From assembly GCA_022826645.1 (NCBI GenBank), contig JAJDUM010000033.1:1-64000 (forward strand): DNA of 64,000 bases. The letters run 5' to 3'. A program made the position numbers and the translations under genes. Below are positions 1-64,000 of the stretch, piece after piece. The notes under the pieces are model-generated. The model did not search any database and was not told where the DNA came from. It worked only from the letters and a program-made list of their open reading frames with translations. This stretch comes from Candidatus Poribacteria bacterium. GTDB taxonomy: Bacteria; Poribacteria; WGA-4E; PCPOR2b. Every line of letters starts with the position of its first letter. Within the stretch, counting starts at the first letter, position 1.

Positions 1-2
1 CA

Positions 3-119
3 AATGGTCTAATCACCCAACGTTTACCACGCGCTATTCATGCCGTTACTGCCGCTGGGTTTGAGATTAAGGTTGTTTTGTTTCTCATTGCTACCATGAT
101 TACACTCATCATTAAATAA
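3..119 (+). CDS. possible 3' end of an upstream gene
   Basis: The reading frame is open from the window edge to a TAA at 117-119 and encodes about 38 residues. The second half is strongly hydrophobic (a run of V, L, F, I, A, T, M), which would suit the last transmembrane segment of a membrane protein that starts outside the window. The evidence is only an open frame plus hydrophobicity, so it could equally be intergenic sequence. The family cannot be recognised. Confidence 0.3.
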   Translation, partial: NGLITQRLPRAIHAVTAAGFEIKVVLFLIATMITLIIK

Positions 120-155
120 AACACTAGCAACTTGCGTTATACAAGGAGCCTCACA

Positions 156-1184
156 ATGTACAAAGAAAATGGGCAAGAGATTTTTGTTGTTGACGGACAT
201 ATGCACTTTTGGGATGCCAACCCGGACAACTGGCGCAATGAGTATGGCGAAGGCTGGATCCGATGTTTCTACGATTTTCATACCGCCCTCAGTCCGGAGG
301 AATATGTCTGGCCCTTTGAAAAGTATTGCAAATACGGTGAAGAAACGCTCATCAACGATCTCTTCGCGGAGGGATACGTCGACGTTGCCATCCTCAACTC
401 AACGTATCTTTACGAGTTCTATAAAAATGGATTTAACACCCACCAACAGAACAACGCGATCAAAGCAAAATACCCTGACCGCTTTATCCTCTGCGGTTCT
501 TTCGATCCGAGAGCGGAGGAGGCGGGACTGGATGCGTTTCGGCAGATGGTGGAGGATTACCCGGTTCAGGGGCTCAAGCTCTACACCGCCGAATGGCGGA
601 ACGGCTCGAAGGGCTGGCGGTTAAATGACCCGTGGGCTTACAAGTACTTTGAGCTCGCCGACGAACTTGGGGTCAAAAATATCCACGTCCACAAAGGACC
701 AACGGTTTATCCCCTCAATCGCGACGCCTTTGATGTCGCCGATGTGGATTATGCTGCGACCGATTTCCCCAATCTCAACTTTATCATTGAGCATATTGGA
801 CTGCCGCGATTAGACGACTTCTGCTGGATTGCCACACAGGAAAAGAACGTCTATGCCGGTATGTCGGTGGCGATGGCGTTCATCCATTCACGTCCAAAAT
901 ATTTCGCCGAGATAGTCGCCAACCTCCTGTTTTGGTTGGGTGAGGATAAGATGATCTTCGGTAGCGATTACGCCATCTGGACGCCCAAGTGGTTGATTGA
1001 GAAATTTATGGCGCTTGAGTTGCCGGACGATATTAAAGAGGAGTATGGGGTTGACATTACACCAGAAGCCAAGCGCAAGGTCTTAGGTGAAAACGCCGCC
1101 CGTCTGTATGGGATTGACCTTCCCACCCATCGGGAAAAACTGAGTCAGGATGAGATTGGTGTCAAACTTGCCGCGGGCGCGTAA
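156..1184 (+). CDS. amidohydrolase family protein (amidohydrolase-2 / TIM-barrel metal-dependent hydrolase)
   Basis: This 342-residue protein belongs to the amidohydrolase-2 type of metal-dependent TIM-barrel hydrolases and decarboxylases. The N-terminal metal motif DGHMHFW (HxH, residues 15-17) follows the first strand. Further family positions are IHVHKG (about residue 176), EHIGLPR (about 212) and FGSDYAIW (about 268, the conserved Asp). The ATG at 156 is preferred over an in-frame ATG at 132 because AAGGAG lies 6-10 nt upstream of it. Substrate is unknown; relatives act on aromatic acids, lactones or sugar-derived acids. It lies 60 nt upstream of the putative selenoprotein gene and may be co-transcribed, but nothing in the sequence ties it to selenium. 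Confidence 0.85.
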   Translation: MYKENGQEIFVVDGHMHFWDANPDNWRNEYGEGWIRCFYDFHTALSPEEYVWPFEKYCKYGEETLINDLFAEGYVDVAILNSTYLYEFYKNGFNTHQQNNAIKAKYPDRFILCGSFDPRAEEAGLDAFRQMVEDYPVQGLKLYTAEWRNGSKGWRLNDPWAYKYFELADELGVKNIHVHKGPTVYPLNRDAFDVADVDYAATDFPNLNFIIEHIGLPRLDDFCWIATQEKNVYAGMSVAMAFIHSRPKYFAEIVANLLFWLGEDKMIFGSDYAIWTPKWLIEKFMALELPDDIKEEYGVDITPEAKRKVLGENAARLYGIDLPTHREKLSQDEIGVKLAAGA

Positions 1185-1244
1185 AGCCGCGCTAGCCTTG
1201 GGAACCCTGCGCCATCATCCCAACCATTATTACGAGGGCTGCCC

Positions 1245-2372
1245 ATGATCACGGCACATACAGACGTCGTTGGAAGTCTGCTTCGTCCGCCTGAACTTCT
1301 TGAGGCGAGAAGTGAAATGACCGCAGGCAAAATGACGCAAGCGGCATTCAAAACCGTCGAGGACCGAGCAGTTGACAACGCTATTGCACTGCAAGAAGCG
1401 GTAGGCTTGGAGGTGGTCACCGATGGCGAGATGCGCCGGTTATCCTTCCAGAGCCAGATGACAGAAGCGGTCGCCGGGTTCGGTGAATATGATCTCAACG
1501 CCTTCCTCTGGGGTGATTGGCGCGGCGATGAACGTGCAAAGGATTTGAGTATAGAACGCCCCAAGGGTTTGGGTGTTGTGGGCAAACTTAGTCGCAAACG
1601 CCATCTTTCGGTGGAGGAGTTCACCTACCTGCGAGCGCGGACGCGTCGCATACCGAAGATCACGTTGCCTAGTCCCAGCATGTGGACAAACTTCTGGTCG
1701 TCGGAGCACTCCGTGCCTGCGTATCCCACGCTCGACAGCTTTCTCGCGGATGTCGTTGATATTATGCGGGACGAGGTCGCTGAATTGGTTCGACTGGGCG
1801 CGACCTACATTCAGCTTGATGCCCCCCATTATCCGTTACTGCTTGACCCCCAAACTCGAACCTTCTACGAAGGGCAGGGTTGGGATCTTGATCGGTGGTT
1901 GGCTCGAGGCATTGAGATGGATAACGCTGTGATTGGGGATTTTCCGGAGGTTACTTTTGGCTTTCATCTCTGACGCGGCAATCAGGGCAGCCGGTGGTTG
2001 GTCGAAGGCGGGTACGATCTGATTGCTAAACCGATTTTTCAAGGCATCCGAGCCCAGCGGCTGCTGCTTGAATACGATGATGAACGCTCCGGTTCGTTTG
2101 AACCGTTGAAGACGATTCCCGATGACAAGATCGCTGTCTTAGGATTGGTCACGACGAAAACGCCGCGCCGAGAGACGGCGGATGGACTCGCTATGCGTAT
2201 CAACGAAGCCAGCCGATTTGTGCCGTTAGAACGGCTCGCCGTGAGTCCTCAGTGCGGTTTTTCAACTTCGGTCCTCGGCAACCGGATTACAGCGGAAGAT
2301 CAGCGGCGTAAGTTGTCGGTGGTTGTTGAGACAGCCAGAAGGGTGTGGGACTCAGTTACGGAAAACGGATGA
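1245..2372 (+). CDS. MetE-like (cobalamin-independent methionine synthase C-terminal fold) protein, putative selenoprotein with Sec at TGA 1971-1973
   Basis: The frame runs 375 codons from ATG 1245 to TGA 2370-2372 with one internal TGA at 1971-1973. Both sides match the UROD/MetE-like TIM barrel: the start reads TDVVGSLLRP, and the C-terminal part has the SPQCGF motif. The internal TGA (codon 243) falls inside GFHL-TGA-RGNQ, where relatives have HLCRGN, the HxC zinc-ligand motif. Remaining predicted ligands are His241, Glu276 and Cys337. From memory, E. coli MetE uses His641, Cys643, Glu665 and Cys726, and the Glu-to-Cys spacing of 61 is the same here. Reading TGA as selenocysteine gives an intact enzyme with a selenolate metal ligand. 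A SECIS-like hairpin lies 14-27 nt past the TGA, and a Sec-containing selD is 520 bp downstream. The protein lacks the N-terminal MetE half, so it is a MetE-like methyltransferase of unknown substrate. A nonsense mutation or sequencing error is the alternative. Confidence 0.75.
1988..2000 (+). promoter_or_regulatory. candidate bacterial SECIS hairpin (MetE-like gene)
   Basis: CAGCC pairs with GGTTG (one G-U pair) around a GGT loop at 1993-1995. The loop lies 20-22 nt past the TGA, within the usual window for bacterial SelB-binding elements, and starts with GG as in the E. coli fdhF loop. An alternative fold pairs CGGC 1976-1979 with GCCG 1990-1993. Short, and only judged by eye. Confidence 0.4.
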
Positions 2373-2463
2373 GGTATACCTCGCATCGGATTAAACCGTG
2401 TTTTTTTAGGCATATCTTAAAGAGGCATGAATACGAATTCAATCGGAGTTAAGGAGGAAGGAC

Positions 2464-2670
2464 ATGGCACAAACCCCGAAAGACAATCAAATCCGAACTG
2501 AATCTATTGGGAAATGGACGGTTCGGATCCGGTCATATCAGCTCGGTGATGTATATATCTGTACTGTAGATAATGTAAGTCCTGGTGCCGTCATTGCCCG
2601 GTCTACCGCTGCAACCCGGGCAGATGCGGAAGCTGATGCATTGGCGCAGGCGAAAGCTGCTATGGCGTAA
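2464..2670 (+). CDS. small conserved-looking protein of unknown function, 68 aa
   Basis: A 68-residue protein with a strong Shine-Dalgarno (AAGGAGGAAGG just before ATG 2464). It has no signal peptide or membrane segment. The centre (GKWTVRIRSYQLGDVYICTV) looks like beta strands, and the C-terminus is alanine-rich and helical (ADAEADALAQAKAAMA). No family was recognised. It sits between two genes with in-frame TGA codons (the MetE-like gene and selD), so a link to selenium metabolism is possible from context only. A terminator-like hairpin follows 20 nt after the stop, so it may end the first transcript. Confidence 0.7.
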   Translation: MAQTPKDNQIRTESIGKWTVRIRSYQLGDVYICTVDNVSPGAVIARSTAATRADAEADALAQAKAAMA

Positions 2671-2690
2671 TCGTGTTATACGAATTAGAG

Positions 2691-2720
2691 AAACCGAGTT
2701 TTTTCTTGAAAACTTGGTTT
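2691..2720 (+). terminator. terminator-like hairpin repeat D, copy 1
   Basis: AAACCGAGTTTT pairs with AAAACTTGGTTT around TTCTTG, 20 nt after a stop codon. The same hairpin recurs at 9141-9170 and 27568-27597, each time just after a gene. It acts plausibly as a bidirectional rho-independent terminator. This copy has one C-to-T change, giving a G-U pair. Confidence 0.6.
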
Positions 2721-2733
2721 CTGATGTATTTGC

Positions 2734-2858
2734 AGGACTTACACACTTCGATTGTAGTTGCCCGCCTGTCCCGATGTATCGGGGATTCATCGGGGATTTA
2801 TCGGGGCAGCGATGAATCCCCGAACTACAGGGCTTAACCGTTTAGCTGCGTAAGTCCT
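2734..2858. repeat. MITE-like repeat family A, copy 1
   Basis: The 125-bp element has inverted ends AGGACTTACACACTT and, at the right, the complement of AGGACTTACGCAGCT. Inside is a second inverted pair, GTAGTT/AACTAC, around a perfect 13-bp stem (CGGGGATTCATCG 2780-2792 with CGATGAATCCCCG 2810-2822). It carries no gene. Related copies occur at 5985, 16671 and 46607, with partial ones at 27469 and 50279. Confidence 0.7.
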
Positions 2859-2894
2859 ATATTTGTAGAAGATACGAAAGTTGGGAGCGATAGG

Positions 2895-3956
2895 ATGAAC
2901 CTCAATAGGTTGTCACGAAAACATACCCTCACAAGCCTTGCAAAAACGTGCGGGTGAGCGGCGAAAGTCAGTCCAGTTGGGCTGGGAGAACTGCTTGCAA
3001 AACTGCCAAAAAAAAATGACCCGAATCTGCTCGTTGGATTTGAAACTAGCGATGATGCTGGAATCTACCGCCTCAACGACGAAATGGCACTGGTTACGAC
3101 CGCTGACTTTATCACGCCACCGGTAGATGACCCGTATCTGTTTGGTCAGATTGCCGCAGCCAATTCAATCAGCGATATTTATGCGATGGGCGGCAAGCCT
3201 GTAACCTGCCTGAATCTGGTGGGCTTTCCGGCGGATAAACTGGGCCCAGAAATCCTACACGGAATTGTCGAAGGCGCGTTGAGTAAAATCACCGAATCTG
3301 GCGCAGTTTTGGCGGGTGGGCACACGACCGATGATGAGGAACCGAAGTTTGGATTGTCGGTCACCGGGATTGTGCATCCGGAAAAATATTGGCGAAACGT
3401 CGGTGCAGAACCGGGGGATGCCCTCATCTTGACCAAACCGATTGGCAGCGGTGTCATTTTTAACGCCAATCTGAAAAGCTGGGTGTCAGACCAAGCGTTG
3501 GACGAATGTATAGGGGCGATCACGGCGCTCAACAAAGAGGCAGCAGCGGTTATGGCTGACTTTGACATCCATGCGGTAACGGACATCACCGGGTTCGGAT
3601 TGGGTGGACATGCCTTGGAAATGGCAGAAGGCTCAGGCGTGACCTTGGAGATTCGGACCGACGACGTGCCGATGATGAGCGAGGCGCTGGAGATGTACGA
3701 AAAAGGGATGCGGACAGGTGTCAACGCCGCCAATCGGGCGCTGATTGAAGATTCAACCCATTTTGAAAGATCACTTCCTGGGTGGCATGAGGAAATCTTT
3801 GTTGATCCGCAGACCAGTGGTGGACTCCTGATGTCTGTGCCCGCTGCTCAAAGCGAATCGTTATTAACGGCTTTACACAATAACGGTGTGGCAAAGGCGC
3901 AGATTGTCGGGGATGTGAAGTCCTTTGCTGAACCGAATCATCTTATTTTTGTGTAG
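2895..3956 (+). CDS. selD: selenide, water dikinase (selenophosphate synthetase), selenocysteine-containing
   Basis: SelD makes selenophosphate from selenide and ATP, the selenium donor for Sec-tRNA and for selenometabolites. The frame starts at ATG 2895 and contains one TGA at 2955-2957 (codon 21) inside KTCG-U-AAKVSP, the known active-site position that is Cys or Sec across the family. Downstream are the glycine-rich and Asp motifs (TSDDAGIY, TTADFITPPVDDP) and the C-terminal PQTSGGLL. With Sec the protein is 353 residues, normal for SelD. Starting at the later ATG 3084 would remove the active site, so the longer form is clearly right. A hairpin past the TGA fits a SECIS. senB follows by 16 nt, suggesting one transcript and a shared selenophosphate supply. 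Confidence 0.95.
2971..2988 (+). promoter_or_regulatory. candidate bacterial SECIS hairpin (selD)
   Basis: TCCAG pairs with CTGGG (outermost pair U-G) around a TTGGG loop at 2977-2981, with further T-A and C-G pairs possible across a small internal loop. The loop starts 20 nt past the TGA. The position and G-containing loop fit bacterial SECIS elements. Confidence 0.6.
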
Positions 3957-3972
3957 GCGTCAAGGAGAGGTG

Positions 3973-4920
3973 ATGAAGATCTGCTTAGTGACCCCCGCTC
4001 CAACATACTCCCGAAAGGGTAACCGTGTGACCGCCCTTCGGTGGGCTCGCATCTTACGAGAGTTGGATCACCGTGTCAGTATCGTGGAGGAGTATCAGGG
4101 GGAGCGATGCGATCTGATGGTCGCGCTCCATGCCCGTCGCAGCCACGCTTCTGTTGTGCGTTTCCGGGGCGAACATCCAGAGCTGCCGCTTATCCTTGCC
4201 TTGACCGGAACAGATCTCTACGGCGATATTCATACGGACGCGTCAGCCCAAGAATCTCTGGAGATGGCGGATCGTTTCATCCTGTTGCAACCCGCAGGCA
4301 TCCAAGAACTTGCTGAACATCTCCGTAACAAAGCGTGGGTGATTTATCAATCGGTGACAGCACCGCCGGGGAAGTTCTCGCCAAAAAAGAACATTTTCGA
4401 GTTGTGCGTGTTGGGACATCTGCGTTCCGTGAAGGATCCATTTCAAACCGCAATGGCAGTCCGGCAACTGCCCCCATCTTCCCGGATTCGGGTGGTGCAT
4501 GTTGGGGGAGCACTCACCAACGATATGAAAACAGCGGCAGATGCCGAAGCGTCCACCAATCCACGCTATCGTTGGTTAGGAGAGCTCCCGCGTTGGCGGG
4601 CACTCCGTGTCCTCGCACGGAGTCGGGTGCTCGTGCTAACCTCGCGGATGGAGGGGGGCGCGAATGCGGTTTCTGAAGCGATTGCGTGTTCTATCCCCGT
4701 CATTTCGTCGCGAATCTCTGGCTCGATCGGTCTCTTAGGAGAGGACTATCTGGGCTACTTTCCGGTGGGAGATACGCGGACACTGACGGATCTGCTGGTG
4801 CGTCTTGAGACGGATGCCGCATTTTATGAGGCACTCAAAACGTGGTGCGAACGACTAAAGCCTATCGTCGATCCTAACCGCGAATGTCAGAGTTGGAAAC
4901 AACTGCTGCAGGACTTATAG
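3973..4920 (+). CDS. senB: TIGR04348-type glycosyltransferase, selenosugar synthase SenB family
   Basis: A 315-residue GT-B-fold glycosyltransferase. The N-terminus SRKGNRVTALRWARILREL is the hallmark of the TIGR04348 family that is commonly encoded beside selD. Family members characterised as SenB attach selenium from selenophosphate to a UDP-sugar (UDP-GlcNAc), giving a selenosugar for selenoneine synthesis. The C-terminal half has the GT4-like donor-binding pattern SRMEGGANAVSEAIACSIPV. ATG 3973 is chosen because AGGAGAGG lies directly upstream and the protein then starts MKICLVTPAP. The gene is 16 nt behind selD, as expected for a selD-senB pair. No SenA-type (EgtB-like) selenoneine synthase is in this window, so the end product may be a selenosugar or be completed elsewhere. 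Confidence 0.85.
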   Translation: MKICLVTPAPTYSRKGNRVTALRWARILRELDHRVSIVEEYQGERCDLMVALHARRSHASVVRFRGEHPELPLILALTGTDLYGDIHTDASAQESLEMADRFILLQPAGIQELAEHLRNKAWVIYQSVTAPPGKFSPKKNIFELCVLGHLRSVKDPFQTAMAVRQLPPSSRIRVVHVGGALTNDMKTAADAEASTNPRYRWLGELPRWRALRVLARSRVLVLTSRMEGGANAVSEAIACSIPVISSRISGSIGLLGEDYLGYFPVGDTRTLTDLLVRLETDAAFYEALKTWCERLKPIVDPNRECQSWKQLLQDL

Positions 4921-4988
4921 TGGATCTTCGGAAGTAACAGCGTTTGATTGACTGGATCAGCAGCGGAAAAAAGAGAGCGGAGGCAGGT

Positions 4989-5960
4989 ATGAGAAGGGTT
5001 GGGGTTGTAGGTGCTGGGGCGTGGGGAACTGCGCTTGCAGTAACCGCGGCGCGTGCTGGGAGCGAAGTCACCCTATGGGCACTGGAGTCGGAGGTTGTGG
5101 CATCTATCAACGAACGGGGTGTAAACGAGATGTTCCTCCCCAATGTTAAACTGCCTGACACCCTCCATGCGGTCAATGATCTGGCTGCAATGCTGGCACA
5201 GGACGCACTGTTGATGGTAGCACCCGCCCAGTTTGTGAGGGGCACCTGTGAGCGGCTGGCTGCAGCCGGTTTGGACGAGTCGCTGCCTATAGTTATCTGC
5301 AGCAAAGGAATAGAACAACAGCGCTTGAAGTTGATGAGCGAAGTTATCGCGGAACATTTCCCCAATCCGCTGGCGGTACTGAGTGGACCGACCTTTGCGA
5401 TAGAGGTGGCGAAAGGGCTGCCTGCTTCGGTGACGCTTGCGTGTGGTGATGTTGCCCTTGGGCAGCGACTGGCGCAGTTGGTGGTGCATCCAAAATTCAG
5501 CGTCCACCATTCCGAGGATGTGATAGGTCCCCAGATCTGTGGTCCCATGAAAAACGTCATTGCCATCGCCTGCGGTATTGTGGAAGGCAAAGGACTGGGC
5601 GAAAGCGCGAAGGCTGCTCTGATCGCCGAAGGTTTGGCGGAGGTAAGCCAACTGTGTGTCGCAAAAGGCGGCAAGCCTGAAACAGCGGCGGGCTTGTGTG
5701 GTCTTGGCGACCTGATCCTGACCTGTAACAGTCATACTTCACGCAATATGTCGTTGGGTTACGCATTGGGGCAGGGAAAGGCGTTAGCGGAGATTCTGAG
5801 TGAACGCAGGAGCGTTGCCGAGGGTGTTGCGTCGTCCGATGCTGTGGCTCGGTTAGCAGCCCAATTGGGTATTCGGCTGCGAATCTGTGAAACTGTTGAT
5901 CGGATTGTACGCGGTGAGGCAGATGTAGATCAGGCAGCCTTGACGCTCGTTCAGAGTTGA
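4989..5960 (+). CDS. gpsA: NAD(P)+-dependent glycerol-3-phosphate dehydrogenase
   Basis: GpsA reduces dihydroxyacetone phosphate to sn-glycerol-3-phosphate for phospholipid synthesis in the cytoplasm. The 323-residue protein has the Rossmann motif GAGAWGTALA at the N-terminus, the SGPTFAIEVAKG stretch, and the substrate-site region with Lys and Asn in MKNVIAIACGIVEGKGLG. Length is normal for the family. ATG 4989 is preferred to the in-frame ATG 4944 because GGAGGCAGGT precedes it and the Rossmann strand then starts at residue 3. It lies 68 nt after senB in the same direction; this is probably housekeeping and functionally separate from the selenium genes. Confidence 0.95.
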   Translation: MRRVGVVGAGAWGTALAVTAARAGSEVTLWALESEVVASINERGVNEMFLPNVKLPDTLHAVNDLAAMLAQDALLMVAPAQFVRGTCERLAAAGLDESLPIVICSKGIEQQRLKLMSEVIAEHFPNPLAVLSGPTFAIEVAKGLPASVTLACGDVALGQRLAQLVVHPKFSVHHSEDVIGPQICGPMKNVIAIACGIVEGKGLGESAKAALIAEGLAEVSQLCVAKGGKPETAAGLCGLGDLILTCNSHTSRNMSLGYALGQGKALAEILSERRSVAEGVASSDAVARLAAQLGIRLRICETVDRIVRGEADVDQAALTLVQS

Positions 5961-5984
5961 CGACGGAAACACCGGTACTATAAA

Positions 5985-6138
5985 AGAGTTAGCGCACTTG
6001 AGTTTGTAGTAGCGCAATTCCTTGCGCGTCAAAGGGTATGTTCAGACTCCACCCCCATCGTAGGCGGGGCATCTTGCCCCGCATTGGTGGATGAACCTTT
6101 GAATTACAGCATCTCATCGTTCAACTGCATAAGTCCTA
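5985..6138. repeat. MITE-like repeat family A, copy 2
   Basis: The left end reads TTAGCGCACTTGAGTTTGTAGT and the right end is the complement of TAGGACTTATGCAGTTGA. The interior carries GCGCAATTCCTTGCGC and GCGGGGCATCTTGCCCCGC hairpins. It fills the gap between gpsA and the next gene, with no coding sequence. Confidence 0.6.
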
Positions 6139-6154
6139 ATTATAGATAAAAAAG

Positions 6155-6457
6155 ATGCAGATATCACAACCACTGACCATTGATGAAATACCTGAAGATG
6201 AGCAGGAAGCACTCCTAACAAAGGTTGCGAGGGAGATCGTGAGACGCCGCCTGACTGTGCCTGCGATTTTATTCCTTGAAACTTGTAAACCGCTCAACTT
6301 TATTGGCAGTCAAATGCTTATTGCATTCAATCCTTTTGTAACTTCGATTTTTAACACCGCTGAATACCAGAAATTTGCCCTAATAATAGAAAAGGATGCA
6401 AATGTTGAGTTGCTGACCCAACTCATTGAGAAATTAGATGCAGAGGAGAAAGAGTAG
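6155..6457 (+). CDS. small protein of unknown function upstream of the MutL-type ATPase, 100 aa
   Basis: The 100-residue protein has an acidic start (IDEIPEDEQEALLTKVAREI), a conserved-looking centre (PAILFLETCKPLNFIGSQ) that may contact a membrane or partner, and an acidic helical end (LIEKLDAEEKE). Its stop codon lies one base before the next start, so the two genes are almost surely translated together. I recall similar short proteins beside GlmL/MutL genes in other phyla, but cannot name a family. The start at 6155 has a poor ribosome-binding site (AAAAAAG). Confidence 0.7.
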   Translation: MQISQPLTIDEIPEDEQEALLTKVAREIVRRRLTVPAILFLETCKPLNFIGSQMLIAFNPFVTSIFNTAEYQKFALIIEKDANVELLTQLIEKLDAEEKE

Positions 6458-6458
6458 T

Positions 6459-8273
6459 ATGTCGGAACAAACACCGGAGATACGGTCCATCCTTGCGACA
6501 GATTGTGGGAGCACCACCACGAAAGCGATCCTAATCGAGAAACGGGGAGATGAATACCATCTTGTGGTTCGCGGGGAGGCACCGACGACAGTTGAGGCAC
6601 CGGTCGAGGATGTTACCGCCGGGGTCATCAATGCGATAACGGAGGTCGAGGAGCTTGCTGGACGCAAACTCCTGAAAGACGGCCAGATCCTCAAGCCGCA
6701 GCAGGGGGATGCAGGTACAGATTTATATATCTCGACCAGTAGCGCTGGCGGCGGTTTGCAGATGATGGTCGCAGGTGTTGTGCGGAACCTGACCGCTGAG
6801 AGCGCGGAACGTGCCGCGTTGGGCGCCGGTGCGATTGTCATGGACGTGATCGCTTCCAACGACAAGCGGCTCCCTCACGAGAAGATTGAGCGCATCCGAC
6901 ACCTACGTCCGGATATGGTGCTTCTCTCCGGCGGCATTGACGGTGGGACAACGTCTCACGTTGCGGAGTTAGCGGAGATCATTGAGGCAGCAAATCCCAA
7001 ACCCCGTTTGGGGGTGACTTATGAACTGCCGGTGATCTACGCGGGCAACAAGGACGCGAGCGAAGTCGTCGGTGAGCGACTTGGCGATAAAATGGCGTTG
7101 GAGGTCGTCGATAATCTCCGTCCCGTGCTGGAGCGCGAAAATCTGATGCCGACGCGTCTGAAGATTCAGGATCAGTTTCTGGAACATGTCATGGCGCACG
7201 CTCCCGGTTACAAGAAATTGATCTCTTGGACCGATGCGCCAATTATGCCAACCCCCGGCGCTGTCGGCGCAATTATGCAAACAATTGCCGCGCAGCAGAA
7301 CATCGAAGTGGTCGGCGTAGACATCGGAGGCGCAACAACGGATGTGTTCTCTGTCTTTAAGAATCAGGAAGGTGAAGCCATCTTTAACCGCACGGTGAGC
7401 GCGAATCTGGGGATGAGCTACAGCATCTCCAACGTGCTCGTAGAGGCGGGGATGGAGAACGTTTTGCGGTGGGTGCCTTTTGATATTGATGTTGGTGATC
7501 TCGGAAATCGGATCAAGAACAAAATGATTCGCCCGACGACGATTCCGCAGGCGTTGGAAGAGCTAATTATTGAGGGCGCGATTGCGCGTGAAGCCTTGCG
7601 ATTGGCGTTCGATCAGCACAAGCAGCTTGCAGTCGAACTGCGCGGGGTACAGCAGCAGCGCACCATCTCCGAAGCGTTCTCGCAATCCGAGACCGGTGCG
7701 ACCCTGGTGGATATGCTCTCGCTGGATCTGATTGTTGGGAGCGGCGGCGTGCTTTCCCACGCGCCACGCCGGAGTCAGGCGATGTTGATGATGATTGACG
7801 CGTTCCAGCCAGAAGGGGTGACCCACCTCGCTGTCGATAGTATCTTCATGATGCCCCAACTCGGTGTACTGGCTCAGGTGAACGAAGCGGCGGCGACACA
7901 GGTCTTTGAGCGTGACTGTCTCATCCACTTAGGTACCTGCATCGCGCCGGTTGGAGTTGCCTCTCCCGGCGATGTTGGTGTGACAATCACAGGCGATTTG
8001 ACAGAAACCGTACCGTTCGGTGAATTGCGCCTCTATCTGCTGGGTGTCGGGGAAAAAGCGCGGGTAACAATCCAACCCCAGCGCCGTCTTGACATGGGGG
8101 CTGGACAGGGGCAGTCGGTCGAAGCAGAGGTTGAAGGGGGTGTGGTTGGCTTGGTGGTGGATACGCGCGGTCGGCCCCTTGAGGTCTCTACTGCATCTAC
8201 CGAGCGTGTCGCACTGCTCAAGAAATGGTTTGAAGCGTTGGACGTCTATCCCGAAATAGCCAGATCAGAGTGA
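6459..8273 (+). CDS. GlmL/MutL family ATPase (glutamate mutase L-like, actin-type ATPase fold)
   Basis: The 604-residue protein matches the MutL/GlmL family, named for the protein encoded among clostridial glutamate mutase genes and thought to be a reactivation or chaperone-type ATPase for B12 mutases. Two phosphate-binding segments of the ASKHA fold are visible: ATDCGSTTTKAILIE near residue 12 and VVGVDIGGATTDVFSV near residue 288. A third glycine-rich stretch is LIVGSGGVLSH. ATG 6459 is chosen since GAGGAG lies upstream and the extension to 6438 overlaps the preceding gene. No mutase gene is nearby, so its client protein is unknown. Confidence 0.85.
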   Translation: MSEQTPEIRSILATDCGSTTTKAILIEKRGDEYHLVVRGEAPTTVEAPVEDVTAGVINAITEVEELAGRKLLKDGQILKPQQGDAGTDLYISTSSAGGGLQMMVAGVVRNLTAESAERAALGAGAIVMDVIASNDKRLPHEKIERIRHLRPDMVLLSGGIDGGTTSHVAELAEIIEAANPKPRLGVTYELPVIYAGNKDASEVVGERLGDKMALEVVDNLRPVLERENLMPTRLKIQDQFLEHVMAHAPGYKKLISWTDAPIMPTPGAVGAIMQTIAAQQNIEVVGVDIGGATTDVFSVFKNQEGEAIFNRTVSANLGMSYSISNVLVEAGMENVLRWVPFDIDVGDLGNRIKNKMIRPTTIPQALEELIIEGAIAREALRLAFDQHKQLAVELRGVQQQRTISEAFSQSETGATLVDMLSLDLIVGSGGVLSHAPRRSQAMLMMIDAFQPEGVTHLAVDSIFMMPQLGVLAQVNEAAATQVFERDCLIHLGTCIAPVGVASPGDVGVTITGDLTETVPFGELRLYLLGVGEKARVTIQPQRRLDMGAGQGQSVEAEVEGGVVGLVVDTRGRPLEVSTASTERVALLKKWFEALDVYPEIARSE

Positions 8274-8294
8274 TCAGAATAGGAGAGATTGACG

Positions 8295-9122
8295 ATGCCC
8301 ATTATGGACGCGCTGCCGGATATGAAGCGAGAGCTTAAATTCTTTCCGGTTGAGAATGAAAACCCCAGAAAACTGACAACCGATCAGATTCGTCAGTTTA
8401 ATGAAAAAGGCTACATCTTTCCGTTGGAGGTCTTTACAGAGGAAGAGGTGGAGGCGAACCGAGCGTACTTCGATCGGATTATGGAGATGGCGAAGGAGGC
8501 CGGCTTGAACAGTTATTCAATTAACGGTTGGCATCCCACCTGTCGGGGGATTTATGATCTGGCGCTAGACGACCGCATCCTCGATTATGTGCAGGACCTG
8601 CTCGGCGAAGATCTAATCTGTACGATGACCCACTATTTCAGTAAGGAGCCGGGCGATACGAAACAGGTCGCTTGGCATCAAGATGCCTCCTATTGGCCCC
8701 TGACCCCCAGCAAAGTGGTTACGGTTTGGTTGGCGATTGATGATGCAGATGAAGAAAATAGCGCGATGAAGGTTATTCCCGGATCCCATCTACAGGGACA
8801 GATACCCTTTGAGCACAGTACGGCGGAGGAGGACAATGTCCTCGGACAATCGGTGCATCAGGCGGAGGATTACGGAGAGCTTCCTGTTGCTTTTGAGATG
8901 AAGGCGGGTCAGGTTTCGTTACATACAGATCTGTTACTACACGGATCGGATCCGAACACCTCAAATCGGCGACGTTGCGGTCTTACCCTTCGCTATTTCC
9001 CGCCAGACGTGCGTGGTAGGGATCCGAAACAGGGTTCGGGTATTGTCTGCCGCGGGGGCGACAGCGAGGGTTATTGGCAACACATTCCGAGACCTGAAGG
9101 CGATCAGATCCGACGAACTTAG
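8295..9122 (+). CDS. phytanoyl-CoA dioxygenase (PhyH) family protein
   Basis: A 275-residue Fe(II)/2-oxoglutarate oxygenase. The metal triad is visible: HQD in VAWHQDASYWPL (His128 and Asp130) and the distal His in LLLHGSDPN (about residue 216), followed by the Arg-rich 2-oxoglutarate-binding stretch SNRRRCGLTLRY. Length is normal for the family. ATG 8295 follows AGGAGAG by 7 nt; a TTG six bases earlier is less likely. It lies 21 nt behind the MutL-like gene and may share its transcript. Substrate is unknown; such genes are greatly expanded in Poribacteria-like genomes. Confidence 0.9.
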   Translation: MPIMDALPDMKRELKFFPVENENPRKLTTDQIRQFNEKGYIFPLEVFTEEEVEANRAYFDRIMEMAKEAGLNSYSINGWHPTCRGIYDLALDDRILDYVQDLLGEDLICTMTHYFSKEPGDTKQVAWHQDASYWPLTPSKVVTVWLAIDDADEENSAMKVIPGSHLQGQIPFEHSTAEEDNVLGQSVHQAEDYGELPVAFEMKAGQVSLHTDLLLHGSDPNTSNRRRCGLTLRYFPPDVRGRDPKQGSGIVCRGGDSEGYWQHIPRPEGDQIRRT

Positions 9123-9140
9123 GCTTCGACATAGAAAGAG

Positions 9141-9170
9141 AAACCGAGTTTTTTCTTGAAAACTCGGTTT
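9141..9170 (+). terminator. terminator-like hairpin repeat D, copy 2
   Basis: A perfect 12-bp stem AAACCGAGTTTT/AAAACTCGGTTT with loop TTCTTG, ending in a T-rich tail, 18 nt after the PhyH stop codon. Near-identical copies are at 2691 and 27568. Confidence 0.7.
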
Positions 9171-9807
9171 TTGTTGCAATTTCTTAACGTGAGCGGAGAC
9201 CTTTGTGGTAGATTTTAGAATGACTTAGACACTGCCAACCTACAGCTAACCCCCTAAATCCCGCCCCCGATAAATCGGGATTTCGCTGATGCTCAACTTG
9301 TCAGGGAGACTTTGAATACTGCACGAGGGACAGCGTACTGGTAAATGTCTACTTATTTTTCTAATTCATCACAGTACCGGAGGGGTGACCGGTGCGAATT
9401 GTCTGAATCGCGGATTAACACGGATTTAGGGATTACGCGGATTAAAAAACGGAAGCTAGGCGCAGCGGATGCGCATTTGCTGTTAGCCCCGGAGGGGCGA
9501 CATGTTTATAGAATACCGGAGCCACCATACACAAAAGCCCCAGCGGGGCGACATGTGAGAACGTAAGCGTGATACGTAATACGTAAAGAATCGGAGATAA
9601 GGACGCAAATTAACGCTGATTCACACAGATAGAAGCTGCAAAAGGCAAACATCTGTGAGAGGGGCACCCCCGATGAATCGGAATTCAAAGCAACTTGTCT
9701 TTCCCCCTTATCAGAGGGATTCAGGGGGACTTTGGAAACTTCGCGAAGGTTGGAGTTATTGGTAATGTCCACTTATTTCTCTAATTCACCATAAAAAGGA
9801 GAGAAAC
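9171..9807. repeat. repeat-filled spacer without a gene
   Basis: No convincing gene. The stretch contains repeat F (9206-9238, found again reversed at 19944-19976), a CCCGATAAATCGGG palindrome (about 9268), two copies of a segment ending in TCTACTTATTTTTCTAATTCA (about 9345-9370 and 9765-9790), and two copies of CCCCRGMGGGGCGACATGT (about 9488 and 9540). It also holds ACACGGATTTA-type and TACGTAATACGTAA-type words also seen near 60600. It looks like accumulated small repeats. Confidence 0.6.
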
Positions 9808-10632
9808 ATGCCAGTTTTAAGTGCAGCAGATATAGATTTTTGGGAAGAGAACGGTTACGTCGTTGTTCACGACGCGGTGCCGCCGGAAAACTGTCAGGCA
9901 GCCGAACGTGCCATTTGGGACTTCCTTGAAATGGATACGGACGACCCAGAGACGTGGTATCCAAACCCGCCGCGCCGCGGGATCATGGTCGAGATTTATC
10001 AGCATCAAGCGTTGTGGGACAATCGGCAATACCCCCGTATCCACCAAGCTTTTTCTGAGATTTGGGACACGGAGAAGCTATGGGTCAGCTTTGATCGCGG
10101 CAGTCTGAACCCGCCGGAGCGAGCGGATTTTAAATTCCCAGGTCCCCACCTCCATTGGGATATGTCACTGGATGGGCCCGTTGATGGACTCAAGGTACAA
10201 GGGGTGTTATACCTGACCGATACGCCTGCCAATCAGGGCGCATTTACCTGTATACCGGGATTCCACCATAAACTGGAGAATTGGCTCAACGATCTTCCAG
10301 AGGATGCGGATCCACGGCGGCTTATCAAGGAGAGAGGTGCCGATGCCGTGCCGGTTGCGGGCAAAGCGGGGGATCTGGTTATCTGGCACAGTGCCCTGCC
10401 ACACGGCAGCAGCCCGAACAGCGGCGATCGTCCTCGCATAGTGCAGTATATCACCATGTCGCCTGCTCCGAAGGACAATGAAGAAGGGCGTCAGAAACGG
10501 ATTAACGGATGGCGGGAGCGGTTGACAGGGCTGGGCAAGGAGGAGAAGGAGAAGGAACACCTCCAGGGCAGGACAGCGGAATTGACTCCGTTAGGACGAA
10601 AACTTTTGGGGTTAGATTCTTGGGAAGATTAG
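9808..10632 (+). CDS. phytanoyl-CoA dioxygenase (PhyH) family protein
   Basis: A 274-residue Fe(II)/2-oxoglutarate oxygenase. The first two metal ligands are in HLHWDM (His116, Asp118) and the distal His is in ALPHGSSPN (His199), followed by GDRPRIVQY with the Arg expected to bind 2-oxoglutarate. AAAAGGAGAG precedes the ATG. It is only distantly similar to the PhyH gene at 8295, so it is not a recent tandem duplicate. The C-terminal 50 residues are highly charged (KEEKEKEHLQGR) and may be an appendage. Substrate unknown. Confidence 0.9.
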   Translation: MPVLSAADIDFWEENGYVVVHDAVPPENCQAAERAIWDFLEMDTDDPETWYPNPPRRGIMVEIYQHQALWDNRQYPRIHQAFSEIWDTEKLWVSFDRGSLNPPERADFKFPGPHLHWDMSLDGPVDGLKVQGVLYLTDTPANQGAFTCIPGFHHKLENWLNDLPEDADPRRLIKERGADAVPVAGKAGDLVIWHSALPHGSSPNSGDRPRIVQYITMSPAPKDNEEGRQKRINGWRERLTGLGKEEKEKEHLQGRTAELTPLGRKLLGLDSWED

Positions 10633-10654
10633 GAGCTAAGTTGGGCCAATCACC

Positions 10655-10724
10655 GCTCGCAGTGGATTGACAAATCCACTGCATATCTGTGCACGCGGCT
10701 TGGATATGTCTATCCAAGCCGAGC
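10655..10724. repeat. three-way-junction repeat family C, copy 1 (reverse orientation)
   Basis: The closing stem GCTC/GAGC (10655-10658, 10721-10724) encloses two perfect 10-bp hairpins: GCAGTGGATT/AATCCACTGC with loop GACA (10659-10682) and GGCTTGGATA/TATCCAAGCC with loop TGTC (10697-10720). The two loops are complementary. Forward copies are at 46507 and 51927. Confidence 0.75.
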
Positions 10725-10780
10725 AGAGCTATTGAGTTGTTAGTACTATATTAGAGTGATATAGGGTGCAAAATACCCCA

Positions 10781-10860
10781 ATTTTCGATAGGTAGCAACT
10801 TAGGTTATCTTATTTTCGATAATTTTCGATAGGTAGCAACTTAGGTTATCTTATTTTCGA
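10781..10860. repeat. 41-bp tandem duplication in the upstream region of a Gfo/Idh gene
   Basis: Two copies of a 41-bp unit beginning ATTTTCGATAGGTAGCAACT (starts 10781 and 10822), with the second copy losing its last bases. It ends 22 nt before the next start codon and contains TAGCAACTTAGGTTA, a word related to TAGCAACTTGCGTTA at 124 and 52051. It may add promoter or operator sites, or be remains of a repeat end. Confidence 0.7.
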
Positions 10861-10882
10861 TTGCAATTTACGGAGGATTATC

Positions 10883-11923
10883 ATGTATAAATGTGCATTT
10901 TTGGGTTGTGGCGGACGGGCGCGTGCCCATGCTCACGCGTACGAACATATCCAACGTGGCGAAATTGTCGCACTCTGCGATATGAACGAGGAGCTGCTGA
11001 ATAGCTTCGGTGATGATTTTGGAATCGAAAAGCGGTACACGGACATCCATGAGATGTTGGATAGAGAACGTCCCGATCTACTGCATATCGTGACCGCGCC
11101 GGTGCTACGCGGTTCGAACGAGTTAATCCGCTACCCGCTGATGAATATCGCATCGGAACACGAAGTACCTGCCGCGATCGTTGAAAAGCCGATTGCAGTG
11201 ATGGGGGAAGATTGGCGTCAACTGAGCGACCTTTGCCAGAATACGAAGACCAAATTTGCGGTGAACACGCAGCTCAATTTTCATCCACCGAATCTGAAAT
11301 TGAAGGCAGATGTCGCCGCCGGATCGATTGGGGACCTCGACTTTATCGATGCCAGTGCCCGTTCAACGCCGATTGATCAGGGACCCCATGTGCTGCAACT
11401 GGTCTCCTCGTACATCGACAATTCACGTCCGGTCAAGGTTTTCGGTCAGGTTGCAGGCGGGGAACATCTGGATACCGCCCAACCGTCGCCCGACCATGCG
11501 ACAGCGTCGATTACGTATGCCAATGGGGTTCGCGCACTGGTCACATTTGGTACCAAAGGCTCACCCGAAATTAGCGATCATGAATCGGTGTTCCAGCACA
11601 AACGGGTCCGTGTTTTTGGGAAGCGTGGGTTTGTCCATTGGTGGATGTACGGATGGGAGCGAAACACACCGGGGGACGGCTATAGTCGCGGGGAACACGA
11701 GTACGGCGAGCAGGACCTCTTGGGTCAAGCGGGACTAACCAACGCGATACTTGATTGGCTTGATGATGACGAGAAGGTACATCCGACCCACCTGGAACAG
11801 TCGCTTGCGGAGTTTAATGCCATTTTGGGTATCTATCACAGTGCCTTGACGCACGAACCTATTGATCTTCCCTTTGACCCGCCCGATGGGTTGATTGAAT
11901 CTCTCAAAGGGTTGCTGCTGTGA
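10883..11923 (+). CDS. Gfo/Idh/MocA family oxidoreductase
   Basis: A 346-residue NAD(P)-dependent sugar or inositol dehydrogenase-type protein. The Rossmann motif is GCGGRARAHAHAY near the N-terminus, and the family EKP motif is in AAIVEKPIAV (about residue 95). The C-terminal alpha/beta domain carries STPIDQGPHVLQL, where the usual DxxxH pair is kept. GGAGG precedes the ATG. It follows a repeat-rich spacer rather than another gene, so it is probably a single transcription unit. Substrate unknown. Confidence 0.9.
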   Translation: MYKCAFLGCGGRARAHAHAYEHIQRGEIVALCDMNEELLNSFGDDFGIEKRYTDIHEMLDRERPDLLHIVTAPVLRGSNELIRYPLMNIASEHEVPAAIVEKPIAVMGEDWRQLSDLCQNTKTKFAVNTQLNFHPPNLKLKADVAAGSIGDLDFIDASARSTPIDQGPHVLQLVSSYIDNSRPVKVFGQVAGGEHLDTAQPSPDHATASITYANGVRALVTFGTKGSPEISDHESVFQHKRVRVFGKRGFVHWWMYGWERNTPGDGYSRGEHEYGEQDLLGQAGLTNAILDWLDDDEKVHPTHLEQSLAEFNAILGIYHSALTHEPIDLPFDPPDGLIESLKGLLL

Positions 11924-11947
11924 AATCAACTTCCTTCCAACCCGGTA

Positions 11948-12096
11948 GGTGCGGTTTCCAACCGCACCGGTGCCGACTTGTCGAGCATCTCCCAATTCAT
12001 CGGGGCGGGGCATCCCCGATAAATCGGGATTTTCAACTTGCCCCGCCGTATCCTTGACCGGGAGATCGAAGCTATGGGAGAATTAAATGCCCCTAA
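11948..12096. repeat. hairpin-rich repeat (module B, copy 1)
   Basis: A perfect 9-bp hairpin GGTGCGGTT/AACCGCACC with a TCC loop (11948-11968) is followed by GGCGGGGCATCCCCGAT and CCGATAAATCGG palindromes. The last 60 bp (ACTTGCCCCGCCGTA...GGAGAATTAAATG) recurs at 50398-50455. It is non-coding spacer between the Gfo/Idh gene and the HicB-like gene. Confidence 0.65.
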
Positions 12097-12109
12097 TAAG
12101 ATATGAAAT

Positions 12110-12322
12110 ATGACAGCACTTGAATATCCGTTTATTAAGAGCGTATTGCCAGAAGCAAAGGGCGGCGGATATTTAATTGAATATCCTGACCTACCGGGCT
12201 GTATATCCGATGGGAAAACAATTCAAGAAGCGATAGAAAATGGCAGGGATGCAGTACGGTCTTGGATGGAGACAGCAAGAGCACATGGAGATGAAATTCC
12301 TGCGCCGGGTTCATCAACCTAA
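12110..12322 (+). CDS. HicB-like antitoxin-type protein
   Basis: A 70-residue protein with the HicB_N-type fold signature GGGYLIEYPDLPGCISDGKT followed by a helix (IQEAIENGRDAVRSWMETA). HicB proteins neutralise HicA mRNA-cleaving toxins, but no HicA gene is seen on either side and the protein ends without an obvious DNA-binding domain. It is therefore an orphan, as is frequent for this family. No good ribosome-binding site precedes the ATG. It is the first gene before the vWA/PP2C/kinase set, 79 nt upstream, and a functional link is not shown. Confidence 0.75.
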   Translation: MTALEYPFIKSVLPEAKGGGYLIEYPDLPGCISDGKTIQEAIENGRDAVRSWMETARAHGDEIPAPGSST

Positions 12323-12401
12323 ACTTGAGGTAGATTTACTTAGTGTTGTTGCGAATTTGTATATAAGCTGAAACTGTATTAACAGAAATAGGAGGTTTGG
12401 A

Positions 12402-13223
12402 ATGGCTTACAGTAACGTTCCTATCGGAACATCTAACCCCGGTTGCATTGTCATCTTAGTCGATCAATCTTGGTCAATGAGCGAGGACTACGGAACTGGA
12501 ACGAAGGCAGAGGTAGCCGCTCTTGCCGTGAATCATATCCTTGAGGCACTCGTCCTCGCTTGCCGGGCTGGAGAGGCGATAAGGGATCGGTGTCACGTCT
12601 CTGTTATTGGTTATGGAGAGCGGGTTGAATGCGTTGTTAACGGTATGATATCAGAGGTCTCCTCATCACTTGTTGAAGTCAAAAAAATCAAAAAGTCCAT
12701 ACCGAATGGGGCAGGTGGACTTGTTGAGGTTGATGTAGATATGCCTATCTGGTTGCAACCGGAGGCCAATAATGGCACCCCAATGCACGAGGCGTTTGAA
12801 CGCGCCGCTGAGATAATCCAACGCTGGTGCGACGATAAACCCGATGGTTTTCCGCCAATCGTTATCAACGTTACAGATGGTGAAGCTAGTGATCTTGATG
12901 CGACAGCAGACGCCGCGAGAAAAGTCATGAATCTGCACACCACAGATGGCAACGTTTTGGTCTTCAACCTTCATATTGCTAATAATAAACATGAAGTGAT
13001 TTTCCCACACAGTACGACTCAATTACTGCCTAATGACTTTTTTGCAGAATTTCTCTTTGATATCTCTAGTGTCTTGCCAGCTCCCTTGCGCGAAGCAGCA
13101 AAAGAACACGGACTACCAGCGGAACCCGATACACGGTGTTATGCGTATAATGCAGGCGAAGCCGCGATGATTAGGATTCTGCATTTTGGATCTACAATAG
13201 GGGGACAACTAGTTCCGGTTTGA
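12402..13223 (+). CDS. vWA domain protein (TerY-like), first gene of a vWA-PP2C-kinase triad
   Basis: A 273-residue cytoplasmic protein with a von Willebrand A domain and an intact MIDAS: DQSWS (DxSxS, residues 21-25), NNGTPMHEAF (the MIDAS Thr) and VTDGEASD (the acidic position). AATAGGAGG precedes the ATG. The next gene, a PP2C-like phosphatase, starts 4 nt after the stop, and a kinase-like gene follows. This three-gene arrangement matches the TerY-P type triad, predicted to be a phosphorylation-based signalling module in which the vWA protein is the adaptor or target. The C-terminal 60 residues have no recognised domain. Confidence 0.85.
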   Translation: MAYSNVPIGTSNPGCIVILVDQSWSMSEDYGTGTKAEVAALAVNHILEALVLACRAGEAIRDRCHVSVIGYGERVECVVNGMISEVSSSLVEVKKIKKSIPNGAGGLVEVDVDMPIWLQPEANNGTPMHEAFERAAEIIQRWCDDKPDGFPPIVINVTDGEASDLDATADAARKVMNLHTTDGNVLVFNLHIANNKHEVIFPHSTTQLLPNDFFAEFLFDISSVLPAPLREAAKEHGLPAEPDTRCYAYNAGEAAMIRILHFGSTIGGQLVPV

Positions 13224-13227
13224 GGAT

Positions 13228-14148
13228 ATGATTAGATTAACAACGAGTTCTTTCATTATTCATAAAGAAGCCGAGAGCCCGGAGGATTGTCAAGATGCGT
13301 GTGCCCAGAATGATGAGAAGCGACGCTATGCGATTGCGGATGGTGTCACCCACTCCTTTTTTCCAAAGGAGTGGGCAGCTCTGCTCGTTAAGCAATTCTG
13401 CGACAATACCGATCTGTCTGTAGCAAAAACAGATTGGCGTGCTTGGATAGCTCCCGTCCAACAAAAATGGTATGAGCAGGTAGAAGAAAAGGTAAACGAG
13501 AGAAACTTATTCTATCTCACAAATTCGTTCAACACCAAAGAACCCGCGGCCTCTACTTTTATTGGCATCGAATTCAATAAAGATAGCGGTGCGTGGGAGG
13601 CTATGATTATAGGTGATAGTTGCCTCTTTCATAAGAGCGATTCTGGGTTTGACAGCTACTTGATAGAGAATTCAGCAAATTTTACGAATTATCCCGAAGT
13701 TTTCGCTAGTTTTGACAAGGACAATCACTCTGAACCGAAATTTATCGATGGTGACACCAACCCCGGTGATACCTTTATCTTAGCAACGGATGCCTTAGCG
13801 AAATGGATCCTTGAGCGTAAGGAAGTTGGGGAATTAGATGCGACTCTTAATGTCCTCAAAGCAATAGAAACGGATGAAAAATTCCACCAATTTGTTCATG
13901 AAGCGCGTCATGACGAAGCCATTCGCCTCGTTAATGACGACGTAACGCTTATGCTAATTTCTGTTGAGGAAGTTCAAAAGTCCGAAGAGCCCGAACTGGA
14001 TGCACTATCGGAAACACAAACTCAAGAACCAAACCAACAGCAACAGGACATCTTGTCGCGTATTCTTTCTTGGGGGATTTTCGTAGCAGTTTTTGCGTTC
14101 TGCATTGGGTTTATCATTCTTCTCCTGATACTATTTGACAAGAAGTAA
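13228..14148 (+). CDS. PP2C-like protein phosphatase with C-terminal membrane anchor
   Basis: A 306-residue protein. PP2C metal-site motifs are present in order: AIADGVTHS (Asp38-Gly39), MIIGDSCLF (about residue 129), ILATDALAKW and the late NDDVTLMLI. The first acidic motif is recognisable in CQDAC. A polar linker rich in Glu and Gln follows, then one transmembrane helix (ILSWGIFVAVFAFCIGFIIL) and a short DKK tail, so the catalytic domain should face the cytoplasm. It starts 4 nt after the vWA gene and is expected to dephosphorylate products of the kinase encoded next. Confidence in the fold is good; the substrate is inferred from context. Confidence 0.8.
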   Translation: MIRLTTSSFIIHKEAESPEDCQDACAQNDEKRRYAIADGVTHSFFPKEWAALLVKQFCDNTDLSVAKTDWRAWIAPVQQKWYEQVEEKVNERNLFYLTNSFNTKEPAASTFIGIEFNKDSGAWEAMIIGDSCLFHKSDSGFDSYLIENSANFTNYPEVFASFDKDNHSEPKFIDGDTNPGDTFILATDALAKWILERKEVGELDATLNVLKAIETDEKFHQFVHEARHDEAIRLVNDDVTLMLISVEEVQKSEEPELDALSETQTQEPNQQQQDILSRILSWGIFVAVFAFCIGFIILLLILFDKK

Positions 14149-14468
14149 CCCGCTCATGTAAAGAATCGGTGGAACAGGAAGCGTAGGTACTTGCGTCCCA
14201 ATGTATCAGGTGGTGCCTCTACCCCTCCCGCGTTCCCGATGAATCCCCGATACATTGGGACAGACGGGATTTCCGCTGTGCTTCAGCTTGTTCTAATTTC
14301 ATCGAAATATTCGGAACGGGATGGGGCTCGGACTCCTCCGATGAGATCGTCCGTTCCGAGACTAGAGGGGTCCACGAGAATCGGGGATGGAAGGGCCTAA
14401 CGGGTGTCTCGCTTTGCACTTTCTTTTGACATTAGCAAAATAGCCAAATCATAAAACTGGAGTAGTTC
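14149..14468. repeat. hairpin-containing spacer without a gene
   Basis: There is no supported gene. Two perfect inverted repeats are visible: GTCCCAATGTATC (14195-14207) with GATACATTGGGAC (14249-14261), and TCGGAACGG (14311-14319) with CCGTTCCGA (14351-14359). The second could terminate the phosphatase transcript, or both may be parts of dispersed repeats. The kinase ribosome-binding site (CTGGAG) follows. Confidence 0.5.
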
Positions 14469-16637
14469 ATGCCTTGGCCAACCTTGAGCAATTATGCAGA
14501 AGCAATACGCGATTATCCTCATATCAGCATATTAGATTCAAAACTCAAAGGTGGAAATCCCCAGAGAGGTGCTAACAACTATTTGATGGTTTACTCCGGC
14601 GGCTTTTCAGGTGTTTTTCCGATTGAAGTGTTATCAAATACTTACGCGTTGCGGTGTTGGACTAGAGACATCGGAGATGCCGAAACTCGGTATAAAGAGA
14701 TATCAGACTATCTGAAACAATACCGTTTGCCCTACTTTGTCGATTTTGCTTATGTTTCCGAAGGCATTTTGGTGAATGGCATCAGATATCCCATCACGCG
14801 CATGGAATGGGCAGAGGGGAACACGCTTTGTGATTTTATTGAGCATAATTTACAGGATGCTAGGTGCTTGAAAACCGCTGCGGCAGAATTCCAAAAAATG
14901 GTTGCAGCCCTCCATGCTCACCAAATTTCACACGGAGATCTTCAAGATGGAAATATCCTGCTCAAGCGAAGTGGCACCGATGTTGAGATCAAATTGATAG
15001 ACTACGACAGTCTGTTCGTTCCGGCACTCCGTGGACAACCCGATACTATTGTTGGGGTTCCTGCATACCAACACCCCCAAAGAATAGCGCGTGGTGTAAG
15101 TGCTGCCGAAAAGATGGACTATTTCTCGGAGTTAGTAATCTATCTTTCTTTATCAAGCCTTGCAGAAAAACCCGATCTCTGGAACCAGTTTGGAGCTCCA
15201 ACTGAAAGAAGGTTATTGTTCATAGCCGAGGATTTCAAAGATCCAGACCAATCTGACGTCTTCCGAGAGCTTGAAAACCTGTCGGCAGATGTGAAACACT
15301 TGGCTTCAAAATTAAAAGAATTCTGCCAGCAGTCGGTTGACCAATTAGAGCCTTTAGAAGCGGTATTGCCAAAAACCTCGCCCGCTCAAGTTGCCTACAA
15401 TCAAGGAATCGCCTATCTTAATAATAACCGATATAATGAAGCGGTTGGCGAGTTTAAAAAGGCGATAGGTCTTGATCCTAACTATAAAGAGGCGCACCAT
15501 GGGCTTGGTCTTGCACACTTAAAGATGAACAATCCGAGAGAGGCGAAAAGGGCAGCGGAAGCAGCTTTAGGAATTGATCCGCACTATCAGCCTGCTCATC
15601 AACTTTTAGATGCTGTCAAATCCTTCAAGCCTCCGCCTGTGTCCCCACCTCCACCGCCTCCGGCACCCCCAAAACCTACTACCTCGAACCCCTGGCAGTA
15701 CATTACTGGTGCTTTGGCTTTTGTGCTATTGATTTGCATCGTAGTACTCGCAACACAGATTAGGGAAAAAGATGAATATCTCAATCGAATTGAGATATTG
15801 GAAAATCAACAGACCGAAACACACTCGAAACTCATCGCTGCTTCAAACGAAAAGAGGCAGCTTTCCTTTGAAAATCGGCGATTACGTAATCAACTAGCTG
15901 AAAAGGATAAGGAAATTAAAAATCAAATTTCTACAGTCCAGCAATTACAAAGCGAAAAAGAAGAATTTCGTAGTCAAAACCAAAAGTTGGAGAACGAGAA
16001 CACAACATTGAGAAACCAATTAAAACTTGACGGTACAACTTCTTCAATTCGGGCACTTTCAACCAAAAACGAACAACTTCTCCGCGAAAATCAGAGATTA
16101 CAGGACCAACTCACTGCACAGGACAAGGAAATTAAGCATAAAACTACTATAGCCGAGCAGTTGCAAAATGAAAAAGAGGACCTTCTTAACCAAAACCAAA
16201 CGTTGCAAAATGAAAAAGAGGAGTTTCTTAGCCAAAGACGACAGTTGCAAAACGAGAACGCGATGTTACGGGAGCAATTGGACGAACAGAAACCGATCCG
16301 TCCTCCTCCCGATGATAGCGAGCAGGCGGCCCCTCTCCAAAAGATTTATCGTAACATCAGCCCTGAAGTAAAATCAGGTGCGCTATCTAAAAATAATCAA
16401 GGATATTTTGACTTTAACAAGGGTAAGTATGACGATGCTATTAAGTATTTTGAAAATGCCATAAAGAGCGATCCAAAAGCTGCAATAATCTACTACAACC
16501 TTGGTTCTACATACCTAAAAATGAAAGAGTATACCAAGGCTGTAAATTATCTTCAAAAAGCTGTAAAGCTTGATCCTGAATTTAAGGAAGCACACTACAA
16601 CCTTGCACTTGCTTTAGGTAAGGGCACCGTCAAGTAG
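14469..16637 (+). CDS. kinase-like protein with TPRs, transmembrane helix and long coiled coil
   Basis: A 722-residue multidomain protein. Residues 1-300 resemble a protein-kinase fold: the catalytic loop is SHGDLQDGNILL (155-166) and the metal motif is DYD (178-180) in place of DFG. The N-terminal Lys region is divergent. Next come two TPR-like repeats (about 305-385), a proline-rich linker (388-405), one transmembrane helix (about 412-430), and a coiled coil (430-615) built from repeated EKD/EKEEF/LQNEN/LRNQL blocks. A final TPR pair (632-715) ends the protein. The topology predicts a cytoplasmic kinase and an extracytoplasmic coiled coil plus TPRs, as in a sensor. It is the third member of the vWA-PP2C-kinase set, though 320 bp behind it. 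Base composition is more AT-rich than neighbouring metabolic genes, which may indicate transfer. Confidence 0.8.
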   Translation: MPWPTLSNYAEAIRDYPHISILDSKLKGGNPQRGANNYLMVYSGGFSGVFPIEVLSNTYALRCWTRDIGDAETRYKEISDYLKQYRLPYFVDFAYVSEGILVNGIRYPITRMEWAEGNTLCDFIEHNLQDARCLKTAAAEFQKMVAALHAHQISHGDLQDGNILLKRSGTDVEIKLIDYDSLFVPALRGQPDTIVGVPAYQHPQRIARGVSAAEKMDYFSELVIYLSLSSLAEKPDLWNQFGAPTERRLLFIAEDFKDPDQSDVFRELENLSADVKHLASKLKEFCQQSVDQLEPLEAVLPKTSPAQVAYNQGIAYLNNNRYNEAVGEFKKAIGLDPNYKEAHHGLGLAHLKMNNPREAKRAAEAALGIDPHYQPAHQLLDAVKSFKPPPVSPPPPPPAPPKPTTSNPWQYITGALAFVLLICIVVLATQIREKDEYLNRIEILENQQTETHSKLIAASNEKRQLSFENRRLRNQLAEKDKEIKNQISTVQQLQSEKEEFRSQNQKLENENTTLRNQLKLDGTTSSIRALSTKNEQLLRENQRLQDQLTAQDKEIKHKTTIAEQLQNEKEDLLNQNQTLQNEKEEFLSQRRQLQNENAMLREQLDEQKPIRPPPDDSEQAAPLQKIYRNISPEVKSGALSKNNQGYFDFNKGKYDDAIKYFENAIKSDPKAAIIYYNLGSTYLKMKEYTKAVNYLQKAVKLDPEFKEAHYNLALALGKGTVK

Positions 16638-16670
16638 CGATAAATGTAGCTTGAAAAGTTTTAAATATAG

Positions 16671-16857
16671 ATAGGAGTTACGCAGTTCAGTTTGTAGTAG
16701 GGCGATTTATCGCCCGTCCGAACGCGCAATGAATTGCGCTACTACAAACCTAAGACCTTACTGTAGTTGCTCAATTCATCGGGCGTTGGAAATGGCGTAC
16801 TGCGGTGATGAATCACCGAACTACAAAGCTTTGAGTGTTCAAGTGCGTAAGTCCTAT
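16671..16857. repeat. MITE-like repeat family A, copy 3 (rest of the 16638-17003 spacer is empty)
   Basis: The ends ATAGGAGTTACGCAGTT and the complement of ATAGGACTTACGCACTT bound 187 bp. The interior is a chain of hairpins: GGCGATTTATCGCC, GCGCAATGAATTGCGC, and CGGTGATGAATCACCG, flanked by TTTGTAGT and ACTACAAA. No gene is present. The remaining 145 bp up to the next start shows nothing beyond GGAGG before the ATG. Confidence 0.75.
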
Positions 16858-17003
16858 ATAGATAATAATTATCTGCTTACTCCCCAGCTTTTAGAGACTA
16901 TTTAACAGACTAATTGAGGGTGAACAGTTAATTTGACAGGGAGGTTCGTTAGTCATTCTTGAGTTGCACATACAGCATCATATCTTAATTACGGAGGCAC
17001 TAA

Positions 17004-18044
17004 ATGGCACAAAAGACATGTTTGATGATTGGTGGCAGTGGCATGGCTGGTGGCTGGATCCGAAACTTTGTCGATAACTTCAGCGATCGGATCAAAATTA
17101 TTGGATTGGCGGATGTGCTGCCGGACGTGTTGCAGGAGCAGGGAGCAGCACTCGGTCTCAGCGAAGATCAGTTGTTCTCAGACTTTAACGAGGCGTGTGC
17201 GACGGTCAAGGCGGACTTCTGTGGCGTTGCGACACCCCCACCGTTCCACAGTCCCGCAGCAATTGCAGCGATGGAGAACGGAATGCCGGTGATCTGCGAA
17301 AAGCCGATCGCAGATACGCTTGAAGCGGCGAAAGCGATGGTAACTACCGCCCAAAAAACGGGGATGCCGTGTGCGATTATCCAGAATTACCGTTATGCAC
17401 GGAACAAGCAAGAGTTGGTTCGCATTCGGGAGGAGGGACGGTTGGGACGGCTCCAACATATCGTGGGACGGTACGCCTGCGACTACCGCCGCTATCAATC
17501 GTGGGGCAAGGCGTGGCGGCACGATATGGATTTCAGTCTGCTCTTTGAAGGGTCTGTCCATCACCTCGATATGCTACGCTTCCTCTCCGGCGGCGACTGT
17601 GAGACGCTGATCGGGTTCGGTTGGAATCCGGAATGGTCCAGTTTCAAGCACTTTTCCAGTGGGTTGTACCTGATGCAGATGGATAACGGGGTCCATACCT
17701 GTTACGAGGGGAATAGCTCTGCCGCGGGTATCGTCAACTGTTGGCACAACGAACACTATCGCGCAGAATTCGAGGATGGGTGTGTCGAAATTGCTGGCGA
17801 AGCTGAAGTTACAATTCATCGGGTCGGTCAGGACCCGGAGCTGTATGAAGCACCGGAGATACCCCGCTTCGGTCATGAGCATCTGTTCGACGAATTTATC
17901 AACTGGCTTGATGGTGGTTCACCGTCTGCCACGCGAATTGAGGATAACATCAAGAGTTTCGCGTTGGTGATTGCGGCGATGGAGACAAGCCTCGACGGGC
18001 AACCGAAACGGATTGCGGACTACTTGAGCGGACTGAATCTCTAA
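17004..18044 (+). CDS. Gfo/Idh/MocA family oxidoreductase
   Basis: A 346-residue NAD(P)-binding dehydrogenase. The Rossmann turn is GGSGMAGGW near the N-terminus and the EKP motif is in VICEKPIADT (about residue 97). Conserved C-terminal-domain residues include the His pair in GSVHHLDMLRF. ACGGAGGC precedes the ATG. The DegT-type aminotransferase follows 51 nt later in the same direction, suggesting a pair that oxidises and then aminates a sugar, or two steps on related sugars. The substrate cannot be told from sequence. Confidence 0.9.
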   Translation: MAQKTCLMIGGSGMAGGWIRNFVDNFSDRIKIIGLADVLPDVLQEQGAALGLSEDQLFSDFNEACATVKADFCGVATPPPFHSPAAIAAMENGMPVICEKPIADTLEAAKAMVTTAQKTGMPCAIIQNYRYARNKQELVRIREEGRLGRLQHIVGRYACDYRRYQSWGKAWRHDMDFSLLFEGSVHHLDMLRFLSGGDCETLIGFGWNPEWSSFKHFSSGLYLMQMDNGVHTCYEGNSSAAGIVNCWHNEHYRAEFEDGCVEIAGEAEVTIHRVGQDPELYEAPEIPRFGHEHLFDEFINWLDGGSPSATRIEDNIKSFALVIAAMETSLDGQPKRIADYLSGLNL

Positions 18045-18095
18045 TCCATCGACTCAGATGTAGAGCGAGCCCGTGAACCTACAAGGAGAACAAAT

Positions 18096-19298
18096 ATGGC
18101 AAATTTAGCGATCAACGGCGGCACACCTGTCCGAACCGAGCCATATCCCTCGTGGCCCACCTTTGACGATAATGACCTCAAAAGTTTTGAGGAGGTCTAT
18201 CGGAGTGGAGTGTGGGGCACCGGCGGGTCAAGGGTTCCTGAGTTTGAAGAGCGTTTCGCTCGGTTCCAAGGCACAAAGTATGGTGTCTGCGTGAATAGTG
18301 GCACGGCGGCGTTATACGTCGCGCTCAAGGCTGCAGGCGTTGGGCTTGGTGATGAAGTCATCACAACGCCGTACACTTTTCAGGCGACGGTGGTGTCAAT
18401 TCTGATGGCGAACGGAACCCCGGTCTTCGTCGATACACTCCCCGACGGTTTTAACATCGATCCATCAAAAATTGAAGTGGCGATAACGCCCAAGACCAAA
18501 GCGGTGCTGCCGGTGCATATTGCGGGCTATCCCGCCGATATGGATGGCGTTTTGGAAGTTACCGAGCGGAACAACCTCGTTGTGGTTGAGGACTGCGCCC
18601 AGGCACACGGGGCGGAGTGGCGGAACAGGGGCGTCGGCGGTTGGGGACATCTCGGCTGCTTCAGTTTCCAATCGTCCAAGAACCTCTGTGCGGGCGAGGG
18701 CGGGGTTATTTTGACCAATGATCGAAAACTGTATGAACGTGCGTGGGCAATCCATAACTGCGGACGTGCACCGGCTGAGTCTGAGTTTGAGACAGAAGCG
18801 TTCGGCGGTAATTTCCGTATGACGGAGTGGCAGGGCGGATTGTTGCTATCACGCCTTGAACGACTGAATGGTGAGGTCAATCTCCGCAATACAAATATGC
18901 GAACTCTGGATGCGGGGCTCGGCGAGATCCCCGGCATCAAGGTAGTGCCGCTCGATCCGCGCGCAACCCGCGGCGGCAGTCACGGTTATAAGGCGATTTT
19001 CGACCCGGAGGAGTTTGAGGGCATTTCCCGTGAGACCTTTATCCAGGCGATGAGCGCAGAGGGGATACCGATGCGACATTGGTACACAACGCCGATGTAT
19101 CGGGAGTCGTTCATGGAATCGGGGCTCCTAAGCGCGAAGCCTGACTATTCAAAGGTCTCCTGCCCAGAGACGGAAAAGCTGTGCAAGAACGGTTTGGCAC
19201 TCAGTCAGAGCATTCTGATGGGCACTGAGGAAGATATGGCAGATATCGTCACGGCGGCGACAAAGATCCGTCGCTATGTAGGCGAATTGAACTCGTGA
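18096..19298 (+). CDS. DegT/DnrJ/EryC1/StrS family PLP-dependent aminotransferase
   Basis: A 400-residue fold-type I aminotransferase of the sugar-aminotransferase family. Recognisable parts are NSGTAALYVALKAAGVG (cofactor phosphate site), VVVEDCAQAHGA (Asp near the pyridine nitrogen), and SFQSSKNLCAGEGG with the Schiff-base Lys (about residue 194). AAGGAGAAC precedes the ATG. It lies behind a Gfo/Idh gene, and such pairs often occur in amino-sugar pathways. Some family members are dehydratases, but the conserved Lys supports an aminotransferase. The next gene starts close behind and may be co-transcribed. Confidence 0.9.
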   Translation: MANLAINGGTPVRTEPYPSWPTFDDNDLKSFEEVYRSGVWGTGGSRVPEFEERFARFQGTKYGVCVNSGTAALYVALKAAGVGLGDEVITTPYTFQATVVSILMANGTPVFVDTLPDGFNIDPSKIEVAITPKTKAVLPVHIAGYPADMDGVLEVTERNNLVVVEDCAQAHGAEWRNRGVGGWGHLGCFSFQSSKNLCAGEGGVILTNDRKLYERAWAIHNCGRAPAESEFETEAFGGNFRMTEWQGGLLLSRLERLNGEVNLRNTNMRTLDAGLGEIPGIKVVPLDPRATRGGSHGYKAIFDPEEFEGISRETFIQAMSAEGIPMRHWYTTPMYRESFMESGLLSAKPDYSKVSCPETEKLCKNGLALSQSILMGTEEDMADIVTAATKIRRYVGELNS

Positions 19299-19333
19299 AG
19301 CGCTGTGGTGTGAATAGAAACGAAGACAGATCA

Positions 19334-19858
19334 ATGCCCCAAGAACTCACCTATAAGCTCGCTCAGTGCTGTTCCCCAGAGACGGGGGATGGCATCATCG
19401 GGTATTTTAAGGAAGATGGCACAGTGGCTGTACATCGATCTGATTGTGCCTCTGTTCCGCACCTGCGCCTTGAGCGGCTTCTTGATGTAACATGGCGTGA
19501 AATTCACGCAGCGCAAACGCCCGCCGACGCAGAAACGGAAGATCCAACGTTTGATCGACTTGATGAAGTGGATTACCTCATCCTGAAACATCATCAGGAA
19601 TTTGGACTGGACTATTCAATTGTCGTCTCCGAGATGCTCGGCCTGTCTCTTGAGGAGACCCACAATCGCCATCGGAAATTGCGAGAGTTGGGTGGCTTGA
19701 AACGCGTGGAGAAACGGATGATTCAGTACCGCAAGAACATTGTGAAAGGGAAGTGGATCAAGCACCGCAACCATACCTATTATGAATTGACCCCCAAGGG
19801 AGATCGGTGGGTACGCTCGTTTGAGGCGAAGTCAGAGACGGTTTATAGTGAATTATAA
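19334..19858 (+). CDS. RelA/SpoT-type zinc-finger (RIS) domain fused to DUF2250 winged-helix domain
   Basis: A 174-residue protein. Residues 1-50 contain AQCCSPETGDGIIGYF and VAVHRSDCASV, the CC...HxxC pattern of the zinc-finger/RIS domain near the C-terminus of Rel stringent-response enzymes, where it contacts ribosomal RNA and A-site tRNA. Residues 85-165 match DUF2250 (YLILKHHQEFGLDYSIVVSEMLGL, then a helix-turn-helix-like end), which I judge to be a winged helix. No synthetase or hydrolase domain is present, so it cannot itself make ppGpp. ATG 19334 is preferred over an upstream ATG overlapping the aminotransferase stop. It may be an RNA- or DNA-binding regulator; this is inference. Confidence 0.75.
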   Translation: MPQELTYKLAQCCSPETGDGIIGYFKEDGTVAVHRSDCASVPHLRLERLLDVTWREIHAAQTPADAETEDPTFDRLDEVDYLILKHHQEFGLDYSIVVSEMLGLSLEETHNRHRKLRELGGLKRVEKRMIQYRKNIVKGKWIKHRNHTYYELTPKGDRWVRSFEAKSETVYSEL

Positions 19859-19866
19859 AAATAAAT

Positions 19867-19976
19867 AGACACTTTCGCTCCCCGTGTTTGGTAGGCGCTG
19901 TTTCTCCCGACAGGTCGGGATCCCGATTTTCGGGACGCGCCGATTGGCAGTGTCTAAGTAATTCTAAAATCTACCA
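19867..19976. repeat. repeat F, copy 2
   Basis: TAGACACT at 19867 and its complement AGTGTCTA at 19949 bound a segment containing CCCGACAGGTCGGG and CCCGATTTTCGGG hairpins. The stretch 19944-19976 is the reverse complement of 9206-9238 with one mismatch in 33. No gene lies here. Confidence 0.65.
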
Positions 19977-20030
19977 TAATCGCACAATTTGTGACACAGG
20001 AAGTACAGGGAATAGTCCCAGGAGAGCGGA

Positions 20031-21401
20031 TTGCAACAAAACGTAGAAAGTCGGGGTGTAAAGGGAGGGGTACAGGGACCCGGTGGCTACCGAGAGGTTT
20101 GGCTATTAGCATATCCGATCGTTATCACGATGTTATCGCGCACAGCGATGATGTTTGTGGATGCGGCGATGGTCGGACGTTTGGGCGCGACAGAATTGGC
20201 AGCTGTCGGATTGGCGGGAGTATTGACATGGACACTGTTTACCTTCTTTCAGGGATTTCTGGGTAGCGTCAACACCTTCGTCGCGCAACGCTACGGAGCG
20301 GGGAATCGACAAGGAATCACCGTTGCGGCGTGGCAAGGGATTTATCTCGCGCTCGCCTCGTATCTCGTTCTACTGTTGATGAACCAATTCACAGTGCCTG
20401 CGTTTGCCCTGATGAAACCCTCTCCAGAGGTTCAACGTCTGGCGAGCATCTACACGGAAATTCGGTTGTATGGTGGCATTACAGTCTTCATCTCGTTTGG
20501 GTTGGCAAGCTACCTACGGGGCATCGGCGACACGAAGACACCGATGCGGATTGAGATCCTCGCAAATCTGGTCAACTTGCTCCTCGACTACCTGCTAATC
20601 TTTGGAAAATTTGGCTGTCCAAGGCTTGAGGTTGTCGGCGCGGCTGTTGCCACGTTGATCGCGGGTGTGGTTGCAGCGATTTGCTATCTCGCTGTTTTCC
20701 TCTCACGGAAGTCCAATCAGGCGTTCCAAACCCGATCCCATTTCCAGCTTGATGTCCGTGATCTCCGCCGTATGCTGCGGATTGGTTTACCGATGGGCGT
20801 CCACAATTTGATGGATTTGGGGAGCTTTACAGTTTTTACAGCCCTGATTGGGCGAATGGGCGATGTCGCGCTCGCAGCAAATAACGCTGGTATTACGCTG
20901 ATTTCGACATCGTTTATGCCTCTGTTTGGAATTTCTATGGCGGCGACGACACTGGTCGGGCACTACATCGGCTCCGGCCAACTCCATTATGCGCGTAGGA
21001 GTGGCTACACAGCGATAAAGTTGGGGGTTGTATATACTTTTTTTGTTGCCGTTGTGTTTTTTGCAGTGCCTGAGTTTCTAATTTCCTTGGTTACACCGGA
21101 CCCGGAGGTGATTCGTCTTGGAACACGGGTCCTGTTTTTCGCAGCGCTCTTTCAACTCTCTGACGGGTTTGGCATCTGTGCGTCAGGCGCACTCAAGGGA
21201 GCCGGCGATACCTTTTTCACAATGTGTGTTAGTATTGGCTATGCGTGGCTGCTCTTCCTTCCGCTCTCATACATTTTAGGATTTTGGTTGGGGTATGGAG
21301 TCCCTGGCGCGTGGTGTGGTGCAACGATCTATATCATTTTGGCGGGCACAACCTTTTTCCTCCGTTTTCGCAGCAACCGGTGGGAGCGTATTCGGATCTA
21401 A
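20031..21401 (+). CDS. MATE family efflux transporter
   Basis: A 456-residue inner-membrane protein with about twelve hydrophobic segments in two halves. The N-terminal MATE pattern PIVITMLSRTAMMFVDAAMVGRLG is clear, as are PMRIEILANLVNLLLDYLLIF and the matching second-half stretch GLPMGVHNLMDLGSF. MATE proteins export drugs or metabolites in exchange for Na+ or H+. The start is taken as TTG 20031 because AGGAGAG lies 6-13 nt upstream; the first hydrophobic segment begins about 30 residues later. Substrate is unknown. The vWA gene follows 69 nt downstream in the same direction. Confidence 0.9.
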   Translation: MQQNVESRGVKGGVQGPGGYREVWLLAYPIVITMLSRTAMMFVDAAMVGRLGATELAAVGLAGVLTWTLFTFFQGFLGSVNTFVAQRYGAGNRQGITVAAWQGIYLALASYLVLLLMNQFTVPAFALMKPSPEVQRLASIYTEIRLYGGITVFISFGLASYLRGIGDTKTPMRIEILANLVNLLLDYLLIFGKFGCPRLEVVGAAVATLIAGVVAAICYLAVFLSRKSNQAFQTRSHFQLDVRDLRRMLRIGLPMGVHNLMDLGSFTVFTALIGRMGDVALAANNAGITLISTSFMPLFGISMAATTLVGHYIGSGQLHYARRSGYTAIKLGVVYTFFVAVVFFAVPEFLISLVTPDPEVIRLGTRVLFFAALFQLSDGFGICASGALKGAGDTFFTMCVSIGYAWLLFLPLSYILGFWLGYGVPGAWCGATIYIILAGTTFFLRFRSNRWERIRI

Positions 21402-21470
21402 CTATTGGTCTGAATCCTGTATCTTACCGATGTGATGACCTTCGTGGGTATCAAAGAGAGGGACGGACAA

Positions 21471-22697
21471 ATGCTTCAACAATATACGGACCTTAACAAG
21501 GTTCGGCGGCGGTCGGCGATACTGGTCGCTGTAATCTTGCACATGATTATCGGAATTGTCTACGTCTTAACTCCGGATAGGGAAGCGGTCAGAGATCGGG
21601 ATCCCATCTGGGTGGAGTGGGTGAAAGAGCCACCAAGACCCGAAGTGAAAACAGTCAAGATCAAGCCGCCGTTGAAGATGGAGGTTCGTAAGCCTAACGA
21701 AGATTTGGCACTCAGATCGAAGGAAAAAATGCTTGAATCCTCACGCCACAAGCTGACCGAGGTTGCCCGTCTCAGCCAACGGATGGTACGCGAGAATCTG
21801 GACGTAACCACAGCACCACTCACTGAGGAGCTGCCGGACGCCATGACAGATGCGGATTTGCGGGAATCCGAAAGGTCAGATATTAGTCGCACGGTTTCAG
21901 TGCGGGCGGACGGTCAGGGCGAAGTCACAGGACGGATGCGAGTTCGTGGACAGCGCACCGGGCTTGATATGGTTGATTCGGCAGGGGACTCCAAAAAAGG
22001 GTTGGTTGGTGGCGGTGGATCGCCCGGCAACCTGAAAAAGTTGAAGAGATTACCGAAGGACAAGTTAAAGAAAATACCGAAAGACAGGTTGGGTATCATC
22101 GAATTCATCGAGGGAGCGGAAGGTCCCCAACAGGTTGTCTTCTGCCTTGATGTTTCTGCCAGTATGCAGGCGGTGGGACTTAGGAAACTGGAGTTGGCGA
22201 TTGAAGCAATTAAAGAAGCGTTACCGTCGCTTGATGCGGAGGACTCTTTCAATATCATCACCTTCCACGCGAGTGCCACGATAGGGAAGGGTAAGCTGGC
22301 ACCGGTAACAGAGAAGAATATCGAGACGGTATCGAAGTATCTGGACCGGTTCACGCCTGAGAGAATCGCAGGGTATCAGGGAACGAACCTCCTCGATGCC
22401 ATTGAGACGGCGCTTGAGGTCGATCCATCAATTATTGTGTTGGTCACCGACGGTTTACCCACAACAGGTCCCGCTGGAAATATTGAGATAGATTCGAAGA
22501 AAATCCTGGAAACCGTCAAGGCGAAAAATGTTAATAATGCAAGCATCTATCTTGTAGCACTCGAAATAGATCTGGAACATTCGCCCGGTGCTGAACTTCT
22601 CGTTGATCTCGTTGAGCAAAACAGCGGAGAGATAAAGGTTGTCGATTATAAACAGCTCCTGCAACTTGCGGAGGAGGACTTGAATACACAGGATTAA
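21471..22697 (+). CDS. membrane-anchored vWA domain protein (TonB-like N-terminal layout)
   Basis: A 408-residue protein. A short cytoplasmic start (QYTDLNKVRRRSA) is followed by one transmembrane helix (ILVAVILHMIIGIVYVL), a long proline- and lysine-rich charged region (residues 50-215), and a C-terminal vWA domain. MIDAS residues are visible in FCLDVSASMQ (DxSxS), YQGTNLLDA (Thr) and LVTDGLPTTGP (Asp). The layout recalls TonB-like or batA-type proteins with a periplasmic vWA domain. ATG 21471 follows an AGAGGGACGG purine stretch. It ends a transcription unit, since a strong promoter begins 130 nt later. Confidence 0.8.
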   Translation: MLQQYTDLNKVRRRSAILVAVILHMIIGIVYVLTPDREAVRDRDPIWVEWVKEPPRPEVKTVKIKPPLKMEVRKPNEDLALRSKEKMLESSRHKLTEVARLSQRMVRENLDVTTAPLTEELPDAMTDADLRESERSDISRTVSVRADGQGEVTGRMRVRGQRTGLDMVDSAGDSKKGLVGGGGSPGNLKKLKRLPKDKLKKIPKDRLGIIEFIEGAEGPQQVVFCLDVSASMQAVGLRKLELAIEAIKEALPSLDAEDSFNIITFHASATIGKGKLAPVTEKNIETVSKYLDRFTPERIAGYQGTNLLDAIETALEVDPSIIVLVTDGLPTTGPAGNIEIDSKKILETVKAKNVNNASIYLVALEIDLEHSPGAELLVDLVEQNSGEIKVVDYKQLLQLAEEDLNTQD

Positions 22698-22829
22698 TGC
22701 CAAATTTGGGAAAGGGGTGCTTTTCAGAGGGAAACCGAGAAAGCGTCAAGCATGATGTGTGAACGTACAGTTCATCGGTTTTTTCAGTTCCAGGGCGGAG
22801 GACAGGCGACAGCACAGTTGAGAATGGAG

Positions 22830-22858
22830 TTGACAGTCCCGCCGAGCTTCCCTATAAT
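22830..22858 (+). promoter_or_regulatory. consensus sigma-70-type promoter of the BMP transport genes
   Basis: TTGACA (22830-22835) and TATAAT (22853-22858) are separated by exactly 17 nt. The match to the housekeeping consensus is perfect, and transcription would start near 22865, about 93 nt before the binding-protein gene. Confidence 0.8.
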
Positions 22859-22957
22859 TTGCACCGATTTAGGTTGAACGGTAGACAACAAATGTTATCT
22901 TATGTTTTGGAGACTGTTGTAAGCACTAACCCACTAAATTGATTGTTGAGGTTTTTT

Positions 22958-23947
22958 ATGTTCAAAAAAAATTGGCTCATTTATGGTTTGCTTTTTCTGT
23001 TACTTGGATTCACTATCGGCACGGCGGATGCAGCGAAGTTCAAGGTTGCCTTGATGACACCCGGCTCAATCAGCGATGCCGGATGGAACGCGCTGGCTTA
23101 CGAGGGGCTTCAGCGGATTGAAAAGGAGCTGGGCGTTGAGGTCAGTCATGTCGAGAGCAAAGCCCCATCGCAGTGGGAGGAACATTTTCGGTTCTATGCG
23201 AGCAAGGGGTACGATCTGATATTTGGCCACGGGTTCGAGTACCAGGAGCCCGCAAAATCTGTCGCGCCCGATTTTCCGGATACGGTGTTTATTGCAACCT
23301 CCGGAAGCACGGTTACGGATAACGTCGCATCGATTGTGTTTGAGCTCGAGGAGGCAACCTATCTGCTGGGAGTCATTGCCGGAACAATGAGCAAAACAGG
23401 CAAGATTGGACTTATCGGCGGCATGAACATCCCACCGATCAACAGCACCTTTCACGCCCTTGAGGAAGGGGCGAAATCTGTCAATCCAGCTATCAAAGTC
23501 GCGCAATCCTACGTCGGCGATTGGGAGAACATCGGAAAAGGCAAAGAGTTGGCGTTGTCCCAGATTACGGAGGGCGCGGATTTCATCTTCCACAATGCAG
23601 ATGCTGCCGGGCGTGGGGTTTTTCACGCTGTCGAAGAGAGCCGCAAAGCCGGTAAGGACGTTTATGCTTTCGGTTCAAATCTCGATCAGAACGACATCGC
23701 CCCCGATGCAATCCTTGCGAGTGCCGTTATTGATACAAAAGCCTTTGTGTACATCGCCGACTTGGTTCAGAGCGGCAAATTTGAACCCCAGGTGATGTGG
23801 ATGGGGATGTCGCTTAATGAGACGGTGAAGCTGGTCTACAACCCGAGACTGAAAGATCGCGTCCCTGAAGCTCTCCGTGCCAAAATTGAGAAACTTCGCC
23901 AGGATATTCTTGCCGGTAAGTTCAAGGCGCCTCGTGTGAAATTTTAG
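22958..23947 (+). CDS. BMP family ABC transporter substrate-binding protein
   Basis: A 329-residue periplasmic binding protein of the BMP/Med family, whose members bind nucleosides or related ligands. A Sec signal peptide is evident (KKNW, hydrophobic core, then GTADAAKF with an AxA site), with no lipobox Cys, unlike many Gram-positive members. Family motifs are TPGSISDAGWNALAYEG and the central LIGGMNIPPINS and NADAAGRGVF. ATG 22958 is favoured, with GAGG upstream. It is under a consensus promoter and upstream of an enolase-superfamily gene and the matching BMP-type ATPase, so the ligand may be a sugar acid or nucleoside. Confidence 0.9.
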   Translation: MFKKNWLIYGLLFLLLGFTIGTADAAKFKVALMTPGSISDAGWNALAYEGLQRIEKELGVEVSHVESKAPSQWEEHFRFYASKGYDLIFGHGFEYQEPAKSVAPDFPDTVFIATSGSTVTDNVASIVFELEEATYLLGVIAGTMSKTGKIGLIGGMNIPPINSTFHALEEGAKSVNPAIKVAQSYVGDWENIGKGKELALSQITEGADFIFHNADAAGRGVFHAVEESRKAGKDVYAFGSNLDQNDIAPDAILASAVIDTKAFVYIADLVQSGKFEPQVMWMGMSLNETVKLVYNPRLKDRVPEALRAKIEKLRQDILAGKFKAPRVKF

Positions 23948-24068
23948 AAGTCTATCCTACCGGTACAAGAAATGACACATTGTGCGTTGCTACCTGAAGG
24001 AGATCCCAAGCATCCATGGGGCGATCCTTGCGCATCGGGAGCGAGGTAGGAACAAACAGGTTCTATCT

Positions 24069-25181
24069 ATGAAAATTACCGAAATTGAAGCCTTGCATCT
24101 ACGTTTGCCTGTTGTTCAAGAGGTCGCCGACGGCACCCAAGATTGTCTCATTGTGCGAGTGCACACGGACACCGGACTCACCGGATTGGGCGAGGTGGTC
24201 TCCTGCTCGTATGTCGCCCGGTCGGTTATTGAGGCTCCTCGTTCCGCCCCTTTTCGGCACGGTTTGGCTGCCATTGTCAACGGCATGGATGCGGAAGATA
24301 TAGACGGTGTGTTCCGGGCAATGGTCGAAGGCACCGCTTGGTACGGTCCCGGTGGCGTTACCCGACAGGCAATGAGTGGGATCGATATGGCGCTGTGGGA
24401 TCTCCGCGGTAAGGCGATGGATAAGCCCGTCCGTGCGCTACTCAGCGATACTCCGGTCGACGCGATACCGTGTTATGCGAGTGTTCTCTGGCCCCAACGC
24501 CCAGAGTTGGTAGCGGCATCCGCACAGGGGTTCTTGGAGCAGGGGTACGGAGCAGTGAAATACGGTTGGGCACCGATGGGACCAGACCCGGACCTCGACG
24601 AGGCGTTGGTCGCTGCTGCCCGTGACGCGCTGGGACCTGACATAAACCTGATGGTCGATGCTGGTCGCGCTTGGGATGCGCAAACGGCACTGAAGCGCGT
24701 CGAGCGGTTCCAGAAATACGATGTTTTCTGGCTCGAAGAGCCATTGAATCCCTACAACACGGTAGGATATAGGACGCTCTCCGAATCCTCGTCGATACCG
24801 ATCGCCGCGGGCGAGGCGGTGACGTTAGTCGAGGAGTACGAGACCCTGCTCAAAGACGGCCGTATACAGGTGGTTCAGCCCGACCTAGGCCGAGTTGGGG
24901 GTATTACCGGGGGAAGAAGAATTGCCGCTTTGGCACAAGATACCGGTGTGTGGGCTGTCCCTCATGCTTTTGGTACTGGTGTCCTGCTTGCCGCCTCTGC
25001 CCAATGGGCTGCCTCTTTCAAAAAACCGATGACCGAATTTACGCGCGCTTCGTCTCCGCTGGCGCAAGACTTGGTTAAGCATAGCATGAGTTTCCGCGAT
25101 GGGGAATTGCACCTAACTGATGCGCCGGGATTGGGTGTGGAATTAGACACGCAGGTCGTCGAAACATATCGTGTGAATTAG
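24069..25181 (+). CDS. mandelate racemase / muconate lactonizing enzyme family protein (enolase superfamily)
   Basis: A 370-residue enolase-superfamily enzyme, N-terminal capping domain plus TIM barrel. Metal ligands are visible as MVDAGRAWD (Asp), WLEEPLNPY (Glu) and AAGEAVTL (Glu). The Lys position is in AVKYGW, and the late base is His in VPHAFGTG, the pattern of the mandelate racemase or sugar-acid dehydratase branch. ATG 24069 (MKITEIEALHLRLP) is the natural family start; the longer frame from 23982 has no support. It lies between the transport binding protein and its ATPase, suggesting that the imported compound is its substrate. Confidence 0.9.
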   Translation: MKITEIEALHLRLPVVQEVADGTQDCLIVRVHTDTGLTGLGEVVSCSYVARSVIEAPRSAPFRHGLAAIVNGMDAEDIDGVFRAMVEGTAWYGPGGVTRQAMSGIDMALWDLRGKAMDKPVRALLSDTPVDAIPCYASVLWPQRPELVAASAQGFLEQGYGAVKYGWAPMGPDPDLDEALVAAARDALGPDINLMVDAGRAWDAQTALKRVERFQKYDVFWLEEPLNPYNTVGYRTLSESSSIPIAAGEAVTLVEEYETLLKDGRIQVVQPDLGRVGGITGGRRIAALAQDTGVWAVPHAFGTGVLLAASAQWAASFKKPMTEFTRASSPLAQDLVKHSMSFRDGELHLTDAPGLGVELDTQVVETYRVN

Positions 25182-25249
25182 CGCGTCACGACAGAAACGA
25201 TATTTCCGCCGAGCGTCAATCGGGCGCTGAATGAAGGGGAATTTAGCCA

Positions 25250-26791
25250 TTGGCATCACTCGCACTTGAACTGCACGGCGTCACCAAAGCGTTCGGAAAC
25301 AACGTCGCCGTGGATAGCGTGGACTTCGCGCTAGAGCGGGGAGAGATTCACACCCTACTCGGTGAGAATGGTGCGGGTAAGTCTACGCTGATGAATCTGA
25401 TCTACGGCTTGTATCAACCCGATGCCGGGGAGATTCTGGTAGGCGGAAAGCCGTGCGTTGTCGATTCCCCAAAGATGGCGATTGCTTCGGGGTTGGGTAT
25501 GGTGCATCAGCACTTTATGCTGGTGCCTTCCTTGAGCGTGGCTGAAAATATCGCGCTTACTTCCGGGCGTGGGACATTTCGATTTCGCCGATCCGAAGCG
25601 GAGAAAAGTGTCCGGCAGCTTTCCACCCGTTACGGTCTGTCTATCTCACCGCAAACGAAGGTCTGGCAGCTTTCGGTTGGGCTCCAGCAGCGGGTCGAGA
25701 TTCTGAAGGCACTTTCAGCGGATGCACAAATCTTGATCCTTGACGAGCCGACCGCGGTGCTATCCCCACAGGAGATTACAGAACTGTTCGCCATCCTCCG
25801 TCGTCTCAAGTCGGACGGGCATTCCATTATCTTCATCAGTCATAAGCTGAAGGAGGTGATGGAAATCAGCGATCGGATTACTGTGCTGCGTCGCGGCAAA
25901 AAGGTCGCTACGACGAAGGTTGCAGACACGTCACCTACCCAACTGGCGAAACAGATGGTCGGACACGAGCTGCCAGAGATTCAACGAAACACACAAGTCC
26001 CCGGTTCCCCAATCCTTGAAATCCGGAATTTAACCGCTGCAGACCACGATGGTCGGCAGGTCGTTGATGGTCCCTCGTTTGATGTTCGCGCCGGCGAGAT
26101 TGTGGGGATCGCCGGGATTGATGGCAATGGACAGATTGAGCTTGCCGAGACGATTGTTGGGCTCCGCAGGTCTCAGAGTGGCAGCGTCCGTTTTAACGGA
26201 CAACCGATCACCAATCTTCCGACGAGCAAAAGTCGTCAATTGGGATATGGCTATATCCCCGAAGACCGACAGGCTGAAGGGCTCATCCTGAGTTTCACGG
26301 TCGCGGAGAATCTGATTCTCAACGTTCATCAACTCAAAGGATATCGATCAAAACTTGTGAAAGGTTGGGGGGCGTTTTTAGATCTTAAACGGATCGACGC
26401 TGATAGCGAGGCGCTCATCCGAAGTTATGACGTGCGCACGACCCACACCCATGCACCGGCGGGATCGTTATCCGGGGGCAATCAACAGAAGGTTGTTATC
26501 GCACGGGAACTCTCACAAGAGCCGCAACTGTTGTTGGCTGTTAATCCGACCCGCGGATTGGATATCGGTGCCGCTGACTACACACATCAGCAATTTCTCG
26601 AGCAACGTCGGCAGCAACGCGCTGTCTTGCTTATCTCCACAGAACTTGATGAGGTCTTGGCGTTGAGTGACCGGATCTTTGTGATGTATAGAGGTGGATT
26701 AACTGAGGCGACCGAGTTTCGGGATGACCTGTCCAAAATTGGACTGTTGATGACAGGGAATTGGCAACATGAACTGGAGCAAGTGAGTTAA
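25250..26791 (+). CDS. BMP/ribose-type ABC transporter ATP-binding protein (two NBDs)
   Basis: A 513-residue dual ATPase of the RbsA/NupO type. NBD1 has Walker A GENGAGKST (about residue 38), signature LSVGLQQRVEI and Walker B LILDEPTAV. NBD2 has a degenerate Walker A (GIAGIDGNGQ), signature LSGGNQQK, and an altered Walker B (LLLAVNPTRGLD), as is usual in this subfamily. The start is TTG 25250; GAAGGGGA lies 10 nt upstream and the family N-terminus LHGVTKAFGNN follows directly. No permease gene follows: the next gene is a CDF-like protein 17 nt later, so the membrane subunits must be elsewhere or lost. Confidence 0.9.
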   Translation: MASLALELHGVTKAFGNNVAVDSVDFALERGEIHTLLGENGAGKSTLMNLIYGLYQPDAGEILVGGKPCVVDSPKMAIASGLGMVHQHFMLVPSLSVAENIALTSGRGTFRFRRSEAEKSVRQLSTRYGLSISPQTKVWQLSVGLQQRVEILKALSADAQILILDEPTAVLSPQEITELFAILRRLKSDGHSIIFISHKLKEVMEISDRITVLRRGKKVATTKVADTSPTQLAKQMVGHELPEIQRNTQVPGSPILEIRNLTAADHDGRQVVDGPSFDVRAGEIVGIAGIDGNGQIELAETIVGLRRSQSGSVRFNGQPITNLPTSKSRQLGYGYIPEDRQAEGLILSFTVAENLILNVHQLKGYRSKLVKGWGAFLDLKRIDADSEALIRSYDVRTTHTHAPAGSLSGGNQQKVVIARELSQEPQLLLAVNPTRGLDIGAADYTHQQFLEQRRQQRAVLLISTELDEVLALSDRIFVMYRGGLTEATEFRDDLSKIGLLMTGNWQHELEQVS

Positions 26792-26808
26792 TTAGGAGGA
26801 ATATCTAA

Positions 26809-27471
26809 ATGTTACTAACACAGAAGGTCGCTGGTGAAAACATAGAAATGCAAGCATTTAGGTGGGCGTTACAGTTGACCGCATTTACGATCGGCTATAA
26901 TTTCCTGGAAGGGACAGTTTCAACTTTGCTGGGGTTTCAAGACGAAACGCTCGCACTTTTCGGTTTTGGAGTAGATAGCTTTATTGAGGTAATTTCAGCA
27001 ATCGGTATCGCTCATATGATTACTCGAATCCGCCGTTTTCCAGATGTATCAAGGGATAGATTTGAAATCACTGCGCTACGTATTACAGGAACCTGTTTTT
27101 ATCTTCTAACGGCGGGGCTTGTTATTACTGCGGTTCTCAATATCGTTCAAGGCCATCAACCTGAAACAACCTTCTGGGGAATTGTCATTTCAGCGATTTC
27201 AATTGTTACCATGTGGATTCTAATTGTTTTGAAGATGAGGGTTGGCAAGCAGTTAGATTCTCAACCCATCATCGCTGATGCGAAATGCACGAAGGTATGT
27301 CTTTACATGTCATTTGTCCTATTAGGGTCAAGTTTCATATACGAATTGACGCACATAGGCTACTTAGATAGCATCGCTGCTCTGGGGATTGCCTATTTTG
27401 CAGCAAAGGAAGGTAAAGAGTCATTTGAAAAGGCACAAGGTAAAGCCTCATGCTGCGATTGTGAAGAATAG
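26809..27471 (+). CDS. cation transporter-like membrane protein (CDF-family-like)
   Basis: A 220-residue protein with five or six hydrophobic segments. GYNFLEGTVSTLLG and FGFGVDSFIEVISAIGIA resemble transmembrane helices 1-2 of cation diffusion facilitators, including the helix-2 Asp, and HIGYLDSIAALGIAYFAAKEG resembles the helix-5 DxxxA pattern. The usual cytoplasmic C-terminal domain is absent; instead a Cys-rich tail (ASCCDCEE) ends the protein, which could bind metal. AGGAGG precedes the ATG. It is 17 nt behind the ABC ATPase gene, but is not an ABC permease. Its stop codon overlaps the end of a family A repeat. Confidence 0.75.
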   Translation: MLLTQKVAGENIEMQAFRWALQLTAFTIGYNFLEGTVSTLLGFQDETLALFGFGVDSFIEVISAIGIAHMITRIRRFPDVSRDRFEITALRITGTCFYLLTAGLVITAVLNIVQGHQPETTFWGIVISAISIVTMWILIVLKMRVGKQLDSQPIIADAKCTKVCLYMSFVLLGSSFIYELTHIGYLDSIAALGIAYFAAKEGKESFEKAQGKASCCDCEE

Positions 27472-27628
27472 GACTTACGCAGCGCGTTCATAAGTTCCCC
27501 TGATAAGGGGGATTTAGGGGGTTAAAAATCAAGGTTCATATAAAAAGAGAATGCAAAGCGCGAAGATAAACCGAGTTTTTTCTTGAAAACTCGGTTTCTG
27601 TTACACGACTGAAGTGAGTGGGTCCTAT
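27469..27628. repeat. degenerate MITE-like repeat family A, containing hairpin D
   Basis: The left end TAGGACTTACGCAG overlaps the stop codon of the CDF-like gene. The right end (complement of TAGGACCCACTCACTTCAG) is degenerate. CCCCTGATAAGGGG is an internal hairpin. The element separates two convergent genes. Confidence 0.5.
27568..27597 (+). terminator. terminator-like hairpin repeat D, copy 3
   Basis: The perfect 12-bp stem AAACCGAGTTTT/AAAACTCGGTTT with loop TTCTTG sits between convergent genes (stops at 27471 and 27634). It could terminate in both directions because both flanks are A/T-rich inside the stem. Confidence 0.65.
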
Positions 27629-27633
27629 CCGGT

Positions 27634-28641
27634 TCAAGCGGTCTTATCTGTCAAGAATAGACTGAACCATTTGACCATCCACTCAAAGTATTGGACCAGA
27701 AAGCGATGGTTGCCGTCCGGCTGGTAGACCTTAAATCGCTCCGGGTGTCCCGCCGATGCATAGACCGGAGCCACAACCTGAATTAGCTCATCTACCCCCT
27801 TGCGGGGCATGTCCTCGTCCTCCGTGGGTGCCACCATCATGAGCGGACGCGGTGCTATACACGCAGCGACAACCTCCGGATGGTCAAAGTAACGGAGCAT
27901 GTGGGGGATGAAGAAGTAGGCACTGTGGCGTTCGATGTCTCCTTCGTGGATAACGGTTGCCATACGTCCCAAGCCTCCGCAAATCGGCGCACCCGCCCGA
28001 ATCCAAGGCGCAGCTGCCATCGCATACCACGTCGCATTCCCTCCGAGTGACATGCCGGTAATTCCAATCCTATCTGAATCGACCCTGTCGTTCGCTGCGA
28101 GAATACGCGCTGCCCTCAGCGTTTCTTCGACAAGGATTCCCATCTGCGGCCGGCCGTAGGGTGTGAGAAGTTTGCCTTCAAGATTCCAGTGTTCTATGTC
28201 AGGCCGTCGGGTGACGCTGCCTTTGGGTGAAATCGCCAACGTTGCGAAGCCGCGTCGTGCCAGTTCACACGCCCAACCGATCAGCCTGCCGGGTGGGTCT
28301 TCCGCTTGATAAAACTGTTGATGGGCAATCTGTTCAGCAGAGCCGCCTGTTCCGGGGATGCAGACAACACCGGGCAGTTTCTTATTCGATCCGTTGAGCG
28401 GGGTCATGATGAACCCCGGAACTGCCTCACCGAGTGAGTTCGCGTATGTCAGCTGCGTGACGCGAATGCGCACTTCCTCTCCGTGCTGAGAATCCAAGAC
28501 TTGCGTCGTTCCCTCCGAGAAGTCAACCTCTTTGGGAATTTCATCCAAACCCAGCAGCTCTAATAGTTTTGAACGCACCGCGTCTTTCGGAACATGCGCC
28601 GGAAACGCCGGTCGGATGCCCTTTGGAATAACGTCAGACAT
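27634..28641 (-). CDS. alpha/beta hydrolase, acetyl xylan esterase / dienelactone hydrolase type
   Basis: A 335-residue alpha/beta-hydrolase. The nucleophile elbow is GITGMSLGGNATWY (Ser near residue 197), the oxyanion region is PGTGGSAEQI, and a late His is in DGNHRFL, giving a plausible Ser-Asp-His triad. The central FATLAISPKGSVTRRPD resembles cephalosporin-C-deacetylase or acetyl-xylan-esterase-like proteins. GGGAGAGGG lies upstream of the ATG. No signal peptide. It lies 34 nt downstream of a PhyH oxygenase on the same strand and is probably co-transcribed with it. Substrate unknown. Confidence 0.85.
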   Translation of the reverse strand: MSDVIPKGIRPAFPAHVPKDAVRSKLLELLGLDEIPKEVDFSEGTTQVLDSQHGEEVRIRVTQLTYANSLGEAVPGFIMTPLNGSNKKLPGVVCIPGTGGSAEQIAHQQFYQAEDPPGRLIGWACELARRGFATLAISPKGSVTRRPDIEHWNLEGKLLTPYGRPQMGILVEETLRAARILAANDRVDSDRIGITGMSLGGNATWYAMAAAPWIRAGAPICGGLGRMATVIHEGDIERHSAYFFIPHMLRYFDHPEVVAACIAPRPLMMVAPTEDEDMPRKGVDELIQVVAPVYASAGHPERFKVYQPDGNHRFLVQYFEWMVKWFSLFLTDKTA

Positions 28642-28675
28642 TCACCCTCTCCCGCAGAAACCGCTCTCTGATACG

Positions 28676-29419
28676 CTACTTCAGTCGAAGGATCTCACGC
28701 TGCTCCTCTGACAAGCCATCCATGACGTGATCGCTAAAGATCAAGCTCTGGCCGCCCCAATCGGGCATGTATCCGATGCTGTAGCAGTAGTAAAGCGTAC
28801 GGCGTGGACGCTCCGAGGTGTTCACAACTGAACCGTGTGTTAAGGCTTCGGTGAAAATAATCGCGTCACCCGCTTTGGCAGGGATAGGCGTCAATACCGG
28901 ATTTTCATCAGGATGGCTGCCCCAAGGTCTGACAAAGTTGCTCTTGTGTGCTCCCGGAATGACGGCAAAGCATCCATCCTCAACATCGCAATCCAGCAGC
29001 GGAAATACGGCTTTGGTCAGCGTTGATACCATTTGACCGTTGCGGCAATGGTACTGGCATTTGGGGATGATTGGGGTGCCGTGCATGTGTAGTCCTGTAT
29101 AACCGCCGCCCCACCGATAGATTGTGTAGGTATGGTTGAGTCGGTACGGACCGCCGGTCACGGCTTCAACGACATCCAACACTTCAGGAAGGTCGATCAG
29201 TGGATTAAAAACAGGATCGGCTTCAAGAATATTGGAGATGTAGAGTTCCTGTTCTGTCTTGGGTGTGCCGAGACAGAGCGGTGGTGGATAGTCTTCCGGT
29301 GGCATATCTTCCAAGGGATCTAATGCCTTGTTACACGCTTTCACCACAGATTGAGGTACTACATCTTCTAAGACAATATAACCTTGTAGGTCAAATAGAT
29401 ATTTTTGTTCTTCTGTCAT
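28676..29419 (-). CDS. phytanoyl-CoA dioxygenase (PhyH) family protein with altered HxD motif
   Basis: A 247-residue PhyH-fold protein. AGGAGG precedes the ATG. The distal His is in ALTHGSVVN (His195) and the 2-oxoglutarate Arg is in SERPRRTLYY. At the place of the HxD metal motif the sequence reads GLHMHGTP (residues 110-116), with no Asp or Glu two residues after either His. Loss of the carboxylate ligand is known from 2-oxoglutarate-dependent halogenases, where Gly or Ala takes its place, but also from inactive or differently liganded oxygenases. It lies upstream of the esterase-like gene. Family is clear; catalytic type is uncertain. Confidence 0.85.
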   Translation of the reverse strand: MTEEQKYLFDLQGYIVLEDVVPQSVVKACNKALDPLEDMPPEDYPPPLCLGTPKTEQELYISNILEADPVFNPLIDLPEVLDVVEAVTGGPYRLNHTYTIYRWGGGYTGLHMHGTPIIPKCQYHCRNGQMVSTLTKAVFPLLDCDVEDGCFAVIPGAHKSNFVRPWGSHPDENPVLTPIPAKAGDAIIFTEALTHGSVVNTSERPRRTLYYCYSIGYMPDWGGQSLIFSDHVMDGLSEEQREILRLK

Positions 29420-29499
29420 CTTTCCCGCCTCCTTAGCTGTCGGTTATTAGCTCCGTAAATTGATTTCGATTTGACACGCTTTTCCCTTTCTTATGAACG

Positions 29500-30354
29500 T
29501 TAGGGCCACTGTGTTTCAAAAGCATCGGTCCCGTCCCCGTATACCAGCTTGCCGTACGCCTCCCAAAGTGGTAGATTTTCTGAGAGGTGTTCCGTACCCC
29601 GCAAGGCGATTAGGTTCTCCTCCAGCTGTGCCGGTGTTGTTGGTGCGGTCAAGGCGATGTCGACGGCGGGATGGTGCAGAACATATTGATAGCAATCTGC
29701 AGCGGTTGGCACGGGACCGTCCCAATCTCGATGTCCTGTCAGTAACGACCCCCACCGTGTGCACGTAAATGCAACGACCGGAACCTCAGCGTTGAGCGCT
29801 GCAGGGAGTACCTGCTCTTCCGCGCCCCGATGCGCCATGTTATACCTGTGCATGAGCACATCAATGCTGCCGCTCTCTATCAGTTCTACTGCCATTGGTC
29901 GGTTGTGCGTTGTGGCACCGACGTAACGGATGCGCCCCTCTGCTTTCCATCGGTGGAGTTCCTCAAACACGCCCCCTGCACCGAGCAGCGTTTCCATGTC
30001 ATCACCGGGCGAGACATACTCCGCGTAGAAGATATCCACTGTGTCTGCCGCCAGTTGATCGCACACCTGATCGAGATAGGAGCTCAATGTTTTGAGGTTT
30101 CGGGATTCGCTTCCCGTTGCTATGGCCACCGATTCTCGATTGTCGTGTATCAGGGATTTCAGCTCACCGATGAGTCTTGGATATGACTGGTTGTAGAAGA
30201 AGAAGTAGTTGATACCTGCATCGTAAGCGGTGGCAACGCAACCCTCCTCCATGTCTGGATTGCCAGCCAGACCAAGTGACTGCACCGGTTGGTTCATTAG
30301 GGTTGTTATCTTGGCAGTTTTTTCCATGGGCTGTTCCCATTTTCTTGTTGTCAC
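29500..30354 (-). CDS. aldo/keto reductase family protein, catalytic residues altered
   Basis: A 284-residue TIM-barrel protein of the aldo/keto reductase type: SLGLAGNPDMEEGC near the start, DAGINYFFFYNQSYPR (Asp and Tyr region), the AEGRIRYVGATTHN strand, and the late cofactor region ALTAPTTPAQLEENL. In canonical members a Lys and a His complete the tetrad; here the matching places read IATGSES and VDIFYAEYVSP, apparently without them. Start is GTG 30354, with TAGGAGG 7 nt upstream, and a good promoter is just behind it. It could be a non-catalytic or unusual member; alignment is by eye. Confidence 0.8.
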   Translation of the reverse strand: MTTRKWEQPMEKTAKITTLMNQPVQSLGLAGNPDMEEGCVATAYDAGINYFFFYNQSYPRLIGELKSLIHDNRESVAIATGSESRNLKTLSSYLDQVCDQLAADTVDIFYAEYVSPGDDMETLLGAGGVFEELHRWKAEGRIRYVGATTHNRPMAVELIESGSIDVLMHRYNMAHRGAEEQVLPAALNAEVPVVAFTCTRWGSLLTGHRDWDGPVPTAADCYQYVLHHPAVDIALTAPTTPAQLEENLIALRGTEHLSENLPLWEAYGKLVYGDGTDAFETQWP

Positions 30355-30378
30355 AATAGCCTCCTATCGGGCGTTTCC

Positions 30379-30406
30379 ATTATATACCTTTGAGTCCCTA
30401 TGTCAA
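30379..30406 (-). promoter_or_regulatory. consensus sigma-70-type promoter of the aldo/keto reductase gene
   Basis: On the minus strand TTGACA (30406-30401) and TATAAT (30384-30379) are 16 nt apart. The GTG start at 30354 follows 25 nt after the -10 element, so the leader would be short. Confidence 0.75.
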
Positions 30407-30476
30407 CCAAATTTTTCTATACATCCGCCCGGAGGTATGGTAACATAGCCGAGGTGGAAGCGAAGCGGGAGATGAT

Positions 30477-32000
30477 TCACAATTCCCTACTATTTTCCAA
30501 GTCTGACACGTAAAAGACAAGCCCAACAAGAAACCAGAAAATTAACAGTGATCGTTGGTGGAGAATCTGATCTGCGAGGCCGTAGACAAGGGCGGAAATC
30601 AGGAAACCGCTGCATCCGACAAACAGACCGAAACACCAAAAGTCGTCCCTTTTGCGTAGCGAAAAAAGCTGGCGGAAGATGAGAAAGAGTATCGCTAAAA
30701 ACAGAATTAGCGATGGAATCCCCTGTTCAACAGCGATGTGCAGATAGATGTTATGGGCGTGGTACGGCTTGTGATGGGCCCTTTCCGGCGCGTGTAATTG
30801 ATACTCATGACGGAATCGTCCCAATCCGATACCAGTGATTGGATATTTCGCTATTAGTTGGGCGGACGTTTTCCACCATTGGGGACGCTCACTCATAAAG
30901 CCCGATGGACGCTGGCGCATCGTCTCAAAGCGGTCCTTGACGGCTTGGGGCATTAAGAAGGGGGATAGGAGCGCGACGACCAGTAACCCCCAGAGTAGCT
31001 TCCGCTGAAAATAGATTGCGATATAAATCGTCGCAGCAAACACGCCAACCCATGCAGCGCGTGTGAGTGTGAGGACGAGGTTAGCGCCCATCACGCATAA
31101 GAGTCCCCCAAGAACCGCAATGGACTTCCAGTTTTGGGATACACGCAAATTCCGTTCTGATCCCGATTTTCGAGGACTCCGATCGGATCGGAGAAGTCCA
31201 AGACTCGCAACAAGATAGCCTATCGTTATCGGTAGGATGATTACCAGGTACGCTCCCAAATCGTTAGGCATCTTAAAAGTGCCAGCGAGCCGAGGTTCAA
31301 TCATATAAACTTTGAGCTGTCCCTCGCTTTTCCTGACTGCGTACTTGCGGTCGCTACTATTGTCGACTATCAGCCAATCACCCTGTTTTTTTGCGGGAAG
31401 AAGAGTCGCATTTTGGGAGAGTTTTCTGCCATTGTTCTGGTAAACTTGCCGCAAATCCTCCGGGACCTTAACGCCTTCATTGTGGTGATTTGCATCGTTA
31501 AAATAACTTTCTAACCTTGCCTCCACGTCGAACATATAAGCCGTTCCCATGTGTGTGCCGGTTGCGTAAAAGTATAGACCAAGAACAGAGGAGAACCCTC
31601 CAGCAAACACAAAGGTGACGATGAGGTGACGCCAACGATTGCCCAGCCGGCTGTGAACCACCGCATAAAACAGTAATATGGCTCGAAGCAGCTTCCAGAA
31701 GTATCCTAAACTACTTGTTGCTGGGTGCGGTGCAAAGAGTGAAGCGACAAGCCCAAAGAGAAGAAAGACAGCAATCGGGAGGTCCAGCGGCGTTTTTATC
31801 CATTCGAATCGACGTTCGTGGCAGATACGCCCTACCCATCCAAACAATACGAGCAGTAGACTTACATTCAAGATTGGTGTTGCATAGCCAAATGGCATGA
31901 CGCACGCGAAAAGCAGAAAGCCGGCATAGATGGCAAGGTCAAAGCAATCGCTTGGGCGGCGATAATATTGGGTTGCGGTCAGTCGAATTTTATCTAACAT
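30477..32000 (-). CDS. O-antigen ligase family (WaaL/Wzy-type) membrane protein
   Basis: A 507-residue inner-membrane protein with about ten or more hydrophobic helices and one large periplasmic loop (residues 170-270, rich in Asn, Gln and charged residues). The Wzy_C-type region follows, including TLTRAAWVGVFAATIY and the conserved GIGLGRFRHEY and HAHNIYLHIAVEQGIPSL segment that marks O-antigen ligases. It would transfer or polymerise lipid-linked glycans at the outer face of the inner membrane. ATG 32000 is chosen as the start because the longer frame to 32123 overlaps the neighbouring region and adds a basic stretch. The gene stands alone, divergent from the WD40 gene. Confidence 0.85.
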   Translation of the reverse strand: MLDKIRLTATQYYRRPSDCFDLAIYAGFLLFACVMPFGYATPILNVSLLLVLFGWVGRICHERRFEWIKTPLDLPIAVFLLFGLVASLFAPHPATSSLGYFWKLLRAILLFYAVVHSRLGNRWRHLIVTFVFAGGFSSVLGLYFYATGTHMGTAYMFDVEARLESYFNDANHHNEGVKVPEDLRQVYQNNGRKLSQNATLLPAKKQGDWLIVDNSSDRKYAVRKSEGQLKVYMIEPRLAGTFKMPNDLGAYLVIILPITIGYLVASLGLLRSDRSPRKSGSERNLRVSQNWKSIAVLGGLLCVMGANLVLTLTRAAWVGVFAATIYIAIYFQRKLLWGLLVVALLSPFLMPQAVKDRFETMRQRPSGFMSERPQWWKTSAQLIAKYPITGIGLGRFRHEYQLHAPERAHHKPYHAHNIYLHIAVEQGIPSLILFLAILFLIFRQLFSLRKRDDFWCFGLFVGCSGFLISALVYGLADQILHQRSLLIFWFLVGLVFYVSDLENSREL

Positions 32001-32167
32001 GGTGTGTGTGGGCTTTGGAATGTGGGTCAAAACATAAGCTGCAATATGATGTCTATAAATGTAACATATTCGGCGTGAAAAGAACGAAAAAAATGACACA
32101 AGCGACCGGCGGAAATTCTCCAACTGCTTTGATAGGGTTTTTACGCTTTCATTGCTGGAGGTGTGTT

Positions 32168-33187
32168 GTGAAGAGATTTAGGTTATTGTTGCTGCTTGTT
32201 TGCACTGGTTTCTTAGCAGCCAACATATGTGCGGAACAGAACGGAACGATAATTCCCCATTTGTCCTTCCACTTTGGTGTCAGCCTGCAGCCGCCGGGCG
32301 ATCGTATGCTACCGAGAGTTGCTCGGCGGGTTGTCTTCAGTTCGGATGATACCAAAATCATCTCCAAAATGGAGGATGGGAGCGTGGTACAGTGGGATTT
32401 AGAAACCCGAAACGAAAAACATATTACTTCGACCAAGGACCTGTTTGCATACTCGCCAGCTCGCAATCTGCTCTTGGTCAGAAAAGAGAGCGATGATGTT
32501 ACGCTTATTGCTCTGGACACCGATCAAGAAACGGTTCTGACCAATGGTGGGTTTGAAAACGGGAGTCTATCCGCAAACGGGAAATTCGTGGCGCTGTCGC
32601 GTGGGGATAAGGAGATAGAAATCTGGGAGGTAGATCAGCAGCGACTGCTAAAACGCCTGACCACGGTTGAACAAGTGAGAAACGGTTTAGCCATTTCACA
32701 CGATGGAGGGCACGTTGCGGCAGCGGAAGGTACGTACCGGGATGGAGAAGGACACCGCACAAAGATCGAGGTGTGGGACATCAAGGGAGATACCCCGGCG
32801 GATCTTATTGATACAGGTATCATCTTGGGTGTGTGGAGCGTGCATTTCTCACCTGACGCTTCGATGCTCGCTGTCGATAGTCAAATAGAAGCGAAGGCTG
32901 GAATTCGTGTTTGGAATAGAAGTACAAAGGAGCCGCTGATTGCTTTAGACAACTTGGGGGCGTATTGGGCGCGTGCCGTCACGTTTGCGTTAGATGGCAA
33001 ATACATTGCGCTGGGTGATGAATCGGGAGTGCTAATACTTTCTGACATCAAGAAAGATGCAGAAGTGTTTGCGCTGAGAGTCGATACTGGAATTGAATCC
33101 CTTGCGTTTTCTCATGACGGAAGATATATGGCAGTTGGGCTTTTCGACTCGACGGTTCAGATCTGGGAACTCAAATCCGATCTCTAA
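32168..33187 (+). CDS. exported WD40-repeat protein
   Basis: A 339-residue protein starting at GTG 32168, with TGGAGGTG 7-13 nt upstream. The N-terminus is a signal peptide (KRF, then LLLLLVCTGFLAANICAEQ, where Cys could also be a lipobox-like site). The body has about six WD40-like blades ending in motifs such as VQWDLETR, IEIWEVDQQ, IEVWDIKG, IRVWNRST and VQIWELKSD. It is therefore a periplasmic or surface beta-propeller, probably a binding scaffold. No catalytic domain is present. The frame is open upstream, but those residues do not look like a protein. Confidence 0.85.
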   Translation: MKRFRLLLLLVCTGFLAANICAEQNGTIIPHLSFHFGVSLQPPGDRMLPRVARRVVFSSDDTKIISKMEDGSVVQWDLETRNEKHITSTKDLFAYSPARNLLLVRKESDDVTLIALDTDQETVLTNGGFENGSLSANGKFVALSRGDKEIEIWEVDQQRLLKRLTTVEQVRNGLAISHDGGHVAAAEGTYRDGEGHRTKIEVWDIKGDTPADLIDTGIILGVWSVHFSPDASMLAVDSQIEAKAGIRVWNRSTKEPLIALDNLGAYWARAVTFALDGKYIALGDESGVLILSDIKKDAEVFALRVDTGIESLAFSHDGRYMAVGLFDSTVQIWELKSDL

Positions 33188-33226
33188 CGTTTTCTCAGAC
33201 TTTTCATAAATGGGGGCAAATCTGTT

Positions 33227-33736
33227 ATGGATCCGAAAGGTGACACATCATATACTGATCAGAAAGGTCGCACCCGCTGGCGACGCAATGACGAAATCGC
33301 GGACAAACTCAAGCAACTCCACGATATCCTAATCATTGGCGGCTACGAAGCATCTCATGCTACACGGTATTCGAGGTTAGCCTATACTATTTCGCGCCAC
33401 CCGGAATCCGTAGAAGCGCTGCACGATGAGGGGCGTTTGTCGGCAATCTCCGGCGTCGGTGAAACCATTGCTGAGATTATCGGCGAGTTTATCTAGACCG
33501 GTACATGCAACAAGTTGGAGGAGTTCGCTGAACACACACCAAAAACTGTGCTGGAGTTGACAGCGCTTCCTGGCGTCGGCATCAAGACCGCAAAGGCGTT
33601 GTACGATGAACTTGGCATTGATAGCCGCGCTTCTCTTGGTGAAGCACTCGATGAAGGTAAGCTTGAAGGGTTTAGACTCATGACAAAAGGGACGCAGGAG
33701 AAGGTTCGGCAGCTCATCAACGAGGATCTCAAATGA
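33227..33736 (+). pseudogene. DNA polymerase X-type helix-hairpin-helix domain protein interrupted by an amber codon
   Basis: The frame encodes 169 codons with one internal TAG at 33494-33496. Both parts match the N-terminal helix-hairpin-helix region of family X DNA polymerases: IADKLKQLHDILIIGGYEAS, AISGVGETIAEIIGEF, then TGTCNKLEEF, LPGVGIKTAKALYDELGI. The TAG falls in EFI-TAG-TGT, where relatives usually have Glu (GAG), so one G-to-T change explains it. No polymerase palm domain follows, so even the intact protein would be a short DNA-binding module. A sequencing error, a recent nonsense mutation or readthrough are all possible. Nothing suggests pyrrolysine. Confidence 0.7.
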
Positions 33737-33830
33737 CAGCATCGCGCATTTATCCACAAGTTGATGTGTTGTGAACACAGAGTATGGACAACGGACTCCA
33801 ACGCAAACAGCGATAGAGGAGGCAGCAAAT

Positions 33831-34658
33831 ATGCAGGAACAGGATCAGGCGTCTCAGTCTACACCAGAATCTTCCCGCCGACTCGACGACAAAGTGGCAG
33901 CGATTACCGGTGCGGGCCAGGGGATCGGTAGAGAAACCACCCTACGGTTGGCGCGGGAGGGAGCGTCGGTCTTCGCCAGCGATATCCGAGAAGATCTGCT
34001 GGAGAAATTGGAAAGTGAAGTCAAAGCGACCGGTGCCACCATCGCTACAGGAATCTTCGATGCAGCCAAAGCAGCGGATGCTCCACCTTTTGTTCAGGCG
34101 GTCATGGATCACTACGAGCGCATTGATATTATGGTCAACAATGCTGGGGGCATACGGACACAGCCATTTCCAGATGTCACAGAAGATATATGGGACTGGA
34201 CGCTCAATCTGAATCTTAAAGGTCCATATTTTTATATGCAGGAAGCGGCAAAACTGATGATGAGGCAAAAAAGTGGCACGATTATCAACATCGCCTCGGT
34301 GGCTGGAATTGCTGGAGGGATGACCTACTCGCCGCCTTATGCAGGGAGCAAGGCAGCAATCATTAATCTCACCAAGGTGGCTGCTGCTAACCTCGCGGAG
34401 CACGGAGTTACCGTCAACGCCGTTGCTCCTGGCATTGTCGAGACCGCTTTTAACTGGACGCTCGATGACCTGATAGGGGTTCAGCAGATGGGACTATCCC
34501 CCGGCGAGTTTATGGAGCGTCGTCGTGACTCTATTCCATTAGGTCGGCTTCAGCAGCCGCAAGACATTGCCAACGTTGTGGCTTTTCTGGCGGGTCCAGA
34601 TGCGTCCGAGATGACAGGTGAGACAATCGTTGTCTCCGGTGGATTGGTAACGCGGTGA
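33831..34658 (+). CDS. short-chain dehydrogenase/reductase (SDR) family oxidoreductase
   Basis: A 275-residue classical SDR. The cofactor motif TGAGQGIGRE (TGxxxGxG) is near residue 28, NNAGG follows, then the catalytic Ser in INIASVAGIAGG and YxxxK in YAGSKAAIINL. The C-terminal GETIVVSGGLVTR is typical. ATG 33831 is chosen because GAGGAGGCAG lies directly upstream; the longer frame from 33771 has no such site. The CocE-type hydrolase starts 18 nt downstream, so the two are probably one operon. Substrate unknown. Confidence 0.9.
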   Translation: MQEQDQASQSTPESSRRLDDKVAAITGAGQGIGRETTLRLAREGASVFASDIREDLLEKLESEVKATGATIATGIFDAAKAADAPPFVQAVMDHYERIDIMVNNAGGIRTQPFPDVTEDIWDWTLNLNLKGPYFYMQEAAKLMMRQKSGTIINIASVAGIAGGMTYSPPYAGSKAAIINLTKVAAANLAEHGVTVNAVAPGIVETAFNWTLDDLIGVQQMGLSPGEFMERRRDSIPLGRLQQPQDIANVVAFLAGPDASEMTGETIVVSGGLVTR

Positions 34659-34676
34659 TCGTCTAAAGGAGAAACC

Positions 34677-36434
34677 ATGATCAAAGAATCAGTATTATCA
34701 AAACCTCAGTATGAAACGATCCATGAAAAGAACCAAGAAGCTACCATGCGGGACGGGACGGTGCTTCGTGCTAATGTTACCCGCCCTAATGTAGAGGGCA
34801 AGTTCCCGGTCCTGATAGAACGTACGCCGTATAACAAGGAAGCGGGATCCGAGAATGGGGTGGGATCCCCTCAATTCTTTGCGCAGAGAGGGTACGCTGT
34901 CATTATCCAAGACGTGCGCGGCAGATTCGCTTCTGACGGCGACTTTTATCCGTTTCGGGACGATGGCGCAGGGGTAAACCGCGATGGCTATGATACCGTC
35001 GAGTGGGCGGCGGCGCAACCGTGGTCTGACGGCAATGTAGGGACGATCGGCGGTTCCTATTCCGGTGCGACTCAGTACAGAAACGCGCTCAGTCGTCCAC
35101 CCCATCTGCGAGCGATGTTTGTCCGTGAATCTTCCGCGGACTACTATCAGGAATGGGTGTACCGAAGCGGTGCATTTGAGCTTGCATTCAACATGGCTTG
35201 GGCGCATGGCGTGACGTTGAACAATCTCGCGCACCTCGCGGAAGGGGAGGAGCTTGATCGGCAGACAGGTATACTCGAAAAGGTTCAGGAAGAGATGGAA
35301 GACTGGTATGCGCGACTTCCGGTGCATCCATGTCCATTCTTTGAGGGCTTGAGCGATTGGTTCAATGAGTGGCTTCAACACCCAACAGATGATGGATATT
35401 GGGACACCTTCAACATGGATAAGTTTCACGATCAGGTCGAAACGCCCATGTACCACTTAGGGGGCTGGTTTGACATCTTCATGACGGGAACCTTTAAGCA
35501 CTATATGGGGATCAAGCAGCGCGGTCGTACGGAAAAGGCGCGTCAAAGCCAAAAACTGATTGTCGGACCATGGGTGCACGGTCCTGGAGCTATCAACACC
35601 CAATCTGCCGGAGAGTTTGATTTCGGATCTGATGCGGCTAAGGACTTCAACGAATTGCGTCTCCCTTGGTTTGATTACTGGCTCAAGGGGATTGACACAG
35701 GGATTATGGAAACGCCACCGGTGCGCGTCTTCGTGATGGGGCGTAATGAATGGCGTGATGAATCCGATTGGCCCCTGCCCGACACGCAATACACGAACTA
35801 TTATCTGCACAGCGGACAGAGCGGCTCTATCAAATCTTTGAACGATGGGACACTATCGCCGCAGCCGCCTGAGGGGAGTGAGAATCCGGACAGTTTTGTG
35901 TATGATCCGTTCCAGCCTGTTCCTACGCGTGGCGGCAACACATTAAATGTGCCCGGCGGTGTCTATGACCAGCACGAGGTTGAGGAACGGTGTCTCACCT
36001 TCACCAGCGAGCCGCTGACGGAAGAACTTGATGTCACAGGCCCTGTGAAGGCGGTAATATATGGGCTGTCCTCTGCGCCGGATACCGATTGGGTTGTGCG
36101 GCTCACTGATGTGCACCCAGACGGTTACTCGCGACTGTTATGTGACGGCATCCTTCGGGCACGATACAGGGATTCTTTCCAGCAGCCTGAGTTGTTGGAG
36201 ATCGGCAAGGTCTACAGATATGAGATCGATCTGTGGGCAACAAGCAACGTTTTCCTACCGGGACATCGGGTCCGCGTATCGGTCACGAGTAGTTGTTTCC
36301 CGCGTTTTGACCGCAATCTCAATACGGGCGGGGCCATTCACAACGAGGCTGCCGGCCAGGTTGCTATTAACACAGTTATGCACGATGAAATGAGGCCATC
36401 TCATATTGTGTTGCCTGTTATTAGGCGGACATAA
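34677..36434 (+). CDS. CocE/NonD family hydrolase (X-Pro dipeptidyl-peptidase S15 type)
   Basis: A 585-residue serine hydrolase. The N-terminal part has MRDGTVLRANVTRP and QDVRGRFASDG (family signature). The nucleophile elbow is TIGGSYSGATQY (Ser near residue 127), and the C-terminal beta-sandwich domain begins around residue 430 with LTFTSEPLTEELDVTGPVKA. Members hydrolyse esters such as cocaine, glutaryl-7-ACA or acyl amino esters, or cleave X-Pro dipeptides. No signal peptide. AAAGGAG precedes the ATG. It is expressed behind the SDR gene. Confidence 0.9.
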   Translation: MIKESVLSKPQYETIHEKNQEATMRDGTVLRANVTRPNVEGKFPVLIERTPYNKEAGSENGVGSPQFFAQRGYAVIIQDVRGRFASDGDFYPFRDDGAGVNRDGYDTVEWAAAQPWSDGNVGTIGGSYSGATQYRNALSRPPHLRAMFVRESSADYYQEWVYRSGAFELAFNMAWAHGVTLNNLAHLAEGEELDRQTGILEKVQEEMEDWYARLPVHPCPFFEGLSDWFNEWLQHPTDDGYWDTFNMDKFHDQVETPMYHLGGWFDIFMTGTFKHYMGIKQRGRTEKARQSQKLIVGPWVHGPGAINTQSAGEFDFGSDAAKDFNELRLPWFDYWLKGIDTGIMETPPVRVFVMGRNEWRDESDWPLPDTQYTNYYLHSGQSGSIKSLNDGTLSPQPPEGSENPDSFVYDPFQPVPTRGGNTLNVPGGVYDQHEVEERCLTFTSEPLTEELDVTGPVKAVIYGLSSAPDTDWVVRLTDVHPDGYSRLLCDGILRARYRDSFQQPELLEIGKVYRYEIDLWATSNVFLPGHRVRVSVTSSCFPRFDRNLNTGGAIHNEAAGQVAINTVMHDEMRPSHIVLPVIRRT

Positions 36435-36506
36435 AGGTGCCCTTGCTATTGGTGTGGCGGGAGGAGAATCGTCTTTCGGGGGGTGAGGCGTGTAACGGCA
36501 AGTAGA

Positions 36507-37667
36507 TTAATCGTCCGATTGCTCACGGAGCTGTTGAGGGTGTGTCAACTCGGCTGTCAATGCCTCAATGGACTGACTGAGTACTAAGTCTTCCTTGAGC
36601 AGCGCTTCGATCCGTTGGCAGCTTCGCACAACTGTTGCCCGACTCTGTCCAAATCCTTGATTGATCTCTTTCAATGAGAGCGGGGTCAGTTGACGTGCAA
36701 GGTACATTCCGACTTGTCGAGGGAGTACAAATCGCCGGCCGCGCTTTCGGGAACATAGCTCTGACAAGGTGAGATGGAAATACCGGGCAACGGTTTCCTG
36801 AATATGTTCGAGCGTGATTGTGTCAGATGGGGGTCGATCTGGGGTTTTACTCTCTAACACATGATGAACAGCTTGGAGGGTCAAAGGTGATCCCAAACGC
36901 ACCTCTGCCATCAGTCGGTTAAGTGCGCCCTCAAGTTGACGAATGTGCTGTGTTAGATGCTTTGCCAAGTAACGGAGCACCTTCAACGGTACGGGTCCAG
37001 AATCACGTTCTTTTAATTTCTGCTTCAGAATCGACACCCGCAAATCAAACTCTGGTGCAGAAATTTCAACGGCGCGTCTTTGCGTGAGACTCTCGGTCGA
37101 TCTCCAAAACTCCTGCAGAAATTGCGGCAAGCGATCGCAGGTGCAGACGAGCCGTTGCCCCCGTTCACTTAAGCAGTTGAGTAGATGGAAAAACTCTTCC
37201 TGAATCTTTTGTTCTGGCGATAAAAATTGAATATCGTCAATTAGCAAAAGATCTACGTGCTTATACTGTCGCCGCAGTGCGGCGGCTTTCTGAGGGGTGG
37301 CAATGGATCGAAGCCATTCACGCATAAACCCCTCTGCTGACGAGCAGTACACCGTGCGATTCAGCTGCCCCTGGCGGAATTGGTTCCCGATTGCATGTAG
37401 CAGGTGGGTTTTACCGAGTCCAACCCCTCCGTGTATAATCAATATGCCTTCCATTTTTCCAAACCCATTTGTCAAGCTGTTTGCTGCGTCAAACGCTTCT
37501 TGATTGCTTTGCCCAACGACGAATCGATCGAAAGTTAATGCTGGATTCAGTCCTGAGTTGGCAGGTAGACGCGGTGTTGAAGTTGGTATACCGGTTGGTA
37601 GTTCGGATGGCTGTGATGCTGGAGGCTGGGGAGAGCGATCATCGCTGCCGCCGTTCGAGTGATTCAT
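36507..37667 (-). CDS. DnaA-like AAA+ protein lacking domain I, with altered box-recognition motif
   Basis: A 386-residue protein with DnaA domains III and IV. Walker A is GGVGLGKTH (residues 80-88) within IIHGGVGLGKTHLLHAIGN, Walker B is LLLIDDIQFL (140-149), and the domain IV region begins near residue 285. Full-length DnaA is about 440-470 residues; here domain I is replaced by about 40 residues rich in Pro and Ser. The usual RDHTTV motif that reads DnaA boxes is QSRATV (341-346). It could be the organism's divergent DnaA, a second paralogue, or a regulator. One box-like GTATCCACA lies 50 nt upstream of the start, but no cluster of boxes is seen. Weak ribosome-binding site (AATAGGA). Confidence 0.8.
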   Translation of the reverse strand: MNHSNGGSDDRSPQPPASQPSELPTGIPTSTPRLPANSGLNPALTFDRFVVGQSNQEAFDAANSLTNGFGKMEGILIIHGGVGLGKTHLLHAIGNQFRQGQLNRTVYCSSAEGFMREWLRSIATPQKAAALRRQYKHVDLLLIDDIQFLSPEQKIQEEFFHLLNCLSERGQRLVCTCDRLPQFLQEFWRSTESLTQRRAVEISAPEFDLRVSILKQKLKERDSGPVPLKVLRYLAKHLTQHIRQLEGALNRLMAEVRLGSPLTLQAVHHVLESKTPDRPPSDTITLEHIQETVARYFHLTLSELCSRKRGRRFVLPRQVGMYLARQLTPLSLKEINQGFGQSRATVVRSCQRIEALLKEDLVLSQSIEALTAELTHPQQLREQSDD

Positions 37668-37911
37668 TCCTATTGTCCTGTGATTGAGGATCGAATATTT
37701 TTGCTAACACTAAATCTGTATCCACATGTTAAAAAGATGTGTGGGTAGGGGCGAGTGAAATTACGCTTTCTGTGTAACGATATAACACGATGACCGAGAA
37801 GTTAAATGGGGTATTGCCGTCCTCTGCCTCAATAAGATTGAGAGGACAATTTGGGTAGGGTTATAGTCTATCAAAAAATCAAAATGAGTTCAACCCTTTT
37901 TTCCGATTTTT

Positions 37912-38808
37912 TTAGATATATCCCATATCCTTCAACTTTCGCTCATCGCGTCGCCAATCTGCTTTAACGGACACACGCAAATCTAGAAATACGGTTGTGT
38001 CCAAGAACCCCTCAATCTCCGCACGGGCAAGCTGACCGATCCTTTTAATTGTCTTACCACCTTTTCCCACAAGGATCCCTTTCTGCGATTGTCGTTCAAC
38101 ATAAAGCATCGCACTGATGTAGATCTTTCCGTTTGGACGTTCTTTGAATTCTTCGACCACGACGCTGGACGCGTAGGGAATCTCTTGGCTGGTTCTGAGG
38201 AAAATTTTCTCTCGAATCGTTTCCGAGATAAAGAACCGTTCTGGTAGGTTACTGAGTTGATCGGGTGGGAAATAGGCAGGACCTTCGGGGAGGTGCTTGA
38301 TGACGGATTCTTGGAGGTGGGACACTCCATCGCCCGTTGTTGCTGAGATCGGGATGAGCTCGAGGAAAGGGAATTTTTCCTGATAGCTGGCGATAATTGG
38401 CAGAAGTGCTGGGTTAGGTATGAGGTCGATTTTGTTAATTACAAGTATGACCGGTTGTGCAGCCTTTTTAAGTTCGTCGAGAATTTTTTCTTCGATGCCG
38501 GAGTTTAGGCTGCTCGCATCGATCATGTAGAGTACAAGATCTGCGTCTGTGATTGCACTATATGCGGCTTTGACCATCTGGGCGTGTAGGCGATATTTAG
38601 GGGTAAGGACTCCGGGCGTGTCTAAGAAGATGATTTGGTAAGAATCGGTTGTGAGGATTCCTGTGATCTGGTTCCGTGTCGTCTGCGGCTTGGGTGTGAC
38701 GATTGCGAGTTTCTCGCCCATCAGCACGTTCAACAGCGTTGATTTTCCGACATTCGGCTCGCCGATGATGCTAACGTATCCGGATTGGAATGAGTTTTCT
38801 TCTTGCAT
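37912..38808 (-). CDS. era: GTPase Era
   Basis: A 298-residue GTPase needed for 16S rRNA processing and 30S assembly. G1 is GEPNVGKST, G3 is DTPG, G4 is NKID (INKIDLIP) and G5 is ISATTGDG. The C-terminal KH domain has ILVGKGGKTIKRIGQLAR, the family RNA-binding loop. Length and order are normal. It is encoded between the DnaA-like gene and a small coiled-coil gene on the same strand, with a terminator just upstream that separates it from the latter. Confidence 0.97.
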   Translation of the reverse strand: MQEENSFQSGYVSIIGEPNVGKSTLLNVLMGEKLAIVTPKPQTTRNQITGILTTDSYQIIFLDTPGVLTPKYRLHAQMVKAAYSAITDADLVLYMIDASSLNSGIEEKILDELKKAAQPVILVINKIDLIPNPALLPIIASYQEKFPFLELIPISATTGDGVSHLQESVIKHLPEGPAYFPPDQLSNLPERFFISETIREKIFLRTSQEIPYASSVVVEEFKERPNGKIYISAMLYVERQSQKGILVGKGGKTIKRIGQLARAEIEGFLDTTVFLDLRVSVKADWRRDERKLKDMGYI

Positions 38809-38837
38809 TTAAGGATTCCGCAGCCAATTTGAGGGGA

Positions 38838-38864
38838 TAAAAAAAGCAATGTTTTTGACATCGC
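38838..38864 (-). terminator. rho-independent terminator
   Basis: On the minus strand GCGATGT pairs with ACATTGC (one G-U pair) around CAAAA, followed by TTTTTTTAT. It sits 86 nt after the stop of the small coiled-coil gene and 30 nt before era. Confidence 0.75.
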
Positions 38865-38949
38865 CTTTTGGCTGATTCAGATGAATTTCACTTTGCGAGA
38901 AATAGGAGCGGACGTTTCTTTCCTATATTTAGGGAGGGTTCTTATCCCT

Positions 38950-39267
38950 TTATGGTTCGTGGTGGGATAGGTGGTCGATGTGGTTCTGGTTTAACTGGCG
39001 CATTTCACTTCTAACGTCACGGATTTCCGCTTGCATATCCGTAAGTCGTTGATTCACTTCAGTAAACCGATGATTCACTTCCTCGAATCGCTTGTCGATC
39101 CGATCTTCTAGCCGTTCCATCGCATGAACGAATGTCTCGCCCTGCTTTTGCAGCTGTTCCGTGTTCGCTTTCAGTCGCGTTAACACGGCGATGGCTTGTC
39201 CTATTATCGTTGCCAATGCTAGTGCTGCCACAATCAGATGTGACGGAGACCATGCTGAGAAGTCCAT
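38950..39267 (-). CDS. small membrane-anchored coiled-coil protein, 105 aa
   Basis: An N-terminal transmembrane helix (HLIVAALALATIIGQAIAVL) is followed by a coiled coil with clear heptads (FVHAMERLEDRIDKRFEEVN, then repeated HRFTEVNQRLTDMQAE). GGAGG lies upstream of the ATG. The protein resembles many short phage- or envelope-type coiled-coil proteins and no function can be assigned. It is the next gene after pafA on the same strand, 96 nt away. A role with the proteasome is possible only by position. Confidence 0.75.
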   Translation of the reverse strand: MDFSAWSPSHLIVAALALATIIGQAIAVLTRLKANTEQLQKQGETFVHAMERLEDRIDKRFEEVNHRFTEVNQRLTDMQAEIRDVRSEMRQLNQNHIDHLSHHEP

Positions 39268-39363
39268 TTATATATCCTCCCTTCTGGAAGAATATCCGGT
39301 AATAGTTGTTATAGGATATTTAATACAAATCCGCCTATCCACCTACGTTTTTTAATTCCTGTT

Positions 39364-40824
39364 TCACTCTCGTCTTAACCGAATGCGCGTCTGCCGTGAA
39401 GCTGGACGTGGCTGTTGACTGAGCCGCTTCAATAGGTCTTCAACCTCCGCATCGTAGGTCTCAAAGGGATCTTTCATCTCAAAGGGCTCTTCGTGCGAAA
39501 AATAGATCTGATTCCAATCGATGATACAGGGTAAGCGATTTTGAGATAGATAACGCATTACATAGGAACGGGCTTTTGCCCTTGTATTTTCAGGGGCATT
39601 TCGGATCGCTGCCTCAATCTGTTCATCCGTCGTCACTCGTCTCACATGTCCTTCGCGCTCAAGTTCGTAGTACAATCCCTTTTCTTGGTTCAGGTGGTGG
39701 TATTCAAGGTCGAGGCTCTCAATCCACGGGTCGTCCCACTCCAACCCCTCCTCCGCCATAAAAGCCTCAAGCAGCCATTTCTTGGTTACCCAATCAACGC
39801 GATCGAGTAGACGTTCCGGATCTGCTTCCAAGTCGTCCAGAACCGCTTCCCATTCGGTCAATACCCAGTCCGTATCTTCATCCCTGCCTGCTAAGACTTT
39901 TTGGGCAAGATCGAGGTATTCACGCTGTAGATCTATCGCTGAGATGGTGCTGCCAGAAGCTAGTTCGACAGTCCACTGGAAGGTCTGATCGCGCGAGATA
40001 TCTTTAATAGCGTGTACCGGGTTGACTAAGCTCATATCGCGGGGACGATGCCCGTCCTCAAGAAGATCAAGTATCAGGGAGGTCGTTCCAACTTTCAAAG
40101 CCGCTGCAAATTCGGACATGTTGGAATCGCCGACAAGTAGATGGAGGCGTCGATACTTGGTATAGTCGCCGAGCGGTTCATCCCGCGTATTGATGATCGC
40201 TCGGCTGAACTGTATCCACTCGTAGATTTCTGTGACAATGTGATCCGCGCGTTGAGAGATTTGGTAGCCTACGAAATCGTCACGTCGATGATGGGAATCC
40301 CCGAATTCAAGGATCTCTTCGTGTCCGCCAACACGACCTGCCCCAGCAAAAATCTGTCGTGTGACAAAGAACGGCAGCAGCGTAGGAATGACGACTTTGT
40401 AGAAGGGAACATCCCGCCGGAGTTGATAATTTTCATGGCAACCGAAAGTCGCCCCTGTAAAGTGATCGATGTTGTTTTTGAAGAAGGAGATATCGTCTTT
40501 CAACCCGACATCGTCGAGGATTGAGATGATTAGCTGCTCGATGGCTCTGTCGTAAGCGATTAGATCGAAGAGGTTGATACACTCCGGTGTGGCATACTCA
40601 AGATGGCCCATGTCGATGTAAAGCCGCCCACCGTTGAACAGAAAGCCGCCGTTGCCGGGCGGTTCCCCCCAATCTCGGTAGTGCATATCGGACATGCCAA
40701 GTTTCAGTTCGTGAAAGATATAGTCCCGCACGAGCGCGGCTGTCCCCTCCGAAGAGCCCAGAGAGCCATCCGAGTCTGCCATGCATCCAAATTCGGTTTC
40801 GATACCAAAAATACGTCTGCTCAC
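39364..40824 (-). CDS. pafA: Pup/UBact ligase
   Basis: PafA joins the C-terminal Glu side chain of the protein modifier to substrate lysines using ATP. The 486-residue protein has the glutamine-synthetase-like start RRIFGIETEFG (catalytic Glu/metal site), GGRLYIDMGHLEYATPEC, and NTRDEPLGDYTKYRRLH, and has no Dop-type long insertion. Compared with the second family member here, its N-terminus goes straight to the NGGRLYIDMG strand, as in PafA. The start is GTG 40824 with CCTGAGGC upstream. It is the last gene of the proteasome operon, 42 nt behind prcA, the same end position it has in actinobacteria. Confidence 0.92.
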   Translation of the reverse strand: MSRRIFGIETEFGCMADSDGSLGSSEGTAALVRDYIFHELKLGMSDMHYRDWGEPPGNGGFLFNGGRLYIDMGHLEYATPECINLFDLIAYDRAIEQLIISILDDVGLKDDISFFKNNIDHFTGATFGCHENYQLRRDVPFYKVVIPTLLPFFVTRQIFAGAGRVGGHEEILEFGDSHHRRDDFVGYQISQRADHIVTEIYEWIQFSRAIINTRDEPLGDYTKYRRLHLLVGDSNMSEFAAALKVGTTSLILDLLEDGHRPRDMSLVNPVHAIKDISRDQTFQWTVELASGSTISAIDLQREYLDLAQKVLAGRDEDTDWVLTEWEAVLDDLEADPERLLDRVDWVTKKWLLEAFMAEEGLEWDDPWIESLDLEYHHLNQEKGLYYELEREGHVRRVTTDEQIEAAIRNAPENTRAKARSYVMRYLSQNRLPCIIDWNQIYFSHEEPFEMKDPFETYDAEVEDLLKRLSQQPRPASRQTRIRLRRE

Positions 40825-40866
40825 GATTTTGCCTCAGGGACAAACGCGAGTTTGTCCGTACTCATA

Positions 40867-41661
40867 TCAGAGCCAGTCTGCAATGGCTGCATCAATTTCG
40901 CCCGAAGTTAAAAGGCGAAACTTGCTATTGGTCCGGCGCGAAGTCTCCAATACTGCCCCTTCAATCTCTCCCGCCTGCAATTCGTCTCTAAGGACTTCGT
41001 GTAGCCGTTCTTTGTCCGTGGTCAATTCCGAATCCTCGTTTGCGTCCTCATCTGAATCAGCCTCCGTTTGTTGCAGTCCCAACCCCCAACCGACGACCCA
41101 AGTTTCAAGTGCAAGCTGTAAGGAATCGGTAAGCGAAGACTCAGACGTGTCAGCGGCAGACAGGTAATGCTGCATCGCTGTTTCGGCTTCGTGGGTGCCG
41201 CCGATAACTTCCCTATCTGGATTCGATTGTAGGGTGCCATCGTAGTTCAGGGCGACAAATCCATCACCCTCACCGCGCACACCGAGTTCCGCCATTAGCA
41301 TTTTAATGATGTAGGCGGAGCCAAAGATGGCTTCAAAGGATTGCTTGATAGTGGGTCCCAGTACGAAATTTGTCAGGCGATGGAGGGTGACGTCATCAAC
41401 GGAACTCTGAAAACCTTGCACGGATGCGGTGTCAGTTGCCATCATGCGCAGCCGTTCAATATCGGCGCTATGCCCTATAGCTGAGAGTGCGATTCGGTCA
41501 TGCACCTCAAAGATTTTACGTTGTCCTCGTCCAATGGTCACAAGCAAAAGACCATCTTCATATCTTAGGCCGACAACGGGGCTGCCACCGCGAAGTTGGT
41601 CTTCGATATAGTCGCGTCGGTTGTTAACGGCTTCAAGCCACCGATATGGTTCATCTAGCAT
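40867..41661 (-). CDS. prcA: 20S proteasome alpha subunit
   Basis: A 264-residue proteasome alpha-type subunit. GGSPVVGLRYEDGLLLVTI and IFEVHDRIALSAIGHSADIE match the alpha-ring core, which forms the gate and docks the ATPase. The N-terminal extension is short (YRWLEAVNNRRDYIEDQ). An acidic stretch (EADSDEDANEDSE) lies near residue 205. Its ATG lies inside the last codons of prcB (11-nt overlap), so the two subunits should be translationally coupled. No catalytic Thr, as expected for alpha. Confidence 0.9.
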   Translation of the reverse strand: MLDEPYRWLEAVNNRRDYIEDQLRGGSPVVGLRYEDGLLLVTIGRGQRKIFEVHDRIALSAIGHSADIERLRMMATDTASVQGFQSSVDDVTLHRLTNFVLGPTIKQSFEAIFGSAYIIKMLMAELGVRGEGDGFVALNYDGTLQSNPDREVIGGTHEAETAMQHYLSAADTSESSLTDSLQLALETWVVGWGLGLQQTEADSDEDANEDSELTTDKERLHEVLRDELQAGEIEGAVLETSRRTNSKFRLLTSGEIDAAIADWL

Positions 41662-42460
41662 AGGTTGTCTCTACAGATTCAGCGTAAATCTCCTGGAGTC
41701 TTTCGACAGAGAGATCTTGAATTCCGTCCTTCGTAATTGTTTTTACGGTTGGATAGATATTTGATTTCGGGTTATAACCGCTCGTTGCCGAGTCATATTC
41801 TGCGGCTGCGTCGAGTAGGCGCAAAACGGTAACAGTGGCTTCTTGTTCATCCATGTCAGCAAGTGGTTTCTCGCCCCAACGGTTCTGATAGAACAAGATC
41901 CCGCGAATCCACACAGAGCCGGATCCAGAGGTCGCAAAATCGGTGCTCTCAAAATGGGCACCGAGCGCGTCATAGAAAAAGATTTTGCCGCCGTTTTCAT
42001 CTTCGTTCAGCAGATCATAGACCGCAAAGATCGGTATCACACCCCCGATACCTTGCAATGTCATAGGCAGGTTTTCGCGAATTAGGCGGGAGAGTGTGCG
42101 CAGTTTGCCTTCGAGGCTCAATTCTTGGAGTTGGCTTCGGCGGAAATATTGGAACGAATGTTCGAGGACTCGCGCCATTTCATAAGCCATGGCAGGAGAG
42201 CCTGCGATCGCGAGGACAGAGTGCTCGTCAATCTGGAGCAGCTTGTCCGCGCGGTCATACATGACGACATTACCCGCCGTTGCCCGCCGGTCTCCACCGA
42301 TGAGGACGCCATCCTTATAACGCACGGCAAGGACAGTAGTGCCTTCTATTTCTTGTATGGCAGGCGAAGCCCCATTTCCAGATGTTGCGGGAAGATCCAG
42401 TTGAATCTGGCACTCGTTCGCTTTCAAGAGGTCGAGGAAATTCCCCTTGTGATTTGTCAT
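41651..42460 (-). CDS. prcB: 20S proteasome beta subunit
   Basis: A 269-residue catalytic subunit. The propeptide ends at EIEG, and autocleavage would expose Thr41 (TTVLAVRYKDG) as the N-terminal nucleophile. The supporting Asp (GGDRRAT) and Lys (DRADKLLQI) and the SGSGSVWIRG segment are present. Mature length fits the family. It starts 3 nt after the modifier gene, whose stop region supplies its ribosome-binding site (CAGGTGAG). Confidence 0.95.
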   Translation of the reverse strand: MTNHKGNFLDLLKANECQIQLDLPATSGNGASPAIQEIEGTTVLAVRYKDGVLIGGDRRATAGNVVMYDRADKLLQIDEHSVLAIAGSPAMAYEMARVLEHSFQYFRRSQLQELSLEGKLRTLSRLIRENLPMTLQGIGGVIPIFAVYDLLNEDENGGKIFFYDALGAHFESTDFATSGSGSVWIRGILFYQNRWGEKPLADMDEQEATVTVLRLLDAAAEYDSATSGYNPKSNIYPTVKTITKDGIQDLSVERLQEIYAESVETTYAR

Positions 42461-42463
42461 GGG

Positions 42464-42661
42464 TTACTCACCTGTTCGCTGGCGATAACGCCTGGATTGG
42501 TCTTTATCGACGCGGCGCATCCGTCTAACCAGATTCCTCGTATCCGGTCTGGTGACGTCCGGACGTTTGGGACCGTCATCGTCTCCACCGTCGCCCGGTC
42601 CCGTCGGCTTCACCGGTCTTTGAATCCGATCGCGTAGATAAATCAAATGTTGTGCTGTCAT
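42464..42661 (-). CDS. pup: prokaryotic ubiquitin-like modifier (Pup/UBact)
   Basis: A 65-residue, highly charged and probably disordered protein. The C-terminus RMRRVDKDQSRRYRQRTGE ends in Gly-Glu, so it is ligation-ready without deamidation. The central GPGDGGDDDGPKRPDVTRPD and the arginine-rich end match the UBact proteins described from Gram-negative phyla more than actinobacterial Pup (which ends GGQ or GGE after an acidic helix). GGAGG lies 8 nt before the ATG. It sits between dop and prcB, the position of pup in mycobacteria. Lysines are few (residues 18, 32, 53). Confidence 0.9.
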   Translation of the reverse strand: MTAQHLIYLRDRIQRPVKPTGPGDGGDDDGPKRPDVTRPDTRNLVRRMRRVDKDQSRRYRQRTGE

Positions 42662-42697
42662 GGTAATAACCTCCTGTAAGAGAATAGATTTGGGGGT

Positions 42698-44221
42698 TTA
42701 TTTGCTAAGCTCTAAATTTTCAACCAACGCTTCCACCGTCTGCGCTTGGTCGAGGATGCGATTGTACTTTTCCGCCATCTCTGCATCCGCGAGCTGATTC
42801 ATACTCACAGAGACCGGGCTTCTTTTGCCCTTTATGTTAAATGTCACGTTATCCCATTGGATCGATTTGACTTGTGGACGGAATTTGTCCAACGATTTGC
42901 CTCGAAAATATGCACGGGTATCGGCAGGTGGATTGTGGATAGCGCTTTCAACCTGTTGGTCGGTGACAAGCCGTCTCACCAATCCGCTCGCTTCAAGTTC
43001 ATAATATAACCCCGCCTCTTGATCGATGTTGTGATATTCGAGATCAAGGCTCTGTAGCCACGGGTCATCCCAAGTAAGCCCTTCCTCATCAATAAACGTT
43101 TCCAATAGCCATTTCTTGGCGGCCCAATCCAACCGATCTGTGAGATCCATCGGATCTTTTTCGAGTGCATTGAGGGTAGATTCCCACTCAACGAGGACCC
43201 AGTCGGTATCGTCGCGTTCTCCGTTGAGGTGCTTTTGGGCGAGCGCGAGATATTCTCGCTGCAAATCAATTGCGGAAATACTCTTACCGTTGGCTAATTT
43301 GAACCGCCACTGATAAGTCTGGTCACGGGAGATTTCCTTAATCGCGTGGAGTGGGTTTTGCAAGGCGAACCAACCGGGGACGCGCTTCTGCTCAATAAGA
43401 TCGATGACGAGTGCGGTTGTGCCGACCTTGAGCGCTGTCGCGTACTCTGACATATTGGCGTCACCGACAATGCCGTGTAGCCGACGATATTTTGCGGGAT
43501 CTGCGTGCGGTTCGTCGCGCGTATTCACAATCGGGCGGTTGTGCATGGTATCGACGCTGACCTCGACATGGAAAAAGTCCGATCGTTGTGCAATCTGGAA
43601 AAAACCGGCGGAGGTCAATCCTGATTCGGTTTCGATTCCCACCTTTCCCGTCCCAGCAAAGATCTGGCGTGTCACAAAAAATGGCATGATGCTCGCTTTA
43701 AGGTCGTCAAAGGGAATATCCCGCGACATCAGGTAATTGTCGTGGCAGCCGTAGCTGTGGCCATGGAAGTCGGTGTTATTTTTATATAATAGGACACGCT
43801 TGCCTAATTTTTCGCTTCGTCTTACCGCACACTGCTGAAGTATGCGCTCTCCCGCTTTATCGTGGGCGACCAATTGAAAAAGGCTGCAACATTCTGGAGT
43901 GGAGTATTCGGGGTGGGCGTGGTCGTTATATAAACGGGCACCGTTGGTCAGGATCAAATCGCTTTTGATTTCAGCGAAGGAAAGATTGCGCTGGCGGTCG
44001 GCTTTCTGGTGTTCCAACTCGTCGGGGTGTTCCTGCAAGGCTTTTGCACGGAAACCACGCTCGTCTTGGAACGGGTCTTCGCCACTATAATCCCACATCG
44101 GTCGAAAATCGTCCTGCCGGTAGCTCTTAATCAATTCGACAGATTGGCTGACGGGATCAACGTGTTCCTCTGACTCTAACGTGATTCCGTATTCGGTTTC
44201 GATTCCAAAAAGTCTTTGCAT
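42698..44221 (-). CDS. dop: depupylase/deamidase of the Pup family
   Basis: A 507-residue PafA/Dop-family enzyme. The start QRLFGIETEYGI holds the catalytic acid, and the segment MWDYSGEDPFQDERGF matches Dop (which has the Dop loop region absent in PafA). Later motifs are NGARLYNDHAHPEYSTPEC and NTRDEPHADPAKYRRLH. Dop removes the modifier from proteins and, where it ends in Gln, deamidates it. Since the modifier here already ends in Glu, only the removal function should be needed. It lies 12 nt after arc and 36 nt before pup. Confidence 0.9.
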   Translation of the reverse strand: MQRLFGIETEYGITLESEEHVDPVSQSVELIKSYRQDDFRPMWDYSGEDPFQDERGFRAKALQEHPDELEHQKADRQRNLSFAEIKSDLILTNGARLYNDHAHPEYSTPECCSLFQLVAHDKAGERILQQCAVRRSEKLGKRVLLYKNNTDFHGHSYGCHDNYLMSRDIPFDDLKASIMPFFVTRQIFAGTGKVGIETESGLTSAGFFQIAQRSDFFHVEVSVDTMHNRPIVNTRDEPHADPAKYRRLHGIVGDANMSEYATALKVGTTALVIDLIEQKRVPGWFALQNPLHAIKEISRDQTYQWRFKLANGKSISAIDLQREYLALAQKHLNGERDDTDWVLVEWESTLNALEKDPMDLTDRLDWAAKKWLLETFIDEEGLTWDDPWLQSLDLEYHNIDQEAGLYYELEASGLVRRLVTDQQVESAIHNPPADTRAYFRGKSLDKFRPQVKSIQWDNVTFNIKGKRSPVSVSMNQLADAEMAEKYNRILDQAQTVEALVENLELSK

Positions 44222-44233
44222 AAACGCTTCACC

Positions 44234-45985
44234 CTAAATCACGCTGCTCGCAGCTTTTCTGCGCGTTGATTTTTCTGGACGGATTGGGGTGACTTTGACG
44301 ACGTTTTCTGGATCGTAATCGAGCAGCTTAAGCCAATCCTCGACGGTGTCTGTCGGGGGAAAGATATCGTTCTCGCGATATTCTGACAATGCGCCTTCCA
44401 ACAGGTCTTCAACGCGAATGCCAACCCCATCTGTGGTGCCTTCTATCGCACGTTTGATTGCGGACTCTTTTGCGCGTTGGACAATAGAATCGACAATAGC
44501 GCCGCTACATAGATCGCCACGGTATATAGTATCACGGCGACCGCTTCGCAGGGCGACCTCCAAAAACCTGTTGTCTTCATGCCGTTGGAACAGTTGATCG
44601 GTAACCTGATCAATGAGATAGGAGACTGCTGCCTCTGCATCGCCGTTATGAGCATCAAGGACTTCTGGGTGGAGCGGTAAATCTGGTGTGAGATAAATGC
44701 GGAAAATCGCCTGCGATGCCTCTTTATCGGGACGGGTGACTTTAATCTTCCGATCAATTCTGCCGGGGCGTAAAATCGCAGGATCAATAAGATCGGGACG
44801 GTTCGTTGCAAGGATGATTACAACATCTTGCAAGGATTCAATCCCGTCCATCTCAGCACAGAACATCGGGACTACGGTATTGGAGATGTTATGAGAGCGG
44901 AATGAACGACGTGTTCCTAAGATCGATTCTGCTTCGTCAATAAATACAAAGGGCAGGTAACCTTCTTTGCTCTTTTCACGCGCTATCTGGAAGATTTCAC
45001 GGACTTTGCGCTCCGACTCGCCAAGCCACATATTCAAGATTTCAGGTCCCTTGATGTGGAGGAAACACCCTTCCACTTCAGCCCCTTCCTCTTCGCTCAA
45101 TCGTTGTGTCAGATTGTGTGCTGTCGCCTTCCCAATGAGTGTTTTTCCACAACCCGGTGGACCGTGTAGGAGAAAACCTTTTGGGGGCGCGTATTGAAAT
45201 GTATCGAAGAGCTCTGGGTGTAAAATCGGCAATTCGATGGTATCTTTTATGAGTTCAATAGTATCGTCTAATCCGCCTACCTTCGACCAAGGAAGATCTG
45301 GCACAGCTTCGAGGTAGTAATCCTGTGCTTCTTGTATTTCTAAGCGTTCTAATGCTACTTTGGAGTTCGGGTCCATGCGGATTTCGTCGCCGACTTTAAG
45401 CTTTGCATTGGCTAAATCGGTGGAGCGTTGCAGAATGATCGATTGCAACCCGGCAGGTTCACCGCCAACACGCAGCCGCCCGTCAGGCATTAGATCAGCG
45501 ATTTTCGCGATAGATCCAGAGGTATTATATCCCAATTCACCGACGATAACATAAGCATCATTAAGGAGTACGCTAAAGCCAATTTTGAGGGCTGCGGGAT
45601 CCAGTTGTGGGTCAATATTCGCATAGTATTCGGATCCACCGATAATGACGTGAGCAACCTCCTTTTTCGGCATTCCGAGCAGCGTCCCGATCCGGTTGGC
45701 AGGAGAGGTCAACTTTTCGATTGTTTCCTGCATTTCGACGATGGCTTCCCTCGCTTCTTGGAAGGTCATTTCATCTTCCACAATTGCCCGCCGAAGTTGA
45801 AACAGCAATGGTCGCCGGCGATCGTCCTCTTGGGTCGCATAAATGAGTCGATCCACTAACATCAGGGAGCGAGGGGTGCCCACCTGATCCTCATCGTCTT
45901 CAATTTCGTCCTCAAAGTCGTCAAATAGCCGGAAATCGTCTTCTGGTATTGTCTCAGGTCGCCTTCTATCGTTCTTGTCACGCAT
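44234..45985 (-). CDS. arc: proteasome-associated AAA+ ATPase (ARC/Mpa)
   Basis: A 583-residue unfoldase that feeds tagged proteins into the 20S core. Residues 60-100 form a helical, coiled-coil-like segment, followed by the OB domains (about 105-225). Walker A is GPPGCGKT (275-282), Walker B is FIDEAE (348-353), and the AAA second region includes LATNRPDLIDPAILRPGRID. The C-terminus ends KAASSVI and lacks the penultimate Tyr (QYL) by which Mpa docks on the core. ATG 45985 follows GAGGAGGGG by 4 nt, and is preferred over 46000. First gene of the operon. Confidence 0.93.
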   Translation of the reverse strand: MRDKNDRRRPETIPEDDFRLFDDFEDEIEDDEDQVGTPRSLMLVDRLIYATQEDDRRRPLLFQLRRAIVEDEMTFQEAREAIVEMQETIEKLTSPANRIGTLLGMPKKEVAHVIIGGSEYYANIDPQLDPAALKIGFSVLLNDAYVIVGELGYNTSGSIAKIADLMPDGRLRVGGEPAGLQSIILQRSTDLANAKLKVGDEIRMDPNSKVALERLEIQEAQDYYLEAVPDLPWSKVGGLDDTIELIKDTIELPILHPELFDTFQYAPPKGFLLHGPPGCGKTLIGKATAHNLTQRLSEEEGAEVEGCFLHIKGPEILNMWLGESERKVREIFQIAREKSKEGYLPFVFIDEAESILGTRRSFRSHNISNTVVPMFCAEMDGIESLQDVVIILATNRPDLIDPAILRPGRIDRKIKVTRPDKEASQAIFRIYLTPDLPLHPEVLDAHNGDAEAAVSYLIDQVTDQLFQRHEDNRFLEVALRSGRRDTIYRGDLCSGAIVDSIVQRAKESAIKRAIEGTTDGVGIRVEDLLEGALSEYRENDIFPPTDTVEDWLKLLDYDPENVVKVTPIRPEKSTRRKAASSVI

Positions 45986-46405
45986 TGAACCCCTCCTCAA
46001 ACGGGATAATCAGTCGTATTGGATGGTATTTCAGAATTAATCTCTTCTGCGGTAGGGAAAGCGCGGGAAGGTTTCCCTAAAAAAATGTTCGTAATACAGA
46101 GCGTTCAGTTGCTTACATTTCCTTGAATAACCGGTTGAGTGAGATAGTAACTGTCGATAGAAAGAGAGTTGCGTCAGACCGGCTGAGAACTTGGATGCCC
46201 AAGACAAATCGGGAAATGGGCAAGAAATGGGAAAATGTTAGCTGGCAAAAGTATGGCATCTATCAAACTGCTCATCAAATAAGTGCGTTTGTATTCTATC
46301 ACATCGGTAGGCAAACATCAACACAAAAAGTGGAGATTCCTCACGAGGATCCTTCTTAGGCGTTGGAAATTTCCGGCAAAAAGCTAAATCAACCGTTCAT
46401 AATTA

Positions 46406-46434
46406 TTGCCTTCCCCTGCCGATTTTGGTATAAT
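46406..46434 (+). promoter_or_regulatory. sigma-70-like promoter upstream of radC
   Basis: TTGCCT and TATAAT are separated by 17 nt. The transcript would begin near 46441 and read through both hairpin repeats, giving radC a leader of about 360 nt. Confidence 0.5.
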
Positions 46435-46506
46435 CTGCCTTACACTTTTCCATCTTAAGATGAATAAGATATCCTAAATATGCCTAAGTTGCTAGTTGTT
46501 AGACTT

Positions 46507-46576
46507 GCTCGGCTTGGATAGCCATATCCAAGCCCGCCTTGCAGCGGTGTTGTGGATTTGTCAATCCACAACGAGC
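46507..46576. repeat. three-way-junction repeat family C, copy 2
   Basis: GCTC/GAGC (46507-46510, 46573-46576) encloses GGCTTGGATA/TATCCAAGCC with loop GCCA (46511-46534) and GTTGTGGATT/AATCCACAAC with loop TGTC (46549-46572). Compared with the other copies, the second stem has two base-pair changes, each compensated on the other arm. The closing stem can extend outward by T-A, U-G and C-G. Confidence 0.75.
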
Positions 46577-46606
46577 AGGACCATTAGCATTTATCTGACA
46601 GAGCAC

Positions 46607-46771
46607 TAGAAATTACGCAGTTGGGTACTCAACCCCTTGTAGTTCGGCGATTTATCGCCGCTAGACACCCTTCTCAACGCCCGATGAATCGGGCAACTAC
46701 AACAGAGGCACCATCACAAAGTTCGTAGGGAACAACGATCGTTGTTCCCTCTTGAAGCGTGTAAGTCCTAA
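46607..46771. repeat. MITE-like repeat family A, copy 4
   Basis: Left end TAGAAATTACGCAGTTG, right end complementary to ATTAGGACTTACACGCTTC. The interior holds TGTAGTTCGGCGATTTATCGCC, GCCCGATGAATCGGGC and GGAACAACGATCGTTGTTCC hairpins. The 165-bp element ends 27 nt before the radC start codon. Confidence 0.7.
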
Positions 46772-46798
46772 TCTACTATAGTTATTAAGGCGGTGATA

Positions 46799-47509
46799 AT
46801 GGAAGCGACAGAATACAGACTTCGAATCAAAGACCTTCCCGAAGACGAGCGACCACTCGAAAGGCTTTACAAATATGGTCCACAGGCGCTCAAAACATCG
46901 GAACTGATTGCGATTATTATTCGGACCGGAACGGGCACTGCAACGGCTATTCAGGTCGCAGAACAGCTGCTTCAGAAATATAACGGCAACTTAAAGCGGT
47001 TGGCGGATAATAGCGAGCGGCAGATTGCGGACGGTATCAAAGGGCTGGGCACGGTGAAGGTGGGGCAAATCAGGGCAGCTTTTGAGTTGGGACGACGGAT
47101 GGCGGCTTTTCTGGAAGAAAAACCACAAATTAGTTCGCCCAGCGATGTTGTACATGTTGCGCGAATGGCGATGCCTTCGATGCGAGATCTACGCAAGGAG
47201 GAGCTCCATGTTTTTTGCCTCGACACGAAGAACTATGTGACCAAGCATCGGCGCATCTTTGAAGGAAGCTTAAATGCAAGCATCATCCATTCCCGTGAAG
47301 TCTTCCGATTTGCAATAGAGGAAGCGGCGGCATCGATTATCCTTGTGCATAACCATCCCTCCGGTGATCCCGCACCCAGTCCGGAGGATATTCACGCGAC
47401 GCGACAGTTGGTCAAGGCGGGAGAGTTACTCGATATCCGTGTGACAGATCATGTTATTATCGGCGATGGCAGCTATATCAGTATGAGGGAAGAAGATATA
47501 ATTAAGTGA
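46799..47509 (+). CDS. radC: RadC family DNA repair protein (JAMM/MPN domain)
   Basis: A 236-residue RadC protein. The N-terminal UPF0758 helix-hairpin-helix region has LPEDERPLERLYKYGPQAL and GIKGLGTVKVGQIRAAFELGRR. The C-terminal JAMM metalloprotease-like domain has HNHPSGDPAPSPED (HxHxD metal motif with the preceding Glu in EEAAASIILVHN). RadC's exact role in DNA repair is unsettled. ATG 46799 is preferred over the GTG 6 nt earlier because AAGGCGG lies upstream of both and the ATG has the better spacing. Confidence 0.93.
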   Translation: MEATEYRLRIKDLPEDERPLERLYKYGPQALKTSELIAIIIRTGTGTATAIQVAEQLLQKYNGNLKRLADNSERQIADGIKGLGTVKVGQIRAAFELGRRMAAFLEEKPQISSPSDVVHVARMAMPSMRDLRKEELHVFCLDTKNYVTKHRRIFEGSLNASIIHSREVFRFAIEEAAASIILVHNHPSGDPAPSPEDIHATRQLVKAGELLDIRVTDHVIIGDGSYISMREEDIIK

Positions 47510-47558
47510 CTTTATATCACAAGCGTCTACAATTCACAATCCGATAGGAGAGTTCAAT

Positions 47559-48770
47559 ATGTCCGAAGATAAAGCGTATAAAGTTCGTGCGATTCACTGT
47601 AGTCATAAAGCCTCGCAGGAAGAAATCTACGAAAGGCTTAAGACAATTACCTCACCGCTGACGCGTTCATGGGAAAAGATCGAAAAAGCCCGTAAAGTTG
47701 GTATCAAGGTGAACATGCAGATGCGTACGGACAATATCCGTCGTATCGGCGGACGACGGCAGGAACTGGTTGACGATGATGTCCTTCGCGCATCGCTTCG
47801 TCTGTTGCGCGAACGCACCGATGCAGATATCTTCGTGTTGGATACCAGCATGGTGCCAGCGGGAGAGCGCCCCGGTGATGATTTTAATATGCGCCCGATC
47901 TTTGAGGAGTTTGACATCCCCTACATCGAAGCCGGCGATCCGCCCTTTACGAAATACAAGGTTCCCGGCGGCGGTATTATGTTCTCTGAATACCAACTCT
48001 CCGCCTCGATTGGAGAAGCGGATGCTTTTGTCTCCATCGCTAAGATGAAGAACCACGCCTTTATGGGCATCACGCTGTGTCTGAAGAATCTCTTTGGTTT
48101 GCCGCCAATACCGCCTCACGGCCGAGTGAGGACCTATTTTCACCATGTGATTCGGTTGTCGTACGTCCTACCCGACCTTGGTCTGATTACCCAACCTTGT
48201 CTCAATATCATCGACGGTTTGACGGGACAAGCGAGACGGGAGTGGGGCGGAGAAGGGCGTATTTGTGACGCGCTGATTGCCGGCGACCATGTGATCGCCA
48301 CGGATGCCTGTGGCAGTTACCTGATGGGTACTGACCCACGCCTCGATTGGCCCCAACCGCCTTTCCGCCGTGATCGAAGCCCGGTTGCAGTGGCTGCGGA
48401 GCACGGATTTGGGACTGTGAATCTGGAGGAGATCGACTTTAACATGGGTGAGCTACAGCCGCCCCTCGCCGAGTTCGATTCGGAGGAGACGGATCCCACC
48501 GAAAAAATTGCCGGTCTGCGTCAAACCGCGTCTCAGCAGGCACTATTTTATCGGGAAAACCAAGATCGGTTGGTGAGTGGCCACGCTGGTTCCTATATCT
48601 ATCTGCAAGATGGGGAAGTGATCTGGAGTGGTCCTCGTCCGGATCAGGCGGGTGCTGTTCAACAACTCAGCGGTGAGCGGCCGGATCAGGCGGTATGGCT
48701 CAAACTGGTCGATCCAGAGGAGACGGAAGGGGAACGGATGCGTGTGTATGAGCGGATTTTAGCGGCGTAA
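47559..48770 (+). CDS. DUF362 domain-containing protein
   Basis: A 403-residue protein with the DUF362 pattern: GIKVNMQMRTDN near residue 50, VSIAKMKNHAFMGITLCLKNLFGL (about 165-188), and LNIIDGLTGQARREWGG plus VIATDACGSYLMGTDPRLD. Some DUF362 proteins carry a 2x[4Fe-4S] ferredoxin domain, which is absent here. The function of the domain is not known. AGGAGAG precedes the ATG. It is encoded 73 nt upstream of a sulfatase in the same direction. Confidence 0.85.
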   Translation: MSEDKAYKVRAIHCSHKASQEEIYERLKTITSPLTRSWEKIEKARKVGIKVNMQMRTDNIRRIGGRRQELVDDDVLRASLRLLRERTDADIFVLDTSMVPAGERPGDDFNMRPIFEEFDIPYIEAGDPPFTKYKVPGGGIMFSEYQLSASIGEADAFVSIAKMKNHAFMGITLCLKNLFGLPPIPPHGRVRTYFHHVIRLSYVLPDLGLITQPCLNIIDGLTGQARREWGGEGRICDALIAGDHVIATDACGSYLMGTDPRLDWPQPPFRRDRSPVAVAAEHGFGTVNLEEIDFNMGELQPPLAEFDSEETDPTEKIAGLRQTASQQALFYRENQDRLVSGHAGSYIYLQDGEVIWSGPRPDQAGAVQQLSGERPDQAVWLKLVDPEETEGERMRVYERILAA

Positions 48771-48843
48771 ACGCTCTTGATATCTGTGTGTAGTGACTTG
48801 ATCGGAATCGCTCCTCCCTGCAACGCTCTGAATAAGGAACGGT

Positions 48844-50265
48844 ATGTCTCAGCAAAAACCCCATGTGCTGCTGCTAATCAATGACGAGCATCGTCCGGAC
48901 GTGTTACCCGTCGAAGGCGACCAGCAGGTTCGTACGCCCACGTTGGACAGATTTATCAACGAGGGGACCTACTTCCGCAATGCGTACACGCCCTCGCCTA
49001 TCTGTGTGCCCGCACGGCAGAGTTTTATCTCCGGCCTCTATCCTCGGAACTGTGGGAGCCTCAACTTCGGCGATCCGATGCCTACCGAGGTGCGAACGAT
49101 TCCGGGGCATCTGGGCAACTACGGCTATTACTCGTGTGCAGCGGGAAAGATGCACTTCGTCGGCAAAGATGTCATGCACGGTTGGCGGGAGCGGGTTGGT
49201 CGGGACATTGTGGGTGATAATGGGTACCCTTACCCAGCCGTTGATGATAAACACACCGCCCAATTTCAGCGAGAGCCGGGCACCGGTGCTAAGCAGAACA
49301 AGGTTATCCAAGAAATTCGTGATGCCCAGCCCGGCATGGGATATTGGATGCTCCAAGACCAGTACGCCGTAGATGGCGCGTTGCTGTTCCTTGAGGAGTA
49401 TTTCGTGGATGCCTCCTACGACCGGTACACGCCGAATCCGCTGTGCATGGCGGTGAGCCTCTGGTGTCCGCACTATCCGTATCAGTGCCCGCTCGACCTG
49501 TTCACCTATTACATGCAGCGTGTCGAGCCGATCATTGAGGATCCGAACGATAAATTTGAGTGCAGCGATTTCTTCAGAGTCCGCTTTGGTGAGGATGTGA
49601 CGCCCCGTCAGGCACACCGTGCCACCGCCGCCTACTACGGCATGATTGACTGGATGGACCAGCAGTTTGGCCGCGTGATCGAAAAACTGGAACATCTCAA
49701 CGTCCTCGATGACTTCATCATTGTATTTCTCTCGGACCACGGCGAAATGCTCGGTACGAAAGGATTGTGGGAGAAACAGAGCTTCTTTGATGCGTCGGCA
49801 CGTGTGCCGTTCTCTATCTGGAATCCAAAGCGGTTTGGACGTGAGCCGCAGGTCCTCGAACAGAATGTATCGTTGGTAGACCTGTTCCCGACACTATGCG
49901 ACTTAGTTGACATCCCCGCTCCCGACGAACTTGATGGCCGCTCGTTGGTGCCGCTCATCGACGGGAATACCGATGATTGGCAGAACACGGTCTACAGCGA
50001 ACTCTGGCGTGTTCATAATGGTCCCTCTGTGATGGTCAAGCAGGATGACCTGAAGTATTTTCGATTCGATAACGATGCCGGTTGGCCCGAACAGTTGTTC
50101 GATTTATCGAGCGATCCCGATGAATGTAACAATCTGATTGACACCCCCGCCTATGCTGAAGCACTTGCAAGGTTGCGCGGTAAAGTCGATGCCCTGCCCC
50201 CACCGCGGCGCAAGGATGCGGAGAACCGTTTTATCGATCCGTATCGTCCAATGGATGGAGGTTGA
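48844..50265 (+). CDS. sulfatase (formylglycine-dependent)
   Basis: A 473-residue type I sulfatase. The active-site motif is PSPICVPARQSF, with Cys54 in CxPxR, the substrate for formylglycine-generating enzyme. Metal-binding residues appear in LLINDEHRPD near the N-terminus and LSDHGEMLGTKGLWEKQ in the later half. There is no signal peptide, so it acts in the cytoplasm or is exported by a route not visible here. Expected substrate is a sulfated glycan or ester. The anaerobic-type maturase or FGE gene is not in this window. AAGGAACGG precedes the ATG. Confidence 0.93.
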   Translation: MSQQKPHVLLLINDEHRPDVLPVEGDQQVRTPTLDRFINEGTYFRNAYTPSPICVPARQSFISGLYPRNCGSLNFGDPMPTEVRTIPGHLGNYGYYSCAAGKMHFVGKDVMHGWRERVGRDIVGDNGYPYPAVDDKHTAQFQREPGTGAKQNKVIQEIRDAQPGMGYWMLQDQYAVDGALLFLEEYFVDASYDRYTPNPLCMAVSLWCPHYPYQCPLDLFTYYMQRVEPIIEDPNDKFECSDFFRVRFGEDVTPRQAHRATAAYYGMIDWMDQQFGRVIEKLEHLNVLDDFIIVFLSDHGEMLGTKGLWEKQSFFDASARVPFSIWNPKRFGREPQVLEQNVSLVDLFPTLCDLVDIPAPDELDGRSLVPLIDGNTDDWQNTVYSELWRVHNGPSVMVKQDDLKYFRFDNDAGWPEQLFDLSSDPDECNNLIDTPAYAEALARLRGKVDALPPPRRKDAENRFIDPYRPMDGG

Positions 50266-50475
50266 TTTCAACTGTAGCAGGACTTATGCAGCCAGCCGTA
50301 GGCGGGGCATCCCCGATAAATCCCCCGATAGGATCGGGGCAGGCCCGATGAATCGGGACTCCGACAAGCCGAGAGCAGGCAGGCGGGATCCAAAGCGACT
50401 TGCCCCGCCGTAGCCTCAACCGGGAGATCGAACTACAGGAGAATTAAATGACCCTAAGGTTGATTTCAGCTGTAG
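50260..50475. repeat. repeat insertion flanked by 18-bp imperfect direct repeats
   Basis: GGTTGATTTCAACTGTAG (50260-50277, overlapping the sulfatase stop) and GGTTGATTTCAGCTGTAG (50458-50475) differ by one base and flank 180 bp. This begins with the family A end AGGACTTATGCA, contains the GGCGGGGCATCCCCGAT hairpin module and ends with a 60-bp piece also found at 12034-12096. No right-hand family A end is seen. Confidence 0.65.
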
Positions 50476-50494
50476 ACGAAAAAGGAGTAGTATC

Positions 50495-51349
50495 ATGGGA
50501 CTTAGGCAAAGATGCTTATGTATGAGAATTGGTTTCTTGTTTGTGGTGCTTTATACAGTTTTTGTCTTGAGCTGTGAGGGACGTAGCGAGGCGGAGGAAG
50601 CGAAAACGACTCCGGCACCGGCAAGTGAGACCTCCGTAAAGCCGAAAGAACTTACCTTTGAATTGGTCAGGAGTATAGTATTCGCCGACGGCACCGAAGT
50701 GAAGTCTATCACCAAAGCGGATATTGAAGCCCTTAGAGATCGACCTATTGATATGGGTGGTAATAAAACGGATGGCGTAACACTGACAAGGAGCAGAAAA
50801 ACAAAGAGCAGACACGAGAAAAAAATCCATGTGCGTACGTGTAGGGAATATGATGCTGCGATTGAGGATGGCTACTACCCCTCCTCAACTTACGACATCT
50901 CAATGGCATCGTGGTTCAAGTATCCATGTGGAACCCTCAACTTACTTGAGAAAGCAACAATCCCACAACAAAGTTTCCTCCCAACTTCTGACAAGGCAGT
51001 GTTTGATTTAGAATTGCTCCCCCTTTCATTGTTTCCTGTCCTGACCGATTTTGAGCAGACATACGGGTATAACATTGAGAATGTGACATATCAAGATCGG
51101 GCGAATCAGGGGCTACTCAAGGTGACGGACAAAGGTGATAACCGGCTCATCTGCGAGGCCGACGAACTGAGGCAACATTTGACTGAAGTGGCACGCGCTG
51201 ACTTTAATAGCGACGGCATCGAAGATCTCCTGCTCTCCGAGGCGGTCCATGCCACACAGGGTACATACCGCACCTACAATCTTATCATTTTGACTCGAAA
51301 TTCAACGGATGACAAGTTTGAAAAGGTGGAACCGGATGATTCGGAATGA
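50495..51349 (+). CDS. predicted lipoprotein of unknown function, 284 aa
   Basis: An N-terminal hydrophobic segment (FLFVVLYTVFVLSCEGR) ends in a lipobox-like VLSC, so the mature protein probably starts at Cys27 and is membrane-anchored. The body has no recognised family. One calcium-dockerin-like loop is visible near the C-terminus (DFNSDGIEDLLL), and many charged residues lie between. AGGAG precedes the ATG. It is followed 72 nt later by another small envelope protein. Confidence 0.75.
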   Translation: MGLRQRCLCMRIGFLFVVLYTVFVLSCEGRSEAEEAKTTPAPASETSVKPKELTFELVRSIVFADGTEVKSITKADIEALRDRPIDMGGNKTDGVTLTRSRKTKSRHEKKIHVRTCREYDAAIEDGYYPSSTYDISMASWFKYPCGTLNLLEKATIPQQSFLPTSDKAVFDLELLPLSLFPVLTDFEQTYGYNIENVTYQDRANQGLLKVTDKGDNRLICEADELRQHLTEVARADFNSDGIEDLLLSEAVHATQGTYRTYNLIILTRNSTDDKFEKVEPDDSE

Positions 51350-51421
51350 CCGGCTGGGACTAAGGCGGATTTGAAGGTCATAATATCGTATATTGGGTGT
51401 AGTCGGAGGCAAGGGTAACAC

Positions 51422-51859
51422 ATGAACAGGCGAAGCTCTACCCTACAGATGGTCGGTTTTACCGTTGTGCTGCTTTTCGCCGTGGGATTGCTGTTGACGG
51501 GGCTCGGTGTGTTCGGTGTTCCGAGCGTAAACGACTTTCGGGATTGGGATAGCTACTATGAAAAACGCGATGCGCTTTGGGCGGAACAGGAAAAATTGTC
51601 CTTGGAATTCAATAAACTGCATCGGGAGATTGAGCCACTTGTATCCGGTTATTTTGATGCTCCTGATGGCTTTGCGGAGACACCAGAGGGAAGGGCAGCT
51701 AAGGAGGTGCTATTAGACAAACTGAAGGCACATCACTCCAAATCCAAGGCTTTGCAGAAAAAATCTGATAGATTGCAAAAAAAATCTGATAAACTGGATC
51801 GGCAATATCCTCCTGAACTCGTTTCCAAATACGCGCCCCACCCCAGTTATGATCGTTGA
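51422..51859 (+). CDS. small membrane-anchored coiled-coil protein of unknown function, 145 aa
   Basis: One transmembrane helix (VGFTVVLLFAVGLLLTGLGVFGV, about residues 11-34) is followed by a mostly helical charged domain (EQEKLSLEFNKLHREIEPL) and two repeats of LQKKSDRLQ/LQKKSDKLD. The C-terminus faces the periplasm if the positive N-terminus is inside. No family recognised. GAGGCAAGGG precedes the ATG. Confidence 0.7.
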   Translation: MNRRSSTLQMVGFTVVLLFAVGLLLTGLGVFGVPSVNDFRDWDSYYEKRDALWAEQEKLSLEFNKLHREIEPLVSGYFDAPDGFAETPEGRAAKEVLLDKLKAHHSKSKALQKKSDRLQKKSDKLDRQYPPELVSKYAPHPSYDR

Positions 51860-51906
51860 TGACCGTTGGATATAGGGGCGCAATGAATTGTGCTACTACT
51901 CACCTG

Positions 51907-52058
51907 AGTTGCTAGTTGTCCAGTCTGCTCGGCTTGGATAGACATATCCAAGCCATGTTCGTATATGTGCAGTGGATTTGTCAATCCACTGCGAGCCGTG
52001 AGGCGCCCAATTCAGTTCCCATTTTCCCGTTTCGTGACATTTCACATCACTAGCAACT
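51907..52058. repeat. three-way-junction repeat family C, copy 3, with 10-bp inverted ends
   Basis: The core (51927-51996) is GCTC/GAGC around GGCTTGGATA/TATCCAAGCC (loop GACA) and GCAGTGGATT/AATCCACTGC (loop TGTC). Outside it, AGTTGCTAGT (51907-51916) and ACTAGCAACT (52049-52058) form perfect 10-bp inverted ends. This element covers most of the 51860-52182 spacer; nothing else is seen there except a GAGGTG site before the next ATG. Confidence 0.75.
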
Positions 52059-52182
52059 TGCGTTACTATTTACTTGAACCAAAAATAATAACTGTGATTT
52101 TGGGCAGCGACGGAGAGATTGACATCTTTTTCCCGTCCCATTTCTCGCATATATTCGAAACTAAACATACTGAGGTGTAACT

Positions 52183-53202
52183 ATGTCGAATTACTCAAAG
52201 ACTTACCGCGTGGGTCTCGTTGGGAGCGGCGGCATTGCCCGGGCACACGGTACCGCTTGCCAAGCACTCGACGGTGCTGACCTTTCCGCTATCTGCGACC
52301 TTTCACAGGACGCATTAAATAATTATGGTGAACAGTTTGGCGTTCCAAACCGATACCTCGACTTAGACGATATGCTTGAGGACGCAAACTTGGATATCGC
52401 CATCCTCTGTAACTGGGGCGCAGTCCACGCCGAGACAGGGATTCAGATTGCCAAATCCCGGAAAGTGCGAGCCATCCTGTGCGAAAAGCCGTTCACCAAT
52501 AATGCAGCTGAAGCAAGAGAGATGGTCGCTGCGGCGCAAGAGAACGGTATCCTTCTCGCGGAAGCCTTCAAATTCCGCCATCATCCGATGCACCTCAAAG
52601 CGAAGGAGTTGGCGGAGGCGGGTGCTATTGGCGATGTGCTGACGATTCGTAGTACGTTCTGTTCGGGTGGCAGCGGTGCCGGTCCGGAAACGCGGAAACC
52701 GGAGAACAATTGGCGCTTTAACAAGGCAAAGGGCGGCGGTAGCGTCTACGACCTCGCCTGTTACTGCATCCATCAGGCGCGCTTTATGTTTAGCGCGGAT
52801 CCGATTCGCGTCTTTGCTTCGTCACAGCCGGGCTTAGAGGTTGATGACGCTATGTACATACTGCTCGTATTTCCAAACGACCGTACGGCGCAGATTTCTG
52901 TTGGGTTCAATACGGCGACCGCGCAGTACGTTGAAATCTGTGGGAGCGGAGGGATGCTCCGAATAGAAATCGCGTGGAACAACGAGAATCGGTCTGTGGA
53001 TCTGGAGCACCGGACCCCGGATGGAACGGAGTTCATCAACTTCGAACCGATCCATCAGTTCACGAATCAGCTCGCTCACCTGTGCGATTGCCTTGAAACG
53101 GGTCAACCGCACCGAATCCCGCCGGAGAACAGCATCAACCAGATGCGGACTATCGATGCGATCTTCGAATCCGCGGCGACGGGAAAAGCGGTGGAGATGT
53201 AG
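52183..53202 (+). CDS. Gfo/Idh/MocA family oxidoreductase
   Basis: A 339-residue NAD(P)-dependent dehydrogenase-type protein. The Rossmann motif is GLVGSGGIARAHG, the EKP motif is in AILCEKPFTNN (about residue 103), and the conserved YDLACYCIHQARF carries the DxxxH pair. GAGGTG precedes the ATG. An amidohydrolase gene starts 16 nt downstream, so the pair is probably an operon that oxidises and hydrolyses a sugar-like or lactone substrate. Confidence 0.9.
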   Translation: MSNYSKTYRVGLVGSGGIARAHGTACQALDGADLSAICDLSQDALNNYGEQFGVPNRYLDLDDMLEDANLDIAILCNWGAVHAETGIQIAKSRKVRAILCEKPFTNNAAEAREMVAAAQENGILLAEAFKFRHHPMHLKAKELAEAGAIGDVLTIRSTFCSGGSGAGPETRKPENNWRFNKAKGGGSVYDLACYCIHQARFMFSADPIRVFASSQPGLEVDDAMYILLVFPNDRTAQISVGFNTATAQYVEICGSGGMLRIEIAWNNENRSVDLEHRTPDGTEFINFEPIHQFTNQLAHLCDCLETGQPHRIPPENSINQMRTIDAIFESAATGKAVEM

Positions 53203-53218
53203 AAGGGAGTGCATAAAG

Positions 53219-54316
53219 ATGGAAGAGACGAAAACATTTAAGGGAGACGAGAAAGGACGACAACGGCGGAGATTCCCTGTTATTGATTGTGATATACATA
53301 ACACCCTATCTTCGGAGACGGTGTTATATCCGTATCTCTCCGAGCGTTGGCGTCGGCATCATCAGATGTTGGGCGCACCCGACCGTGTCGGTGGGTATGT
53401 CCCGCGTGGTATGCCCTACGGGGCGCGTTACGACGCTTGGACCCCCTCCGGTAACCGTCCGGGATCAGATCTAAACTACCTTCAGGAACAGCTGCTTGAT
53501 TTGTGGAATATTGAATATGGCATCCTGAACTGCTTGACCCCCGTCTGTGAGATGCCCAATCTGGAATATGCTGCAGCATTTGCGCGGGCAGTCAACGATT
53601 GGCAGATCGATGAGTGGTTGGATCCAGACCCAAGGCTTCGTGCGTCGATGATAGTGGTCTGTGACGATGGTAAGTTGGCGTCGCAGGAGATTAATCGGCT
53701 CGCCAAAGATTCGAGATTTGTCCAAATATTGCTGCTCGCACGCACAATGGAACCGTTGGGACGGCGCAAATACTGGGAGATGTACGAGGCTGCCGTGAGC
53801 CATGACCTGCCGATCGGAATTCACTTCACCGGCGTTGGTGTCGGTCCGATTACCGCCGTTGGTAAGCCCTCCCACTACATTGAAGATCACACTGGCATGA
53901 CGCAAGCGTTTCAGACACAGGTGACCAGTCTGGTCTGCGAGGGCGTTTTCGAGCATTTTCCGACGCTCAAGGTAGCCCTGATTGAGGGCGGCTTTGCCTG
54001 GCTCCCACCGCTGATGTGGCGGCTTGACCGCGCGTGGAAAAAGCTACGCGATGAGGTGCCCTACCTCAAACGGTTGCCGTCAGAGTACATCCGTGACCAT
54101 TTCTGGATGACGACCCAGCCGATCGAGGAACCGCCCAAACCGGAGTACTTTCAACAGCTGCTCCAACATATCAACGCCGATGAAAGGTTGATGTTTGCCA
54201 CCGACTATCCCCATTGGGACTTCGATTCCCCCGATCATACCCTACCGACGAATCTCCCTCCGGGGCTGAAGCGGAACATCATGGCAGAGAACGCCCGTGC
54301 GTTCTATCGGCTTTAA
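53219..54316 (+). CDS. amidohydrolase family protein (amidohydrolase-2)
   Basis: A 365-residue TIM-barrel hydrolase or decarboxylase. VIDCDIHNTL is the N-terminal metal motif (DxH instead of HxH). The body includes PIGIHFTGVGVG, LIEGGFAWLPPLMWRLD, and FATDYPHWDFDSPD with the late Asp. This resembles the ACMSD/gamma-resorcylate-decarboxylase-like branch. ATG 53219 is chosen because it follows the Gfo/Idh stop with the GAAGGGAG purine run; the frame from 53021 lies inside that gene. Confidence 0.88.
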   Translation: MEETKTFKGDEKGRQRRRFPVIDCDIHNTLSSETVLYPYLSERWRRHHQMLGAPDRVGGYVPRGMPYGARYDAWTPSGNRPGSDLNYLQEQLLDLWNIEYGILNCLTPVCEMPNLEYAAAFARAVNDWQIDEWLDPDPRLRASMIVVCDDGKLASQEINRLAKDSRFVQILLLARTMEPLGRRKYWEMYEAAVSHDLPIGIHFTGVGVGPITAVGKPSHYIEDHTGMTQAFQTQVTSLVCEGVFEHFPTLKVALIEGGFAWLPPLMWRLDRAWKKLRDEVPYLKRLPSEYIRDHFWMTTQPIEEPPKPEYFQQLLQHINADERLMFATDYPHWDFDSPDHTLPTNLPPGLKRNIMAENARAFYRL

Positions 54317-54364
54317 GAGTCGGGAGTGGAAGAACGGATAAAAGATTGCGAACAATTAGATGAG

Positions 54365-54380
54365 GGGTACTCATAAATCA
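54365..54380. repeat. 16-bp direct repeat, left side of hsdS
   Basis: GGGTACTCATAAATCA here and GGGTGCTCATAAATCA at 56047-56062 differ by one base and flank the hsdS region, 1,682 bp apart in the same orientation. Confidence 0.6.
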
Positions 54381-54432
54381 AACTACCGAAAAAGTGCAAT
54401 CAAACCACGTTTAATTCTAACATAATTTTTTG

Positions 54433-55737
54433 CTAAAAAACAATCTCTTTTTGTGCCTTAATCCGTTCAAGCAGGGCACTGGCAGGCTCATCGTTTGGGT
54501 CTTGCGGCACCAATCTCCCAGAGAAGGCTTTTTTGAGAATGGACTGCCGCAATTGCTCGGCGCGTCTCAGTTCTACCATAATGGTTTTCTCCACTTCGTC
54601 GACAACGGAGATCCGGGATTCGACTTCGGAGACGATGGCTTGTTGTTCAGGGAGTGGGGGAAGGGGAATTTCAAAGGTTTTGAGTTGGTTTCCCGTTATC
54701 GCATTAAAAGTTGTTCCAACGCCTCTGCCTGCGAGCACATCTTCATAAGCACGCATTAAATAGAGGAGGAAAAACGGCTCAATGCCATTTAACCCACGGA
54801 TTGCTGCAAGCCCTCTACCGATACAGGATTTTTCAGGGCATAAATTTGTCGGACCAACAGGTGCCCGGACAGAAATAAGCACATCTCCTTTTTCAGCGAT
54901 TTTTTTTGGTGCGGCACACCATTTTCGTGGCGTTGGGTAAGTTTCACCAAATTCAAGTTTACCTTGATAAAAAGGAAGCCCCTTTCGGTCAGTATTATAA
55001 GTTGATGATGGTGGGGATTGCCCCAATATGATTTCACTGGTTTCCTCTAATTTTGCCCAGACCCACCCATCGGGCAGATCGTTCTCAATTGATGTGGTAC
55101 GGTTGACTTCGCTCGGTTGCTCTGCCCGCCACGCCTCAGTCAGTTTCCCTTCAAAGGCGGCTTTCAGGACAGATTGACGATACCGCTTGAGTTGGGATTG
55201 TGCCTTGTGGAGCTCGTTTATTCCTGCGTCAAGTTTGGTGAAGAGTTCTTCGATTTTGGAAACGATACGGTGTTGTTCAAGGAGTGGGGGAAGGGGAATT
55301 TCAAAGGTTCTGAGTTGGTTTCCCGTTATCGCATTAAAAGTTGTTCCAACACCCCTGCCCGCGAGCACATCTTCGTAGGTACGCATTAAATAGAGGAGGA
55401 AAAACGGCTCAATGCCATTTAACCCACGGATTGCTGCAAGCCCTCTACCGACACAGGATTTTTCAGGGCATAAGTTCGTCGGACCGACGGGCGCCCGGAC
55501 AGAAATAAACACATCTCCTTTTTCAGCGATTTTTTTTGGTGCGGCACACCATTTTCGTGGCGTTGGGTAAGTTTTACCAAATTCAAGTTTACCTTGATAA
55601 AAAGGGAGCCCCTTTCGGTCAGTATTATAAGTCGATGACGGGGGCGATTGTCCCAATATGATTTCGCTGATTCTCTCCAAGGTCGTCCAGACCCACCCAT
55701 CAGGCAGATCGGACAAACCTACACCCGTTTCGCTCAT
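54433..55737 (-). CDS. hsdS: type I restriction-modification specificity subunit with two near-identical TRDs (orphan)
   Basis: HsdS reads the target DNA for the HsdM/HsdR enzyme, with one target-recognition domain (TRD) per half-site and conserved helices between. This 434-residue protein is a head-to-tail duplication: the two TRDs (residues 10-150 and 220-360) begin DLPDGWVW, end FEIPLPPL, and differ at about nine positions. At DNA level the unit repeats every 630 bp (54640-55080 and 55270-55710) without an indel. Conserved spacer helices (INELHKAQSQLKRYRQSVLKAAFEGKL and RRAEQLRQSILKKAFSGRL) are present. No hsdM or hsdR is near. Nearly equal TRDs predict a symmetric, palindromic two-part target. 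Confidence 0.9.
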   Translation of the reverse strand: MSETGVGLSDLPDGWVWTTLERISEIILGQSPPSSTYNTDRKGLPFYQGKLEFGKTYPTPRKWCAAPKKIAEKGDVFISVRAPVGPTNLCPEKSCVGRGLAAIRGLNGIEPFFLLYLMRTYEDVLAGRGVGTTFNAITGNQLRTFEIPLPPLLEQHRIVSKIEELFTKLDAGINELHKAQSQLKRYRQSVLKAAFEGKLTEAWRAEQPSEVNRTTSIENDLPDGWVWAKLEETSEIILGQSPPSSTYNTDRKGLPFYQGKLEFGETYPTPRKWCAAPKKIAEKGDVLISVRAPVGPTNLCPEKSCIGRGLAAIRGLNGIEPFFLLYLMRAYEDVLAGRGVGTTFNAITGNQLKTFEIPLPPLPEQQAIVSEVESRISVVDEVEKTIMVELRRAEQLRQSILKKAFSGRLVPQDPNDEPASALLERIKAQKEIVF

Positions 55738-56428
55738 ATCACACCCTTCCTTGGGTTCATTGATTTTGTTCTCTCCGTCATGATTATATTGGATATTTCA
55801 CCTGCAACAAACATACGGTTTCGCTGCCATCCGGTTATTTCCCTGGGTATTTTCTGTTAACATTTTTATCGCTTTACGTTTAATGAGAGACAGTGTTATT
55901 AACATTATCTAGCGACCTCCCTGAAGTGCGTAAATCTTATGTAAATATTACCCTATTTTCTAAATATTATCCAGCCCCCCCACTTTTATCCCTGAGAAAA
56001 ACACCTAGGGCAACGTTTGGTGCCGATCTCAACGTCAATTATTTTAGGGTGCTCATAAATCATAAATAGGCGTCAATACGCTTGTACATCAGGAGAGGGA
56101 TCTCCGCAGCCCAAACCCACAGTGAGAAAGATTTACCAGTCTTGATGCGCCCGCTCAAATGCTGCTTTGGTGTGATTCAGCTAATAATCCGTGCTATCTG
56201 CGCCCTCCGTTTAATCTGCGATTCAGACAAATAGCACATGTCGCCCCGCTGCGGCTAAGTGCACCAATGCACTGCATCGCGTTTCAGGTTCCGGTTTCTA
56301 TCCTGTAAATCCCTAAATCCTGCCTGTCCCGATCTATCGGGGAGAATCCTGATTCAGATGGCTTTGAATCCCGCCTGTCCCGATTCCATCGGGGATTTAT
56401 CGGGACAATAATTATGAGCACTCTTCAC
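55738..56428. other. spacer without a gene, repeat remnants
   Basis: No supported gene. It contains the right copy of the hsdS-flanking direct repeat (56047-56062), an inverted TTATGAGCACTC (about 56411) and words from other repeats (CGTAAATCTTATG, CACATGTCGCCCCG, CCCGATCTATCGGGG, CGATTCCATCGGGG, GGGATTTATCGGG). The sequence is locally AT-rich just upstream of hsdS. Confidence 0.5.
56047..56062. repeat. 16-bp direct repeat, right side of hsdS
   Basis: Partner of 54365-54380 (15 of 16 bases equal). The pair may be an insertion footprint of the 1.68-kb hsdS segment or two copies of a dispersed repeat end. Confidence 0.6.
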
Positions 56429-57625
56429 TTATCTCTCATAGCCGGTTAGTTCGACGTACCCGTGGCCGCTGACTACTGCACCACCGATCTGACCGCTTAC
56501 CTGCACGGCACCCTCCCAATACGTGAAACTCGCACGAAACTCTTGGTTCGGGATGAGCGGTTCGACCTGAAGGGCGATCGTTAATTCCGGAAAGGTAATG
56601 TCCCAACCGGAGGGATAGGTAGCACCGCTCTCCGGGCTTGTCCACTGCCGGGTTGGGGTCAGTGTGAAATCCGTCTTCCGAACGCGTAGCTGCCGTCCAT
56701 CGGGGTATACCAAAGTACCTTCAAACGTCTGTGGATCGCATGACTGGTCTGACCGGCGCAGGCAGTACAACATCAATGCAGTCCCATCTTCCAACTGCAA
56801 GCTGAACCAATCCCACCCCACGAATCCCTCACCGAGGAAACTGGTGCCGAACTCATGATCCATCCAACTAATCCCACGGACAGCTACCGTTCTGCCATTA
56901 ACGGTGATCTCGCCAGCGGTTTCCATCCCAACGAGACTGTAGTAATAGGTCGCATTTCCCAATTCGGGTCCCTTTTGGCTCAAACCTCGGTCTCCGTGCA
57001 GTATCGGTGGACGTGTCTGCCGCAGGTCGAGCGATAATCCAATCTGCGATTCTGCCTCGATGTGATCGGAGGTTGAAGGCACATGTAGGCGCATCACGTC
57101 CGGCTCTGTTTCTGTGGCAGACCAATCTTCCAGCCAGACCTTGTAGGTCGGCTCTCCCGTTGCCCCCGCCAATCCGCCTGCCCCTCGACTTCGACGTTCA
57201 AAGCAGAAATACTCACCCTGCGCTGCGTCCGTAACGGCAAAATGCGCCATGTAGACCTGGTTCGTGGCAAAATGTGAGGTCCGCTCTGGCATTTGGGGTG
57301 TCAGCGCAAAGCGGAAAAAGGTTAATTGATAACCGAACGCCTTCCCATCGTCTGCCTGTAGATTGCCGGTATAATACCACCACTCGATCTGATACTCCGG
57401 ATGTGCCCCGTGATCGCGTGGGAACTGCAGCGTCATCGGCGCTAACGCACGGGCAAATCCTGCATCGGTTTCGGTACTCAATACATCACTGACACCGGTG
57501 GAATTGCGCTGTGACTCCACATGATTCGCGCTTCCAATCAGTGCCAAGCTTACAATCCATAAATAAAAAATGAAGGGCGGTCTAATGGGCTTCAATTGAG
57601 TTGATTGTGTCGTCAATTCTGGCAC
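56429..57625 (-). CDS. lipocalin-like AttH/CrtC family protein
   Basis: A 398-residue protein with an N-terminal export or anchor segment (PFIFYLWIVSLALIGSANH). The two lipocalin-like domains of the AttH/carotenoid 1,2-hydratase-like family are recognised from QIEWWYYTGNL (about residue 79), HFAVTDAAQGEYFCFERR, and SWMDHEFGTSFLGEGFVGWDWFSLQLEDG. Characterised members bind lipids or act on carotenoids. Start is GTG 57625; the ribosome-binding site (GAGAGT) is poor. Its promoter region is shared with the divergent NIPSNAP gene. Confidence 0.85.
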   Translation of the reverse strand: MPELTTQSTQLKPIRPPFIFYLWIVSLALIGSANHVESQRNSTGVSDVLSTETDAGFARALAPMTLQFPRDHGAHPEYQIEWWYYTGNLQADDGKAFGYQLTFFRFALTPQMPERTSHFATNQVYMAHFAVTDAAQGEYFCFERRSRGAGGLAGATGEPTYKVWLEDWSATETEPDVMRLHVPSTSDHIEAESQIGLSLDLRQTRPPILHGDRGLSQKGPELGNATYYYSLVGMETAGEITVNGRTVAVRGISWMDHEFGTSFLGEGFVGWDWFSLQLEDGTALMLYCLRRSDQSCDPQTFEGTLVYPDGRQLRVRKTDFTLTPTRQWTSPESGATYPSGWDITFPELTIALQVEPLIPNQEFRASFTYWEGAVQVSGQIGGAVVSGHGYVELTGYER

Positions 57626-57715
57626 ACTCTCAGAGATTTTTGTGTTTACAAAACAGACTGTCTAATGTAATATACGCGCGTAAGATACATCTTAATCTTC
57701 CTTAGATTCTAACAC

Positions 57716-57737
57716 TTCGGAAAACCTCATTTCCGAA
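57716..57737. promoter_or_regulatory. perfect 8-bp inverted repeat, possible operator
   Basis: TTCGGAAA and TTTCCGAA are separated by ACCTCA. It lies between divergent genes, 28 nt before the NIPSNAP ATG and near its likely -10 region (TATATT), so repressor binding or a leader hairpin are both possible. Confidence 0.4.
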
Positions 57738-57765
57738 CTATATTTGACTGATAAGGAGTAACGCC

Positions 57766-58386
57766 ATGATCTATGAAATACGGACCTACAACCTGAAGGT
57801 GGGACAACTTCCGGAATACTGGGAGCGTTTCGGCGAGAAACTACCAGCGCGTCAAGAATTATCGAAACTGGGTGGGCATTGGTACACTGAAGCGGGACCG
57901 TTGAATCAGATGGTTGCCATCTGGCCCTATGAAAGCCTTGAACAACGCGCTGAAATCCGACGTACTGCAGAGGCGGGACCGGATCCGATATGGCCCCCCG
58001 ATACAAGCGATCTCATCGCCTCGATGGTATCTGAGATCTTTCTGCCAGCCCCATTTATGACTCCCTTGGGTGATAGAGATATTGGACCTATCTATGAGAT
58101 GCGTATATACACCTATCCTGCGGAGGGGATGCCGCAAGTGCTGGATGCATGGGGCGCGGCCGTTACCGAGCGCGAGAAGTTCTCGCCGTTGGCGGGCTGC
58201 TGGTACTCAGAATACGGTGGGCTTAATAACTTCATCCATGTATGGGCGTATAGGAGTTTTGAGGAGCGTCTTCGGATACGGGCGGAGACACGGGAGCAGG
58301 GCGTTTGGCCCCCCAAAGGGTCTGTTAGACCTCTCACACAGGAAAGTAAGATCCTGCTTCCCGCACCTTTTTCGCCGATGCAGTGA
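57766..58386 (+). CDS. NIPSNAP family protein, two domains
   Basis: A 206-residue protein made of two ferredoxin-like NIPSNAP domains. Each begins with IYEIRTYNLK or IYEMRIYTYP and has a matching centre (LGGHWYTEAGPLNQMVAIWPY; LAGCWYSEYGGLNNFIHVWAY), so it is an internal duplication. It forms a compact dimeric-barrel-like unit on its own. AAGGAG precedes the ATG. The function of bacterial members is unknown. Confidence 0.88.
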   Translation: MIYEIRTYNLKVGQLPEYWERFGEKLPARQELSKLGGHWYTEAGPLNQMVAIWPYESLEQRAEIRRTAEAGPDPIWPPDTSDLIASMVSEIFLPAPFMTPLGDRDIGPIYEMRIYTYPAEGMPQVLDAWGAAVTEREKFSPLAGCWYSEYGGLNNFIHVWAYRSFEERLRIRAETREQGVWPPKGSVRPLTQESKILLPAPFSPMQ

Positions 58387-58402
58387 ACGTGAAACCCCTT
58401 GG

Positions 58403-58452
58403 TTCATTTGTTCATTGGTACATTAATGAACTAGTGAACTAATGAACTAAAC
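58403..58452. repeat. repeat E (GAACTAAT-type hairpin), copy 1
   Basis: Sequence around GTTCATTGGTACATTAATGAACTAGTGAACTAATGAAC forms overlapping hairpins. A similar stretch is at 61770-61840. Both lie just after a stop codon, so they may act as transcript ends. Confidence 0.5.
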
Positions 58453-58560
58453 CGGTTTCTGTTACACAATTGCCTAACATGAATCAAAAACTTTTGCTGC
58501 GATTCGCTAATGCGAATTCATTCCTGCGGCCTTACAGACCGAATATGGTTGACCGCACAG

Positions 58561-59175
58561 TCAGTCGTAGCAAAGTTGGCTCTCCAGGTCTTTAGCAAAA
58601 AAGAAATCGAGTCCGTGACCGCAGTAGCCCAATTCTGTGTCTGCTCCGGGAAGCGCAGCGTACAGGTAAAAGGCAGGTTTCAGTTTGGCAAGAATGTCGC
58701 TGCCGGAAGGTTCTTTTGGAACCTCCACGACCTGCGTTCCATTTTTTAGGGATGATGTCTTCTCTGCGGTGAACCCAATAATTTCATAACTGCCAAAGTT
58801 TCCACCTTTGTACTTATCGGGAACCTTGATTCGGAATGTTCCCTTCTTTTTACCGGTGGTATCCACCTTTAGCCAGCCGACCGGACCCAGATATTCCGTC
58901 TCCTGATTCACGGTGTCGTGCAACCACGCGAAAATCGCACGGCGACCCTTGGGCATCTTTAGCCCTTTATAAGTCCCTCGAAATTCGTTTGCCGCTTCAT
59001 CGTATATAATGGTTCCCTTAGGGCTATTATCTTTCTTAAAATCGTAGCCGTCTATAAGGAACCCACCGTACATTGGCTGGACATGTTGCGCTTTGTTCTG
59101 TTGGCTCTGAACTGCCCACGCTATGCAGCAGATCGCGGCAGCGAATACCAGTAGGAACAACATCTTCGGTTTCAT
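58561..59175 (-). CDS. exported protein of unknown function, 204 aa
   Basis: A signal peptide is clear (KPKMLFLLVFAAAICCIAWAVQ, cleavage probably after AVQ). The mature part has beta-strand-like segments (TKKKGTFRIKVPDKYKGG, YEIIGFTAEKTS) and Cys at both ends. It resembles small anti-sigma-type or cohesin-like extracytoplasmic domains, but no family can be named. AAGGAGAATAAG precedes the ATG. It stands alone between plus-strand genes. Confidence 0.75.
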   Translation of the reverse strand: MKPKMLFLLVFAAAICCIAWAVQSQQNKAQHVQPMYGGFLIDGYDFKKDNSPKGTIIYDEAANEFRGTYKGLKMPKGRRAIFAWLHDTVNQETEYLGPVGWLKVDTTGKKKGTFRIKVPDKYKGGNFGSYEIIGFTAEKTSSLKNGTQVVEVPKEPSGSDILAKLKPAFYLYAALPGADTELGYCGHGLDFFFAKDLESQLCYD

Positions 59176-59613
59176 TCTTATTCTCCTTATGGGTTTAGGC
59201 AGGCAGGTTTCTTTATGCTGTTTCTGCCTGTCCTTCTTCTGTTTCTGGTGACCAGTATATTTAATATGAACAGGAAAATCAAGCCATTTATTTTCGATGC
59301 AAACTACATAGGTTTATCCAATCTATTTTATTAACGAGGTTAGGGGAATTGCATCTGTTATAGAAATTAGACAATTAACCAATTTGAACCACGGATTAAC
59401 TGATGTTGTAGCGTAGATTTCCTAATCTGCGTGCTTGTGCGCAACCACAGGTTGGAAACCTATGGCTACGATAGGAAATTGGAGGCGATTTTTCACAATT
59501 CATAGGCGTAAATCTTACACAACATTTACATGCGATAGCCCTATTAACGAGGTGCTTTTGAGTTGTTCTCCAAAATAAATTCTGCTATTCTCTGTTAGGA
59601 GGAGGCGACCGCT
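59176..59613. repeat. spacer with a hairpin-pair repeat
   Basis: No gene. At 59408-59469 an outer stem GTAGC/GCTAC encloses GCGTAGATT/AATCTGCGT (loop TCCT) and AGGTT/AACCT (loop GGA), the same plan as repeat family C with different stems. GTAAATCTTAC and GGAGGAGG (ribosome-binding site) are near the end. Confidence 0.5.
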
Positions 59614-60579
59614 ATGAAAGTCTTACTGAGACAACGTGACCTTTCGGACGAATATATCCAATTTGCTGCACAAATTGGTGCTGACGGATTTGACATCCAT
59701 AATGCCGAAAGCATTCCTGGACTGGTGGAACAGGGTTATCCAGATGTAGAACAACTGACCAAGTTAAAAGAAAGAGTCAACGCCGCTGGACTCAACATCT
59801 ACCGTGTCGCGCCCGCTGAACCGCAGAAATTCCTGACGGGCGAGCCGGGTGGCGAAGAGGAACTCGACAATTTGTGTAAATCGTTGGAGATTTTCGGTCA
59901 AGTCGGAATTCCCTTTATGTCGATGCCTGTGCATCTCGCACAAACCCCAGGACATCGAGATGCGAACCCGGGTAACCGCGGCGGCTATACCAAACCCCTC
60001 CGAGGAAATTATACGTTCGGTGGGTTTGATGTCGAATTGATGAATCGGAGTATCGCCGAGAGACCGCTTGAACCATTCTCTGTTGAAAAGCATTGGGAAC
60101 GTTGTGTGCAGATGTATCAGCGACTCGTTCCGCTCGCTGAAAAATTCAGTGTGAAACTCATTATCCATCCATCGGATCCCCCGCTACCTGAAACCGAATT
60201 TTCGCCGAAGCGATGGGCCGGCATCCTCGACGCCGTCCCAAGCGATCACAGCGGTCTGCTCTATTGCATCGGCACCTGCTATGAGTCGGGGGTAGACATT
60301 TTCGAGAACATCCGCCATTTTGGACAGAAAGGGAAAATCTTCCACACCCATTTCCGCAACGTGCAGGGAACAATCCCGACGGGCGGATATATGGAAGTCG
60401 CCCTCGATGATGGTGACATGAACATGTTCAAGATTCTTCAGACCCTACAGGAGATTGGGTTTGAAGGCGGTTTGCAGATTGATCATCTGCCTAACTATAT
60501 TGGCGATGTAGAGCAGCGCGCGGCGTCAGCCTACGGGATAGCTTATGTGAAAGCGTTGTTGAGAGCCCTTGATGCTTAA
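59614..60579 (+). CDS. mannonate dehydratase-like TIM-barrel protein
   Basis: A 321-residue protein of the xylose-isomerase-like TIM barrels, resembling UxuA mannonate dehydratases: LIIHPSDPPLPE, LLYCIGTCYESGVD, HTHFRNVQGTIP (metal-binding His) and EVALDDGDMNMFKILQTL. UxuA turns D-mannonate into 2-keto-3-deoxygluconate in hexuronate breakdown. It is shorter than E. coli UxuA (about 394). AGGAGGAGG precedes the ATG. The next genes (an Ldh-type dehydrogenase and a Gfo/Idh) fit a sugar-acid catabolic set. Confidence 0.85.
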   Translation: MKVLLRQRDLSDEYIQFAAQIGADGFDIHNAESIPGLVEQGYPDVEQLTKLKERVNAAGLNIYRVAPAEPQKFLTGEPGGEEELDNLCKSLEIFGQVGIPFMSMPVHLAQTPGHRDANPGNRGGYTKPLRGNYTFGGFDVELMNRSIAERPLEPFSVEKHWERCVQMYQRLVPLAEKFSVKLIIHPSDPPLPETEFSPKRWAGILDAVPSDHSGLLYCIGTCYESGVDIFENIRHFGQKGKIFHTHFRNVQGTIPTGGYMEVALDDGDMNMFKILQTLQEIGFEGGLQIDHLPNYIGDVEQRAASAYGIAYVKALLRALDA

Positions 60580-60760
60580 CTGTGAAACATGATCACGGAT
60601 ATTACGGATTAACAGATTGACGCAGAAATTAAAAATAATGCGTAACGAGTAATACGTAAGATTTTTACGCATTACGCATCACGTTTCACACATCGCGTCC
60701 CTGTAAACGGGTGCTACGGCATTATGTTTACCTACTAATTGTATTATTAAGGAGCATTCA

Positions 60761-61768
60761 ATGAATCGACCCCCAGAAATTTTTGTGAATGTGCAGGAGG
60801 ACCGCCTGCTCACCTTTAGTACCACCTGTTTTGAGAAAGCTGGGCTGTCAAATGACCACGGAGCGCTAATCAGTCGCCTGCTCGTCAACTCAGACCTTCG
60901 TGGGGTGCGGAGTCACGGCACGCGGACGGTCAACGGTTACTGTAGTGGCTTTGAAAATGGAGACATGAATCCTGATCCCAATATCCGCCTTGTCCATGAA
61001 ACCCCGACGGCTGTGGTTCTGGACGGCGACGGAACGCTCGGCTATCTTCCGATGGTTAAAGCAACTGAAGGAGCAATCGCCAAGGCAAAGGAGGTCGGGT
61101 TGGGCATGGGACTTGTCCGTCACATCGGTCACTACGGCTCGGCAGGACACTACACGCGGATATGTATGGAGGCGGGTTGTGTAGGCTTCTCTGTTCAGGG
61201 CTATCAGAATCTGGGCAATGCCGCTGGCAGCGATCCCAAACCGCAACTCGGCTACTTCGGCAATCCGCCCCTCTGTTTTGCGATCCCCGGCGGCGATGAA
61301 CCGTCCGTGGTGCTTGACGTGGCGACCTGTATCATGGCGGACTATCAGCGCGGGGAAGAGTATGACCCACTCCTCTCCCTCATTCCGGCTGCTTTTTTCA
61401 AGAGTATAGGTTATACTGCGGTCGCAGGACTCTTGGGCGGCGGATTGACAGGCTATACACTTCCCGACGACGAGGGCGTTACCGAACGTTGGCCCGGCGG
61501 GGCACGGTTGGGAGGTATGGTGCTCGCTATCCATGTGGACGCGGTTGTGCCCGAAGCGGTTTTCCGTGCCGAAACGGATCGGATGGTGCGAGACGTGCGG
61601 GAAACATTTGAACCGATGCCCGGCTATGACCGTGCGCTGCTACCCGGCGGAATTGAAGAAGAACGGGTTAAAATGCACCGTCGGCATGGCATCCGCTATG
61701 GAGAGATGGAACAGGAATCCGCCCGCGAAGTCAGTGAGCGCCTCGGTGTTCCACTGCCGTGGGATTGA
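60761..61768 (+). CDS. Ldh family (malate/L-lactate-type) NAD(P)-dependent dehydrogenase
   Basis: A 335-residue protein of the sulfolactate/malate/ureidoglycolate dehydrogenase family, which is unrelated to the Rossmann lactate dehydrogenases. Characteristic parts are SDLRGVRSHGTRTVNGY (catalytic His), GLVRHIGHYGSAGHYTR and the late GYDRALLPGGIEE. The substrate is a 2-hydroxyacid. AAGGAG lies before the ATG. Encoded in the same direction as the mannonate-dehydratase-like gene 181 nt before, with repeat remnants between. Confidence 0.9.
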   Translation: MNRPPEIFVNVQEDRLLTFSTTCFEKAGLSNDHGALISRLLVNSDLRGVRSHGTRTVNGYCSGFENGDMNPDPNIRLVHETPTAVVLDGDGTLGYLPMVKATEGAIAKAKEVGLGMGLVRHIGHYGSAGHYTRICMEAGCVGFSVQGYQNLGNAAGSDPKPQLGYFGNPPLCFAIPGGDEPSVVLDVATCIMADYQRGEEYDPLLSLIPAAFFKSIGYTAVAGLLGGGLTGYTLPDDEGVTERWPGGARLGGMVLAIHVDAVVPEAVFRAETDRMVRDVRETFEPMPGYDRALLPGGIEEERVKMHRRHGIRYGEMEQESAREVSERLGVPLPWD

Positions 61769-61769
61769 T

Positions 61770-61840
61770 GAGATAGTTCATCAGTGCATTGGTTCATGAG
61801 TTCATTAATTACCCAATGAACCAATGAACTAATTACCCAA
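61770..61840. repeat. repeat E (GAACTAAT-type hairpin), copy 2
   Basis: Sequence such as TTGGTTCATGAGTTCATTAAT pairs with ATTACCCAATGAACCAATGAAC. It begins right after the Ldh-family stop codon; a related stretch follows the NIPSNAP gene at 58403. Confidence 0.55.
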
Positions 61841-61918
61841 CTGTTTTCACGTTCCGATTTATCGGGATCCTCGAAACGGGATTTCACATAGCTATTTTGA
61901 TTAGGAAAGGAAGAATTC

Positions 61919-62869
61919 ATGGAACCACTTCGTGTTGGATTTATCGGTGCCGGTGGCTTTGCCAGACACACTATCTATCCGGCGTTGCACCTTGCTCCGG
62001 TCGCACTGCAAGCTGTCTGTGATATGGATGAAGCGAAAGCGAAAGATGCCGTGGGCAAATTTGGCACGGGGCGCTGGTACACAGATCGCCATAAAATGTG
62101 GGAGCAGGAAGATCTTGAGGCACTCATCATCTCTATGAGACCCGATCCACGTCAATCCCTCGTTCGTGAAGCCTTAGAAGCGGGCTATCACGTCTTTGTG
62201 CCCAAGCCACCTGCCCCCTCTTTGGCAGATGCCACCGAGCTCGCAGAGACCGCTGACCAAGCTGGCAAAACATTGATGATTAATTTTCAGCGGCGGTTTA
62301 GTTTAGGTGTCAGTCGTGCGAAAGAGATTATGGCGCAGGAGTCCTTTGGTCAATTAACGCAACTCTTCTGCTCCTTCTGTAGTGGCACTTATCCGACGGT
62401 GCAGTGGTATCTTTTGGATTTTGCTATCCACCATTTTGATATCGCACAGTATATTGCTGGTCCGGCGAAAGAGATTGCGGTCTTCCACAACGAGGTAGGT
62501 GGGCAGGGGGCTTTCGCAGTCGCGGTGGAATTTGAGAATGGTGCGGTCGGGAACCTCCAGTTGAATAGCCAACGCCTCTGGCAACGCAACTACGATCGGA
62601 TTGAAATCACCGGTCAGGGTGAATACATTGTCCTTGACGGGCTATGGGAGATCGCTCATTACGCCGAATCCGAGAATGTCTTTACGGATAATTACAGCGA
62701 CCAACGCAATGGCGAATTGACCGGCGATGGCCATAGCTTGACGGAGTTTGTCAACGCCATCCGTGAAAATCGTGAACCGATAGCGAGTATCAACGATTGT
62801 CTGAAGTCTATGCGGTTGTACGAAGCGGTTTTGGAAAAACGCAAGGGAGTTATCACCCTGAATGGTTGA
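61919..62869 (+). CDS. Gfo/Idh/MocA family oxidoreductase, modified EKP motif
   Basis: A 316-residue NAD(P)-binding protein. The Rossmann motif is GFIGAGGFARH. At the position of EKP the sequence reads HVFVPKPPAPS (about residue 95), so the Glu is Pro while the catalytic Lys is kept. The later segment LDFAIHHFDIAQYI carries the conserved Asp and His. AGGAAAGG precedes the ATG. It follows the sugar-acid genes and precedes an acetyltransferase by 32 nt. Confidence 0.9.
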   Translation: MEPLRVGFIGAGGFARHTIYPALHLAPVALQAVCDMDEAKAKDAVGKFGTGRWYTDRHKMWEQEDLEALIISMRPDPRQSLVREALEAGYHVFVPKPPAPSLADATELAETADQAGKTLMINFQRRFSLGVSRAKEIMAQESFGQLTQLFCSFCSGTYPTVQWYLLDFAIHHFDIAQYIAGPAKEIAVFHNEVGGQGAFAVAVEFENGAVGNLQLNSQRLWQRNYDRIEITGQGEYIVLDGLWEIAHYAESENVFTDNYSDQRNGELTGDGHSLTEFVNAIRENREPIASINDCLKSMRLYEAVLEKRKGVITLNG

Positions 62870-62901
62870 TAATTGTTCAGTGTCAAGAGGGAAGGTCCTA
62901 T

Positions 62902-64000
62902 ATGGCGGTTTCGATTCGAGAATACCGTGAGGATGACCGCGCACAAGTTGGGATGATCTGGTCGGCAGCCTTTGATGGTGGTCAACCCAATCCAAGGCTT
63001 GAAACTCCAGAACTGCCCCTTGATCTCCGAAGTCCCGATGAACGGTCACAGGTATTTGTGGGGGACGCGGATGGTATTGTCTCTGGCGCATTTCAAATCT
63101 TTTATACGCCGATGATCTGCCGCGGTGCACATTTCAGGTGTGGCGGCATGAGCGGCGTTGCTGTCGCACCTGCGACCCGAAAACGGCATGTCGGAAGTGC
63201 GATGATGACCTGGTCGATTGAAGATATGCATCGTACCGGGGAGGTTGTCACAAATCTGCGCGCTGCACACGAAATCTTCTATCGCCGGTTCGGTTGGGAG
63301 TGTTGTGGTCGGTGCGTGCGTATTACCTGTCCTGTCGCGCTGTTTCCTCGGATGGACTGCGTATTGCCGGTGCGTCAGTTGAGCGTGGACGACTGGGCGC
63401 AACTGAACTCGATATACGAGCAGTTCGCGCATCGCTATTCTGGGATGCGTCTAGCGCGCAAAGGTTTCGGCTTATCGCGACTCACACAGACTGAAGGTAC
63501 ACCACCCCTCGTATTCGCCGCCGGGGACCCAATAGAAGCCTATGCCCTGCTGAGATTGACGGTAAATCCGGATCTATCGGTTATCGAATTTGCATGGACG
63601 ACACTGCGCGGGTATGAGTCGATGCTTGGGACATTGGCGGGGACCGGTATCAATCGGCAGACCATTACTTGGGACGAACCCTCTAACGGTCCATTCTTGT
63701 CCTCAAAATGGTTTACCCGTGGTATGACGGCTCAGCTCCCGAATCCATCGATGTTCCGTGTGTTGGATGTGCCTGCCTCACTCACGGGGCTCTCCACGAC
63801 AGTCTCCGGAACCTTCACCATGGCCATTGATGATGAAATCCTCCCATCTAACCGAGGGCCGTGGCGGGTCTCTTACTGTCCGGAAGGGGTGCATGTCGAA
63901 CCGAGTGACACCGGAGATTTGCACATGGACATCCATCAGTACACCCAGGCGTGGTTGGGAGAGCCGAGCCTTGCAGATCTGCTATCCCATGGATTTGGGT
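62902..64000 (+). CDS. GNAT family N-acetyltransferase, Eis-like (partial, cut by window end)
   Basis: The frame starts at ATG 62902 (AGAGGGAAGG upstream) and stays open for 366 codons to the end of the window. N-terminal GNAT features are SIREYREDDRAQVGMIWSAAF, a central CGGMSGVAVAPATRKRHVGS (acetyl-CoA-binding motif V-x-P-x-x-R-x-x-G) and IFYRRFGWE. The second half (from about residue 170) looks like a further GNAT fold, and the segment near residue 300 may begin a sterol-carrier-type domain, as in Eis proteins. The 3' end is missing, so the exact subfamily cannot be decided. Confidence 0.8.
   Translation, partial: MAVSIREYREDDRAQVGMIWSAAFDGGQPNPRLETPELPLDLRSPDERSQVFVGDADGIVSGAFQIFYTPMICRGAHFRCGGMSGVAVAPATRKRHVGSAMMTWSIEDMHRTGEVVTNLRAAHEIFYRRFGWECCGRCVRITCPVALFPRMDCVLPVRQLSVDDWAQLNSIYEQFAHRYSGMRLARKGFGLSRLTQTEGTPPLVFAAGDPIEAYALLRLTVNPDLSVIEFAWTTLRGYESMLGTLAGTGINRQTITWDEPSNGPFLSSKWFTRGMTAQLPNPSMFRVLDVPASLTGLSTTVSGTFTMAIDDEILPSNRGPWRVSYCPEGVHVEPSDTGDLHMDIHQYTQAWLGEPSLADLLSHGFG

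Follow-up and report, generated by a model that had tools for sequence, protein, structure and literature searches.

A MetE-like gene with a predicted selenocysteine in a putative zinc site lies beside selenoneine genes in Poribacteria

Is the single in-frame TGA of a MetE-like gene in a Candidatus Poribacteria genome read as selenocysteine, and which reaction would such a protein serve? The gene lies on contig JAJDUM010000033.1 (assembly GCA_022826645.1), in the stretch of 64,000 nucleotides analysed here and called the window. It spans positions 1245-2372 of the plus strand and encodes 375 residues when read through one TGA. The translated protein matched the Pfam family PF01717 (Meth_synt_2) with an E-value of 9e-17 (61.8 bits, cut-off 21). 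The sole internal stop of the frame is the TGA at 1971-1973 (plus strand), codon 243, and the terminal stop is a TGA as well. A sequence-only reading of this DNA had placed the internal TGA exactly at the Cys of an HxC motif (HL-TGA-RGN), which was confirmed. It had also let the frame continue for 133 codons, and these were found to be 132 sense codons followed by the stop. Ordinary gene calling would be expected to cut selenocysteine (Sec) genes at the TGA.

Orthologues with 77-100% identity were found in 7 of 58 genomes, the window genome counted, six of them from the window genus and one from a different genus within this family. The same seven were recovered when 84 genomes of the phylum were searched. 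All seven orthologues, the window gene included, have the TGA at the same column and no frameshift. A frameshift artefact was rejected as an explanation. Pairwise dN/dS past the TGA was 0.04-0.18 in all 21 Poribacteria pairs, and ahead of the TGA it was 0.06-0.13 in the 16 pairs where it was computable. A scan of GTDB genomes yielded at least 504 relatives, of which the best 80 loci were used; three of these are Poribacteria genes already counted. Across the 82 distinct rows of the tree, drawn from the best 80 of at least 504 relatives and the Poribacteria orthologues, codon 243 is TGA in 19, distributed over seven phyla, and Cys in 63. Twelve distinct TGA genes of this set (best 80 of at least 504) belong to phyla other than Poribacteria: two Methylomirabilota (L045, L050), two Acidobacteriota (L049, L113), five deltaproteobacterial assemblies (L055, L059, L061, L062, L066; four placed in Myxococcota), and one each from Chloroflexota (L069), Planctomycetota (L075) and Tectimicrobiota (L078). 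Additional in-frame stops in L113, L064 and L089 are located at the natural gene end. Recoding of TGA as tryptophan was rejected, since the only TGA of each Sec gene before its natural end is the one at the Cys column. The alignment of homologues that the sequence-only reading had proposed as a check gave TGA without frameshift in close relatives and Cys in the remaining ones.

A maximum-likelihood tree places all of the 19 Sec genes, together with 34 Cys genes, in a single clade of 53 rows (support 100/100). The Sec/Cys label changes state seven times on this tree. At least five of these changes are forced by well-supported branches, which indicates that Sec and Cys were swapped repeatedly; the tree gives no order of the two states. 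Cys forms are encoded by named strains, namely Litchfieldella qijiaojingensis, Halomonas sp. LBP4 and Rubrobacter radiotolerans. On plasmid 2 of Rubrobacter radiotolerans, a Cys-form relative with 64% identity (L217, 5962-7107) lies about 4 kb from arsC, arsM and arsH.

Bacterial SECIS elements are hairpins just downstream of the UGA with a G in the loop. A hairpin with a GGT loop 20 nt past the TGA had been noticed before. Indeed, the apical stem-loop of a SECIS-like element, CAGCC-GGT-GGTTG, is found at 1988-2000 on the plus strand, with the loop at 1993-1995; it begins 14 nt past the TGA, and 19 nt separate TGA and loop. Counted from the T of the TGA, the loop occupies positions 23-25 and is closed by the pairs 18-30 to 22-26. 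These five inner pairs are all present in 18 of the 19 Sec genes compared to 17 of 36 comparable Cys genes, these being the ones with an Arg and a Trp codon at the hairpin positions. The outermost pair, 18-30, is C-G, G-C, A-T or T-G in 18 of the 19 Sec genes, and L059 is the exception in both counts. The SRWL codons largely impose the four innermost pairs, which accordingly occur in most of the Cys genes as well. Every one of the 19 Sec genes has GGT or GTT in the loop, whereas 27 of 36 Cys genes have GCT. This difference arises from the codon of Arg250, which is CGG or CGT instead of CGC in all 19 Sec genes and in 8 of the 39 Cys genes with Arg at this position (p 2e-9, kinship ignored). The choice of this codon in Sec genes also deviates from the Arg codon usage of the same genes (p 5e-6; 13 genes, with one for Poribacteria). 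Single-sequence folding of the 54 nt past the TGA was equivocal: not all Sec genes have the SECIS stem as their minimum-energy structure, the window sequence folds otherwise, and the mean energy of the folded stretch differs little between Sec (-12.2) and Cys genes (-10.8). We therefore relied on the comparative counts. A search of the window with Rfam at gathering scores gave no match. By the comparative counts the Sec genes possess a hairpin with a loop G, the GGT/GTT loop being present throughout and accompanied by a Sec-specific codon choice.

A search for selB and tRNA-Sec had also been proposed, and both are present in the window genome. The tRNA-Sec (76.6 bits, above the cut-off, and likewise detected by ARAGORN) is located 57 nt after selB (368.8 bits). 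Among the other carriers, tRNA-Sec was detected in all Poribacteria genomes having the metE(Sec) gene and in 9 of 12 Sec genomes outside this phylum; selB scored above the cut-off in 16 of 19 Sec genomes. Two genomes (G103 and G104, with L061 and L062) contain the TGA gene and sen genes, yet neither tRNA-Sec nor selB above the cut-off, while G097 had no tRNA-Sec match and G092 no selB above the cut-off. These four are metagenome assemblies of unstated completeness and were counted against the Sec reading; the missing machinery of G103 and G104 reflects either incomplete assemblies or decay. We also considered whether the family goes with the use of Sec in general, as tRNA-Sec looked frequent in Cys genomes (25 of 38). 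This link was dropped because tRNA-Sec is about equally common in the outgroup (17 of 29) and in the Cys genomes of the clade (22 of 34). With tRNA-Sec beside selB, TGA in close relatives and Cys in other relatives, UGA-243 almost certainly encodes selenocysteine, as the sequence-only reading had suggested.

To which protein family does this residue belong? A fold model of the window protein (56 aligned sequences) reached a mean pLDDT of 94.4. The top Foldseek matches to the model were 1YPX (E 4e-20), full-length MetE enzymes and the MesD structure 3RPD. In a profile alignment, His241, column 243, Glu276 and Cys337 correspond to the zinc-ligand motif of 3RPD and 1YPX. The three ligands predicted previously besides the TGA residue are thus retained at the same positions, and the assignment of the TGA residue to a zinc-ligand position is supported by the alignment to these MetE-family structures. 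The putative ligands His241, Glu276 and Cys337 are invariant in the rows covering them, and position 243 is Cys or Sec. Furthermore, Ser11, Glu62 and Asp192 align with the homocysteine-binding residues of MetE, at the positions named in the accessible text of PMC7857596. Ser11 is conserved in 86 of 87 rows (one gap) and Glu62 and Asp192 in 87 of 87, three duplicate rows included. The folate-binding N-terminal half is absent from the window protein, and none of the seven NCBIfam MetE models (PRK06520, PRK06233, TIGR01371 and others) matched it above the curated cut-off. By this model the product of the window gene is a selenoprotein with a core-MetE-type fold and belongs to the MetE (Meth_synt_2) superfamily. 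Sec243 would be a ligand of the catalytic zinc, and the protein is very likely a zinc methyl-transfer enzyme.

The genes around metE(Sec) point to selenium metabolism. A gene for an Amidohydro_2 protein (132-1184, plus strand) ends 61 nt upstream; this neighbour is found in 5 of 7 Poribacteria loci within the available upstream DNA, which measured about 1.5 kb per locus and 1.2 kb in the window. Downstream, a small open frame of 68 amino acids without an NCBIfam match (2464-2670, plus strand) is followed by selD, encoding selenide, water dikinase with AIRS domains, the enzyme with the SenC role in selenoneine clusters (2895-3956, plus strand). A Sec-containing selD 0.5 kb downstream had been reported before. 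Its start lies 523 nt after the MetE-like gene, and it contains an in-frame TGA of its own at 2955-2957 (CG-U-AAKV), read as Sec. The next gene is senB for the selenosugar synthase of the pathway to selenoneine, a selenium antioxidant (3925-4920, plus strand; TIGR04348, 401.5 bits, cut-off 300), with the profile match beginning at about 3979. Two Sec genes and a selenosugar synthase gene thereby lie within 3.7 kb of the window. The sequence-only reading had named selD only; senB after selD, and senA and egtD as neighbours in relatives, are new. The genes metE(Sec), selD and senB are consecutive in all six genomes of the window genus, one senB being cut by a contig end, and senA and egtD are located elsewhere in the genome in all six. 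In G008, metE, senB and senA each lie on a separate contig. Three genomes of the same order that have no Sec gene (G007, G011 and G014) contain senA-selD-senB together.

Related arrangements were found in other lineages. The three Poribacteria genes among the best 80 loci, already counted above (L039-L041), have selD and senB as neighbours, like the window. A planctomycete (L075) encodes senA-senB-metE(Sec)-egtD on a single strand, and two Methylomirabilota (L050 and L045) encode egtD-metE(Sec)-senA, where senA of L045 is a fragment only. Cys forms are linked in a similar manner: in a gammaproteobacterium (L089) a SelD fusion, SenB and SenA are neighbours, and in a gemmatimonadete (L052) EgtD is adjacent, with SelD and a SenA fragment some 4-6 kb further on. 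Direct adjacency of egtD to the MetE-like gene is seen in L045, L050, L052 and L075. Overall, SenA or SenB is encoded near the gene in the window and in 8 of the best 80 (of at least 504) loci, three of the eight being Poribacteria. Among the 12 Sec loci outside Poribacteria, three are linked. The sen/egt linkage spans five lineages, namely Poribacteria, Planctomycetota, Methylomirabilota, a gemmatimonadete and a gammaproteobacterium.

Other neighbours were seen in smaller groups of loci. A gene for a TauE/SafE-family exporter is convergent with the Sec gene and within 30 nt of it in L055 (4218-4961), L059 (3822-4574), L061 (2341-3093) and L062 (3039-3782), and in L066 an EamA transporter occupies the place of the TauE/SafE exporter of the other deltaproteobacterial loci. 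Histidine-ammonia-lyase-like genes scoring below the NCBIfam cut-offs lie beside Actinomycetota Cys forms (L063, 8513-9949; L070, 3682-5499), a possible hint at histidine-betaine catabolism.

Co-occurrence was analysed at the level of genomes. Within the phylum, SenB was detected at E 1e-60 in 15 of 84 genomes (14 above the cut-off) and SenA in 17 of 84 (15 above the cut-off), and all seven Sec-MetE genomes encode both. Outside Poribacteria, SenB is present in 7 of 12 Sec genomes compared to 8 of 34 Cys genomes of the clade (Fisher p 0.04, kinship ignored), and SenA scores above the cut-off in 8 of 12 Sec genomes and 9 of 38 Cys genomes. SenB was missing from 5 of the 12 Sec genomes outside Poribacteria and SenA above the cut-off from 4. 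Tested along the tree, Sec state and SenB presence gave no signal of association, with five phylogenetically independent pairs only (median p 1). As Sec state and SenB are inseparable from kinship on the tree, physical linkage and not co-occurrence is the main argument. Because selD, senB, senA or egtD accompany the gene in five lineages, MetE(Sec) most likely acts in selenium small-molecule metabolism. A link to selenoneine appears quite probable from this gene order, and a Sec-MetE zinc enzyme serving selenium small-molecule metabolism is, as a whole, the explanation that we consider reasonably probable and the best one. The senB, senA and egtD neighbours strengthen the earlier guess that a selenium or thiol compound donates or accepts the methyl group.

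How does this protein relate to described systems? Closest are the short PRK06520-/PRK06233-like MetE homologues (1YPX; NF005085, NF004875), which share its length, fold and the H-x-C-R-G-N, Glu and C-G-F motifs. Unlike these, the window protein has Sec for Cys and in some lineages sen/egt neighbours, and it stays below the curated cut-offs (237.6 of 313 and 225.2 of 576 bits). The group is presumably the one labelled YxjG/YxjH; our literature search returned no paper naming both YxjG and YxjH. Core-MetE and four families of folate-independent methionine synthases, MesA-MesD, have been described in the accessible parts of the two reports as enzymes in which homocysteine is methylated from non-folate donors (PMC7005905, PMC7857596). 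As in these enzymes, the window protein consists of the catalytic MetE half without the folate domain and has the four predicted zinc ligands and the homocysteine-binding residues, but it is distant in sequence (profile E 6e-24 to 3RPD, a MesD) and has Sec at HxC. The described selenoneine cluster encodes SenA, SenB and SenC (PMC10891094; pathway also in PMC9814287 and PMC10702425, all as far as their accessible text goes), and genes of this pathway neighbour the MetE-like gene in the five lineages. The words methyltransferase, methionine synthase and MetE are absent from the accessible text of PMC10891094. Selenoproteins annotated as methyltransferases, as here, comprise an arsenite methyltransferase and others in the available part of PMC13188914, but their domains differ (NF008823, PF13649 and others; UxxG or CxxU) and do not include PF01717. 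No MetE-type protein is listed in the available part of this 2026 inventory of 119 prokaryotic selenoprotein families and subfamilies (PMC13188914), and its table agrees with the earlier remark that no selenoprotein of the MetE family was known to be described. Likewise, none of the nine new deep-Sep families is of MetE type in the accessible text of PMC12013277, and a word search of the accessible text of PMC2398784, PMC9312934 and PMC5029168 did not return methionine synthase. In a literature search covering titles and the start of abstracts no MetE-type selenoprotein was named, and a description elsewhere is possible.

From these data the following mechanism can be proposed. UGA-243 is very probably decoded as Sec via the SECIS-like hairpin, SelB and tRNA-Sec. 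Judged from fold and alignment, His241, Sec243, Glu276 and Cys337 would form the catalytic zinc site, with a selenolate in place of one thiolate ligand as a consequence of Sec243. As in MetE and core-MetE, the role of the zinc would be to activate the nucleophile of methyl transfer, a thiolate or selenolate and most likely that of homocysteine. Since the folate domain is absent, the methyl donor should be something other than folate. With Sec, the zinc site would be more nucleophilic or a better match for a selenium substrate. Two directions of the reaction can be envisaged. The enzyme might demethylate a methylated selenium compound and in this way send selenium back into the SelD/SenB/SenA route. 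Alternatively, it might return methionine and feed the SAM-hungry EgtD step. EgtD consumes three SAM per hercynine. We prefer the demethylation, which we regard as possible at somewhat less than an even chance, to the return of methionine for EgtD, which is doubtful. In its most specific form, held only tentatively, the protein would be a dedicated zinc-selenolate methyltransferase that uses homocysteine as partner to methylate or demethylate selenoneine-type or other methylated selenium compounds. This would be an undescribed step closing a selenium-recycling loop around SelD-SenB-SenA.

The strongest competing explanation, although rather unlikely, is a folate-independent methionine synthase serving the whole cell, with a corrinoid or other donor, in which Sec would only tune the zinc site and the sen/egt linkage would reflect the SAM use of EgtD. 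Such a role would agree with the conserved homocysteine-binding residues and putative zinc ligands, with egtD directly adjacent in the four loci named above, and with the Cys form of Litchfieldella (L079), which lies beside metX on the opposite strand. Within the window genus MetH had no match at E 1e-100 in five of six genomes and a partial match only in the sixth, and the absence of a full MetH keeps this explanation in play there. However, MetH scored above the cut-off in all seven other Sec genomes examined (G008 of the phylum and, from outside it, G092, G101, G108, G117, G120 and G132), and MetE(Sec) is consequently not needed for methionine in those. Genome G000 encodes four further MetE-like paralogues (29-34% identity, no internal stops), and the genes that follow metE(Sec) in Poribacteria are selD and senB, with egtD elsewhere together with senA.

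It is improbable that the sen/egt linkage is incidental and the role of the family selenium-independent, even though linkage is confined to a minority of loci. No SenA or SenB was found in the available flanks of 72 of the best 80 loci, many of these flanks being short, and few clusters of recurring neighbours were seen across the best 80 loci and the window. A scan of 61 of the 96 frames within 700 nt in clade loci, which left out most named sen/egt genes and some short frames, matched 49 Pfam families at E 1e-8, each of them in at most two of the 61 neighbour proteins. Against this, senA or senB lies within about 6 kb of the gene in five lineages, whereas by our estimate, from 12 kb in a genome of about 4 Mb, chance would account for far less than 1% per genome. 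Moreover, SenB is present in 15 of 46 clade genomes without Poribacteria compared to 1 of 29 outgroup genomes (p 0.003, kinship ignored).

Sec is a stronger nucleophile than Cys, which could favour a residue that is redox-active or accepts the methyl group itself instead of being a permanent zinc ligand, for example when a methyl or glycosyl group is cleaved from a selenium intermediate. According to the available part of the 2026 review (PMC13188914), many selenoproteins that await characterisation are similar to thiol oxidoreductases and likely function in redox reactions. We nevertheless consider this quite improbable here, as the column aligns with the HxC Cys of 1YPX and 3RPD and the other three ligands are invariant where covered. 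A decayed pseudogene with a real stop or a sequencing error at the TGA, for which the two genomes lacking detected tRNA-Sec and selB (G103, G104) might be cited, was rejected as extremely unlikely, given the identical TGA in 19 distinct genes of seven phyla, the absence of a further internal stop ahead of the natural gene end and the purifying selection past the TGA in Poribacteria.

If the proposed assignment is true, MetE(Sec) would extend the selenoproteins by a family that differs from the usual thioredoxin-like redox enzymes, and Sec would occupy the metal site of an enzyme of methyl transfer. Both uses of selenophosphate in the window, Sec and selenosugar synthesis, would then be tied to one-carbon metabolism. 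Should the reading as a dedicated zinc-selenolate methyltransferase hold, it would be a natural selenoprotein with Sec as a catalytic zinc ligand. The Cys forms in named strains make the MetE-like family accessible, and MetE(Sec) is a testable candidate for a missing enzyme of selenoneine or methyl-selenium metabolism.
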